Source: Thuidium tamariscinum (taxonomy: Eukaryota; Streptophyta; Bryopsida; Hypnales; Thuidiaceae). Taken from it: DNA of 64,000 bases. Shown here in pieces: positions 1-64,000 of this stretch. The DNA is taken from NCBI GenBank assembly GCA_947034885.2, contig OX344751.2, positions 46,281,082 to 46,345,081 on the forward strand, written 5' to 3'. Made by a program: the position numbers and the translations under genes. The notes below the pieces were generated by a model, which was not told where the DNA came from, ran no database searches, and saw only the letters and a program-made list of their open reading frames with translations. Each line of letters begins with the position of its first letter. Position 1 is the first letter of the stretch.

Positions 1-296
1 TTCTTTGCGCATTGCGCGTAGTGAACAGCCAACTTTGGCAACAATTTCCCACTGCAAATTTTGGAGTTAGGAAGTGTTTCACATATCAATGGAAAGGTAT
101 ATTGAAAACCTTTCAAAATACCTTTCCATTGATATGTGAAACACTTCCTAACTCCAAAATTTGCAGTGGGAAATTGTTGCCAAAGTTGGTTGTTCACTAC
201 GCGCAATGCGCAATGAAAAATGCGTACAAAAACGTGGAAAAAAAACCCAAAATCGGATGCACGCGTGGTTTTTTTTTACCATGTTTTGTTCTAGTG
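1..296. mobile_element. CACTA-type hairpin MITE (left end outside window)
   Basis: Positions 5-100 and 118-213 form near-perfect inverted arms of 96 bp with a 17-nt loop. I found one mismatch in the part I compared. The right terminus reads TTCTAGTG and ends at 296, matching the CACTAGAA/TTCTAGTG termini of the hairpin elements at 18169 and 20327. The left terminus would lie before base 1. Non-coding; short frames across it are hairpin artefacts. Confidence 0.6.
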
Positions 297-1062
297 TAAA
301 CCCTTGACACACAGATTTGAGAGTAATAGCATGTAGAAGAAAGCACACGGAAAGGCAATTCCAGAACCCTAAACACCTGTATGAAAACAAAACTATCTTC
401 TTGCACACACAACGGTAAGTTCGTGAGGCAGCTCCGACTTCCCTAAACCCAAACCCTAAACCAGATTGGAACCAGATTGGTGACGGAGTTAACCGGCTGC
501 AGTAAGTCCAGTAACAGTAAACCCAACGCACAGTATAGTACTCTGTAAGTAGAGAGATAGTAAATCTCTTTGCCAGTTGTGTACACTGTACAGTATCAAG
601 TTCTAAGAGTACAGTACTTAAGTTACACAAAGGATCCTAAAGAAGTAATTGAACTATAAGTATATTTGCTATAGTATAAATTATGTTCCTAGTAATAGGA
701 ATTTTTAATTTTTTAATTCTTAAGAATATGCCACTCACAAAGTATTAGAAAAAGTAGCTTTTTCAGACCTTTGATCAATAAAATTAATATATAGGGGGCT
801 ATATTAGGACTAATGCAATTTCTAATGGGGCCTATTAATCCGTACCCTATATTACTTTAAACACTTCCAATGTCATTTTCTATACCCTATATTACTCTAA
901 GCCCTTTTATAATTTTTTGGCCCTATGATTTTAAAATACCCTATCATTTGTTCGCACCTATATTGCTACTCCGTGCACTCACTGCCCCCCCCCCGAGATT
1001 AGGATTTCCTTGCTTATAGGTTGCCTTGATACATATTGTAACTATTTTTTCTTGTTATGAAG
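297..1062. other. AT-rich intergenic stretch with telomere-like boxes
   Basis: No supported gene. Positions about 438-462 carry three CCTAAACC/ACCCTAAA-like boxes in a row, the telo-box type common in promoters of plant housekeeping genes. They lie on the side expected for an upstream region of the broken ARF copy, but no ARF 5' exons are present between. Around 840-960 the phrase TACCCTATATTACT recurs. Confidence 0.35.
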
Positions 1063-1397
1063 GATGAGCTGCGGGATACTGTCCTACTAGTGTTTGCTAA
1101 CAAACAAGATATGCCAAATGCAATGAATGCTACAGAGATCATGGGTAAGCTTGGTCTGCACTTACTTCGTCAACGTCACTAGTACACACTGCCCTTTCAC
1201 TTGCATGACTCTGTTTGGTATGTGAGCTTCTGGCTTTCTTCTATTCAAAATTTGAGATTCTATTTCACAATAAGCATATTTGTTTTACTTCTCTTTTCAA
1301 GTATATCCAGAGTATTTGTGCTACCTCTAGAGAGGTTCTCTACAAAGGGGTTGACTAGCTTTCCATCAATATTGCGAACAAGGTGCGCTCAATTTGA
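1063..1397 (+). pseudogene. ADP-ribosylation factor (ARF1-type) 3' fragment
   Basis: Two exon-like blocks match the C-terminal third of plant ARF1. Block 1 (1063-1179) encodes [20 protein letters not shown] and continues to [10 protein letters not shown]. It contains the NKxD guanine-specificity motif. Block 2 (1302-1397) encodes YIQSICATSREVLYKGVD, then LSINIANK. They are separated by an intron-like gap ending in a pyrimidine tract plus AG. Both tryptophans conserved in ARFs (after RQRH and in GLDWL) read TAG, so the copy cannot encode an ARF. The P-loop and switch exons are absent upstream. ARFs are small GTPases of vesicle-coat recruitment. The kept intron indicates a DNA-level duplicate, not a retrocopy. 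Confidence 0.85.
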
Positions 1398-4240
1398 ATC
1401 TTTTGTTCATTTCATATACCATTCGTATTGCCACTTGAAGGATTGGTGTACTTCAAACAATGGTCATTTGATCTATATTTTTATGTCTTGCTTAGGAGAT
1501 GGATTTACTTGCTATTAGTCAATGGTTCTAATTTATTTTGTTTTGGAAATTTGTGTAGGCATAAATGGGGTGGATATGAGTGTTACTTTTCCCTCTTCAA
1601 CAAGCTTTTGTGAAACCTACACTAAGTTGGCTCCTTTTCATTTGAGTTGTATACTTACTGATAACAATTGCAAAGATGTTTCTTTCAATGTCTTTACAAG
1701 AGAATAATATTGTTTTAAAGAAATTGTCTTGGCATATATGCATTTCTTTTATCGATTGCATTTTGATATGTCCAGTAAAGGCATGCATTGTCAGTTCTGT
1801 AACTTTTTCACATTCAAATGCATATGTTCACAATCATTCATAGTGCAATTTTATATTTGAAGATCATCAACTAATCAATAATGGATTGAAATAGTCTATT
1901 TTTCTTGGAGTCTTTTGTGTGATATTTGAAATTTACTGATTACTATGTTTACTTCTATGGATTTTCTTTTGTTTGCCTCTCTTCAATTTCATTTTAGGAA
2001 TATTTGCCCATTCCAAACACTTTGTCCATTAGGTTTTTTTTTTTTTAAATCTAAAAATTCTTGGAGATTCTCAAATGTCTTGGAAATCATGAAACACCTA
2101 AAGAAATTTAGCTATCATCTCCTATACTCAAATCATTGACCTAGTTTTGGAATAATGATTTGACTTGTTTTCCAAGCTTTATGAGTGGAGGGGGGTGTAA
2201 AGGGTTCAAAGCTTTGCCGTATTGGAATTGTCAAATAGGATTTTAAAGATTTTATTCGTAAAAGGAGGTACACATGACAATGTTTAACTGAAATTTCACT
2301 TTATATTCTCAAAATTTCTTAGTATTCCAAGAGTTTGCCACCAAAAGAGGTACACATAACAATGTTTAAACCGAACTTTGGTGCTTGATGATTGAAATTT
2401 CCACGAAATGGTAGTCAACAAGAAGTTGAGGCTTAGCCTCTAACACACAGGTAGAAAATAAGAATCAATTGAAGGGACCCTAAGCCTTCGAGAATTCAAC
2501 AACAAAACACATAAACAAAATTTGGCTAAGAACTTTGGTCCAAGTAGTACTCTGACCATGTTGGTAGCACAAAATAAGAATAGAAGAACAAGGTGTCGGT
2601 ACTCAAAAGAAAATGGTACTAGCAACCTTGAGGGGTCCCCTTATATACCTGTGGCCGGGCCCTCCCAATAAGTTGTCAGTGAAAACACTTTGTTACTTTT
2701 TCTCCTAAACTACCCTAATGTAATTTCAAAATATACTTGTTTAATGGTGGAAGTTTCTAGAAACACCCCTAGTTAGCTAATAAAATCTTGGCCAAGTCAA
2801 ATCCAAGATCTTAACCCAAGATATTTTGAAATCAACGCTAATCTATCTAGATATTTTGCAAATTAACCCAAAGTTATTTTGAAAATTGTCTTTCTTTAGC
2901 CCAAAGATGGCTTTTTATGCAAGAAAGATATCTTGACTAAATCCAATCTTTGATTTTCCAAGAGATATTTCCAAAATCACTTTTAATTAACCACAATTGA
3001 CAAATAAAAAGTCAAACTAAGAGTTGACCCTCTCTATATTTTAGGGAACAATCCAAAATGAAAATCCATATATGCCATTGTCTCCAAAAGACACCAATTA
3101 GCCAAAGAAACCCCTCACCCTTCACTCCTCGGCCGTTTGTGCGCCCAATTTGGAATTACGGTAACTCCAATTAAAAGTCAAAAATCTAATTTTTAGGATT
3201 TGCACATTTTCATGAATCTATCAGGCTAGGGTCTTTAGGAATGTTTGTGAGACCAAGTAATGTCTCCCCATTTGCGTCAATCAGACATCATTCGCTCCTG
3301 ATATGCCGGTCAACCCGCCGCCAATTTGTAAATTCTGTTGAAATCCGATGTCGATGCTGGTTCTGGTAGTTGAGAATGTCGGAATGTCTTCAAACTTGAC
3401 TAGGCACTTATTAAGCACACAAAAACCTATCCTAATTTTTAGTGAGATTTTACCGCAACATACATAATTTCTAAGAATTTATGAATATGTTTATGTGCGG
3501 TTGACTTCCCATGGAGTCAACGTGGAATTCTGGAAAAATCTGAAATAAATTGAGTAACATCTAAGGCACTCCTAGATTCTAAGATTAAGTTCCACGCTAT
3601 CTTGCACTTTTCTATTTTTAGTCATTTAGAATTACTTTGCTCAATTAGACAATTTAATTTTCAATACCAGGAAATCTTCAACAATTGCTTGATTCTTGTC
3701 TGCTTTTGGCATGCTCCTACCCTTGGAATACCTTTTTGTAGTCTTCAATTGCCAATTCCTCCATCTTCTATATCTTGATATTTTCATTCTCAACGTTACT
3801 TGTAAAAGTTTTACTTCTAAATCCAACTTTCATTAGAATTGAATTTAGACCTTGGTAAACCTGCTAGACTTATAGTAGACTCTATTGGCTTAGTCAGTAT
3901 GCCATGTGCCCCCTTAATTGGTTGATTTTGCACAAATAGACACTAAGACTAACTAACTCTCAATCTCTCATACCTCTCGGAATTACTAAATATTCTCTCA
4001 AACTCACTTCTAAGACTTAGAATGATGGAAATTCCTAGAATTAGGAATTTTCCACCTTCTAAGATGGTTCTTCATCATTTTGATAGAGACTACTACCAAA
4101 ACTCTCCTAACACTCTTTTTATGTATTTTTCTTGTATTTTTAAACTAAATTTTGCAAATCATTTGCGAAAAATGGATCCAGAGTCCCAAGTGCCAACTTG
4201 AGGGCTCACAAAGTGTATTGAAAAACGTTTAAAGAATATT
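1398..4240. other. Intergenic, no gene recognised
   Basis: AT-rich DNA without a convincing reading frame or recognisable transposon protein. A short direct repeat (AAAGAGGTACACATRACAAT type) occurs at about 2261-2295 and 2343-2375. The stretch 2430-3420 is somewhat more GC-rich and may be a degraded element, but I saw no termini, primer-binding site or polypurine tract to classify it. Confidence 0.4.
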
Positions 4241-6960
4241 CAAATTGATGTTGAATTAGTAGGGAGAACAAGAATATTCTGCTCTTTTGCAATTGAGTTG
4301 ATGTTTTGGTGAGGGTTTGCAATTGGTCAGGTTTCTAGAGTTGTGAAAGTTGAGAGTTTGGTGAGGAGCGAGATGGCACTTGTTGATACAATGTTATTGG
4401 AACATGTGAGACTTCAATTTGATTTGAATATTTACAAATTTGAAGTAGATTGTGAATGCACTGCATATCGTAGGCTACAATTCAGGTTTGGAGTTGAACT
4501 ATATTTTTCTTGAGCGTCGTTTATCTATAGTCATCCAGAATTGAGTTCGAAAACCAGGTGAATAAGTCTCCGTCTGATATTACAACTTTTGGAAGTTGAA
4601 AGTATTGGTCTCTCGTTTCCTCTCAATTGTCTTTATTTCCTCTCGAGATCTTTCTTCTAGGGATTCATTTAAGGTTTTGTTTAGAGTTTTAATTGTTTTT
4701 CTTGTTCTTCAGCTTCTTCCATTATGGGTTGCTTCTATGATCGTAAGTATTGGTCTCCTTCAATTTTTTTTGTTTTCTTTAGGGATCCTTGTTCTAGAGA
4801 TCCATTCAAGGTTCTGCTTGTGGGAATTCAAAGTACTGGTCATTTTTGTTAGCATTCTCTATTTCATGATTGCCTTTTTGTGATTATCGGCATTGTCAAT
4901 GGACATTATTTTTATCTAGAGAGTCTTGTGTACAAAATAGTTACACGATTGATTTGGATTAAACAAAATTATAACTAGTTGATGATTGACAAAATGATTC
5001 CGCATTGTTCCGTCCTGAGCATCCTTGTAATGTCACAGGAAGAAGCCTCTCTGAATGCTCAAGCTTTGAAGAGACAAGTGGCTAAGACCTAGAGACTTGC
5101 CGTAGAATGTAAGTCGCTCACATTAGATTGCGAGTCACTTGTTGTGAGTATTTCAATTCTGCTACTCATTCTCGTTCTACTAATTTTCCTATTTTTGTAC
5201 CTACACTCTAACAAGGTATGTATTTGTGACAGAATATTGAATTGTGTGCATTCCTAATGTCACCACTATTATATTTCAGAAACCTTTCAAAGTTGTATGA
5301 TAAGACTTGGTTTTGGTTGTACTATACACAGTTGTGCAATGGTGGAAGGGTAATGTTTACTAAGCATTTTGGTCCTGATGAGTGGTGGGCCGTTGATGGT
5401 GAAATTTTACAGCTTAGGCCCAAATTTGGGAAGGGGTATACGCTTGTGAACATGGAAGAGCTAGACCCGAGACCTAAGCCTTTGAATTACAAAAGGATTT
5501 TTAGTGTTTGCATGACTTATATGCAGAATATCCGTATATGGGTCAATGTAAGTTAGTGTGTTTCAAGGGCCTAAATCAACCTTCTAAGTGAGCTTGTAGA
5601 CATTATTCTTACTTCATCGTAGTATTGTTTAGCATCTTCAGTTCATAGCCGAGGAACTAGAGGAAATTGTAGGAATTTGGAGCCAATTAATCTTCATTAT
5701 GCTATTAGCCTATAAGTTTAGTAATTACTCTTGTGATTGGGATCATTATATATTTGTTTTCATGTTGTGAAGAGAATTTGATTGGGCTAGAAGTTTTTAT
5801 TGTGGTTTCAATTTGCCTTTGTAAAGAGTCAAGAAGGATATTGGGAGGCTTAAATGGAGTGCTTCAATCGCGTAAGAGAAGATTGGGAGAAACTTTATTG
5901 AACCGGAGCTTTCTATTTCAAGCTTCTAGTTGTTTTCCCTAAATGCATCTTGATGCATAGTTGATAAAAAAAATTTTGAATGTGGAAGAGGCACCAACCT
6001 TATTCTCTCCTTGAACTTAAGGTATAGAAGTAGGATTTAACCAAATTTATTTACTATCCTTGTCTTTGAATAGAAATAGAAATTGTAGTTGGTACTCGCT
6101 TGAGATTTCGTGTTCCCAAGTCTAACTTATTTTATATGTCTATGTCTACGGGCGGCATTTTGTGATAAGGCGATGTTATTTCACCCTAAAAATAGGATCC
6201 AAAGAAGAGAAGTACTTTTGTTCATCACTTTTTTGGTTTGGTTTCCAGTTGATGGAGTTATCAGGATGACTTTCACCTTTGCACCTTTATCTTAGTACTA
6301 GTGTCACAAGTGCTAGATTATCAAATAACTTTGTTTGAAAGATGCTAACTCCTCGGTTGAAGGACCGTAGAGTGGTAGTTGCACTCAATGCAATTTTGTT
6401 GGAGCCATATGAAGCTATTTATCAAGAGTCAACTAGCGATGGCACTTTTTAGATGGTGGTATTGTGTAGACTGATTGATATCATTGCTTTAAAGTCTTTT
6501 GATTTTTGCACTTGTTTTCTTTCCTTAGCTACAAATGTGGCAAAGTTCAGACAAGTTTGGGAGTCATACAAGAATTTGTAGAATAGGCAAAGCTAGTGAG
6601 ATGCAATCTTTATTGGATGGACACCATCCTTCACTCATTGAGCAATTTGAGTAGTCCATGATATCGAAGGATCTCCGTTCAACATCAAACAGGAATGATC
6701 TTTTGCTCACCATGAAGCCTTCTTTTGGATCATCTCCTGCTCCGAGTATGGTCTCCTAATTACCAGCAGTGCACAAAGTGTTCACAATTAAAATAGAACA
6801 GGACAGACATAGTGTTTTATTTGAAACTCCATCTTTTCTAAAATTTCCTAAAGGCATCACAAGCATTTGGAAGACTGAAGATGAGTCTCACAATAAGAAA
6901 AGCAAATGTCTTCTAATATAAAATATTTCGTAGGTGATACTTTGCAGTCCACACATCTTC
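4241..6960. other. Degenerate, possibly once-coding region of unknown origin
   Basis: Several short coding-like stretches appear, none long enough or similar enough to a known family to call. The clearest is a frame at about 5242-5556 (104 codons) whose second half contains WWAVDGEILQLRPKFGKGYT and ends in a stop. Others are near 4370-4510 and 5040-5130, the latter interrupted by TAG. A direct repeat of about 85 bp lies at 4599-4690 and 4745-4830. This may be one or more dead genes. I do not recognise the family. Confidence 0.3.
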
Positions 6961-7004
6961 TTTATGTATATAATAAATACATGTAAATGTTATATATCTT
7001 CACA

Positions 7005-7390
7005 ATGTAAAAGTTTAAGCTTTTATTTTTAATCTATTAGTAATATGTTACCCTAAATCGAAAATTAATTTTAAAAAATTTCTTCAAAGCAAGTACATTC
7101 CATTGCTCAATGTGTTTTTCTTAATACATGTCCAAAAATTTAAGCTTCTATTTATAATCCATTAGTAATTTTTTGTAATTTGTACATGTGGGTCCAAGAT
7201 TAATTCAAATTTTTTCTTCAAAGCAAGTTCATTTCTTTGCTCAATGTGATTTTCTTAATATGTTTCCAAAAGCTTAAGCTTCTATTTTTAATCCATTAGT
7301 AATTTATACATGTGGACTGAAAATTAATTCAAATTTTTTCTTCAAAGCAAGTACATTTCACTGTTCAATGTGTTTTTCCTAATACATTTC
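7005..7390. repeat. Tandem repeat, about 125-bp unit, three copies
   Basis: Three successive units share TTAAGCTTYTATTTTTAATC, then TTCTTCAAAGCAAGTACATT and a CTCAATGTGTTTTTC block. Two related but diverged units (CTTTTATTTTTTATACATTA) lie in the Harbinger-type element at 26560-26790, which suggests these arrays derive from the same element family. Confidence 0.7.
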
Positions 7391-8412
7391 TAAAAAATTT
7401 GAAGATTCAAACCCACATTGCTTACAAGATCACTTGGAATATAATTTCAAAAATAAAATTATTTAATTTGTTCATTAAAAAATATTTGAATATAAAGGAG
7501 AAACATATGGTTTATGCCATGCACAAAACTCATGTATAAAAGTCAAAGCTACATTTTCCTAAAAGCAATGTCATGAAATTCATAAAGATATATTATTCAC
7601 ATAGGGTACTAATTGTAAAACCATTTTGACAACACCATCAATATTGTCGAAATAGCGATGGGTTTTAATGTAATAATTTGGTGAGCCAATTTTGACTTCC
7701 ATACTATCCCACAATCAACAATAGGAGAGGGATTTACTTCCAGTGGGAACATTTGCCCAAATAGCAAAAACTTGATGGTGTCCCCCAAATGTTTATTAAG
7801 GGGCATATACAAACTTTTATTGCATGTATTTCATAGTTTAACATGTTGAAGTTGTCCTATCAATGTTATGCAACATGAAAGATTTCCAAAATATATTTGA
7901 CATGTACAGTACAACTGAAGAAGTGTGCAAAAAACAAAAGTTTTAATGTACAATTATTTTATTAAAATGCAGTCACCAGTAGTTACTATTCTTCACATAT
8001 TCTTCTCAATAGAAATCAATCATAACTAGTTGCATAAATTATTTATTCTATTGTAACCTTAGAAAAATCATATTAAAATAAAATATAAAATATAAAATAA
8101 AAATTCATTGAGCAAATTTATCTTTGAAGTACATCAAATTTGGAACAGTCATCCTATTTTTGGAAAAAAACAAGAAGTAACAAGCAACTGAAAGTTTGGG
8201 ACAAATGTCCATTTGGTTAAAAAAAAAAAAAAAGTTTGGGACAAATTATGACTCCCACTGAATTTGCAAATGTTGGTGAATGATTTTTTTCTACTTTTAT
8301 TTATTAAATTTTGAATGTAATCTAGTTGAAAGTTATATCAGAAATCTAATATTTGAATACTACAATTATATCCTTTGTTCATTTTTTCAATAATACTTTG
8401 AGATGAAGTAGT
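7391..8412. other. AT-rich intergenic DNA
   Basis: No gene seen. Contains poly-A/T runs (for example 8220-8233) and short AT-rich repeats. The stretch near 7680-7760 loosely resembles the flanks of Harbinger-type sequence elsewhere in the window, too weakly to call. Confidence 0.4.
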
Positions 8413-8416
8413 TTTA

Positions 8417-8978
8417 CCCTGGAATTTGCCAATGTCCAGTTTTTGGACGATGAATAGATTTGAAATTAGGTCTCTGTCTCGTTATTGCTTGGATGGAAAT
8501 CATCCTGATTTTTAGAAATTCTTTATAAAGTTTTTGTTATATCCAAGGGTTGGATTTGGTATTATTGGAGTATATAATTTTCCAAAATGTGGAAGTATGT
8601 CAAGTGGTAGACTTGCATTGACCGTAGTTCAAAACCAAATTTGCGAAAATGAGGTCATAGAATTAAAAAATAGACAAATTTCAAAAAATCATTATATGAA
8701 GAGAACCTCATTTCAAACCCACTCCAACAAGTTTTACTTGAAAAATGACAATATTTTGCTTGTAATTGAATTTTGAAGGAATTTTGAAATTTTCCTTTCA
8801 GAATTTATAGAAAAATATTGGTGAAAGCAATGGGAAATCTAATTGGATGGATGGAATCTAAAACTCAAAATTTACAACTTTTGTTTGTATCACAATCCCA
8901 AAATATTCTTTCAAATAGGACTTTACAACAATTCTTCCCAAATCGTCAATTCTAGACATGATTCTAGACACTCTAAAG
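8417..8978. mobile_element. TTAA-flanked element, tandem copy 1
   Basis: Begins CCCTGG after TTTA (a mutated TTAA). It ends just before the TTAA at 8979-8982 that starts the next copy. About 570-bp period with the following unit, with long shared blocks such as GCTTGGATGGAARTCATCCT and GACAATATTTTGCTTGTAAT. Non-coding. Confidence 0.6.
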
Positions 8979-8982
8979 TTAA

Positions 8983-9551
8983 CCCTAGAGCGCGCCAACA
9001 TCCAATTTCTAAATGATGAACAAATTCGACATTACTTTTTTGTCTCAATATTGCTTGGATGGAAGTCATCCTAATTTTTAAAAATTCTTTATAAAGTTTT
9101 TGTTCTATCCAAAGGTTGGATTTGGTATTACTAAAGTACATAATTTTCTAATATTACAAATGTGGAAGTATGTCAAGTGGTTGATTTGCGTTGATTGTAG
9201 TTCAAAACCAAATTTGCAAAAATGAAGTCATAGAATTAAAGAACAAAAAAAATTCTAAAAATCACCATATAAAGAAAACCTCAATTCAAACCTACTCCAA
9301 TAGGTTTTACTTGAAAAATGACAATATTTTGCTTGTAATTGAATTTTGAAGGAATTTTGAAATTTTCCTTTCAAAATCTCTAAAAAAATATTAGTGAAAG
9401 CATTGGAGAATCTAACCGTACGGATGGAATATAAAACTCAAGATTTACAACTTTTGTTTGTATCACAATCCCAAAATATTCTTCCAAATAGTACTTTATA
9501 ATGTTTTTTTCAAAAACATCAATTCTAAATATGATTCCAAATGCTCTAGGG
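8983..9551. mobile_element. TTAA-flanked element, tandem copy 2
   Basis: Starts CCCTAGAGCGCGCC after TTAA (8979-8982) and ends GCTCTAGGG before TTAG (a mutated TTAA). The terminal bases are inverted repeats. This CCC...GGG plus TTAA format is what piggyBac (and Sola3) transposons leave. No transposase inside. Confidence 0.65.
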
Positions 9552-9555
9552 TTAG

Positions 9556-10214
9556 GTTGAATACAATTGTAGGAAGTTTCGTATGTAATTTTTTTACTTT
9601 TTTGGAAATGAATCATTTTAGAGTTTTAAAAGTATACAAAGACTTGAAAAGAGCTAACCCCTAAGTATCCAAGGCACCATACTTTGGTGTCAGTAAAACT
9701 TTGAAATTAAATTAAACTTTACTTAGTTACTATTTTTATTAGTTTTGTATTTAGAAAAAAATTCTTAGAAGTCTAATTTTCACATATAAAATATGACTTC
9801 CAAAATGAATGTTTATGAATTTCCTATTTAAGATTTTGTGCAAGCTTAGTATGTCCATTACAAATCTAGAATTTTTAGTATTGATGATTTTTGAAAATGA
9901 GTCTCAAATACACTCAAATATTGGAGGTGAAATCACATTAGAAATTCATTAAAAAATTTTGTAGGGTAGATTTGAAAAGTCATAATTTGATTTGAGGTTA
10001 CGCTTGTTCTGTCTTCTACTTTTTTTTGTGAGCTCAATTTTAGATTTGAAATGTGAAAATAAGGTTGAAAGACTTCAAATTTTCAATCTATAAGGAAAAT
10101 TGTTGTGTTTTCAATCCTATCGGATCCCAACCATGTCTAGTTTAAATTTATACAATTAGAGTTAAAAAAGCTTTGGCATTTAGGGATTCGATATCGATAC
10201 AACTTTCTTTATAT
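9556..10214. other. AT-rich intergenic DNA
   Basis: No gene, tandem repeat or TIR element recognised. Confidence 0.4.
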
Positions 10215-10217
10215 AGT

Positions 10218-10477
10218 TGAGTTATTTGTAAAGTACACTAAACCGGGGTTTAAACCCATGAGTTTTGTAAAAAAACTGGTTGAGTTAAAATAGTTGAAAT
10301 AAAAGTAGGTATGAAATTATTTTTCCATCAAAATGGTGCCTAAAAAAGTTTGGTCCCCACTTTTGAAGTCGTGTGACATAAGTATCTTGCAAAAAATTTT
10401 GACGCTTCAACTATAGTTGCCTTCTCAACTTCAAAAATAGTCATGCCCAAAGTGGGGGGAACTTTACCAATAACTCA
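10218..10477. mobile_element. 260-bp MITE with 3-bp target duplication (copy 1)
   Basis: Terminal inverted repeats of about 15 bp (TGAGTTATTTGTAAAG and its complement), flanked by AGT at 10215-10217 and 10478-10480. The copy at 23331-23590 has the same length in opposite orientation and is flanked by a different triplet. Non-coding. Confidence 0.8.
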
Positions 10478-10979
10478 AGTATTCTAAATGTTTGATTAAT
10501 GAATGTATTGAATTTCAATGAAGTTCCAATTTTTGCTTGATTATTCACAAATTGTCCCTTAAACATGGTATGGTATTTCATCATTGATATCAAGTACTTG
10601 ATACTACATTGACCTATGGTTATCTACAATCCTCATCATATGTTGTATTCTTTTGTGCATAGAAACCTCCTTTCACTTGCCAACAAGAGTATATAGTAAT
10701 TTGATTAGTGTAATTGTATTATAGTAATTGAGCCATTTTAGAAAATGGTACTTTTGATTGTCTCTACTTTTATAGAAATTCTATAACATCATCTTCTCTT
10801 GTGTCTTATGTTTTTACACATTGTATTGTTGCATAGTAGTACAATAAGACCACCAAAATTTTAAAAGTTTTTGTAAAGAAAATTGGCTAGAGTACATTTC
10901 AAATGACCTACATAATTAGGCTCAACGAGCCTTTGAACTTATCCAAACTATATTCTAGGAAGCTTTGAAATAGATATGT

Positions 10980-11290
10980 GATAATTGGGAAATGGACTAA
11001 TGATTAACTCAAAACATAACAAGGTTTGGTTTATACTTGTTCAAAGGTTGGTTGAAGAGCCACAAGGGATCCATTACTAAGTAGATTGGTGCCTATTAAA
11101 TTTTTTCAAAATAAAAATTGGCAATCCAACTACCTTCTTAAATATGCTAATATATTAAAAGTAATAATTGATTCACTCTTCCATTTAAGTTTTAGTAATG
11201 ATTGCATTTAGGAGCCTTCTCTATTACTTTATGTATCCTACAATGCTTGTTTTTTATAAAGCCATATTTGTTTTCAAACCATGTGTGTGA
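10980..11290 (+). repeat. Partial copy of a 0.6-kb dispersed repeat
   Basis: Matches, with many substitutions, 46497-47110 (same strand) and 58735-59344 (opposite strand). Shared blocks include the segment around GGCAATCCAACTACCTTCTT and the stretch ending in TTTTCAAACCATG. Family unknown; no coding capacity seen. Confidence 0.6.
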
Positions 11291-11295
11291 CTTAA

Positions 11296-11517
11296 CCCTT
11301 GAAAAACACTGTGGATGTTTGGCATCCGCTGAATGACAAAGAATCTTTCCTTTTAGGACAAAAATGCAACTTTTCATCCTTGGTATTGGGAGTGGAAAGG
11401 AAAGATCTTCTACAATACTTTAACTTCCAATGCATATATTTGGCTTCTTCAAAGTAGGTGATGTCACATGGTATCAAAATGAATAGTTACCATGGCCACC
11501 AATCCGTCCTTCAAGGG
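11296..11517. mobile_element. 222-bp TTAA-flanked MITE
   Basis: Starts CCCTTGAAAAACAC after TTAA (11292-11295) and ends GTCCTTCAAGGG before TTAA (11518-11521). Inverted CCCTTGA/TCAAGGG ends, non-coding. The rightmost 71 bp is duplicated immediately downstream. Confidence 0.65.
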
Positions 11518-11588
11518 TTAAAAAGTAGGTGATGTCACATGGTATCAAAATGCATGGTTTCCACGGCCACCGGTCCATCCTTCAAGGG
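11447..11588. repeat. 71-bp tandem duplication at the MITE's right end
   Basis: Two units, 11447-11517 and 11518-11588, share AAAGTAGGTGATGTCACATG and CCTTCAAGGG with a few differences. The second unit carries a second copy of the element's right terminus and its TTAA. Confidence 0.8.
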
Positions 11589-11592
11589 TTAA

Positions 11593-12215
11593 AGGACTAC
11601 AAGCTAGGAATAGGTCCCTGTAGCAAATTTCTTTGGGAAATTCATAACTAAGTCATATATGCTCCAAAAAATATGAAACCACTTGTTTTACATTAGGCAT
11701 CAATTTGTCTTCAAGTGAAAAATAAGGGAAAATAGTGGTCCTTAGTGTTATTGTGTTGTCCCCTGCCAGGTCACTTGTGGCTGGTTGGTTTGTATCCTTT
11801 CCCCTGGCAATGAAATTGCGTTTCATTTGTTTCAAAAAAATAAAATAAAATAAGGGAAAATACTTCTGAGCATCTGAAACCCATCAAAAAGGCCTCAGTG
11901 TGTAAAAAATTTTAGTGTCTGTCACTACTGCTGCTACAGAATCAACTGCTCTCTTGAATAAGTCTATTTTGTTTTGAATACTCCCTTGCCCTAGTCATCT
12001 AATTTCCTCTATCTAGTCCTCCTTGTTAACTACTGATTGCCTAAGGTGCTTAGTCATACTGAAGATACAGAAGAATTTCGTGTGTGTACACAGAAGGCTA
12101 AAAATCGATTACAGCCGAATGAAGATAAGACAGCTTTCCTGAGGTTCCTCACAAAGCTTGCATAAGTACAACGAAATTGCACATTTGTGTAATGTTGCAA
12201 ATGCACTTCTTAACG
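11593..12215. other. Downstream flank of the minus-strand chimeric gene
   Basis: No separate gene seen. For the minus-strand gene this is the 3' untranslated and downstream side. I see no decisive polyadenylation signal. Confidence 0.35.
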
Positions 12216-14563
12216 TTAATCCATCGCCATCGTCTCCGACATCTGAGGAAAATTTCGGTATTCCTTGATCTTGACTCCAAAAAGTTTCAACTTCTGAGCA
12301 GCTGGAAAAGATAATAGGAAAGAACCAGAAAGAAATGCTAAATGTTTCCCGAACTGGAATGCTTTTCTCAGCCCTTGCCAGATGATCCAAGCAATTGCCA
12401 CCCAACCTGTGAAGCAGAACTTAATCAGCAACGAAATCCACAATGACCATGAGCTATCTGAAGAACACAAAGAGGCGGTTCCCATGATAGATTCAACGCC
12501 CATGAGCTTGAAATTCAATTCGAAGTGATTTCTACCACAAATGAAAATGAAAACGAAAACGAAAACGAAAATTTTTATTTCGCTTTTCAGTTCGACAGAT
12601 CCTAAGCAGTAGCATGCAACAGAAGGATTCATAAAAGGGGCATCCAATTTCGATAACTGAGTACTGTAATCTGAGAGACCGATGGCTCACCCGAAAGAAT
12701 AATGACTGCCCACACGCTAAAAAACGCAATGGAGCCGATCGTAAGACCTCCAAAGCCCAGTGCTCCCACATACACGACAGTCACCGATGAGAAAAAAAAA
12801 GCCATGATAAAACAGACCGTCGAAAAGGTCACGAAAAAACTCGCAAATGCAGCATTCAAAGTCGAGAAGACGAAAAGGAGTGCAAGCGCTATCACCGACG
12901 TTACAGCTACAAGAGCAGCAGAGCCCACCTGAACAGCAAAAATATGCACGTCCAAGTTCCAGTTCAAAAACAAGAGAGGAATTGGCAGGGAAGTGACTTG
13001 GAAATCTGAGAAAAGAAATCGTACTGCTTAATGGACGTGTTACAAAAACAAACGTAGAAATTCATGTCATCTTAATAGATAACTAGCAACCTTCTTGACA
13101 CCTGTGCACGAAGAAAATTCACAGGACTCCACCACCAATCTCTTGCAGCGTTTATTGCATCGAAACCCTACCTGTTTGGAATACCATCAGCATTGAGCTC
13201 AAAAGCTCCACAAAATGGCACACCAGAAATGGCAGAGAGGGGCGAGGATGAAATTTGTGACGAAGTACTTACTGCCGCGATTAGAAATCCTCTCCCAGGT
13301 CCTCCATGGCGCATCCAATTGACAGGGTCAGAATTTGTGAAGCTCTTGACCATTGAAGGGAACCGGTAACGACGCACTACAGCATGCCATTTGGCCGATA
13401 TGCAGATAGGTTTTCCATCGCTTTCTCTTACACAATCTTGTATAATTTCCCGAACTGCATCCTCCGATACTTTACGAGACTCTCTGGATTGCATTGAACA
13501 AGCTAAAATATTGATCTCTTCCTGCTCAACCATGGTCTCCTGATGGTGCATTCTGACGGCAACGGTGCGCTTGATTTCGTTGCGGATATGAAAACTTCCA
13601 GACTCAATCGATAACTCTGATTAAAAAGTCCAAAACCATGCTGATACGCATGTACTTCCAAGCAGTCAGTGTTTGTTTTCTCATTGACAACTATGCTGCA
13701 ATAGTTCCACACTTGCTAACAAAAAAAAAGAGAACAACCGAGGCTAAGACAGAAGCATATGACACAATACCTGTTTCTTTCAAGGACGATGCTGTGTCGC
13801 TGGCTACTGCACTGACTTCTTCACGTGGGGTATCACAAATGTCGCAAGTCAAACTATCAGGCGGATTATCGAAAGTGCACACCTGGCAACCCCAAAACCC
13901 TTCCTCCACCCCAGGCTCCTCAGTTTGAGCTACGATTGGCAGTTGTATTGGTACGGAGCTTTGAAAATGCCCTAATAAACCCCGGCAAACAATGAAATCA
14001 GGAAACTAATGATGCAAATTCCCGCAATGATGCAAACTAGACAAAGCTTGTTACGCAGAGCTCATGCGTCACCATCAAACATCTTCCAATCCAAAGTGTC
14101 AGAGCATTGCACAATCGCTTCCTGCCTTCATGATTGCAAGTTAGAGGATGCAAGAAGAACAACTTCCAGTAGCTCCAGACGCGCAATCACTGAGTGTGCA
14201 AAAATATCCTGAAATGAATCGCATGGCCGATATCGCATGCAATCAGAAGAAAGCAAAACAAGCTGAACTACTGAAGTCCGGAGAAGTCTTCCCAACCACT
14301 AGTGTCCTGCGATCGGTACAGGAAGGGAGATAAAGCAGCAAGTGAGACCTCCAAACCCCAAGATTTACAATACCTACTTGATCCTACAGAATCCCACAGA
14401 GCCTAACGATGAGCGAGAATCTAGAGATCTCACCTCCTGCTACCGACAAGGACGAAGACGGATTGTTCTCAGCGTATTCCTCATCCTCATCATAGTAGTC
14501 CTCTTCGTCGTAGGCACCATAACCATCGTCATCGAAATCCGACTGCCTCCACTTCCGAGGCAT
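12216..14563 (-). CDS. Candidate chimera: HBS1 RanBP2 zinc-finger exons fused to a hydrophobic membrane protein
   Basis: Five-exon model read from splice sites: 14563-14434, 13971-13771, 13616-13273, 12928-12691, 12406-12216 (1104 nt, 367 aa, TAA stop). Residues 1-110 are identical to HBS1: acidic N-terminus, then a RanBP2-type zinc finger (W70, C72, C75, C86, C89). Exon 2 ends in phase 1 and the acceptor TTTTTAATCAG continues in frame into exon 3. Residues 133-367 (from the ATG at 13551) form a 235-aa protein: a soluble N-terminal third (EQEEINILACSMQSRES, then KWHAVVRRY and a WMRHGGPGRGFLIAA stretch), about 90 hydrophobic residues rich in A/V/F/S, and a short basic tail. Introns 3 and 4 have GTAAGT and GTGAGC donors with CAG acceptors and preserve frame. 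I do not recognise the membrane part. A lipid-droplet or ER hairpin protein is possible. The gene may instead start at 13551 with the HBS1 exons as leader. Confidence 0.65.
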
Positions 14564-15026
14564 TGCTCTTGGCTTCCTCTGTCACTCCAACTCTAACCTA
14601 TCGCTACTATACCTAGAGAGCTCCTAGAACAGGGAAAGAGACATCGTCCGGCCACCAGACGTTCTCGTCTGTTTTGCAGTTTCAATACGATACGGACGCC
14701 ATCACCACTTACAGAACTAATTATTCCAAAACACAATCACTCGTTGGAAGCTGACTCTCCATGGTCGATTTCAATGTCGCAAGCTCATCATGAACTTGGA
14801 AAGCTGACGGAATGCACCGGCGAGCTACCACATCGACAAACAGAAGGAAATTCGGAGGAGATTACACTGCGATAGAGTCAGAAACAAGTGAAATGAACAG
14901 AGAGACAGAGCAGAGGGAACCCTAACCCTAAAATTGTGGATTCGGGTCGGTGGACAAGACAGTTCCGGATACCTCGGCAGCAGCGGAGTTTTACCGGAAC
15001 AGGCAGTTTTGTTTTGTATTCATTTC
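13645..15026 (-). repeat. Left arm of inverted duplication of the HBS1 5' end
   Basis: Mirror copy of 27130-28512. Position p on the left corresponds to 42156 minus p on the right, without indels from 13771 to 15026. The reading frames I compared are identical. Exons 1 and 2, their splice sites, the 5' untranslated region and the promoter boxes are all included. Similarity drops in the last stretch (13645-13681), beyond a 34-bp inverted segment. Confidence 0.95.
14918..14931 (-). promoter_or_regulatory. Telo-box pair in duplicated promoter
   Basis: Reads TTAGGGTTAGGGTT on the minus strand, about 355 bp upstream of the chimera's ATG. It is the mirror of the motif in the HBS1 promoter. Telo-boxes are frequent in plant promoters of translation-related genes. 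Its role here is inferred. Confidence 0.5.
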
Positions 15027-15029
15027 TTA

Positions 15030-15518
15030 GAGCATCACCTCCCGCCTTGCAAAATGCAGTGGATTTTTGGATTTTTGGCTTGCAAAATGTAGTGCCATCC
15101 ATTTTGTAAGCTGGGTGGTACGCTGCGCCCCACCCGTAACTTCTTAAGAGGCCAACTGATCAATGCAGATGAGAAAGTCAATAATAATAAATTCAAAAGG
15201 TTCGGACTATGGGGGCTTTGACTTCAAATGAACTGCAGTCATGTCGGGGAAATGCCGCAGCAAGTGCAAACAATTTTGACTTGGTAACTCCGAGCAACTC
15301 CCTACTATCGGACAAAGTAGCAATCAATTTGTCTCATTATGTTATGCAAGGTGCGAGCAGGCCAAGTTTCAGCTAGCAAAACGACCCCCTTTTGCCAACC
15401 AAATGCAATTTTGCAGGCCGGCTACTTAACCGGTCATCCGTTTTGCCAGACGGGTGGGGGCAGTTTTGCCAGCCTTTGTTAACAAGTCATTTGATATGCC
15501 AAGCAGGTGGTGATGCTC
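15030..15518. mobile_element. Tourist/Harbinger-type MITE, 489 bp
   Basis: Starts GAGCATCACC and ends GGTGGTGATGCTC, an inverted terminal repeat. It is flanked by TTA at 15027-15029 and 15519-15521. The TWA triplet target is typical of PIF/Harbinger elements. No coding capacity. It abuts the HBS1-derived arm on the left and the large composite element on the right. Confidence 0.75.
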
Positions 15519-15665
15519 TTAGAGCATCGCCACCAGTTGCACTGTCCCCAAAAGCATTGTCCCAAAAAGTCGTGAGGGTTTTGGAGTGCCGTGAGATGTA
15601 GTTGTGTTGTAACCACCCAATGATCCCCACCACCAACGCATTAAATTTGGACTAACCTTTAAACT

Positions 15666-16389
15666 CTAGACCTATAACTATTGTTTTAGTTCTTGTGGCA
15701 ACTTTTAGTTTGCTACCATTTCGGGATTAGATATGTATGGAAAAAAAAATGTATTCAGTTTTCAGGGATGAAGTTATATCTCTTTCTTACTTCCCAAAAA
15801 ATTGAGATTTTTGAGGAAAATTGATTTTTTTGAGAATTTTTGAAGAAGAACTAAAGAAAAATCATATCAAATACAAAATTATATCAAAAAAATTGAGAAT
15901 TTTAGTATGTGTGAACATTTTAGTGGCAAACATTATGGTGTAAATTTAATTCCTGTGTCATTCTATAATTACAATCCAAAAGACATTGAAAATACATCCA
16001 AAGTTCAAATTGCAATAAAATATTCAAAATTATGTTGTTTTTTTCAAAATTCTAATTGGAGAAGAAACTAGAGTAGATTATCTTCATTTTGTTAGTTGGG
16101 CTCAAACTCCAAAAATATCGTTTTGGGGGAGAAATTTGAAATTTAGAGCAAGGAGCAACAACTTCCCAAAATACATTGAAAATAGCATATTTTGTGATCC
16201 TTTTTTTTGTAATCTCTAATTCAGGTGAAGAGAAACACTCACAAGATTACAAAATGAATTAGGTACTCTTCATAATCCTTTGTGAAAGGTCAAGCAACAA
16301 GAAATGGATGAAAAATTGCTAGCAATCTCCCTGTGCACTATTGCAAATTCGTCCAAATGCCACGAAATGGCGCCGTTGGCGTTCTAGGG
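15666..16389 (+). mobile_element. TTAA-flanked element in left arm, unit A
   Basis: Starts CCTTTAAACTCTAGACC after CTAA (a mutated TTAA) and ends GGCGTTCTAGGG before TTAA (16390-16393). A diverged relative of unit B. The inverted copy is at 19575-20305. Non-coding. Confidence 0.6.
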
Positions 16390-16404
16390 TTAAATTTGGA
16401 TTAA

Positions 16405-17073
16405 CCCATAAACGCTAGACCTATAACCACTGTTTCAAGCCTTGTGGCGACACTTAGTTTGTTGCCATTTTGGAATTAGATATGTATGGAAAAAAAATTG
16501 TATTTAGTTTTCAAGGATGAAGTTACTTCTCTTATGTACTTCCTAAAAAATTGAGATTTTTTGTGGAAAATTGTTTTTTCTAAGAATTTTTGAAGAAGAA
16601 GTGAAGAGAAATCATATCAAATACAAAATTATATAAAAAATCTGAGAATTTTACCATGAGTGTACATTTTAGTGGCAAATATCATGGTGTAAACTTGATT
16701 TCCATATCATTCTATAATTACAATCCAAAAAGCATTGAAAATATATCCAAAGTTCAAATTGCAATAAAGTATTCAAATTTATGATTTTTTTCAAAATTCT
16801 ATTTGCAGAAGAAACTAGAATAGATGACCTTCATTTTGTTAGTTGGGCTTAAATTCAAAAAATATTGTTTTTGTAAAGAAATTTGAGAGTTAGAGCATAT
16901 TTTGTGATCTCGTTTTTTTTCCTAATTTCTTATTCACATGAATTAGGTACTCTTCATAATCCTTTGTGGAAGGTCCAATAGTAAAGAATGGATGAAAAGT
17001 TGCTAGCAATCACCATGGACAGTGTTGCTTAGTCATCTAAGCACCATGAAATGGCATCACTGGCACTCCAGGG
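16405..17073 (+). mobile_element. TTAA-flanked element in left arm, unit B
   Basis: Starts CCCATAAACGCTAGACC after TTAA (16401-16404) and ends GGCACTCCAGGG before TTAA (17074-17077). Only 11 bp of a repeated TTAAATTTGGAYTAA spacer separates it from unit A, and the same spacer precedes A. This suggests A and B arose by tandem duplication. Confidence 0.65.
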
Positions 17074-17439
17074 TTAAACATATATAACTTTTCAATTACC
17101 AACAAGGCACAAAGACACATCAAATGCCACCATGGTGCTCCTATTATCTTACCTTGATGGACGGTAGACGGTGGAAAAGTCAACTTTGATGAAATGTGGG
17201 TAGGGTTTCTTGAGAGTGAATGTTGTTCTTTGAGATAGAATCCTTTAGCTAGGACAATGTGGCTTTTTGTTTGAGTTACAAATTTTAGGGTCAAATTTTT
17301 CGTTCGATAGTATAATAGATCTTTGGAGGCAACAATTATTGCAAAGTTTGCAAGAAGAGCTTAAGGATGAGAAGGATGAAGAGTAAATTTGGGCCATACT
17401 TATCTCTCAATTTAGAGAGGTTTTTGATGAAGAAGACAC

Positions 17440-18787
17440 TATGAAGGCCAGTGGTAGTAGGCTAGGAAAAGCTCTAAATGTTGATAGGAATTTTGAAGGA
17501 AGTCATAAACGCATCTATAAACATTATTTCTCTGAAAATTTTGTATTTAGTACACAAATGTTTTAACACCGATTTTGTATGCAAAGAAAATTGTTTGTGA
17601 GGATTATAGATGTTGTTTGTGCCTATGATCCATACTTTATTCAAAAAAATTGTGCAAATACTTTGGGCTTGTCCTTGTTGCATATGCTTGCATACGAGGC
17701 TGCTACTAATGCCATTGATAGTATGTATAGTCATATTGGGGAGAGCACAATGATAGAATCAATGAAGAGATTTTGTAACTCAATGTGAGCTTGTTTTCGA
17801 TCCATGTACTTGAGAAAGCCCACTTGGTCTAAAATTATCAATCAAGTACGTAATAATGAAGCAAGGAGTTGGTCGTGCATATTTGGTTCTTTAGACTATA
17901 TGCATTGGGAGTGGAAAAATTGTCTTGTAGCTTGGCATGGACAATTTTAAGACAAGGATGGTACAAAGAGTATTATCCGAAAGGTAATTGCTGACCAATC
18001 TTAGTGGATATGGCATGCATTTTTTGGTTTGCCGGGAGGCAATAATGACCCAAATGTCCTAAACAAGTTTACTGTGATTGAAAACATTTTGATGAGAGAG
18101 GGACATGATTTATCCTTCACTACGTGTACTCTAGGTACTATTTGCTTGTAGATGGGATTTATTCCAAGCACTAGAAGAAAACTGTATTAGAACCCTCCAA
18201 ATCACGTTGGGTCGGTGCTGTTGAGTTTCCAGTTTCAAATACAAAATTCTGCGTTGTTCTCGCGTTCCAAATTTTGCATTGTTCCAGCAAACACAAAATT
18301 TTACGTTAGAACACCAAAATTTTGTGTTTGAAACTAGAAACTCAAAAGTACTGACCCAACGTGATTTGGGGGGCTCCAATATGGTTTTCTTCTAGTGAAG
18401 TGGAATTGTTTTGTTTAAACAATTCATGAACCTTAAGAGGAGAAGAAGACCGATTTTGCAATAGTCGAAGAAGCTACTTACAAAGATGTTAAACATTGTT
18501 TTGGTGTTCTACAAGTCTGTTTTCAAATTGTCAAAAATCCATGTCACCAATGGGATATGGATACTATGGGTGATATAATGCTAGCTTGTTGCATTATGCA
18601 CAATATGATTATTGATAACAAGAGAGATGTAGGTCTAGAAATTTTGTTTCACCTAGCTACTATTGCACAAGTGCAAAGACAATAGAATTGGCAATTCATT
18701 TGTTGTATGGTAGAGATTGAGCATATAGAGAGGCATTTTATATTAAGGAATGACTTGATTGACCACTTATGGCAACTTAAAGGTTAG
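17440..18787 (+). pseudogene. PIF/Harbinger transposase (DDE_4, ALP1/HARBI1-like), dead
   Basis: Conserved blocks appear in family order. First comes a linker ending NVDRNFEGSHKRIYKHYF, then YDPYFIQKN, the helix block GESTMIESMKRFC, and YLRKPT. The first catalytic Asp lies in FGSLDYMHWEWKNC, the second in LPGGNNDPNVL, and the Glu in EEATYKDVKHCFGVLQ. The tail is MLACCIMHNMIIDN. At least seven in-frame stops interrupt it, and a 229-bp hairpin MITE (18169-18397) sits between the codons of the conserved IYPKW region. Removing it and one AAG copy restores continuity. Such enzymes cut and paste Harbinger elements at TWA sites. Its position inside the GAGCATC-ended element fits. It is non-functional here. 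Confidence 0.92.
18169..18397. mobile_element. CACTA-type hairpin MITE, 229 bp, inside transposase
   Basis: Termini CACTAGAAGAAAAC and GTTTTCTTCTAGTG, with arms pairing along most of the length. The target duplication is AAG at 18166-18168 and 18398-18400. Three-base duplications and CACTA ends are the CACTA/CMC signature. It interrupts the Harbinger transposase, so it is the younger insertion. Confidence 0.88.
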
Positions 18788-19284
18788 ACTATGTACTAAC
18801 AAATTGTACTTTCAACCTAAGTGTCTTTACTTTTGAAAGAAATAACATTTATAATATTCATGATTGAAATAATTTATACCTACTACCCTTTAAACTAAAT
18901 TCGTCTTCTATGTTTATTTATAAAGTGCTTTTAAAAGCCTTTTGAATATGTCTCTACTATAAAAAAATAATGCTTATAGTATTGTCCTTTAAAACAATAA
19001 ACTACCAATTATATTTTATTTTACAACATCTTAAAAACTTCTAGTACCTATGGTATTGGATGATTTTGTAACCCTATGGCTTTCTTAACAAAAAAGAATG
19101 CTAAGAAAGTTAACAACAAGCCTTCTTCTACTACATATCCTTCAAGTATATATGGGGACGCTTTAGAACCAATTGTTTACAATGCACTTACCATACATTC
19201 TTTAAAGATAGTGAATCCTAGACACAAAATTTTTAAAATAGAAATTAAAACTTAAGAAATTTATATACTTCCAATGTAAAACCT

Positions 19285-19559
19285 TTTGCCATTGAAATGT
19301 ACACTCATGGTAAAATTCTCAGATTTTTTATATAATTTTGTATTTGATATGATTTCTCTTCACTTCTTCTTCAAAAATTCTTAGAAAAAACAATTTTCCA
19401 CAAAAAATCTCAATTTTTTAGGAAGTACATAAGAGAAGTAACTTCATCCTTGAAAACTAAATACAATTTTTTTTCCATACATATCTAATTCCAAAATGGC
19501 AACAAACTAAGTGTCGCCACAAGGCTTGAAACAGTGGTTATAGGTCTAGCATTTATGGG
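19285..19559 (-). mobile_element. Inverted partial copy of unit B (right arm)
   Basis: Reverse complement of about 16405-16670. It ends GGG before TTAA (19560-19563). The inner part of unit B is missing, so the inverted repeat ends at about 19285. Confidence 0.7.
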
Positions 19560-19574
19560 TTAATCCAAATTTAA

Positions 19575-20305
19575 CCCTAGAACGCCAACGGCGCCATTTC
19601 GTGGCATTTGAATGAATTTGCAATAGTGCACAGGGAGATTGCTAGCAATTTTTCATCCATTTCTTGTTGCTTGACCTTTCACAAAGGATTATGAAGAGTA
19701 CCTAATTCATTTTGTAGTCTTGTGAATGTTTCTCTTTATCTGAATTAGAAATTACAAAAAAAAAGGATCACAAAATATGCTATTTTCAATGTATTTTGGG
19801 AAGTTGTTGCTCCTTGCTCTAAATTTCAAATTTCTCCCCCAAAACGATATTTTTGGAGTTTGAGCCCAACTAACAAAATGAAGATAATCTACTCTAGTTT
19901 CTTCTCCAATTAGAATTTTGAAAAAAACAACATAATTTTGAATATTTTATTGCAATTTGAACTTTGGATGTATTGTCAATGTCTTTTGGATTGTAATTAT
20001 AGAATGACACAGGAATTAAATTTACACCATGATGTTTGCCACTAAAATGTTCACACATGCTAAAATTCTCAATTTTTTTGATATAATTTTGTATTTGATA
20101 TGATTTTTCTTTAGTTCTTCAAAAATTCTCAAAAAAATCAATTTTCCTCAAAAATCTCATTTTTTTGGGAAGTACAAAAGAGATATAACTTCATCCTTGA
20201 AAACTGAATACAATTTTTTTTCATACAAATCTAATCCCGAAATGGCAACAAACTAAGAGTTGCCACAAGAACTAAAACAATGGTTATAGGTCTAGAATTT
20301 AAAGG
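19575..20305 (-). mobile_element. Inverted copy of unit A (right arm)
   Basis: Reverse complement of 15666-16389. Starts CCCTAGAACGCCAACGGC after TTAA (19571-19574) and ends AATTTAAAGG before TTAG. Part of the long inverted arm of the composite Harbinger element. Confidence 0.75.
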
Positions 20306-20326
20306 TTAGTCCAAATTTAATGCGTT

Positions 20327-20535
20327 CACTAGAAAAAAAAACTGCATTGAATTCCATAAAAACACGTCAGGTAGTTTTTGTTGAGTTCCCTGTTCAAAAT
20401 GCAGTGGAAACGCAAAAAAACGCAGTTTTCTGCATTTTCCTGCCTTTTTTGCGTTTCCACTGCGTTTTGAACAGGGAACTCAACAAAAACTACCTGACAC
20501 ATTTTCATGGAATTCAACGCAGTTTTCTTCTAGTA
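20327..20535. mobile_element. CACTA-type hairpin MITE, 209 bp
   Basis: Starts CACTAGAAAA and ends TTCTTCTAGTA. The target duplication is GTT at 20324-20326 and 20536-20538. The arms fold over nearly the whole length, around TGAGTTCCCTGTTC and its complement. It sits in the right arm, and the left arm shows the same site nearly empty, confirming insertion. Confidence 0.85.
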
Positions 20536-21134
20536 GTTGGTGGGGATCATTGGGTGGTCACAGCACAACTACATCTCATGGCCAACGTATTGGGAGATTC
20601 GGCGGCTAATAGAAAATCAGCCGAATGAAATTGGTAAATTACCGATTTAATTTTAGTAATTTAGTTAGTATAACCAAATGGAAAATTAAGAGTATAGGAA
20701 ATCAACCGCTTGTAAAAAATAAATGATGGTTTTTATTCGTTTTTCTTGAAAAAAAAGTGGTTTTTAACTCGCCTGTGCAAGCTCTTATTAGTTCTTAGTT
20801 GAATAGCCCGAGGGTATAGCCGGATATAATCGGTTCTCAAATTCAAATTTCGTTTTTTTATTAGTATACAAGATACACTGTATAGAGTTATAACCCTGAC
20901 ATGAGTTAACGCCACCCGGCCACCAACGGATTATCAACTATGTAACCTCTATTAATCCATCTAGCGTCTCTCTGCATTGCCGCCAGCCCATCCGGTAGAC
21001 TATTCAAATATCGAGTTGTCTCTCACTCTCCCCAATCCCCACTACCGTTTCCCGCTTCTCTTGCAATCTAACTTCTCTTCTGATTGGGTTTTCTTGTGAT
21101 TTGGCTTTTCATTGCAATCTGGCCCCACTTGCAA

Positions 21135-21550
21135 TCTCACCTCTCTTGCCTCTTCAACTTGTTGTCCTAGTCATTTTGGCTTTCAATCTCGCTCTCATTT
21201 ACTTCTACACATCTGCTCGCTCCCATTTGCTTACCCTACCTTCTTAATCTCAAGTGTTTTTTGCAGGTGCTCCTTTTGGTGTCGCTTGTCTTTTGGCCGA
21301 TGATGACGAAGTGATTAAGTAGCTCAAAGGGCTAAACTTGCGATCTCAATATCTCACCTCTCTTGCCTCTTCAACTTACTGTTCTTTTGATTTTGGCTTT
21401 CATTCTGGCTCTCGTTACAAGTTTACAAGCTCACACGCACCTACTCACTTCCATTTGCTTACCCTACTTTCACTTGATCTCAAGTGTTTTTTGACAGGTG
21501 CTCACTTCTTGGTGTTGCTCATCTTCTGTTTGGATGACGATTGATGAAGA
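21135..21550 (+). repeat. Tandem duplication of about 220 bp in the hAT leader
   Basis: Two units share CTCACCTCTCTTGCCTCTTC, CCATTTGCTTACCCTAC and CTCAAGTGTTTTTTG followed by an AGGTGCTC block. Both are pyrimidine-rich and lie upstream of the transposase start, so this is probably its leader or promoter region. Confidence 0.75.
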
Positions 21551-22762
21551 AGCGATCAGGTGGTAGCGGAGCGATTGAGTGAGTGGGTGACGACGGAGTG
21601 ATCAAGTGGTGGCAGAGCGATCAAGTGACAACGATCAAGGAACTCAAAGGATTAAACAATAGAAACTAATTTGGAGGTAAGCTTTCATTAGGGTTTGGTT
21701 TGCTGAAATAGTATGTATGAATTGAACTCACACAGTTTTGGTTTCTTTTGAATTACTTAAGATTTGAAATTGTGTGTATTAATAAGCATTGAGATGTGAG
21801 TTTTTTGAATGAGTGAGTTTACAATTGATTTCTTAGTGATCATTGAAAAATTGTGGAGTCATTGACTTTAAAGTAAATTCTTTAGGGTTCAATGCAAATT
21901 TTTGTATTTAGAGCTTGGGAGAGATAACTTCTTTAAAAAATGAGTAGTATTGTTGGATAGTATCTGCAAGAGAGAAATGTAAGCTTTAGTTCATAAACCA
22001 ATAACCACTAGATTGACTTGAGGTCTAAAATACAATTTTTAATAGTCTTTTAAGTTGAAATTTTGCTACTTATGTAGCCACATTTGAAAGAATTATTAAG
22101 ACTTGATTAAAGGTTTTCGCATCCAAATATTTGAGATCATAGGAAGATTAAAGTTTGCATTAGGAACTACTTAATATATCTTTTGTTTGTATGGATTGTT
22201 AAGGTTGATTTTGCTTTGCTTCTTCTGCTGAAATGTTTAGAATGAGTAACATGTATTCAAAACTGAACTGTAACTTATTGTTGTACAATATATTTGAGTT
22301 TTGGAAGTTGCTATGAGTAATTTGTATAGAATTTCACTTATTTTATGCTGATTGTAATGGAGGCTATTATATACAATCTGTTAATCTATATTGGTATCAT
22401 AATTTATTTTATATACAATTTAAATTGTTGTTACTTCCTCCATTGATCTTTTTATACATTTTTCATGTGTAGGTTGTTGGAGCAATTTTAAAAAGGATTA
22501 TAGGCATATTATTGTTCAGACCCATATGGATATTTGATGTTTCACTAATATTTGTTGATTTGATGTTGTTATTTGATGTAATATTTGATATTTGATGTTT
22601 GATGTTTGATATTTGCCTATATTTGGTGTTTGATGTTTGATGTTGCTTTCATCTTGTATTCATTGTCATTGCTATTTTTTTTCTACTTTGTTTGAGGGGT
22701 TCATTTCCTTAAGATCTTAAATTTTTATTATTTGTTTGTAATCATCATTTTAAAACATTAAG
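21551..22762 (+). other. hAT leader/intron-like region with a TTTGATG heptamer tract
   Basis: No coding potential. Between about 22555 and 22645 the heptamer TTTGATG and close variants recur about ten times. The tract precedes the transposase ATG at 22763 by just over 100 bp. Confidence 0.5.
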
Positions 22763-25243
22763 ATGTTTGCTAAAAGGCAAAGAACCATGAGGGATATGCT
22801 ACTAAAAGAAAAACAATCAGATTTAGTTGGGCTAGAGGAATCAGCTTCTCTACAATCAACATCATCTACCCCTAAAGATTTATCATAGGCTGAATAAGCA
22901 AAATTGCTATGGAAAGATGCATGGTATGGTCAGTTTGATTGGATAGAGTTTAATTCAGAGGTAAATAAAGTTTTTTGCAAACTTTGTACAAGTAAAGGTG
23001 GTAAAAGTGTTTATGGTAAGAGTGAGTCTTATAACATCAAAATGTTTGCTTTTCAAGATCATCAAAATTCTAAAAAACACAAAAAAAATAAGTTGGACAA
23101 CTCAACAAGGTGAAAAAACTATGGAAAAACACATTAGAGAAGCTAATAAGTGTTGTGATGAGGCTCTACTTCCATTGTTCAGATCTGCATATTTTCTAGG
23201 GAAGGAGACAATTCCTTTTAATAAGTATCCAGCTATTTGTAAGTTACTAGTTGCAAGTCAAGCTAGTTGTACTCAATCAATGTATCATGATGAGAAATCT
23301 TGTGCAGAAATGATTTTTTGCATTTCTAATTGAGTTATTTGTAAAATCCCCCCCACTTTGGGCATGCCATTTTTGGAAGTTGAAAAGGCAACTATAGTTG
23401 AAGCATCAAACTTTTTTGCAAGATACTTATGTCACACGACTTCAAAAGTGGGGACCAAATTTTTTTAGGCACCATTTTGATGGAAAATAAGTTTCATATC
23501 CACTTTTATTTCGACTTTTTTAACTCAACCGACTTTTTCACAAAACTCATGGGTTTAAATTCCGGTTTAGTGTACTTTACAAATAACTCAAATGTCCTCC
23601 AAGAATCCATTTTGGATAGAATTAGAGATTCAAATTTTTTTGGTTTAATGATAGATGAATCCATTGATGTTAATGTCACAAGCCATGTAGTGGTTTTTGC
23701 TACTTTTGCTGAGGAAGAAATTCCTGTAACTATCTTTTTGGGTTTGCTTGAAATTGCTGGTGGTAAAAAAGATGCAGAGACCATTTATGATTGTTTGTTG
23801 AAGTCCATTCAAGAATGGGGCTTAGATATGCAAAAGTGTGTGGGATTTGGGTCTGATGGAGCAACTACAATGGTAGGGCAAAGATCAGGTGTGGCAAGCA
23901 GACTTAAAAAAGTCAGTCCATTTCTCACATCAGTTCATTGCATTGCTTACAGAACTAACTTGGCAACTTTAGAAGCTGTAAAGTCTCAAGATTGTAAGTC
24001 TTTGTCCACTAAAATTGATGTTTTGGTTAATTCTTTGGCTGCATACTTCAAAAAGTTTGGAAAGAAGAAATGTGCCCTTCATGGAATTCAAAAAGAACTA
24101 AATGATGTATAAAAGACTTTAAAGAGGTATCACAAAATTAGGTGGTTGTCAAGATTTCAAGCTATATCCACATTGTGTGATTTTTTGGAATTTGTTATTG
24201 TATATTTTCGGGATGTACCAAGGGAGAAAGATGATGGGACTGCTCTTCTTCTTTATAACAAATTGAGGAGTTTCAAATACATTTATGTTCTATATTTTTT
24301 AGCTTATTTGCTTCATGGTTTGACTATCTTATCCAAAATCTTCCAATTTAAATTTGTGGATGTAATAAGTATTGAATCACTTATGAGAACACAGATTGAG
24401 TCCATCCGCATGTTATACATTATAGACAACACTAATCTAAATTAGGATACCTTTAATGAGAGTTATGGATATCATGTCATTCCAGACCATGGCCCTCAAG
24501 GTGGATATCTTCAAAGATTGCCTAGTGAGATTAGAGGTGCCAAATTCCATGGCATTGATATGATAAGGGATAGAGCAAGTGCTGATTCAAAAAAATCTTT
24601 TGTCTTTTCAAAAGTCATATGCTGAATCAATTATCAAAGCTTTAGAGGCACATTTTGAAGACAATGATTTGATTTTTGCTTTCAAAATTTTCAATCCTTC
24701 TAACATGCCTTCAAGGAAGGTGGGCTTGGCTTTGTGGGGGGTGACAAATTTAGAGCTTCTTCTAAAGCATTATGGAGTGCAAAGAATGGTTGAAAGTAAG
24801 ATTCTTACATCCCTTGTTAATTCAGATGCTTGTAAGAAGGAGTTTTTCATTTTAAATTGCAAGCAATGGTAGATTGGAATGATAAAACTTTCAAGGACCT
24901 ATAGGCCATGGTAACATAAAATTCTACTTTGCAACAAAAGTATGCTAACATTCTGGTCTTAGCTAAAATTGCTAGATGCCAATGTGTTAGTACAGCTACT
25001 TGTGAAAGGGCCTTCTCAATATAAAATATAATTAAAACAAAGTTTAGAAATTGTTTGAATACAAAACATCTTGAAAGTGTACTAAGGGTGACTATAGAAG
25101 GGCCATATGAGGACTTTGATCACATATTGGTTGCTGCTATTGAGCTATGGCGAAATTTAGCTAAATCAAGGTATTTGTATTCTCATCCTGAAAAATATCT
25201 TAGTGTCCAACCTTGTGTAGAGAGTGAATATGATAATTTGTAA
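22763..25243 (+). pseudogene. hAT transposase (ZNF862/C17orf113-like type), dead
   Basis: Starts MFAKRQRTMRDM. It then has a BED/TTF-type zinc-finger block (FCKLC, then DHQNSKKHKK), the RNase-H-like fold with FFGLMIDESIDV (first catalytic Asp) and GFGSDGATTMVG, the HCIAYRTNLA helix, WLSRFQA, and a C-terminal dimerisation block (CERAFSI, then the NTKHLESVLRV helix). Stops occur in the first 60 codons and repeatedly after 24110. There is at least one frameshift near 23110, and a 260-bp MITE splits the gene at 23331-23590. Removing the MITE and one AAT joins CISN to VLQESIL in frame. The frame is best preserved at 23591-24112. Function lost. Confidence 0.92.
23331..23590. mobile_element. 260-bp MITE with 3-bp target duplication (copy 2)
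   Basis: Same family, length and termini as 10218-10477, in opposite orientation. The duplication AAT lies at 23328-23330 and 23591-23593. Insertion into a conserved coding segment gives an unambiguous empty-site reconstruction, so the element's ends are exact. Confidence 0.9.
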
Positions 25244-25379
25244 TCTTAATAATATGATGTTTATTAATCTTCAAAACATGATAGTCTTTAAACATGATAG
25301 TTTTTAAAACATGATAATCTTTATGATGTAAATGTCTTTTAATATTCTATGTAAGGTTGGCCATTTTTAAGAAATGCAT

Positions 25380-25505
25380 TTTCTAAGAAATGCATTTTTC
25401 TGCGTTTTCCCAGTTTTTCACTGCGTTTTTTGCGTTTGTTTCAACATAACTCACTTGACGCGTTCTGTTGAAACAAACGCAAATTTTCAGGCTTTTCTTC
25501 TAGTA
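25380..25505. mobile_element. Remnant of a CACTA-type hairpin MITE
   Basis: Right end CTTTTCTTCTAGTA matches the termini at 18397 and 20535. A central hairpin pairs GCGTTTGTTTCAACA with TGTTGAAACAAACGC. The left terminus is not recognisable, so it is truncated or diverged. It lies within the hAT element. Confidence 0.6.
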
Positions 25506-26053
25506 GGAATGCCAAAAAAAAGGCTTTATACCGAAGTAAATGACCAAGGTTAGGCAACATCCAAATGACCAAGGAGAACTACTGAATAATATCTTAAAAG
25601 AATGGCAAAAAACTGAACCATCCAAGAAACTACCCGTTCACTGCTCACAACGCTCCAAAATCCTTGCGACTTTTTGGGACAATGCTTTTTGGGACAGTGC
25701 ATCTGGTGGCAATACTCTAAGAGCATCGCCACCAGTCACATGTAGCATTCTCTGTAACGGTACTCCATGTTTGGTGTGCTTTTTTAGCAGTCAACAACTC
25801 CACACCAACATCCCGCCATACTATAAAATTTGGAGTGAATCACACTAGATATACGATTGCACGCCAAAGGAAGGGCTTTGTAGAGGGCAGTTGTACACTT
25901 GACGCTAAACGCTATCTTAGTCAACATATACTATTCCCTCCTGGAATTCCCTCAATGAAAGCCAACATGGAAGCAAGGGACGGTTGTGATATGTGTGCAA
26001 GGAAAGGGAAAAAAATTTACAAGGTGGAGGAGAAGCAACTTTGACTATCTGGA

Positions 26054-26300
26054 GAAAAATAATAAAAGACTTCAAAGTTTTTTCCCATGTATACCCTTTA
26101 AGGATTTGGAGATGCTTTGGAACCAATTGTTCAACAATGCACTCACCCATATACTCTTGAAGAGAGGGAAAAATAATAAAAGACTTCAAAGCTTTTTCCT
26201 ATGTATATCTTTTAAGGATTTTGGGGTGCTTTGGAACCAATTGTTCAACAATGCACTCACCCATATACTCTTGAAGGGAGGGAAAAATAATAAAAGATTT
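26054..26300. repeat. 114-bp tandem repeat, two units plus a partial third
   Basis: Units start at 26054, 26168 and 26282 with GAAAAATAATAAAAGAYTT. Each full unit contains TTTGGAACCAATTGTTC and ends in CATATACTCTTGAAG. Short frames here are repeat artefacts. Confidence 0.9.
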
Positions 26301-26559
26301 TAAATGTAAAAATATAGGATTAAATAAGGTTTCATTCAAATATAAATTTAGATATTCTAAAAATATTAAATTTTTTTGTTTTGAATCATTTGCTATTTAA
26401 AAAATTGTGTTGAATCATTTAAATTGTTAAATGTCATACACATTTAAATTGTTAAGTGCCAAACACAAAATAAAAAATTATTTTGAATCATTTGCTATTA
26501 TAAAAAATTGTTAAGTGTCATTTATCTAAAAATATTAAAAATGTTTGTGTCATATACAT

Positions 26560-26790
26560 TTATAATGTAAAAGATAAAGCTTTTATTTTTTATACATTAG
26601 TGAGTGGTCGTTAAACAAAAGCAATACACTTCACTCTTTGTTGTGGTTTTCTTAAGTTATTGATAATGTAAAAGATAAAGCTTTTATTTTTTATACATTA
26701 GTGATGGTCCCAAAATTTAATTTAATTGAAGAAAGTACACTTCACTCTTCATTGTGTTTCTCCAAAATTATTGATGATGTAAAACATTGA
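26560..26790. repeat. Diverged tandem repeat of about 90-110 bp
   Basis: Two to three units share AATGTAAAAGATAAAGC, TTTTTATACATTAGTGA and a TACACTTCACTCTT block. Related in pattern to the array at 7005-7390. Confidence 0.65.
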
Positions 26791-27129
26791 ATTTCTATTT
26801 TTAATAACAAAAACTCAACTCTACAATTTGTAGCTCCAACAATAAGTCGCACAGTCTTCACCAACATTCATAGTGTCTCTATTGATGGACATTGTTCACA
26901 ATTCAACAAAAAAGTTGACTTCTCCACCACCCATCAAGTGAGCTATAATAGGAGCACCTCAGTGGTATTCTATGTGACACGGCGCCTTAGTGGCAGTGAA
27001 AAAAGTATTATCAATTTAATTTTAGCAACTTGTTGGTGGATCAATATAAGATACATCTAAAGGGACTCCATAACCCTCGCCAACTCGATACAGTGGTCAT
27101 TTGGAGTGCCACTGGTGGCGATGCTCTAC

Positions 27130-28512
27130 GAAATGAATACAAAACAAAACTGCCTGTTCCGGTAAAACTCCGCTGCTGCCGAGGTATCCGGAACTGTCTT
27201 GTCCACCGACCCGAATCCACAATTTTAGGGTTAGGGTTCCCTCTGCTCTGTCTCTCTGTTCATTTCACTTGTTTCTGACTCTATCGCAGTGTAATCTCCT
27301 CCGAATTTCCTTCTGTTTGTCGATGTGGTAGCTCGCCGGTGCATTCCGTCAGCTTTCCAAGTTCATGATGAGCTTGCGACATTGAAATCGACCATGGAGA
27401 GTCAGCTTCCAACGAGTGATTGTGTTTTGGAATAATTAGTTCTGTAAGTGGTGATGGCGTCCGTATCGTATTGAAACTGCAAAACAGACGAGAACGTCTG
27501 GTGGCCGGACGATGTCTCTTTCCCTGTTCTAGGAGCTCTCTAGGTATAGTAGCGATAGGTTAGAGTTGGAGTGACAGAGGAAGCCAAGAGCAATGCCTCG
27601 GAAGTGGAGGCAGTCGGATTTCGATGACGATGGTTATGGTGCCTACGACGAAGAGGACTACTATGATGAGGATGAGGAATACGCTGAGAACAATCCGTCT
27701 TCGTCCTTGTCGGTAGCAGGAGGTGAGATCTCTAGATTCTCGCTCATCGTTAGGCTCTGTGGGATTCTGTAGGATCAAGTAGGTATTGTAAATCTTGGGG
27801 TTTGGAGGTCTCACTTGCTGCTTTATCTCCCTTCCTGTACCGATCGCAGGACACTAGTGGTTGGGAAGACTTCTCCGGACTTCAGTAGTTCAGCTTGTTT
27901 TGCTTTCTTCTGATTGCATGCGATATCGGCCATGCGATTCATTTCAGGATATTTTTGCACACTCAGTGATTGCGCGTCTGGAGCTACTGGAAGTTGTTCT
28001 TCTTGCATCCTCTAACTTGCAATCATGAAGGCAGGAAGCGATTGTGCAATGCTCTGACACTTTGGATTGGAAGATGTTTGATGGTGACGCATGAGCTCTG
28101 CGTAACAAGCTTTGTCTAGTTTGCATCATTGCGGGAATTTGCATCATTAGTTTCCTGATTTCATTGTTTGCCGGGGTTTATTAGGGCATTTTCAAAGCTC
28201 CGTACCAATACAACTGCCAATCGTAGCTCAAACTGAGGAGCCTGGGGTGGAGGAAGGGTTTTGGGGTTGCCAGGTGTGCACTTTCGATAATCCGCCTGAT
28301 AGTTTGACTTGCGACATTTGTGATACCCCACGTGAAGAAGTCAGTGCAGTAGCCAGCGACACAGCATCGTCCTTGAAAGAAACAGGTATTGTGTCATATG
28401 CTTCTGTCTTAGCCTCGGTTGTTCTCTTTTTCATTGACTACTATGCTGCAATAGTTCCACACTTGTAACAAAAAACAAGAGAACATTGACTACTTGGAAG
28501 ACGTGCGTATTG
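27130..28512 (+). repeat. Right arm of inverted duplication (HBS1 5' end)
   Basis: Holds the HBS1 promoter, 5' untranslated region, exon 1, intron 1, exon 2 and the start of intron 2. It mirrors 13645-15026. The 34 bp at 28432-28465 has the same plus-strand orientation in both arms, unlike everything around it. Confidence 0.95.
27225..27238 (+). promoter_or_regulatory. Telo-box pair in HBS1 promoter
   Basis: TTAGGGTTAGGGTT lies about 355 bp upstream of the HBS1 ATG, just before a pyrimidine-rich CTCTGCTCTGTCTCTC stretch that may mark the transcription start. Such boxes are typical of plant translation-apparatus promoters, fitting the gene's role. Confidence 0.5.
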
Positions 28513-31500
28513 TGGCCGATGTGGGAGGACTCTCGGCATATATTATTACTGCAGGATCTCAGTGGATGGAAATTATGGTTCTTCTGTGTCTAAATGGTGA
28601 ATTTTGAGTGGGGATTTAGCTGCGGTTTTTGTGCTTCTTACGATTGATAACTGGAGAACGTTGGGTCAAAGGGTGCGTAGCTTAGGCCACCTGTCGAGCT
28701 TATTTTTCGCCCAATTACTTCATAGTAGTCTAATATTTTCTCGTTCCTGCCCTCAACTATGTCCACTCTCTTAATTAAGTCTCTCAATTAGAAAATGGTT
28801 TCAACTCTTATGAAATAGTTGCTCTATTACTCTCTTTTTGCTAGAGATGATGTTTCATGACAGAAGTCTGGCAGGTTGAGTGAAATTGTTATTTTTTGTA
28901 ATCTCAAGTGTTAGAAGATTTTAGTATTAGATGAAGTAATAACTGAATGCTCTTGCTGTCTGCAGCTAATGATGTACCTAATACCAAGCGTGTTTCTCCT
29001 CTTGCAAAAGCTCTATTTAAACCACTACCAAAAACAAAACCCAATAAACCATTGGCCACAGTTTCTTTAAGAAGTGATACGGTGGTTTTATATCAAAAAC
29101 CTCGAGACAAAGTGTCAGCTTCTTCATCACTTAGTTCCAAAATAGGTAAGAGTGATGACATGTTTCTAATATATTCTAATTTAGTGCCGTGGAATGAAGT
29201 AGGTTGTACATCGCTTGTTGGTAAATTTGATTACTTAAAGGAATTGTGAAACCATTGAAATTAGCATTCACGAAACATCTTCTTGTAGTTGTCAACATTG
29301 TGGTCTAGTTTGTGGCAATTTTGTTTTAGTTATTCCCTCTTTATTCAGAGTTATATTACTATATTCATTTATGTATTTATTTATATGTTGTTTTGAGTTG
29401 ATTTTGGTGATGTTTTTTTATTGCTTATATTTTTGGAATTCTCATCACATCCATCGAGGGGTTATGGTTACAACTTTGTTTTTCCCTACTTTTTTATAGA
29501 GATGTCTTGATAGTGTGCCCTAAGTTTGCTCAAAATAGGTTATCAATTTTGATTATTTGCTTTGCTTTTCATTCTAGCAGTTCTTTCTTCTTGAAGATAA
29601 CCTTTTACTATTATATTATTGTGAATTGGTGGATTACTTGGGTGTACAGTGCCATTTAAATTTGACACTCCTTCTCCAGATGAGAAGAATATTGCAGCTC
29701 GTGGGCTCAAAAAACCACCTACTAGTAAGTGGTTCTCTTGTTATCTTCTTCCTTGTTGGTGTTGGCTTGAGTTCTGCTTGTTCCATCATGTAAATATTCA
29801 GAATGTTGTGTACCCCTTTCATATATGTTATTGCCATGAATATATTACCCAGTTATATTCTTATTTCTGTCTCTTTTGAATACAAGTAGCTATGACGCAT
29901 TTTTTGGTTGATGCCATTTATCATCTTCTTTGACTATATGCTTATCGCAATTGTTTAATTGCATTCACACAGGAGTTGCCCAAAGTCCTGACGATATATT
30001 GAATGGCGCAAGAAGTAGCATTGCTAGAGTTGGAGTCATAAAATCAGCCAGCTCCGCATTGCCTAATCCAAACATGCGGGGATCAGCTCAGGGCACAGGA
30101 TCTAGCACAAGCAAAAATCAAGTTCAAGTCCCTGTTCACGACAGTCAAGTGGCAAATGGAAGCTCTGTTGGAGTATCTTCCACACCAAGTGAACTGGCTG
30201 ATGCTTTGAGACACATGGCGCTTGAATCTTACGTTCCAGAATCTTGGATGTTGCAGGATACCAACAGTGATTCTAAACAGCTTTTACATCTCATTGTGGT
30301 AGGTTCTTATGTGACCAAAAAAATTAAGTTTTTTTGACACTTCCATGAACCTGTGTACCATTCGTGCATGCCATTTTCATGCCTGTAGCTTAAGTATTGT
30401 TTCTTCTTTGCAGGTTGGACACGTTGATGCCGGAAAATCTACACTCATGGGCCGTATTCTCCATCTCCTAGGTCGAGTTACCCAAAAAGAGATGCACAAA
30501 AATGAAAAAGAGTCTAAACAACAGGTACACAATCAACCCCACCGCATTTATAGTTGGTATTCTAATTTTGAGTATACATGGTTGGAATAAGAATATACCA
30601 CATTTTGACCACTGCTTGGGGTCAGGGGCCAAGTTTGTGTCTGGTTGTTGACATTCTGAGGTCCAGCGCCTACTCTCTGACATGACATGCATTCTTGCTG
30701 TTTCGTTTTTTGCTCACTGGTATTTTGAAATGTTTATACATTTCCTATAACTGCCAGTGCTGGCATATGGTTAATTCTATTTGCTTACCGAGATACTATC
30801 GACTCTCAGATCGAATGCAATTCTAATTGAGTAGTTTGAATGCTTATCAGGGAAAAGGCTCATTTGCGTATGCATTTGTTCTGGATGAGGGAGCAGAGGA
30901 ACGTGCACGTGGGGTCACAATGACTGTTGCTGTAGCTCACTTTGAAACGTCCAAACTGCGTGTAGTGCTTTTGGATGCTCCTGGGCACAAGGACTTTGTG
31001 CCCAACATGATATCTGGAGCATCGCAAGCAGATGCTGCCATTCTGGTGGTGGATGCCTCCATTGGTGCATATGAAGCAGGCCTGGAGGGTGAGGGGCAAG
31101 GCAGAGGCCAAACCAGAGAGCATGCACAGTTAGTGAGGAGTTTGGGGGTGGAGCAGTTGATTGTGGCTGTTAACAAGTTGGACGCAGTTGATTATTCCAT
31201 GGAAAGATTCGATTATATCAAGAGCACACTTCAGCCTTTTCTAAAGCAATGTGGATTCAAGGATGGATTCGTGCAGTGGGTTCCTGTGAGTGCGGGTGAT
31301 GGTCAAAATCTCACAACTGCAACAACCGAGCCAGCATTGAAAGCATGGTTGGTCAACGTGCCATTGCCCTAACTATGATTAGATATGTTGAAATCAGCTA
31401 GTGTTTGATGACGATGGGACCATTCTAGAATTTATTGGCCATCTTTGTTTGCACTAGTCCATTGAGTGTGCTTGTACTGACATATTGAAACCAATTTATA

Positions 31501-32778
31501 CTTGACAGGTATGACGGCCCTTGTCTAGTAGAGCTGGTAGACTCACTGGAGCCTCCATTAAGGCTTGTTGCCAAGCCTTTGCGTCTTGTAATTGCTGAAG
31601 TCATGAGGACTCGAACTCTAGGAGCCAGCGCATTTGGTGGCAAACTTGAAAGTGGCGCAATCCAAATTGGCACCAAGGTTGGTGATTGCTTGACTCTTTG
31701 ATTGGTATTTATTTCACATGTAGATCTTTCAGCCTGCTGTTTCATTTTCTTGCATTCCACAGGAGAAGTGGGACTGAGATGCTGTCTATTGTGATAACAT
31801 TACTTCTGTTTTAAAGTAGCATTCTTCTTTACTTCAAATCCAGTATGTCGGCAGTAGGGGTTCCCTGTGTCTAAACCGATCATGTTATCGATTTGGCAGG
31901 TGCGTGTGATGCCAAGCCGTGAAATTGCGACTGTGAAGAGTATTGAGCAGCAGAGTCAGAATTTGAAAATTGCAAGGGCGGGGGAGGGTGTGGATGTTGG
32001 ACTCAATGGCATAGACCCGGGGATGCTGGCTCCAGGTGGGGTGGTCTGTCACCCTGACTATCCGGTGCCTGTTGCTACCCGCTTTGAGATCCGGCTTCTC
32101 ACCCTTGACATTAGGACTCCAATCCTGAAGGGCTCTCAGGTTAGTTCTTCATGGGAGTCTTCGCTTCTTATAATGACTTGCTTCCTCGTTCACCGTCATC
32201 CTTCGTGTTGGTGATGTGATTACTTGTCTCTACAGTGAGAGCAAGTGCATGTGTTCATATTCGAGGACTATATTGTGAAGTGTGTTTTTGTCTTCCAAAT
32301 TTCATCCATCCTCTATGAGACCCTCCACTTAATACTTTGTAATTGTGTGCAGGTGGTTTTACACGTCCACCACGCACGGCAGCCTGCAAGGGTGGATCAG
32401 CTTGTGTCGTTGTTGGACCCCAAGAAAGGCACAGTGTTGAGACAGCGTCCTCGCCATCTGACTGCCAATCAAAGTGCCATAGTAGAGGTATGCCATCTGT
32501 TTCCCAGTCTTGTGCATTTGTAAGACCTGGGTGTCTTCACTGGAGTATTTGGACAGGTAAATGTCAACCAGTACTCAGTGGCTTCGAAGAGAGTCGTGTG
32601 GTTATTTTTCCGGTTGAAACGGACTGGCGTTGTTTTCCTGTTTCTGCAGATAGTGCCAGATGAAGGGGTGTGTATCGAAAAGTACACAGATTTTCGAGCT
32701 CTTGGTCGTGTGGCGTTGAGAGAAGGGGGAAAAACTATAGCTGTTGGCATCGTCACCGGAATCTTAGAAAGAAAATAG
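27593..32778 (+). CDS. HBS1: HBS1/SKI7-like translational GTPase, complete gene
   Basis: Eleven exons: 27593-27722, 28185-28385, 28966-29145, 29650-29724, 29973-30298, 30414-30524, 30851-31347, 31509-31677, 31900-32139, 32353-32487, 32650-32778. All junctions are GT-AG and frame-consistent (2193 nt, 730 aa). Order: acidic N-terminus (MPRKWRQ, then many D/E/Y), RanBP2 zinc finger (W70, C72, C75, C86, C89), a low-complexity linker to about 280, then the EF1A-type GTPase. G1 is GHVDAGKST (306-314), G2 RARGVT, G3 DAPGHKDF (383-390), G4 NKLD (449-452), G5 the PVSAGDGQN region. Two beta-barrel domains follow. In plants this locus makes HBS1 (with Pelota, rescues stalled ribosomes for no-go and non-stop decay) and, by splicing, SKI7 (exosome-Ski bridge). 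All GTPase motifs are intact. Exons 1-2 also exist in mirror copy at 13.8-14.6 kb. Confidence 0.95.
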
Positions 32779-33786
32779 TGCCGTGGAGCCTCAGTTCCTG
32801 TATATTATTCCAATAATTGTGTTCACTAACGAAGATCAAGTTCTTGGACAAGTTATATGGAGGCATCAATGACACTTCTGCATTTATGGTAGAGGGACCC
32901 ATTACCAACCAAAACCCCATCAACAATCAATAGGGTACCATATTTCCAACCAAGGTTGGATTGGATTTTTATTTTCTCTTGCAATGTGTGTTTTTGTACT
33001 TTTTCAAGGTTTGGACCTTGAAGTCAATGACACATAAGTGAGCAAGAAAGTGGGAAGCAATGAGTGGGATAGTAGTTCTTTTTACAATCTAAACTGGATG
33101 GCTCTAGATGTTGGTTATGAATCAAGTCCCAACTTTTGCCTTTTTAGAGTTCTTAGTAATTTCACTTCAAGAATCAAGAGATAAAATTACCAAAAAAATT
33201 TCAATCCCCATCATTTTTGTTAATGCACCTTTGGAAATATTTGCTATGTCTTGTACCTTCTTAGATCATGTCTAGATGTGCTTATTTTATCAAATATAGA
33301 TCCCTCAATTATAAAGCACATTTGGCATTTGTAAGTTGTATGTTTAGTAAAATAGTTAATTGTATCAAATTAGAGCTTATGACTTCATAACATAACCTTA
33401 AAATCCTTCACTAGGTATTTTCATCTTACCACTAAGATAAGCCATCCTATCAGTACAAATATTTCATTTTTGTATTCACATTTTAATAGTTGAAATCTGT
33501 TCTAATGTTTAATATTGGTAGTAGCATGAATAGGCTACAATTAAATTATGGCACTAATAGTATAGCTTCCCTTATGTGTGGATGAAAATTTGTGTAAGAT
33601 GACATAATATTTATTGCCGATGTTAGGGACTTCCTTTTGCATTTTATGCAATTGAAGACACCCTACAATAACCATTGGCTTTATCCTTGTAGCTATAACA
33701 AGAAGCAATGTAATGAAAGATTTCATAAGTATCCAAGGGACCATTATACCTTCCTTATTGAAGATAAAGGGGAAAAATCCAAGAGG
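32779..33786. other. HBS1 3' flank and intergenic DNA
   Basis: An AT-rich 3' untranslated region follows the TAG (ATTATTCCAATAATTG near 32805). No further gene is recognised up to the TTAA element at 33791. Confidence 0.5.
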
Positions 33787-33790
33787 TTAA

Positions 33791-34712
33791 GCCCTAAAGG
33801 ACCATCTTGCTAAATTTGGCAACATAGCAATTTTGGGCAAGTACATGCGAGTGGAGATTTTCATATTTTCAGCCCAAATTTCAATAGAGTAAGGGATGAA
33901 GAATATCTATCATGTGTACTAAAAATCATGACATTTGAAAATATAAGTCAAAAGTTATGGCCTAAAATGTTACTTCATTTTTAGAAATGGGGAGTTCAGG
34001 TAAATAGGAAAAAATCACATTTTTCAAAAACAAAGATTTGGAATTGATTTTCTTCATTTATGTATGCATGGAAAGCTTTGAATCATTTGATTTTGATCAA
34101 TGATTTCAAAGTTATGAGGCAATTTTGTTTGTGGGCAATTAGGGATTCTCTAATCTAAATAACTTTGAAGTCATTTATTTGATTTGATTTTCAATATTTT
34201 TTGAAAAAAATAAAATCTTAGGATGTAGATTGTTTATTACAACATTCCAAGTATTGGAATTGGAATTTTTGAATTCTATAATTAAATTCTTAACAATTTT
34301 TTATTTTGAATCATTTGCTACTTCTTTTTACTTTTTATTTTTTTCCTATATGTTGTACAATTCTAAAAAATTTGAAGTTTTTTTGGCATGTACCCTTCTT
34401 GGCCTCAACATTGAATGCAAAGAGGCATAACAATTTTGGATCATTTTTCATATGATTTTTGCCTTCTAAAGTGCAGCTACCCTATTTTCCACAAAGTGCA
34501 AAAAAAATGATAATTGAGCATTCAAATGCTAATATCTTGCAATCTTCACTATGAAAAACTTTGAAACTTTTTGCACATGTTTTCAAAACAATTTACAACA
34601 AGGTCCCACGGTTACAAACCTCAAAAAATATTCTTTAAAAAAATTGTTGTTGGTACTAAAAATGGCAAATTTTGATTGTTTTGGAGTAAAAATAGGCAAG
34701 GAACCTGAGGGA
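33791..34712 (+). mobile_element. 0.9-kb TTAA-flanked element, copy 1
   Basis: Starts GCCCTAAAGGACC after TTAA (33787-33790) and ends CTGAGGGA before TTAA (34713-34716). Shared internal text with the copies at 41937, 48004, 50641 and 56852 includes TTTGGCAACATAGCAATTTT and the GGAAAGCTTTGAATCATT block. No transposase frame. Confidence 0.75.
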
Positions 34713-34716
34713 TTAA

Positions 34717-37700
34717 CAATGTTACAGAATTCACATGTCTTCTATATCATATAGTTTTCAAATTTTTTATGGATGTTAGAATTGTTGTAAATTTTGGAGA
34801 AAAAAAGGTTCAATTAATGCATATCAACAACAAAATGTAGGTTTTTAATGTAAAATTTTCATTACAAGTATAAATATAAATCCATGTCATTTAATATTTA
34901 GAAACATTATTATATACTTTCAACTTCAAATGATGAGAAATATTCATTTTAAGGAAATTTTGAAAGTTTTAAAATGAAGTGGAAACTAGACTTAGAAAGC
35001 TTCATTTTCTTAGTTTTATTCAAAAGCAAAAATAATCTATTGAATGTTAGAAATCTATAATATTAAAATACTTTACATGATTTAATTATTTTTTGATATG
35101 ATATACTAAATAGAATTACAAAATACTACCTCTATTTCTAAATAATATATGTGTTTCAAAAAATGAGTGAACTTAAGGCTAATTATATGGCCCATGCAAT
35201 TGTAACACATTTATTAGAAGAGTCCAACAACACTAAATAGCATGTCAAAATTTTGATGTTTTTCACCTTCTCATCATCACAAGATGATTTTTGTAATGCC
35301 ATATATTAGTAATCTAACAAATAGCACTTAACAATAAAAATGTAGCTCCATGAGGTGCTCAATTGTCCTCAAGACATCATAGAACCAAATATAGAACACA
35401 CCTAGCAAGCAATTCAATACCAATAAACAATCATGCCATAGTTACAATCATGCAAAACCTGAAATCTAAACATTAATTTGAAACAAAAAATAATAGATGA
35501 ATCTTGGTATTATAATATAGAGATGATAGGAGTTACCAAAATGACTTGAATTTAACTCAATGATTTGACAATTGACAGACAACGGGAAAAGTTGTATGCA
35601 AAAATTAGATGGAAATTATTAACTATCAAATACATAAAAGAGTTGTTTGACCATTCATTGGTCATTTTTTGCTACTCTATCCTTTTAGTCTCTAAGGAAG
35701 GCCTTTTCTTTTACAAAGAGTAAAAACATTTGAAAATTATCATTTGGACACCTTACCAAAGGACCTTACACCTAACTACTATGAAAGTGTATGGAATAAA
35801 TGTGAGAAATTTTGACAATACAAATTGTAAGATATTTTCATTTAAAGTGAAGTAATCAAAAAAATTTGAACATTTTGCACTAAATTATTTGACTTCTGAA
35901 CCTTCCTAAAATAAAAAATTTGCACTAAAGAGTATTGATCCTTTAATCTTTATGGTAGAAAATTGAATTGTGAGTCTTGGAAAAATAATGAATCCAAAAA
36001 AACTTAATTTTCATTCTTAAAAAAATTGTTAAGTAGAAATAGGTACAAAATAGAAGGAAAATCTAAATTATTAATATTTTAAGATGGAATTAAAATTCAT
36101 TAATATCAATGGAAAGATTGTTCTAGCAAGAAAACTAAACCATGTGGAACCTTTTTTTTAAATTGCAAAAGTTATATTTAGAATTTAATCCTACAATTTG
36201 TTTTGCCCCCAAAACAAGATTGTTCATAACTTTCTTGTAAATTACTCAAATCAAATAAATCAAAGATTTTAATTTAGACAAATTTATAGTCTATGGAAAA
36301 AAATTGAAATTTAAAAATTTGTTTTTGGTACTCAATGTCTTATATTTTTGAACTTATTTGGACAAAAATTTTGTTCCTAGGTACCAATTGGAAAAAATTA
36401 TATTTTAACAAAGATGATTAGATTTTGTGCATTCACATAAAGTTTCAAAAACTCATAACAAACATTTAGACTATAAGTACTTGCCTAAAATCCAATTTGT
36501 CCTCAAGTAGGACAATGGTCCTCTAGGGATAAATATTAATCATGCTTATTCCTATAGATATGGCCTCTAATTATTTAGTCTTGCACATAGTTGAACTTCA
36601 AATTCTTCTCTCTATATGCTTTAATTTTATGACTTGATATTGATGGATATTTCAATTTACCTTTTTGAAATTAAAATGCACTTCTTTCAATAAGCCATAA
36701 GATTTCCAACTTCTAGGGTGAAAATTTGAACTTTCAATGAACATATTTGATGAAAAAGTACTGAGAAGTTTATAATAATTTAAAAATAAATTCTGAAAAT
36801 TTGAAATTTATACCATGTATGTATACAAGTATTAGTATTTATATAGGTCTCTAAAACATTGTAAATTGAAGGCCTAAAAATATAAGAAGATACCTCCTTG
36901 TGTGATTCAAGGAAATTATGTCCTTTCATATTTTTAAACAAAAACATTTTTTTAGATACCTAGGCTCTATTCAATTCAATTTAATAGGAACCTTTCTACA
37001 ATTGGTGAATAATGCTTCATGTCAACAACAAGAACTGCTTAAGGTTTGAAAAGCTCAATTGTGGTCATTACATAATAAACTTCTTTTTAGTTCAAAAAAT
37101 TAATATGGACAAAATTGGTTAGATGTAGCTTCTACATAACTTTGAAGAAAATTGCCTAAAACATGTTTTGAAGTGTAACTCATTTGGAAACTATGACTTC
37201 TACTTAAAAGGACATTTTAAAGATTGAGTATTCAATAGAGTTAACATATAGGACATTGCTTGTTTTGAGTTGAAATATTGTTATAAGTTCATTTGAGGCA
37301 AAAAAAATTGATATGAGTATAATGAAACTATTAGTCATTTAGTCCAATGTTTATACTTCACACTACCATCGTTGAAACAAGAGTTTGAAGACATCATGTT
37401 TTATATGAGGGTCCAAGCCAATTCAATATCTCACCTATTCATATTTGCTAATTGTGTAAGATGAAGTTGTACTTAGTAGAGAAAAAATCAAGCCTTAGGA
37501 GGGCCATTAGATAACCATCAAAGGACCCCAAATGTTACATTGTTCTCACATTTTTATTATTTTTTCTTCTATTGATGTTCATATTACATTAGAAAGTTAG
37601 ATGGTTGTCAATGCTTTGAGTGGCTCAAAATTTGAATTCTAGGTGTACAAATCATTATTAAACACCTTGTAATTTGATGCACCTTGTACTTTCACTAAGT

Positions 37701-40700
37701 TGTCAAAAAAATGTCCCAAATAGTCAAATTACCATCTACCATCAAGAATTTATTTTCATGGCAATGTAGTAGACTTATTTCATTGACATTTGGTGAGAAT
37801 GAAGGGTAAAGAGGTTGTTTGTATGAATGAAATCAATTATCTATCATGACCCCTCAAAATATATGAGATAATTTGAAAATTATAGCTTCAATGCTCATTC
37901 TCAAAACACAAGAATTGTACTCAAAGTATAATTTTCACATAGTACAATTATCTTTTCTTTTCAAAACTTTGAACTAAAAAAATTTGGGAAATGAAGCTAA
38001 ATTATATCTCCAAAAATCTATTTGATATTTTGAGACTCCAATTGAAGCTATGGACAAAATTCAAAGGGGGCTAGAAGGGACATTTTTCTTAATATTTTTA
38101 AAGTGTTCACCCTTTTTTAATTTTGTTTATAACTTTCTATCGAAGGTTGTAAGCTTCAAGCGGATTTTAGGAGATAGAATTTAGCTTGATTACCTAATTT
38201 TTTTAGTTCAAAGCTTTTAAAAAAAAGATATTCTACTATGCTAAATTGAGGTTTGAAATTCTATTTTAAACACAATTTCAATGTTTTGACTTAATCATGA
38301 ACGATTGAGTTCCTATTAATCCTAATTTACATATTCCTTATGGAGTGTTTTACCTACTACTACCCTACTTGTATAAAGGAGTTATTTTCTCATCTTCAAA
38401 TACACCAAATTAAGTGGTTTTTATTTTGGAGCTAGTTGCCAAAATCATTAGGGTTTATTAAACATCTTTGACTTTAAGTTGATTAATAATCTAAAATAAA
38501 TTTAAGCTATAGAACACTATCTTTGTTGCACCTTAATGATTATGTCTTCACCCTCAAATACCTCCACAAAAATTAAACAATTAATTAGGGCCAAGCATGA
38601 CCTAGAAACCTTTAAAGATGTCACTTCTTAGCTACCTTTTAGAAGTTTGATTTTTTCTCTAATGCTATTAAATCCTCAAGAACCAAAGGGTAGTTAAAAT
38701 TTCTAGAATTGTGAAATGTATTATATAGAGCAACTTAGAAGAAGAATACAACAATAAATCTCAAAAAATTAGTTCTAAAATATAGTTGATAGGTCATATC
38801 TATATACAATTAGATAAACAACAATACAAATTCAAAAAATTCAAAAAAAATTCAAAAGAAAAAGAAAAATCCCCTCTAAAATTGATTGTAGATTGAATAT
38901 TTGTAATTTTCACAAGAACATTTTTCTTTAAGTTCAAAAACATTAACTTCTAATTACAATAATCTTTTGAGGTTTTCATTTTTATTTTTTTATCCAAACC
39001 ATTTTTTAAGTGAAAAAATTACATTTTGAGGTCAAACCTACAAATAAACTTTGAGCTATATAATATTTTCAAAGCAAAGGTTGCTGAATCTAAACTTTGC
39101 AAATGGTAAAGAACTAAAAGAAAGATCTTAAAAAAGAAAAAAAGATAGAAAGATATTTTTTGGTACTTGGGATGTTTTAGTATTCATATGTTCTTTTAAA
39201 ATTTAAATGTTGGTTCTTTAAGGGCTTAAAAAAGAGTTTAATTTTAATAGATATTTAATTTCTAATTATGAGGCAAAAAATTTCATTTGCAACCATCAAA
39301 AAATTCCTACCAAAACTTCAAAACTCCTAAAATTTTTATAGACCCCTAAAACCTTAGAATGCTAAGTTTAATCATTTTTCTCCTTCCCCCAATGAAAGTA
39401 TTATATGAAGGTTAGTTGTTTGAGCTCATGAAAGAAATTAAAAAGACTTTAATTATCTTATGTACAATAGTTTGTCTAGAGTTTTGTGCAACTAAACCTA
39501 GAAAGATGCTAGCCAACAAAAGTGTTCCTTGTATAGTCAAACATACTAAATTCATATTGACAAATGAATAATATTTGTCCAATTTTTTCATCCATCAAGA
39601 ATATTATTGCATAAATATTGGGCTCCATCTTTCAAGGATAAAATTGAGATGAAAAGGAAATTTTAACTCATATAAATTACAATAGCAATAAACAAACTTG
39701 CAATGGTGCAAGAAACAAAAAGCATTTCAATCTGCAAGGTACAATGGCCTAGAAAACATAAAATTAAATTCCAAATGGTGTAGAGTTATAATTTAAAAGT
39801 ACTATGATTGAAAACATCAAAGTCACTTAAAATATACACAATTGAATTTTGACTTGAAAATGAGATGGCCATGGTATGCAAATCAAGAGACAAAGGATTA
39901 AATAGCTACAAGGCTTGTATTTTTGAGGTGTGGATTGTTGTATGATTATATTTCTTTACAATTGAAATTTTCTTTGATGATCATAGTGGTGATGGCAATG
40001 AAGAAAAAAGAGACTAAACTATAGAAATGTAATCAAATCTTGCTTTTAAAAAATTATGAATTGTTAAGATATACATGAAAGATCTTGAAGTGGCTCTACA
40101 AAGTATGAGGTACTCAACAAAACGGATGAAAAGAATTCGAAAACAATCTTATTTGTTGGATTGATCAAAGGACTATTCATTATATTTTTCATTATTTGAA
40201 CTAAAATGTTGAACAAATGTAGAGAGGGTCATGATGAAGTTGGAGGTTCATAATAGATATCCATATCTCATCTTCTAAAGTTCTCTAAGCTCTAGTAGAA
40301 TTTTTTTAAAGCTCTGGTAGGCTCATATAAGTCAATTTTAAAAGAATGAAAATCAATTTCTTAACAAAAATATATATTTCTATAAACTTCTTGAATTTCT
40401 ATTTTCCAATCAAGTTCCTAAATAAAAAAATATTAAGCTCAAAAGTTTTGAAGTAGCTTGGCCAATGTCTTATTAGAGAGGGTAAATAGTTGGGCAAGCA
40501 ATTGTGCTCACAATTAGGTTAGCTTTGAATTTCTTTATGTCAACTTTGAGTGCTTTTATCTTGCAATCTAAAAGGTTGAATGAGCTGAATTTATTTTTTG
40601 TACATTTTCATGGTATAGTAGAGAAATAATGTTTAGTTGAAAATGAAAAAAATGACATTAAATATTGTTTTTGCCATTTAGAAAACTACAAGTTCCCAAC

Positions 40701-41932
40701 TATGGGAGCGTTGGAGAATTCTACTACATATATGATCCAATGTGGCCAAGAGACTACCACATTAGATAATAATATTTTTTTAATTAAAAAAAAATTATTT
40801 TTTAAATTAAAAAATTCAATTTTAAAAAATTTTCAATTTTCAATTTTTTAATTTCAATTAATTTCAATTTTTTATTCTGATTATTCACAACATTGGGAAT
40901 AGGCTTGAAACAGTCTTCTAATCCCCCCAAAAAATGTAATAATAGTTTTTCAATTTTTACTCTATGCACAAAAAACAACAATTTACTATGAGAAGCAAAA
41001 ATTAGTTGAATAATTTACTACCATTAGTTTGAATTTTAGTGCAAATTCAAGAGATTTTTTAAAATTTAAATTTGTTTGTTTGATTAAGAAAAGGATAGTC
41101 ATCTATGTTGACTATTGGGATTTTGATTCATCCAAAATATGAGTTTCCTAAGAATTTTTAAGAATCTTGCTCATTTAGTTTGGGGGGGCATCTTTTCAAT
41201 GCAAGATGATTTTAGGTTCAATAGACACCTCTATTATCTTTCAAAATTGGTGTACAAGTAATTGCTACTACTTACATACCTATGGTGCAAGTTTCCTAAC
41301 TTAAATAGTGATTCATCCTCCATGAAGTGGAATCAAACTATATTGACTATGTCGGATGGGGTCTAAATTTTCTTATATTCTATAGACTTCAAATGTTGTA
41401 ATCTAACAATTTATAAGGTCAAATGGTCTCAATAAAATTCCACAAATTTCGGTAGTAGTCTAGTCCAAATTTGTATAGATCAAATTTTGAAATATATTTT
41501 TGTATTTCAATTGTGCTCAATGGACCAAGAAGTGGAAATTTTGGATATATTTAATTAAAAAAAAGTCAAAAATATTTACAAATTAACCCTTGAACTTCCT
41601 AGGGGACCAAAAGTGTCTTTATATAGTTTGAATTGAAATTTAAAGAGATGTAACTTTTGCATCTAATGTCCAAATTCAATAAAGCTTGTTCAAAAAATGC
41701 TATATTCTTTCTTTTGATATGTCTTGTCAACTTTTAGATAAATCCAAATTCCTATTTTCTATGCTTTTTTTATTACAGCGTCATCAAAAAATTTGGGGGG
41801 CAAATATTCTTCAATAATGCCGGTTTAGGAAGCCATTTGAAATTCATGTGTTCAATTTGAGTTTATCAAACTTCATTTTGATGTCTATATCCTTAGGAAC
41901 TTGTACTTTCTTCATTTAATGTTTGTTTTCAA
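34717..41932. other. 7.2 kb AT-rich DNA, no genes
   Basis: No reading frame of note on either strand and no recognisable transposon protein. Contains the foldback repeat at about 37850-38270 and long A/T tracts (40760-40880 is almost pure A/T). A lone TTAACCCTTGAACTTCC at 41585 looks like one end of a TTAA-type element without a partner. Confidence 0.6.
37850..38270. repeat. Foldback repeat, copy 1
   Basis: Diverged inverted arms (about 37960-38060 with 38090-38215) centre on AAAATTCAAAGGGGG. The same organisation and much of the sequence recur at 49330-49640. Confidence 0.5.
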
Positions 41933-41936
41933 TTAA

Positions 41937-42888
41937 CCCCTACAGGATTTTGACTATGTTTTCACCAAAACCACTTCAAAATTGTCATTTCTTAGACAAC
42001 TACCAAATTTTAAGAAAATAACATTTTAAAACAAAAGTAACCATAGGATCTTTTAGAACACAGGTTTAAGAAGATGTCAAAAAAATATCAGCAATTTTCG
42101 CCATGTAGATTGCAAAATATTAGTGTTTGAAGTGACGAAAATCATTTTTTTACCACTGCAAAAATCTGGGCAGCTGCACTTCAGAAGACCATATTTGTAT
42201 GGAAAAATGTCCAAAATGATTGTAACTCTTTGGATTTATTCTTCAAGTGAATTTAGCTACATGCTCAAAAAATTTCAGATCATTTGAAATTGTACAACAT
42301 ATAGGAAAAAAAAAGTAAGTAGATAGAAGTAGAAAATGAGCCAAAATACTAAATTATTAACAATTTATTTATAGAGTTAAAAGAAGACAATCCCAATGGT
42401 TGTAATGTTGTATTAAACAATATACATCCAATGTTTTTATTTTTTTTCAAAAATATTAAAAATTAAATTAAATTAAGAATTTCAAACTTTTTTTTGTAGT
42501 GTAGAGATTCTATAACTAGCTGCAAACTACTCCTCAAACTAAAAATCCTCATAACTTTTGACTCATTAATCAAAATGGAATGATTCGAAGCTTTCCACTT
42601 AGATAAAAAAATCAAAGAAACCATTTTCAAATTTTAATTTCTTAAAAAAGTGATTTTTAAAGAAGTTTTTTTTTTCTGCCCGGGCTGCCCGCCGAATGAA
42701 GGAAACAACATATCATGTCATAATTTTTTGACCATATAGTCAAAAGTCATGAAAATTGTTGGGCCTTAAAGCTACTCCTTGGGCACATGTTGTGTGAAAA
42801 TTTCAAAGAAAAAACAAACAAACTCCATCCGTAATGAGTTGCCCAAAATCGCTATGTTGCCAAAAGGCGCGGTTTGGTCCTTTAGGGG
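41937..42888 (-). mobile_element. 0.9-kb TTAA-flanked element, copy 2 (inverted)
   Basis: Starts CCCCTACAGGATTTTGAC after TTAA (41933-41936) and ends GGTCCTTTAGGGG before TTAA (42889-42892). It is the reverse complement of the family. Its left part matches the right end of the copy at 48004 (TTTTGACTATGTTTTCACC). Confidence 0.8.
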
Positions 42889-43436
42889 TTAAATTGTTGG
42901 CCTTATATTCCTTTGCAATCTAGTTATTGTATTAAAAAAATTATATCAATTCTAATTCTTTTGAATGTTTGGAAGTTCAAAATCTATACATTTTTCGATT
43001 ATAGTGAACTTCAACTACCTACTTTTTCATCTTACAATGTCTGTTTCCAAATTTTATTTTTTTAAAGTTGCACTAATTAGTCTAGTATGTGTAGGTAAAA
43101 TTTCAAATAAATTCAAGAAATTATGAGCAATTGAGAAGTAGATTAGTAGAGGGAGGTTTAGCCATAGATGTGTTTTCAACAACTTTTTTTTAAAAAGAAT
43201 TTCAAAGTTATTTTGTAGACACAAATGAATCAATTGAATGATATTTTTTTTACCAATGTATTTGCATGTTGGTTTTGAAGCACTTTACAGTTTAAAATTT
43301 TTTCATTTGTATAGGTTTAGAAATCAAATTTCACCTCCAAATGTGTTGCAAGGAAAACTTTAGTATCTTTTTTCGACCTTAGAACATAACTTTGTATAAT
43401 TTTGTAAAACACTTCCAAAGCAATGATGTTTTAAAC

Positions 43437-44065
43437 CCTTAAAGGAGAGACCTATAACCATTGGTTTTAAGCCTCATTGCCCATCTATTGCTTTTGAACT
43501 AGATATGTATGAAAGATTTTATATTTATTTTTCAAAGATGAAATTACATGTCTCTACACTTTACAGAAATTTTAGATTTATTTGTAAAGAACTACTTTTT
43601 TTGAAAATTTATGAAGAAAAAGTGAAGAAAAATCACATCAAATGGAAAATTATTTTTTAAAGTTTGAAAATTTTGCCATGGATGTACATTACATTGACAA
43701 ACATTATGGTGCAAACACAATATCCATGTCATTCTATAATTAGAATACAATAGACATTGAAAATACATCCAAAGTTCAAAATGAAATAAAGTACTCCATA
43801 TTACAAATTTTTTCAAAATTCAAATTAGAGTGAAAACTAGAATAGAGGGCCTTCATTTTGTTAGTTGGACTCCAATTCAAAAAATGTCATTTTTGTAGAG
43901 AAATTTCAGAGTTAGAGCAAGGAACAACAACTTCCCCAAATATATTAAAGTAGCATATTTTGTGATCCAACTTTTTATGATGTGATGCTAAACACTACCA
44001 AGTCAATTAGGTACTCTTCCAAACCTTCCATGAAAGATCAACAAGCCCAAAAGATGGATGAAAAA
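43437..44065 (+). mobile_element. Truncated relative of TTAA units A/B
   Basis: Starts ACCCTTAAAGGAGAGACC after TTAA and runs collinearly with units A/B (GACCTATAACC, then GATATGTATGAAAGATTTT, CATTCTATAATTA and CTTCATTTTGTTAGTTGG). It breaks off near 44065 where a GC-rich block begins. The right terminus is missing. Confidence 0.65.
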
Positions 44066-44079
44066 ACACTTTCAACCGC

Positions 44080-44833
44080 GAGTCTCTCTCGATCATCTTT
44101 GTGGTCATCCCAAAGTCACGCATCGGGGTTCCACCCAAAAGGCCAGGGATGTCCTCCACTGAACTCCTCATTCACAGGGTACGTTAAGATACCTTTGCAG
44201 GGGGCTGAGGAGTCTCAGACCTGGGGACTGGACATTCGCTCAGGTGGTCTGTCAGTCCGCCCAACTCGGGCTGGCAGGCAACTGGTCCAAGCTCTCATCA
44301 CTACAGTACTCTACTCCGCCTTTCTCTTTAATTAATTAATTAATTAATTAGTACACAAATCAAGGAATCTACTCAGCCTTCATCAGGCAGGGCCCAGGGG
44401 GATCAATTTAATCCTCCGTATAACGTCAAGGAAAAAGGGAAAAACAGCTGAGGCCTCCTTCGGAGTCCGTCAGCTCCTGGCTGGCAGCGCGGGACTCTCG
44501 GCGCGGCCTGCCTGGCGCAACTGCAACCGCATCTGCATCCGCCCGTCAAGCAGGACTGGACCGACTGAGGTGATTACTTACTACTCACAGGACTACTGTA
44601 GTACTGCAGGAAGCCCGTAGCACCGTACCGAAACAGCCATGCTCTGGACTGTAGTTCTGCCCGCGGGGTCGCCCACCCACGGGGGAGCCCGAGGTAAGTT
44701 ACCCGTGGTGCAGGGCACCGCAATTCTTTGGTCGACGGAATTTCCCACCTGCTCTAATTTATCATCCATTCAATTATCATTCAAGAGATACCAGCTACAG
44801 GAGTAGATTTGCTGGTGGCGCCACTTTGAGGTT
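44080..44833. other. GC-rich island, no gene recognised
   Basis: An abrupt rise in GC against the AT-rich surroundings. Contains a (TTAA)n-like tract at 44329-44350 (TTAATTAATTAATTAATTA). A 117-codon frame at 43982-44335 starts inside the upstream repeat and shows no recognisable domain, so it is not called. Origin unknown; comparable islands lie at 54.4-56.2 and 60.1-63 kb. Confidence 0.4.
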
Positions 44834-44835
44834 TA

Positions 44836-45107
44836 AGGTGGGTACACCTAAAAGTGCCACTTTTTGGTACTGTGCCTAGTAACTATTACTAGTCTGATCA
44901 AATTTTCATGTAGTCTTCTTGGCAAGTGAAAGCACGTTCCAATGCACCAAAAAACGCAGCATTTGGATACAGTATACAAAAGTTATTAAGGGTTAAAGTC
45001 TGTTTCTAAAAGCGCTCCAGCCAAATAGGTACATAATGGAATTCAGAAATGTGCAGGAACTATAGATGGCACTTTTAGGTGAGGTGCAATTTTAGGTGTA
45101 CCCACCT
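44836..45107. mobile_element. Stowaway-like MITE, 272 bp (copy 1)
   Basis: Termini AGGTGGGTACACCTAAAAG and the complement, flanked by TA at 44834-44835 and 45108-45109. TA targets are the Tc1/mariner signature. An inverted copy of almost identical length is at 54088-54360. Confidence 0.85.
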
Positions 45108-45109
45108 TA

Positions 45110-46496
45110 GTAACCAGCCCAAAAGACAGAGGCATATGTTCATCTTGCTAATGAGGGGAAAGTTCTTCGAGTATGGCGATGGATGCGAGGTACTGCATCA
45201 ACCATCGTGTTTCGATTTCTTCGTCAGGTCATGTTAGCCACCGGGATCAAGTGTCTCAGAAGTGCTAATTGAAGCTGTACAAGACAGCTCGCTCAACGAA
45301 GAAAACCAAAGATCGAATGTGTGAGACGGAACCCGAAGAATGTAGAACTGGGAGATGGAGAGAAGCTTACCACGTTCTGGGTGAAATTGGTTCGGAAGGA
45401 TCTTCCAAATTTGCAATTCATGGCTCTTTTGGAATGAAGCCTAAAAGAAGTGACCAAGTTGGGGCTCTGCACCCCTGACTGCAGTGTAGAATGAGCCTTG
45501 TGCACATTCGTACGACCTGCTTACACCTCAATTCTAATGGGGCAGAATTACTTATGCACTTTGAAAAACTTCAAAGTGTTGTGCATGTCCACATTTTACC
45601 ACATAGTAGCAATAGAGATTTTGTGCACTTTGCTACTTGAGAGGAGGCTGAATTGATCAGAATCGGCTTTCCCTGATGCTTCCCTTGAAAGTCCCTAAGT
45701 GAGTTCTCAATTGTGCTGAAACTTGTATTGAAAACTATTAGCTCCAAATTGTGATCACAACACTCATGATGTGAACTATAGTTTAAACCCTTCCAAGTAC
45801 TTGAGGAGCTTTCAATTTTTCACTCAATTCAATTTGTTTGCGAAAAAATCCCCACCTCCTGCATTTGTACATGTTACAAATGCTAGCCAATTGACAACCT
45901 TAAAACCCTCCAACTTTCAAGTGAAATAAAAACTTTGCCTCCATAAAACTTGCGCATGACTCGCATGTGACCTCGATTCTTCCTGCTACAGTATTTCGAT
46001 GCCTCACAATTGGGGTCACAACTGGGGTGGGTAAGATCAACGCTAAATCAATTGAGGCTTTGGTGCTACCATCTCTAATTAGAAGCTCCTGACATACTTG
46101 ACACCACCGTACCACACTTGGACCAATTAACCCAGCTTTCCCCGAAGCTTACCTTTCGATCGCAAGTGCAGCAATGACAACAAGCATACAGTCCAACAGT
46201 GTTTTCGTACTAATCTGAAATCTAATTAATGCTCAAATGAGAGCTCCACAAATTCAATGCATTGTCGGAGCTCATTTGCAACACATTATCCACATAGGTC
46301 TCCAGAGAACTGACCATACAAGGAATGCAATTGGACTTCAAATCTAGAATGATGAAGAGAGAAGGGCCAGGGCAGTACACAACACCTTGGAGGGTGAGAG
46401 GTTTCCAAAGTTCTCTTGCGGTATACTCACACGTTGTCAAGATCTCATAGATGGAAACCTCCTTGATTGGATTAGTAGCAATCAAGAGACAATTAT
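45110..46496. other. Mid-GC region, possible gene remnants
   Basis: Balanced composition unlike the AT-rich repeats. Minus-strand frames at about 46222-46485 (containing EVSIYEILTTCEYTARELW) and 45900-46115 look protein-like but have no recognised domain and no supporting splice model. These may be exons of an unrecognised gene or a decayed one. Confidence 0.25.
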
Positions 46497-47110
46497 AAGA
46501 GAGGGCTTGAAAATGGTGCAGGCTTTTCGAACTGTGCAGTAGGCTGTGAAATTGTGGGAAAATGGACTCTTGATTACATCAAAGCATGATAAGAGTTGTT
46601 TTTTATTTCTTCAATGGATGGCTTAAGCTCCAAAATGGGTTCATTCTTAACTAAGTGGATAGGTATATACTAATTTTATTCAAAATAAGAATTGGTAGTC
46701 CAACTACCTTCTTATAAATGTTAAAAAATTTGAAATAATGATTGATTCAAGCATTCATTTCAGATTTAGAAAGGGTCTCATTTTGAAACCATCTCAATTA
46801 CTTTTTACACGCTGCAATGTTAGTTTTTGAACAAAGTCATATTCTTTTCCAAACCAAGCATATATGGGTTTCCAAGACCTATAAGACACAAATAAGGACC
46901 TCTGTCATATTTTGTTTGAAAATTCATAAGTAATTCATAAAAGGTTCAAAAATCAAGAAACGCCTTGTGTTAGATTCCTTGTTTATTTCTCTTTCACTGA
47001 AAAATGACTGAAAAATATTACCATCCAAAAAAACACATGAAAAAGGCCGAACAGCCCTTAAATGAGCGGTTTCTGAGCCTCTTATTTTAAGGTAGCCAAC
47101 CCATTTCCAA
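46497..47110 (+). repeat. 0.6-kb dispersed repeat, copy 2
   Basis: Matches 58735-59344 in inverse orientation and 10980-11290 directly. Boundaries lie near GAGGGCTTGAAAATGG (left) and CTGAGCCTCTTA (right). Family unknown. Confidence 0.65.
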
Positions 47111-47423
47111 TCTATAGGTTGCTTCCTTTCCGTGAAGTTGTAGTGCAGCTCCCAGAGCAATTGTGGTATGTTTGGATTGGTTGTAAGGCTCTCATAAATG
47201 CAATCAGCCCTTGGTTGATTTTGCAATTAGCCTATGGTTGGAAATAATAAGGTCTATATTATCATTATAGGTTAAAAAGAATCTTCTTCTAAAAAATTTA
47301 TAGTAATTATACTTTGTGTAATAAAATTCTAGAAAAATATGCTATCCTTCCAAACTCTATTTTTGTACATGGGAAAAATTTTGTAATAGAAAAACTGCAC
47401 TCTACCTATGCGTAATTGCTTAA

Positions 47424-47612
47424 GTGATTGGAAATAGGTCGGCTACCTTAGATCTGTTTAAAAGGGTGAAAGGTGCAACTCGAGAAGCCGCAGCCGGTGT
47501 CAAATTGAAGGGTTTCACTTCGATGACGATTGAGCGGAGCAGGCAGGTGGAATTCTTATTTTTTGATTTGGAGGACGGAAACAAGTTCTTGAAGGACCTC
47601 CACCGCGGTTGA
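47424..47612 (+). other. Protein-like frame, possible terminal exon
   Basis: A 62-codon frame preceded by GATTGGAAATAG (a possible acceptor) and ending in TGA contains RSATLDLFKRVKG, then RSRQVEFLFFDLEDGNKF and LKDLHRG. Composition and K/R/D/E pattern look like real protein. I do not recognise a domain or find a partner exon. It could be a terminal exon or a fragment. Confidence 0.3.
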
Positions 47613-48000
47613 GTCCTAGTGAGTAGTGACCCCTCAGCCAAAACACACGTCTAGACTCAAACTGAACTTGGAATCATGCCATCCTCAGAACCGAGTGGCG
47701 GCCCGCTTTTAAAATCTCTTCAGTTGCTTGACTGGCCCGGGCTCTGCAACGGAACTGAACTGACATATGAATGCACTCTTCAGCATGCGCGACGTTAAAT
47801 CCTATAATCAAAAGTGGGCCCAGCCTATTTGGCTTGATGTCACACCCACCCCAATCATGGGACCCAACCAATTGCGCAGTGGCGTAGGATAATAGCTCTA
47901 CAAGACATCAACTTTGTAAAGTTTTAAACTATGAACTAATTTACTTATCCCACATTGTTTGTCTTAGGGTATGTCCATACCGGCTATTAAGTTAGTAACT
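47613..48000. other. Intergenic, mid-GC
   Basis: No gene or element termini recognised before the TTAA element that starts at 48004. Confidence 0.4.
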
Positions 48001-48003
48001 TAA

Positions 48004-48910
48004 CCCGTACAAGATCAAAGTGCTTTTTTGGCAACATAGTGATTTTGGGCAAGTATGTGTGACTAGAGATTTCCATATTTTGGAACCAAAATTTAGTAAA
48101 AGGTGTGGATGAGGAGTATCTTTCAAGCCTAACAATTTTTGTGACTTTTGATTACATGGTTGAAAAGTTATTGCATAATATGTTGTTTGTTTCTCAACTT
48201 GGGCAGTTCAGGCAAATAAAAAAAATCACTTTTTGTAAAAAACTAAATTTGAAATTGGTTTTATAGATTTATATATACGTGGAAAGCTTTGAATCATTCC
48301 ATTTGGATTAATGAGTCAAAAGTTATGAAGAATTTTAGTTTGCAGGTAATTATGGATTTTCTACTCTAAAATAAACTTTGAAGTCCTATATTTTAGTCAA
48401 TTTTCAATATTTTTGAAAAAAACAAAAAAAATTGGGTGAAGATTATTTAATACAACATTTGAACCATTCAAATTGGCATTCTTCAATTCAATAAATAAAT
48501 TGTTAACAATTTAGTGTTTTGAATCATTCTTTTCTTCTCTCTACTTACTATTTTTTTTGTACATGTTGTACAATTTGAAATGATTTGAAAGTTTTTGAGT
48601 ATGTAGACAATTTGAATTGAAGAATGAATCCAAAGAGTAACAACGACTTTGAATGTTTTTTCATACAAATGTGGCCTTCTGAAGTGCAGCTGCCCAGATT
48701 TCCACAGTGATAAAAAAGGGATTTTTGTAACTTCAAACACTATTATCTTGCAATCTAAAAAAAATTGTACGTGCTCTCAAACTAGTGCATTCTAAGATCC
48801 TAAGGTTACATTACTCTAAAAAATGTTTTTTTTCTAAAATTTGATAGTTGTCTTAGAAATGACAATTTTAAAGTAGTTTTGGTGAAAACATAGTCAAAAT
48901 ACCTTTAGGG
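48004..48910 (+). mobile_element. 0.9-kb TTAA-flanked element, copy 3
   Basis: Starts CCCGTACAAGATC after TTAA (48000-48003) and ends ACCTTTAGGG before TTAA (48911-48914). Collinear with the other copies (GGCAACATAGTGATTTTGGG, GAAAGCTTTGAATCATTCC). Non-coding. Confidence 0.8.
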
Positions 48911-48914
48911 TTAA

Positions 48915-50636
48915 ATATTTTGGTGTTATTACATGGATTTGGTTTGACACAATGAGCCTTTTTCAAGGCAGGGCTGGGATGCGGGCAAAAATTGCTTTAA
49001 TTCTGCCTTAAATTGATTTTTTCCCCATCCTTGCACACCTTTTCCTACAATGTCAACCAACAAGAATTCCCCAAAAGTTGTCAATCCATACATCTAAGCA
49101 ACAAAGTAGAATACAATCTAATGAAGTGGCTTTTGTGCCACATATTTCATTTCTTGATCCACTTTCTCATTTGAACTTCTTGGCCAATTTTGTGAAGAAC
49201 TAGGAGAGGAGAGAAGCTCTTTATACTAATTGTGGGATAGTGGTAGGTGAGTCAAACCATGTGGGATATGTGAATTAGGACAAAGAAGAGCTCCACCACT
49301 CATGGTTAAGTGAAAAACTAGGAATTGTGATGAAAGTCAAATTTCAAACCTCATTTAGACATAGTACAATATTTTTTTCAAAAAACTTTAAACTAAGAAA
49401 TGTTGAGGAATCAAGTGAACTTTTATTTCCAAAAATCTACTTGAGATTTCAATACTCCATCTAAAAGTCATGGACAAATTTTAGAGAGGGGCTTTGAAAA
49501 TGTCCAAGAAAATCTCCCTTCCACACACCCCCTAAAATTTTGTCCATAACTCTTACATGAAGCTCCAAAATCCCAAGCAGATTTTGGAAGATAAACATTA
49601 ACTCGGTTCTCCAACTTCTTTTAGTTCAAACTTTCTACAAATGGAAGCTAAAAGACAATTGATCAAAACATGGTATGGACAAGTAAGACACTTCATTTAC
49701 CATGGAAATCTTTATCTTGCAAGTTATTTCTAGACCATTGGAATACGTTTACAAGGTGCATTCAATCAAGTCTCTTGGTTACTTCTTACTAATTTGACAA
49801 TAGCACAAGTCAAGCAAATGAAAAAGCTTGAGTACATTGTCGTAAGTGTTGTACAAATTTTGTGTGCATTTCATGTAGTCCGACCTTTTGGCTATCCAAG
49901 CCGTTATTTTGTCAGTAAATAGAATTTTTGAAAGGTTGTTTGAATATTGTATCAAATATGGTTACACAAATATTATATTATGAATTTACAGTGAATTTAC
50001 AATGAATTTTGTGAAGCCAAAAGTACTCAAACCAATAGCCAATGTTTAGAGTCTCCTAATTTTGATAATGCCATAATTGGGTCATGTTCACTTCTTTTGC
50101 TCACTAATTTTGACACGTGTCATTACCTTATTAGTCTTGGCTTCAAAAAGATCAAAAATATGCAATTCAAGGTTTAGGTGGAAATATATTTTGGCCTTGA
50201 CTCGAAATAGGTACCCCTATAGGTTGGCCATTGGATGTGGTCAACAATTGATGCCTCAACCTCACTATGAATTTTAAAAGGTAAAAGTTGGGCTTGATCA
50301 TTGACCAACACCTAGAGTCATCCAATTCCAATCATTCAAGAACTACTTTTCTACTCATTAATTCCTACTTTCTTGTTCACTTGTGTGTCATGAATTTATT
50401 GGTTTAAACCTTTAAAAGTACAAAAAAAAAACTCGAAGGAAAAAATGGAAATTTTTTCCTTATGTTAGTTGGAATTATAGTACCATATTGATTGTTAATG
50501 GGGCACCAATTAGAAATGGGTCCCTCTACTATAGCTTGGTAGAAGGTCAAGAGGAAATAACTAGTAGTCTTTGTAGTAGAACTTCTTTAAGTTTGTAGTA
50601 CTTGGATTGCTTGACACTATTACTTGATACTATTAT
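48915..50636. other. AT-rich intergenic DNA with a foldback repeat
   Basis: No gene recognised. The foldback repeat at 49330-49640 (copy 2) has arms of about 115 bp. Its left arm carries GTCATGGACAAATTTTAG, its right arm CTAAAATTTTGTCCATAAC. Confidence 0.5.
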
Positions 50637-50640
50637 TTAA

Positions 50641-51486
50641 CCCCTAAAAGACCAATTTGCTAAATTTGGCAGCATTGCAATTTTGGACAAGTACATGTGA
50701 TTGGAGATTTCAATATTTTGGGCCCAAATTTCATTAGAAAGAGGGGATGAGGAATATCCAGTTGTTTACAAAAAAATCAAGACATTTGGAAATATGAGTC
50801 AAAAGTTATGGCCTAATATGTTACTAGTTTTCTTCATTTAAAGCGTATGCATAGAAAGATTTGAATTGTTCCATTTGGATCCATGAGTTATGGGTTTCTC
50901 TTGCTTGCAAGCAATTATGGATTCTCTACTCTAAAATAAACTTTGAAGTTCTTTATTTTACTCAATCTTCAATATCTTTTGAAAAAAAATAAAATCATAG
51001 GATGAAAATTGTTTATTACAACATTGCAACCATTGGAATTGGCATTTTTCAATTTCATAAATAAATTCTCAAGAAAAATGCATTTTGAATCATTTTCTAC
51101 TTCTTTCTACTTATTATTTTTTCCTATATGTTGTACAATTCTAAACAATTTGAATTTTTTTAGGCTAACACCCTACTTGGCCTTGACAATGAAATCAAAG
51201 AGCCGCACAACCATTTTGGACCATTTTTCATATGATTTTCACCTTCTAAAGTGCAGCTACCTTGTTTTCTACAAGGCGAAGAAAAAGATTTTTAAGCATT
51301 CAAACGCAAATATCTTGCAATGATTTAAATGGTGAAAAACTCTAAAAGAAATTTCACATGTTTACAAATCAATTTTCTACAAGATCCCATAGTTATAAAT
51401 CTCAAAAAAAGAAAAACTTGTATTAGTGCTAAAAGTAGCAGCTTTTGACTATCTTTGGAGTTTATATAGTCTGGGAATTTTAGGGG
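50641..51486 (+). mobile_element. 0.9-kb TTAA-flanked element, copy 4
   Basis: Starts CCCCTAAAAGACC after TTAA (50637-50640) and ends AATTTTAGGGG before TTAA (51487-51490). These are the best-matched termini of the family, with 9-bp perfect inverted ends. 846 bp, non-coding. Confidence 0.85.
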
Positions 51487-51718
51487 TTAAGAGAGTTTGA
51501 TTAAATAAGAGAGGGTCTACGATACATTTCAGGTTGTTGCAACAAGACAAGTGCCATATTTTTTAGAAAAAGGACTTTTCACCTCATGATTAAAAAGCTC
51601 GATCGAAAGAATAATTTACTTTCTTTTCAATTTGATCTAAATCCATTACAATATCATTGGTAAGTTCTCATTTAAAGCTACAACATGTTTTATTTTCAAA
51701 GCAAGGGTTATTCATTCT

Positions 51719-53134
51719 TGGACAATTGCAAAAAACACTTGTCCTACTTTGTGTCACACTCCGGGTGTTGATTAGTTTTTGGGCCATAACTTTTGTGTTT
51801 TAATTCCAAATGACTTAAGATTTATAGAGGAGGTAGTGATGACTATCATAAAACTTCATTGATTTTTTGATAATTTTCAAAAATAAATTTCTATCCAAAA
51901 ATAGGCCCAAAATATATGTCACACTTGCCAATTGAAGGTTTCTAGTATTGGGTGATTGCAAGAAACACTTGTCCTTTTTTTGTCCCCTTGACCTTTAGGA
52001 GGTAGTTTTTTGCTCATAACTTTTTGCACCTTTTATTAATGACTTGAAACTTGAAGTAAAAGTGCCTACAAAAGTTTTACATTTTTTGTAATTTTTGTAA
52101 TTTTTAAACTGCCCCAGATTGGATGTCTACTTTGACCATTTTGGGTGTTTTTAGTCCTATTTTCGGCCCAAAAATGCAAATTTTGAGCTGAAAATTGGCA
52201 TGCAAGGACCTCACCTAAAGCTACAAAATACCACGAAGAGATTTTTTGAAAATACTATGATTGTTCAACCTCCACTTATTGTCAAAGTGGCTAACTTTGC
52301 GCAAGTGTGGAGAATAAAATTTATTTTTTTCAAAGATGAAATTTGTTGGAAAAGAAATAAATTTACTTGGAGAAAAAATTGATTTTTCATTTTCATTTTT
52401 TGAATTCTTTTACTATTTTTACCAAATTAGTGAAAAAAGAGCTATTTTCATTGTATTTTCCATTGTCTATAACATTTAAAGAAAAAAAAATCTTAGGTCT
52501 GAATTTCAAGAGACATAATATTCTCATTGCTCTTCAAATTATACATATTTTTTTCAATTTAAAAAAAATTTATTCCAAAAGTCACAGGACTCAAAAGACT
52601 CACTAATTTTGAGCCATTTTGAGCCAAAACCGGTAAGTGTTTCTTGCAACGACCCTACTAACGAGTACCTTTTTTGGTAAGTTACATTGTGAAATTTTGT
52701 AGAGTTCTTTCTACTTCCCACCAAATAAATTTTTAAAATAGTTAATTCTATGTGGTATAGAAGTCTACAAAGTGAGCTTCTTTCTACTTGCATTTTGAAA
52801 CATATAAAATATTATTTTCATTAATTTTTTGGTGATTGACCACATTCATAAAGCTGTTACAAATGGAAATATTTTATTTTTTTATTTACTTATTTATACT
52901 AATTTTTGAATCAAAGTATCTATTTTCTTGAGATTTGGTATTTTTCAAGTTCTCCTACTTAGAGAAATTTTCTATTCATTTCCTTTGGTTAAATCCTTTG
53001 TCTTAGAGGTGTATGCAGTAATTATATTTTTTAAATTAAAAAAAATATTTTTTAAATTTTAAAGTACTTTAGAAAAAAATCATGAGTATTGTTCAAAACG
53101 CAACAAATAGTACAAGTGTTTCTTGCAATCACCC
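51719..53134. mobile_element. Nested TIR element with GGGTGATTGCAAGAAACACT ends
   Basis: Left-type ends occur at 51719 (GGACAATTGC variant) and 51950; right-type ends at 52655 and 53134. The ends at 51950 and 53134 share a perfect inverted repeat of about 23 bp. The order left-left-right-right suggests one element (51950-52655) inserted into a relative. No transposase; the target duplication is not clear, so the superfamily is undetermined. Confidence 0.65.
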
Positions 53135-54085
53135 TCCTATTACTTTTGAAATGTTTACTGTCTTATAGAAGACCAACTTAGAGATGTTCTACTATAATTA
53201 AGTTTAAGTAAACAATTCATGTTTTTTCCTTTGCTAAGTTAGTTTGACAGGTGTTGGGTGTTTCAATTGTAGCTTCACTAAATAGTGTAATTAGATTACC
53301 TTTTCAATTAGGTTGCCATAGCCTAAGAAAGTTACTCCTTGTGTTCTACTAAAAAGATCCAAATGAGGTAGAATTTTTGTTCCCCTAAAAATCTCTACTT
53401 CTTCATTTTGACCATTTTGTAAGAGTTTTTTTTTCTTCTATCAAACAACCTCATGGAAGCAAATGAAACAATGTAGGAGTACACCTTCAAATTTGCAAGC
53501 TTTGCCTTGCCCATTTAAAGGTCATTGTATGAATTCTTCCTTCAAATGCTAGTGTTGACAATGCAATTATTGACCACTTTGTTGCTTTGAAATTTTGATT
53601 ATAAAGTCAACTAGATTTATTTATTATGGATATTTAGATTAGGAAATATGTTTTTAGAATCCTAATGCTGCCACCACCCTTTATCGTTCCATGATGGTTC
53701 TATTTCTAACACCTCTAAAATTAATTGGGGGCTTCTAATTGCAAATTTGAATTCAAAATTTGCAAATTTTATCATACATTGCAAATAAAACAATCCTACA
53801 TTTTTCCTGGGGATAAAAACATGGATGGGTGGAGTGCAAAACGACCTCCACAATCGGCTCATTGCACTACTAAGGTGAGAGCACCCAAATGCAACAATAG
53901 TCATTCTTGGACATTTAGAGAAGAATCTAAATCCAAGCACAAGTGGACTTAAAAAAGACACGTGGGTTTTTTAAGTAGACAAGTGAGGATATCATTCTTC
54001 CAAGAACTAGCCAATCACTTGCGGGGTTCAAGGTTCACTTTGGGATGCTTCCGTGTCAACTTTGGTGTTAGTTTAGTGTTCCCAG
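53135..54085. other. AT-rich intergenic DNA
   Basis: No gene recognised. The segment 53720-53830 (TTCAAAATTTGCAAATTTTA and neighbours) recurs in diverged form near 56395, 60350 and 62270, so it is part of a dispersed repeat. Confidence 0.4.
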
Positions 54086-54087
54086 TA

Positions 54088-54360
54088 AGGTGGGTACACC
54101 CAAAAGCGCCCTGTTCCTAAAAGCGCCATCTACAGTGCACATACATTTCCGAAATCAGTCATGTTCACAGACTGTAGATGGCGCTTTCAGAAACTGACTT
54201 TGACTGTTAATAACTTTTGCATACGGTATCCAAATCCTGCGTTCTTTGGTGCGTTGGAACATGCTTTCACTTGCCAACAAGACTACATAAAAATTTGAAC
54301 TCATTAATAGCAGGAAGTAGGCTCAGTATGAGAAAGTGGCGCTTTTAGGTGTACCTACCT
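54088..54360. mobile_element. Stowaway-like MITE, 273 bp (copy 2)
   Basis: Termini AGGTGGGTACACCCAAAAG and CTTTTAGGTGTACCTACCT, flanked by TA at 54086-54087 and 54361-54362. Inverted relative to 44836-45107, sharing TTGGCAAGTGAAAGC in complement. An internal short hairpin pairs GCGCCATCTACAGT with its complement. Confidence 0.85.
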
Positions 54361-54362
54361 TA

Positions 54363-55747
54363 GGTGCATCTACACAATTGTTTTCAGAAATCCATATTAT
54401 ATTCCTACCAGCTCCAACAAATACGAAACCAGTTTGGTTTGTTTCCTCAATCGCCTCCTTCCGTACACCCATGATAACTTACCCATCATTTTATTGTGCA
54501 GCTCCCAAGTGTCCGTTTGAGGTGCTCCTTCTCCCTTGTAGAGGCGCCCTGTGGTTGCCCCGGCCACTTGCCTTTGCGTGGCTCCGTGGGGCTCGCTCTT
54601 CCCTGGCATCGGGCACCAGCCAGCTCATTCCTCTTCTGTCCACATGGAAATCGTGGGAGGGAGACGGGGAGACGGAGAGAAGATCCCGTCGCTTCCTGTA
54701 TTCCGTCAATAGGCCACTCCGTTCCGTTCCGTTAGGGGACTGGGGTTTCTCCCGTCAATACTGTAGCATCCCGAGACACGCCCTGCAACTGCAACTGAAT
54801 AGATAGATAGATAGGAATCTTCTCATCAATGCGAGGACTGTCCTCGGTACTGGACTCCTGGATGGTGCTGCGACGCCAGAGTCTGTAGTGTCAGACTGCC
54901 AGGGGGCTGCCAGGGGGCCAGGGCCAGCAAAGCGTGCCCGCCAAAGCAGCAGCCCGTCGGATACGAATGGGCCTCTAAAAGTGCATCGGCAAACCGTCCC
55001 CGGGATCTCAGGTCACTGAGCAACGGAAAGCTGGGAGTTGGAGAGGGAGGAGTGGGAGGCTGGCCCTCGGCATTAAGTCCCATGGGCATTCGGAGTTCCG
55101 CCTGGCTGCCCAGTAGCTGGAATTTTCACCGTCCTGCCCACCCACGCTCATTGTTTGAGGAAAACACTATGGAGTATAATTTTTTCTTGGCAATTGGGGT
55201 CCTAGTTGTAATGTAATGTGATGTCAATGGTTTTATATTTTTTCTTATAAAACCAAAAGGTCCTAGCTAGTAGTGGATGTTACCCCTTCATATTTACCCT
55301 AAACGATGCTATGCGCCATGTACTGAAGCTATGTGCCTAACGGCACTCTGCTTCAAGCCTAGACCCTACTCACTCCACTCCGTAGGTTTTAGGTGCTACA
55401 ACTTAAATAAGACATTTCGTTTTTTGAAAACAACCTTGGGGTGGATTGATTTGAATTTGGGGACGGTGAAAATTCCACCTTCTGGGGCAGCCAGGCGGAA
55501 CCCCGAATGCCCTTGGGACTTAGTGCCATGGGGGGGCCAGGGTGAATTGACCCCCTTATTGCCCCGCCGGGGCAAACCCTGGAATTTTTTATTTTTTGAA
55601 AATTTTATTTTTTGAAAACTCTAAATTCATATATGGAATCAGAGGCCCTCAATTAGCTAGGAGGCATGAAGAAAATCTGAAATATACGGCACAAAATAGG
55701 GGGCAATTTAGTCAACATGATGTTGACTGGGGCTAGGACTGGGGCAG
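54363..55747. other. GC-rich island with an inverted repeat
   Basis: No recognised gene. Long frames here (up to 156 codons) lack domains and overlap on both strands, as expected in GC-rich DNA. About 55073-55132 and 55464-55524 are inverted copies (CATTCGGAGTTCCGCCTGGC with its complement), possibly the ends of a small element. A short (ATAG)n run lies at 54799-54813. Confidence 0.5.
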
Positions 55748-55750
55748 TAA

Positions 55751-56041
55751 GGGCCAGCTTCCATGTGAGCTGGGTCGGTAGAAGTTTCCTGGGAGAGCTA
55801 CAGTGACAAGTGAGCGATGACACTTCTATGTGAACCCGGTGGCTGGGGAGATGTCAAGTAAGAAGAGCACACGTAACGATTCCCTGAAGTTCGCTCGCTC
55901 TCCACCAATCCTGTCTTCCACTGATATCGGTGAAGCTGCTGCTCCTGTTTCTCCGCCTACCGAGGTCGGCAAGAGAATCAGCAGCTCCTACTTGTCGTCT
56001 TGCGGCTTTCTTACCAGCCCGGCTCGCATGGAAGCTGGCCC
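55751..56041. mobile_element. GC-rich Tourist-like MITE, 291 bp (copy 1)
   Basis: Starts GGGCCAGCTTCCATGTGAGC and ends GCATGGAAGCTGGCCC, with TAA on both sides (55748-55750, 56042-56044). TAA duplications point to PIF/Harbinger mobilisation. The apparent ORFs across it are not genes. Confidence 0.85.
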
Positions 56042-56044
56042 TAA

Positions 56045-56851
56045 AGGGGTCAGTTCTCCCTGCCCGAAGGGGGGTCCAGAGGAAAGTTTTCAGACCTCCA
56101 ACCATTCCATTCCGTAACGGCCGGATGGAATCGACTCCTCATCCCTCGGGGAAAACGCTGAAATTTGTTATTTTTCCATGTATGATATGAGAGTGAATCG
56201 GAAAGGAGACCCCAGTTGAAAAACGGGGACCTGGAGCCAGTGGAAGATAGTAGAAAAGAAACAAGGCACCAAACTCCTTTGGACCTAAGTTTCGGTTGGA
56301 TCTCAATTTCATTCAGACCTGAGTTTCGTCCCATGTTTTCTCCAAATTTTCACTCATGGTCTCTCATTGCACACCCTTGACAATTAACTCTATTATTTGC
56401 AAAATTTGAATTCATATTTACAATGAAAGGCCCTAAATTTTCTAGTGTAGGCACAAGAGACCAAATTTGAAGTACAAAATAGGGGGGGATGTAGATTTTT
56501 AAAGATTTTTTTAATAGTGTGAATTATAGAACAAGAGAGAAAAAGAAAAAGAGGAGTCTTGTATTTAATCCCTAAATGGCCAAGGCATATTCTAAGCTCT
56601 TAGGATTTTGCTCTAAATTGGACAAAAAGCCAACATTTTGATCATCTTCATCAATTTTTTCCTAGAGTGTAACTGTACAAATTTAAACTAGATATATATA
56701 TTAGAGATCATTTAGGAAAAGAAAAGACAACAATGTCATTTATGAACTGAAAGATTATAATGTTTGATTATGAGGGTGTTAAAATTGCAAAAGTGACTTG
56801 AAGTGTTTTAATCCTCTTTTCACATGCCATCCAATCTAAAAAGTTGATTAA
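56045..56851. other. Mixed repeat DNA with a possible solo TTAA-type end
   Basis: 56569 (TCCCTAAATGGCC after TTAA) looks like a left end of the TTAA family with no matching right end before the next element at 56852. No gene. Confidence 0.4.
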
Positions 56852-57761
56852 TCCCTAAAAGTCCATTGTCTCCTAAGGGGAGAATTTGGAGTTTGGACAG
56901 GTTCCAATGCCCTCAATCTTTAGTGAAACTTTTTGAAAGTTCCTCATAATATTGGAAAATTGATTATCTATATAGGAATATAATTTTATTTCAATTAAGA
57001 CCCACGAGCAAAAGTTATACCACAGAAAGCCAAAATTTCAACTCAATGGGCAGAAAAATAAATTGTCTATAAATTTTAATTTTAATTTTAAATTTTTTGT
57101 TCTTCCAGAATGTATTTTTTCCTATATGTGAAGCTTTGATTCATTCCATTTGGATTGGTGATGTAAAAGTTATGAACAATCTTGTTTTGGAGGTAATTTG
57201 AGCACCTTCTTGAAAAAATAACTTATAGGGATCATATTTTAATGTCATTTTAACAAATTTTTCAATTCTTGACAAGGTTAAGTTATTTTCCTAGAACAAT
57301 CTCCTTGTTGGGATTATTGTATTTCAAGTCCATCTCAAATCTATTAACAATTTTTTCAATTTTGGACCTACTTCTACTTAACAATTATTTAAAGAATGAA
57401 AATCAAACAAATTTTTTTTGAATTTTCTTTCTTAGAATTTCAACTCAATTATTTAAGACAAATATTTTTTAATTTAAAAGTATGTAGTGCAAAAACTTTC
57501 CACAAATGGTAGTCAAAGTCATCTAATATTGCATAATAGTCTTAAAAAAATCTCTTTTTTCTAAACTTGATTGCAAATATCTTCTAATTTGCATGGTCTA
57601 AACTTTGTGAATTTTCTATTACTTAATATCAAATAAGTAAAGCACAAGATTCTATAGTTAGATTTTGAAAAAAAACCTTTTTCTATTCTCATAGGTGAAT
57701 GCAACAAAAATGGCAATTTTGAGTGTTATTTTACTAAAACATGGCCTTGGACCGTTTGGGG
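56852..57761 (+). mobile_element. 0.9-kb TTAA-flanked element, copy 5
   Basis: Starts TCCCTAAAAGTCC after TTAA (56848-56851) and ends GACCGTTTGGGG before TTAA (57762-57765). The size (910 bp) and internal GAAGCTTTGATTCATTCCAT block match the family, with heavier divergence. Confidence 0.65.
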
Positions 57762-57765
57762 TTAA

Positions 57766-58421
57766 TTAATGGTTCTTCAACCAATCCTAGTACATGGATG
57801 AGCTACTAAGTCTCTCTACAATATCTAACAATGTATAATACCATCCACATGTAATACCATCCTAGCATAGGAAAGACTATAATTGCCTAATTAAATAGTA
57901 TCATACATGTTGATGGATGTTTTGTAAGATTAAGATGCCAATACACACTATTTTTATCTATATTTATCTATTTGAGATTCACAATTTACTAAAACAAGAA
58001 CCATTTGGCAAGTTCTTAGCCTTCACTTAGATGGATGTAGCAAATGCAATTAAAAATGAAGGCCCATATTTGTTTGAGATACGTAAGTTTTTGTAACATA
58101 TGGAGAAAAATAAATGAATAATTGGGGACTACGATAGCAAATTCAATTTATGTATGCTCTTAGATCATTCCAAGTTGCAATTATGACCTTGCATTTTGTA
58201 TCTTTTTTTTAGTTTTGTCAAGTATTGGCTATCCTAAATACTAGAAAGCTTGTGAACTATACATATATAGCAACGCCTAATGCATCCAAAAAGCTTTCTA
58301 TTGACTTAAATTGCTCCCTTCTTTTCCAATAAGTTAGTAAACCCTCCACCTCGACTAAAATTGTCCATTCAAATTGCTTCTAGTGCCACATATAGTACCG
58401 AAAGCCCTCATTTGAGAGCCA
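57766..58421. other. AT-rich intergenic DNA
   Basis: Nothing recognised on either strand. Confidence 0.4.
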
Positions 58422-58425
58422 TTAA

Positions 58426-58646
58426 CCCTAAAGCGCTCTGACGTTCATATTCTAGACAATGAACAGAGGGCTTCAAGGCATTGTTTCATCCAACTAACTT
58501 CTCATTTATCAAATGTAATACTTGAATCTAGAAAAGACAACACTCTTTAATGAACAAATTCATTAAATTTTGGTAAATGATCTATCTATACAAATCTATA
58601 AGCAAAAATGTGCAAAAATTCAAAAAAAGATTGAGGCATTTAGGGG
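58426..58646. mobile_element. 221-bp TTAA-flanked MITE
   Basis: Starts CCCTAAAGCGCTC after TTAA (58422-58425) and ends GCATTTAGGGG before TTAA (58647-58650). Nearly the same length as the 222-bp element at 11296, but the interiors do not obviously align. Confidence 0.65.
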
Positions 58647-58734
58647 TTAATGTTTAGGCATCTTAAATCAAACCATTATAATTGCCCTACATGATCTCAA
58701 TTTGGGTGGGGTTGTTTGTGACTTGAATAGAATA

Positions 58735-59344
58735 AGAACCCAATGTAACTCCCCACTAAGGTAAGAGGCTCAGAAACAACTCATTTAAGAGTTGGTTTGC
58801 CTTTATCATGTATTTTTTTAGATGGTAATATTTTTTCACTCATTTTTAAGTCAAACAAAAATAAATGGGGAATTTAACATAGGTTGTCTCATAATTTTTG
58901 GAGCATTTATGAATTACTTATGAATTTTCAAACAAAATATGGCATAGGTCCCTATTTGTGATTTGTAAGCCTTGGAAACCCACACATGCTTAGTTTAAAA
59001 ACCTATATTGCAACATGTAAAAAGTAATAGAAGTGGTTTCCAAATGCGAACTTTTCTAAAACTATAATGAATGCTTGATTCAATCATTATTTGAAATTTT
59101 TTAACATTTGTAACAAGGTAGTTGGACCACCAATTCTTCTTTTGAATAAAATTAGTAGACACCTATGTACTTAGTTAGGAAAGAATCCATTGTGGCTCTT
59201 AAACCATCTATTGAAAAAGTATAGACCAAATCTTATCATACTTTGATGTAATTAAAAGTTCATTTTTCCACAATTAAGTATTTATTTCACAGCCTCCTAT
59301 TGGATAGTTCTAAATGCCAACATTGTTTTCATGCCCTCTCTAAT
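58735..59344 (-). repeat. 0.6-kb dispersed repeat, copy 3 (inverted)
   Basis: Reverse complement of 46497-47110 with many substitutions. Shared: TAAGAGGCTCAGAAAC, TCATTTTTCCACAATTAAG and CATGCCCTCTCTA at the end. Confidence 0.65.
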
Positions 59345-59436
59345 AGCAAGGTTTGTCAACTTTCTTTGGTGGACTAGTCCTAAGGTTCAATTTACAAGGC
59401 TTAGAAAAGAAGTTGCTACTTCAAAAAAGTCTCCTG

Positions 59437-59575
59437 GAGCATCCCCATGCTTGCACTTCAAAGTCACAATTTAAACATTTTGAACCATTGATCTTCCTTT
59501 AACAAGGATGATCAATGGTCCAAAATGTTTAAAGTGTGACTTTAAAGTGCACGCAATCCACACATGGGGATGCTC
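59437..59575. mobile_element. Hairpin MITE with GAGCATCCCC ends, 139 bp
   Basis: Starts GAGCATCCCCATG and ends CATGGGGATGCTC. The arms also pair around CCATTGATC. The terminal GAGCATC matches the Harbinger-type elements at 15-27 kb, but the flanks (CTG, TTA) do not show a clean duplication. Confidence 0.65.
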
Positions 59576-59579
59576 TTAT

Positions 59580-61044
59580 ATTAGTACCTCATCAAATTCA
59601 ATAGATGTTGGAAGCACTTTAGACGGATTCTTCTTGTTGCAAAGGGAAATTAAATTGGTAGAATAAGCCCTGTAATGAAGATTCAACCTTCTTTATTCAT
59701 TCTATATTGCAGAGCTGATTCTACCATTGCCTGAAGTACTTTTAATGTTAGGAAATGGATTGCACAAGACAAATTCTGCCTTGTGCGTGGTCATGGAGCT
59801 CGCCTTCCAAGCTCACCCAATGACTACTTAGAGGGCGGAATTTGCCGTGCGTGGCCTGTTCCCTCATAAGTAAGTAGTTTTCAAAATGTTATCTATGCAT
59901 ACAAAAATTGCCAAAACTATTTGAGGAAGTAGACAAGATTGATAGAATTTGGATATGTTGGTTTACAAGTAACACACTTTCATGAAATAATAATAATAAT
60001 ATTTTTCCAAAAACACTTTTTGACCTTTAGTAATTTAATAATTACACTTACTAGTGTACATTTTTTCGAGAGAAATGAGTAAGTGGAATGAAAATTCTTT
60101 TACTGGGACGCCCTTCAAATGCGTCACTTCCCACATCTACCGGTACTTGCATTCGGGGATCTGGGAAACAGGGCAAACAAGGAAATCCATCGGAGTCTCA
60201 AAAGTTTTCTTGCCAGTGGTGCTCCCGGCTGGTGAAATAGGAATCAATGGCGACTCAGTCGATCCTTCAGGGGCAGGGAGAACTGACCCCCTCGCTCGGC
60301 CACTCGGGTAAAATGCTGTAATTTTTATTTTTCACACAAATTTTTTCTTGCAAATTTTGATTCAGAGACCCCAAATTATCCAGGGGTGAAGAAAGTGGGG
60401 GTGATCATGCCCCCAACTAGGTTTTTTTTTGTTTGGATTGCACCTCTGGTAAAACATGGTAAGGCCGAGCGAGGGGGCCAATCCACCCGGATCGGGGGCA
60501 CCCAGCATTCATTAGAATTACCATGTCTAACTTTAACGATGCCTGGCAATGAACTAAGTTTGGCACCGCTTGTCCGTTGGTACGGTATGCTCGAATTTTA
60601 GCCAGAATCTCGCACCATTTTCGCAACTGACGGATCGACTTCCATATCACGCAATCAAGTGGGTGGAAAAGTGGACCAATTTCCATATGACTGCCGGCAC
60701 TCTCGATCCAGTTCAGTTGGCGGATGGGAAATCGTAAGACGGACGGAGGGAGTGACAGTTTACGGAAGGGATGAATGCACACCCGGGAACTGAATGCACT
60801 CGTGGGTCCGTCTATATGTCCATGTTTTCCTCGCGTTGCATGCATTCTCTTCTGGCATCAGTTGCGTGTCGCTTGCCCAACGCGAAACCCTAACCAAATT
60901 GGCGAAGGTGACTGAAGCACGCTTGCGTCCGGGGCTCATTCCTGCAGGGACAGAGAATCTGTGATCTCGTCCGAAACGCAGAATCTGACGGGATGCAGGA
61001 AAGGACCGTTCGGCACGGGGCACTGGCCCCTCGCTCGGCCACTC
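59580..61044. other. Repeat DNA rising into a GC-rich island
   Basis: No gene recognised. The motif GGCCGAGCGAGGGG or its complement occurs at about 60289, 60465, 61026 and 62335. The pair 60465/61040 is inverted and may bound a 0.58-kb element. Minus-strand frames of 106-142 codons here have no recognisable domain. Confidence 0.4.
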
Positions 61045-61047
61045 TAA

Positions 61048-61349
61048 GGGCCAGCTTCCATGTGAGCCGGGCCGGTACAAGTTTCCCGGGAGAGCTACAG
61101 TGACAATTGAGCGATGACACTTCTATGTGAACCCGGTGGCTGGGGAGATGTCAAGTAAGAAGAGCACACGTAACGATTCCTTGAAGTTCGATCGCTCTCC
61201 ACCAATCTTGTCTTCCACCAGTCTTCCACCGATATCGGTGAAGCTGCTGCTCCTGCTTCTCCGCTCACCGAGGCCGGCAACAGAATCGGCAGCTCCTGCT
61301 TGTCGTCTTGCGGCTCTCTTACCGGCCCAGCTCGCATGGAAGGTGGCCC
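61048..61349. mobile_element. GC-rich Tourist-like MITE (copy 2)
   Basis: About 90% like 55751-56041, same orientation, same GGGCCAGCTTCCATG end. TAA at 61045-61047 and 61350-61352. Slightly longer (302 bp) from a short internal duplication (CAGTCTTCCACC). Confidence 0.85.
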
Positions 61350-61352
61350 TAA

Positions 61353-61665
61353 GGGGGTCCTTACATGTATCGGTGGGCAAGGAAACTTCACAGGGAGTGC
61401 TACAGGAGAAAACAATCATTGCACTTTCATGTGAACCTGGTGGGTGGAGAGGGATTAAATAAGGAAAGGGCACGTATGAGATTCTCTCAAGCTAGCCACC
61501 TCTCCGCCAATGAGATCGTCCACCGGTTGTCCACCCGAATCAGTGAAACTTCCCCTCCTCCTTTCTCATTGGCCAATCCCGGCAAGACAATCGGTACTTG
61601 CTCTTTTGTCTCATTCCCACGATTTGCACTGTTGCTGCCCACCGGGTCCGCATGTAAGGAGGCCC
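61353..61665. mobile_element. GC-rich Tourist-like MITE (copy 3, diverged)
   Basis: Starts GGGGGTCCTTACATGTATCG and ends CGCATGTAAGGAGGCCC. It shares the TAA at 61350-61352 with copy 2 and has TAA at 61666-61668. Internal order matches copies 1-2 (CTACAGGAG, CATGTGAACCTGGTGG, CACCCGAATCAGTGAAACTT) at lower identity. Confidence 0.75.
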
Positions 61666-61668
61666 TAA

Positions 61669-63057
61669 GTCATTCCAGAGGTGCATGTAAAAAGAAAAGC
61701 CCTGTAACTTGTGCTTGGATAATTTACCCTGCACACTGCTCACAACAAATTGTGACCTGTCTTTTGAGTGGATAGTGAGGCATGATGCTTCACTACCCAC
61801 CCAAAAGAAATGATTAACTCACCTCCCTCCACCAGTTCACCCCCTCCCAAATAAACAAAAAGAAATTTAATTTTTAAATTTTAAATTTGCATCCCCCCAC
61901 CTCTTGTAATTCTCAAAAGCCAATGTGATTGACAATCCATATGGGATTTTATCCATATCCTTATCCAATACACGTATTTAGTATAATATATTATATACTA
62001 TATATATATATATATAATATTGTATACATAGTCAATATTTGTATCTATATTTTGTATCTGTATTTGTATCCGTATTTGGATGGCAGAGATTAAATCTCAC
62101 AATATCAAGGGCTTGTGATTTTTTGAAAAATCAATGGTGATTTTGAAGGTCACCATTTAAAAAAAATACTATCAACGGCCTATACATTTTTGGAGAGGGG
62201 GAGGGGGGGCAAATGCAAACTAAGGTGGATCGCATCTTTTCACATGATAGTTGGGCCCTCGGGATGCAAGTATGAATCCAGAATTTGCAAATTTCATTAT
62301 GTGGAAATAAAAAAATTTCAGGGATTTCCCAAGAGGCCGAGCGAGGGGTCAGTTCGCCCCGGCCGCTGCAGCAGCATGGGAAAACGATGAGACGAAGCTG
62401 CTTCGCTTCTACCAGGAAGTTACTGCTCTGTACAAAGGTTGAGGGTAGGTAGGGTCTTATTAATACGGGACCTCAACTGGACACTACAATACTGTGGTGC
62501 TCAATTCACCCTACGACCTACTCTACTGTGGAACTGGGGTGCAGTTGCCGCACTTCGGGGCGTGATACTAATTATATATTGTCCGTTGTGAGTGCTACTG
62601 CAACGCTCACTGCGACGGAGACTGCAAAATAGTCCAAGTTCTTTGGGGCGTCGTCACACTAGAGCATGAAGCACGTGTGTCATCGCTCGACATGAATTGC
62701 GTGGGATCCCCTTCCCGCGGGGCGGCCGGTCCCGCACTCCCGCGGTGACTGCACTGGTAGCCCAGGTGCCTTCGCACAGGAACAGCCCAGCATTTACTAG
62801 AAGTGCTGGGCTGCTGAGCTCAAATGACTCGTACACGACGAGGATCTGGTAGACCCGCTGCATTTGGAATCGAGAACAAGAAGACGAAGTGAACGCAGTG
62901 TTTTGGATTCAGCTACATTGTGGAACTTGTTGCGCGGTATTCAAAATCAGTTAGTGGAGGGTTGGGAGGTGTGAGAAGCTAGGATTTGGGGAAGAGTGCC
63001 GTACATGACGCTCACTAGGAGGCAGCTGCTGAATTGACCAGTATCTTAGAGATCAGA
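61669..63057. other. Upstream flank of the ZIFL gene
   Basis: Contains an AT microsatellite at about 61980-62030 (TATATATATATATATATA) followed by imperfect TTTGTATCT repeats to 62080. From 62330 the DNA is GC-rich and apparently single-copy. A 10-bp perfect stem (CAGCCCAGCA/TGCTGGGCTG) lies at 62783-62813. This stretch should hold the ZIFL promoter, but no core element is obvious. Confidence 0.45.
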
Positions 63058-64000
63058 ATGGGCCGAAGAAGTGATAGCGTGGAGGGGGATTTGGAGAAGC
63101 CGCTTGTGGTTCGCCCTAAACCGGTGTTTTACCCCAACTGTCCGGGCTGCAAGGTAGTGCAGAAGCACCATGTTGATGACAGTCTTCCCATGAAGGAGCT
63201 CTCTGTGATAGCTCTCCTTGTGGTTTGCAACAGTGAGCACTCTGTCCACTCTCACATCTGCGTAGCACAGAGCAATGCAATCCAATGCAATGATCTGCGG
63301 ACTCAATGTCCGAATATTTTGGATTCCAGAGTAAATCTAGACTTGCGTTTGATGACCACTGATTTCTTCGTTCGGCTTGAAAGGCAAAATATATAACTCA
63401 TCTGCCAAGGCCGAGAATGGGGTTCGATCAGCAATGTCGATGTTTTTGAGAACGTGCACATTGATGAGAACTAAAGATCCTGTGTCAGCTCATTGTTTCT
63501 CTCGGCGTGGCGGGTTCGAGTGAACCTTTCTCTGCTCGTGTGTAGAGGTTTCGCCTAGGCAGTGGTTGATATCTGGAGGAGAACTTCCGAGATACTATTT
63601 GCGAAAGTTTTTCAGTGAAGTTAGTTCGGGCGAGCAGAGAGTTTGTAAGGATGCAGACTGATGCAGGGTGTTGTGTTGTGGGCTGTGGCATTGACAGCTC
63701 TACCAATTGCGTCACTTTATCCTTTTATTTATTTTATGGTGAGTTGAACAAATCCTCATCTTGCTGATTTACTTCAACCTTCAGAATTAAGGGTGCTGCA
63801 ATTCAATGTTGAGTGCATTTGAGTGGACATAGTTCACAATCTAGTGAATTTGCCGCGTCTCGTGCGTTCGTCTCTTCACGTGCTCGTGGGTTCGTTTGAT
63901 GTTATCACCGAAGTAAGGCAGTGAGAGTTGCGTGTTGCAGGTTGAAGACTTTCACATAGCGGAAAAGAAAGAAGATATCGGCTATTACGTCGGAGCTTTG
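63058..64000 (+). CDS. ZINC-INDUCED FACILITATOR-LIKE (ZIFL) MFS transporter, 5' part
   Basis: Three exons before the window edge: 63058-63232, 63698-63738 (a 41-nt micro-exon) and 63941-64000, with GT-AG junctions in consistent phase. The 92 residues start MGRRSDSVEGDLEKPL and contain the ZIFL N-terminal cysteine motif CPGC (28-31). The first transmembrane helix covers ELSVIALLVVCNTLPIASLY and continues PFIYFM, and VEDFHIAEKKEDIGYYVG leads toward helix 2. The order and spacing match plant ZIFL proteins, which are tonoplast or plasma-membrane major-facilitator carriers in zinc tolerance, auxin transport and potassium/proton flux. The substrate cannot be told from this part. The first ATG in frame is at 63058. 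The rest lies beyond 64000. Confidence 0.9.

Follow-up and report, generated by a model that had tools for sequence, protein, structure and literature searches.

Chimeric genes that arise through duplication and transposon-associated rearrangement are already well known. In four Oryza species, 310 fusion genes have been reported (PMC9199173), and the moss locus described here is similar to such plant chimeras in that a DNA rearrangement has set the 5' part of one gene before another. It differs from them in that the copied part lies in inverted orientation and stops at a transposon terminus, and in being known from its sequence alone. In maize, alternative transposition of Ac/Ds is described as yielding rearrangements at transposon ends (PMC9910405, PMC3744419), and fold-back at breaks is described as priming inverted duplications (PMC3907307, PMC10622511). 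Structural changes at transposon ends and an inverted duplication are both features of our locus too, but its elements are of another type, and none of them is seen at the 13644 junction, where the copy meets the downstream gene.

On the side of the proteins, plant HBS1/SKI7 of the At5g10630 type is laid out, according to PMC6143672, as an acidic N-terminus followed by one RanBP2 finger. The same acidic N-terminus and RanBP2 finger are found on the duplicated exons studied here; the copy differs from HBS1/SKI7 in having neither the GTPase domain nor the later exons, and could donate only promoter, leader and N-terminus. A RanBP2 finger on a predicted plasma membrane protein is listed for RBL14, named there as a rhomboid-like serine protease (table in PMC7154859). 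RBL14 resembles the putative fusion in this combination of finger and predicted membrane protein, but it has no link to the 235-aa protein encoded at our locus. LDIP, a lipid droplet protein, is described as short and substantially hydrophobic (PMC8462815), and the 235-aa protein, which is short and appears largely hydrophobic by its hydropathy, recalls LDIP and LDAF1. It differs from them in its lack of a sequence match in the databases: Pfam, searched with the whole 235 aa at E up to 10, gave no family, promethin (PF16015) included, searches with the exon pieces were likewise unhelpful, and a PDB search gave one chance-level match only (E 5.7). A kinship with LDIP (PTHR35508) is thus a guess, a lead taken from length and hydropathy only. 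Judging open-access papers by their title or the start of their abstract, we recognised none on a fusion of an HBS1 finger to a membrane protein.

The window, that is, the whole stretch of DNA that was analysed, comprises 64 kb of the Thuidium tamariscinum genome (assembly GCA_947034885.2, 363 Mb in 19 contigs; contig OX344751.2, here C3, positions 46281082-46345081). A repeat search of the window found two inverted-repeat arms, 13720-15042 and 27114-28436, and a base-by-base comparison showed that they differ at five positions, of which three lie at one edge (15027, 15037 and 15040) and two at the other (13723 and 13724). The core enclosed by these positions is identical, in inverted orientation, at 1302 of 1302 bases (Table 1). 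The duplication itself exceeds chance, and a chance repeat as the source of the arms is ruled out by 1302 identical bases. A sequence-only reading of this DNA had spoken of exact copies of HBS1 exons 1-2 with their promoter; this is true of the core, but not of a diverged and partly flipped continuation that reaches to 13644, and the transposon terminus at the opposite end of the copy is a further feature, absent from that reading. In the same genome, a DNA search with positions 12216-14563 as query (5 of 5 candidates scored) returned the window copy itself, the HBS1 arm at 100%, a further piece of 59 bases from the HBS1 side and, on contig C8, four diverged pieces at 66-82%. As to structured RNA, Rfam gave no match at gathering thresholds within the 64-kb window. 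Two tandem 71-bp copies, 90% identical, lie at 11451-11592.

Table 1. Coordinates of the features discussed (positions of the window, unless a contig is named).
Feature	Position	Strand	Basis
Exon 3 of the 235-codon gene, stop codon included	12216..12406	-	
Exon 2 of the 235-codon gene, hydrophobic stretch	12691..12928	-	
Exon 1 of the 235-codon gene, 65 nt of leader included; probable native ATG 13551	13273..13616	-	
Putative intron linking the copy to the 235-codon gene, 154 nt	13617..13770	-	
Diverged tail of the copy; loop of the hairpin reversed compared with HBS1 intron 2	13644..13724	-	alignment, 300 shuffles
Inverted identical copy of the HBS1 5' part	13725..15026	-	repeat search, base-by-base alignment
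Copied HBS1 exon 2: RanBP2 finger; 201 nt, multiple of 3, phase-1 donor	13771..13971	-	
Copied HBS1 exon 1: start codon, acidic segment; 130 nt, phase-1 end	14434..14563	-	
TIR element E1; outer end adjoins the HBS1 copy, TTA at 15027-15029	15030..15518	.	end repeats, genome search
TIR element E2; limits from end repeats only	15522..25717	.	repeat search, Pfam
TIR element E3; outer end adjoins HBS1, TAC at 27127-27129	25721..27126	.	end repeats, genome search
Template arm: HBS1 promoter region, exons 1-2, start of intron 2	27130..28431	+	repeat search, base-by-base alignment
Parent HBS1, 11 coding exons, ORF intact, 716 aa	27593..32778	+	translation, Pfam
Probable relative of the 235-aa protein, three-exon layout, larger introns	within C3:25487001-25494000	-	

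HBS1 is a ribosome-rescue gene, with an N-terminus that belongs to SKI/ribosome rescue. The full gene stands 12 kb from the copy, and its product, which is 730 aa long with the alternative exon-2 acceptor 28185, has the acidic N-terminus, the RanBP2 finger, an EF-Tu-type GTPase (PF00009, E 8.9e-47) and C-terminal domains. The earlier suggestion that HBS1 was the donor is thus borne out by a complete 11-exon gene with finger and GTPase nearby. If HBS1 intron 2 is retained (28386-28468), the frame gives, by eye, a hydrophobic end (GIVSYASVLASVVLFFIDYYAAIVPHL, then stop), possibly by chance, and the version of this end in the copy differs beyond the core. HBS1 sequence is found in an inverted repeat twice in this genome, in the window and on contig C8, where C8:859747-883251 holds decayed HBS1 copies with stops. 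These remnants form one run at about 859.7-863.1 kb, with more pieces in inverted arms at about 871.2-872.2 and 878.7-883.3 kb, and the arms sit within a larger inverted repeat whose pieces are 70-89% identical. The C8 pieces cover neither the intron 2 hairpin described below nor the region upstream of 27280, so neither the ancestral state nor the direction of the event can be oriented from them.

Downstream of the copy, a three-exon gene of 235 codons runs on the minus strand from 13551 to 12216, with no stop or frameshift in its coding exons. Kyte-Doolittle means over 19 residues are at least 1.4 at starts 86 to 166 of its protein (every fifth residue sampled). A genome search with the 235-aa protein returned the protein itself and one weak match, C3:25490239-25490481 (E 0.031), and in the reverse search from this match the window gene was the sole match outside its own locus (E 0.082). 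We consider the match a probable relative. In both genes the hydrophobic stretch has its acceptor at the corresponding point (CAG/GTGGG), a GWxxxAWxxWxxxRK motif in the third exon is common to them, and the exon-2 end of the relative is, by inspection, similar in appearance. Because a probable relative with a like three-exon layout exists elsewhere in the genome, the 235-codon unit looks like a real gene. Counted from its first ATG up to the equivalent boundary, the open first exon of the relative spans about 100 aa, versus 93 aa from the ATG at 13551, and upstream of that ATG a TAA stands inside the acceptor tract in the unspliced frame. On these two grounds, the 22 codons before the ATG, which had been read as fusion coding sequence, look like an ordinary native leader. 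Between the end of the copy and the ATG, about 92 bp of the gene's own 5' flank are left.

Can the copy and this gene make one protein? Much of what had been described is indeed there: a phase-1 donor (CAG/GTATTG), the 154-nt intron, and an acceptor before 13616 that opens 65 nt in frame and stop-free to the ATG at 13551, from where the frame continues into the 235-codon gene. The putative spliced frame has the 367 aa given before when the exon-2 acceptor is 13971, and 353 aa when it is 13929 (exon 13929-13771, 159 nt). The RanBP2 finger is likewise present in the copied exons, scoring E 5.1e-9 for PF00641 in the 353-aa frame, the first exon is acidic, and an EF-Tu-type GTPase is not among the Pfam matches to the fusion frame at E up to 10. 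As the length of exon 2 is divisible by three, skipping of the finger exon (14434 to 13616) keeps the frame and gives 300 aa. If the intron were retained, a frame of 136 aa with a hydrophobic end would result.

The frame match was then set against its chance rate, counting any stop-free in-frame AG that leaves an intron of at least 60 nt and lies at least 30 nt upstream of the ATG. Such an AG arises in 31% of 2000 dinucleotide-shuffled versions of the 219-nt leader, and before an ATG in 26% of 1265 plus-strand and 23% of 1175 minus-strand stretches of the window. The in-frame fit is within chance at this control rate of 23-31% and carries small weight as evidence. Of the in-frame chimeric gene proposed earlier, the duplication, the arrangement and the open frame stand, but the agreement of frames is no more than chance would give. 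For the strength of the acceptor, a matrix was trained on 12 acceptors from HBS1 (with its exon-2 acceptor at 28185) and the 235-codon gene, which is a thin training set. Acceptor 13616 scores 2.38 and is the narrow best of 12 AGs between 13711 and 13552 (next 2.27 and 2.22), a list that starts at 13711; the AGs at 13715 and 13743, which would give introns of 55 and 27 nt, lie outside it. In leave-one-out scoring, nine of the 12 training acceptors outscore 13616, and its score is equalled or exceeded by 11% of the AGs on the strand. With an alternative matrix (exon-2 acceptor at 13929/28227, one more exon base) 13616 falls to -0.3, a score that six pre-ATG AGs surpass and that 28% of AGs overall reach or surpass. 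We thus regard the acceptor as moderate, and a fusion protein from the copy and the 235-codon gene as possible.

One alternative is that no fusion is made at all: the 235-codon gene would use a start site of its own in the remaining 5' flank, or a transcript from the HBS1 copy would be spliced otherwise, and the open frame would be there by chance. The chance rate and the moderate acceptor both agree with this, as does the TAA in the acceptor tract, which an untranslated leader would tolerate, and the probable relative needs no such extension; a native promoter would, on the other hand, have to fit into the short flank that is left. We give this explanation close to an even chance. It concerns the product and is compatible with either of the origins considered below, so that our estimates for product and origin overlap.

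The 12-kb spacer between the arms consists of three adjoining TIR elements, E1, E2 and E3, parted by TTA and TAA. Their ends read GAGCATC / GATGCTC, except that one E2 end reads ATACTC. A transposase is present in E2 only (PF04827, E 3.7e-28), which we take to be of the PIF/Harbinger type; it is decayed, and its stops were masked as X. Relative to the 3-bp TTA/TAA target duplication of PIF/Harbinger, the inner junctions have TTA and TAA and the outer flanks have TTA and TAC. Both E1 and E3 are repeated in the genome, E1 with at least 59 matches (40 of 64 candidates scored) and E3 with at least 112 (40 of 90 candidates scored), the window copy included in each case. Among the matches listed, 36 of the 111 for E3 outside the window break off at query 1426-1430, which is the same terminus, and many E1 matches start at query 1-6 or finish at 496-502. 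HBS1 and the copy both end on the same base at these termini, namely CATTTC-TTA-GAGCATC at 15021-15036 and GATGCTC-TAC-GAAATG at 27120-27135; breakpoints placed at random would not be expected to meet the TIR ends with such single-base agreement.

As for the age of the elements, the closest other copy among the matches listed is 85% identical for E1 (383 query bases); for E3 it is 91% over 656 bases, 80% over the longest match and 97% over 132 bp. The E2 transposase region gave 68-81% among the matches listed (40 of 76 candidates; 2.2 of 10.2 kb queried), apart from a nested short repeat. This repeat, at approximately 18169-18397, is present in many copies across the genome, with identities of up to 96%; it finds matches in the reverse orientation too and looks palindromic. 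Inside E2 there is also an inverted repeat, with one arm at 15635-16679 and the other at 19285-20326, whose parts are 94-99% complementary and which encloses the transposase; it may be a nested long-TIR element. The lack of close element copies among these matches suggests that a very recent insertion did not take place, though it does not date the insertion, and the inner repeat of E2 suggests either no great age or conversion between inverted repeats at this place.

At the other end, past the core, the copy extends for about 80 bp in diverged form, from 13724 to about 13644. In HBS1, intron 2 here has a hairpin of stems and a 39-nt loop, and the orientation of the loop is reversed in the copy. 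In the final 28 alignment columns of this tail there are three substitutions and one gap (score 34, versus 25 for the highest of 300 shuffles). The differences between the arms cluster in these roughly 80 bp by the junction, at the hairpin; the resemblance to HBS1 stops at about 13644, where the leader of the 235-codon gene starts. No transposable element was seen at this junction, and a simple model of transposition with reversed ends was dropped for that reason.

We tentatively favour an origin by template switch at a shared TIR, a preference held at somewhat under an even chance and with gene conversion as a close rival. A templated inverted insertion would have set the promoter region, 5' leader, exons 1-2 and the start of intron 2 of HBS1 upstream of the 235-codon gene. 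The three TIR elements, which now lie side by side between the two genes, would have been present beforehand. The outer ends of E1 and E3 have a 9-bp sequence, TAGAGCATC, in common, in inverted orientation, and a repair or replication process that had reached the outer end of E1 may have switched through these 9 bp onto HBS1, with about 1.38 kb copied. Such a switch would make the copy begin precisely where it is seen to begin, at the TIR boundary. Copying would then have failed at the intron 2 hairpin, leaving the flipped loop and the clustered changes that are seen there, and the copy would have been joined to the leader of the 235-codon gene. A fresh insertion of the elements into a fresh palindrome is disfavoured, since no close element copy is among the matches listed and the E2 transposase is decayed; had the insertion into such a palindrome been an old one, divergence of the arms would be expected too. 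An identical core beside elements without close copies thus points either to recent copying across an existing array or to an old repeat kept identical by gene conversion, although this element-based argument about age is weak.

The second of these possibilities would make the copy old: a head-to-head HBS1 palindrome without spacer, later opened at its centre by the TIR elements, with gene conversion between inverted repeats 12 kb apart keeping the arms identical and halting at the flipped hairpin and at the TIRs. With the elements removed, the flanks indeed read as a palindrome, ...GTATTCATTTC|CGAAATGAATAC..., broken only at the centre. The contrast between a diverged tail past the hairpin and a core with 0 differences in 1302 bases is in agreement with this history, differences clustered outside an identical core fit gene conversion equally well, and the flipped loop would be a natural conversion block. 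The 94-99% complementary inverted repeat in the same spacer, and the C8 pseudogene pieces of HBS1, likewise in an old inverted repeat, also speak for it. On the other hand, the insertion must have hit the palindrome centre precisely and the conversion tract must run almost from end to end, and we place this origin appreciably under an even chance.

Returning to the product, the 235-codon gene might be a nascent pseudogene that was severed from its promoter, with the HBS1 copy making only a short truncated product. Its native 5' flank has been replaced or displaced and the intron-retained frame ends early, as noted above, but all three coding exons remain intact and free of stops and frameshifts, and we consider this outcome unlikely. 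That the identical inverted arm was duplicated or homogenised by assembly or polishing, as perfect identity over 1302 bp might hint, is very improbable given a window without N runs, a diverged tail with a flipped loop and differing flanks on the two sides.

The copied HBS1 promoter would be the likely driver of the 235-codon gene, provided that the gene is expressed, because so little of its own 5' flank remains. On an HBS1-promoted transcript, translation would begin at the HBS1 ATG, and its product could be the fusion, a fusion that lacks the finger, or a short truncated protein. Splicing from the HBS1 donor to acceptor 13616 could place the acidic segment and the RanBP2 finger on the hydrophobic protein, with the finger exon optional. 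The full scenario, in which one TIR-guided template switch put a housekeeping promoter, start codon and finger exons before a membrane-protein gene and so yielded an expressed protein with the HBS1 N-terminus on a membrane or lipid-droplet anchor, seems doubtful to us as a whole. If the fusion is expressed, it would be a young-looking chimeric gene in which both junctions, the donor and the flanking elements can still be read, and the birth of a gene would become datable and testable in this moss. Even without a fusion protein, promoter capture may be seen here in a clean form, and the precise TIR boundary together with the altered hairpin tail would offer a testable account of how transposon ends might seed templated insertions.
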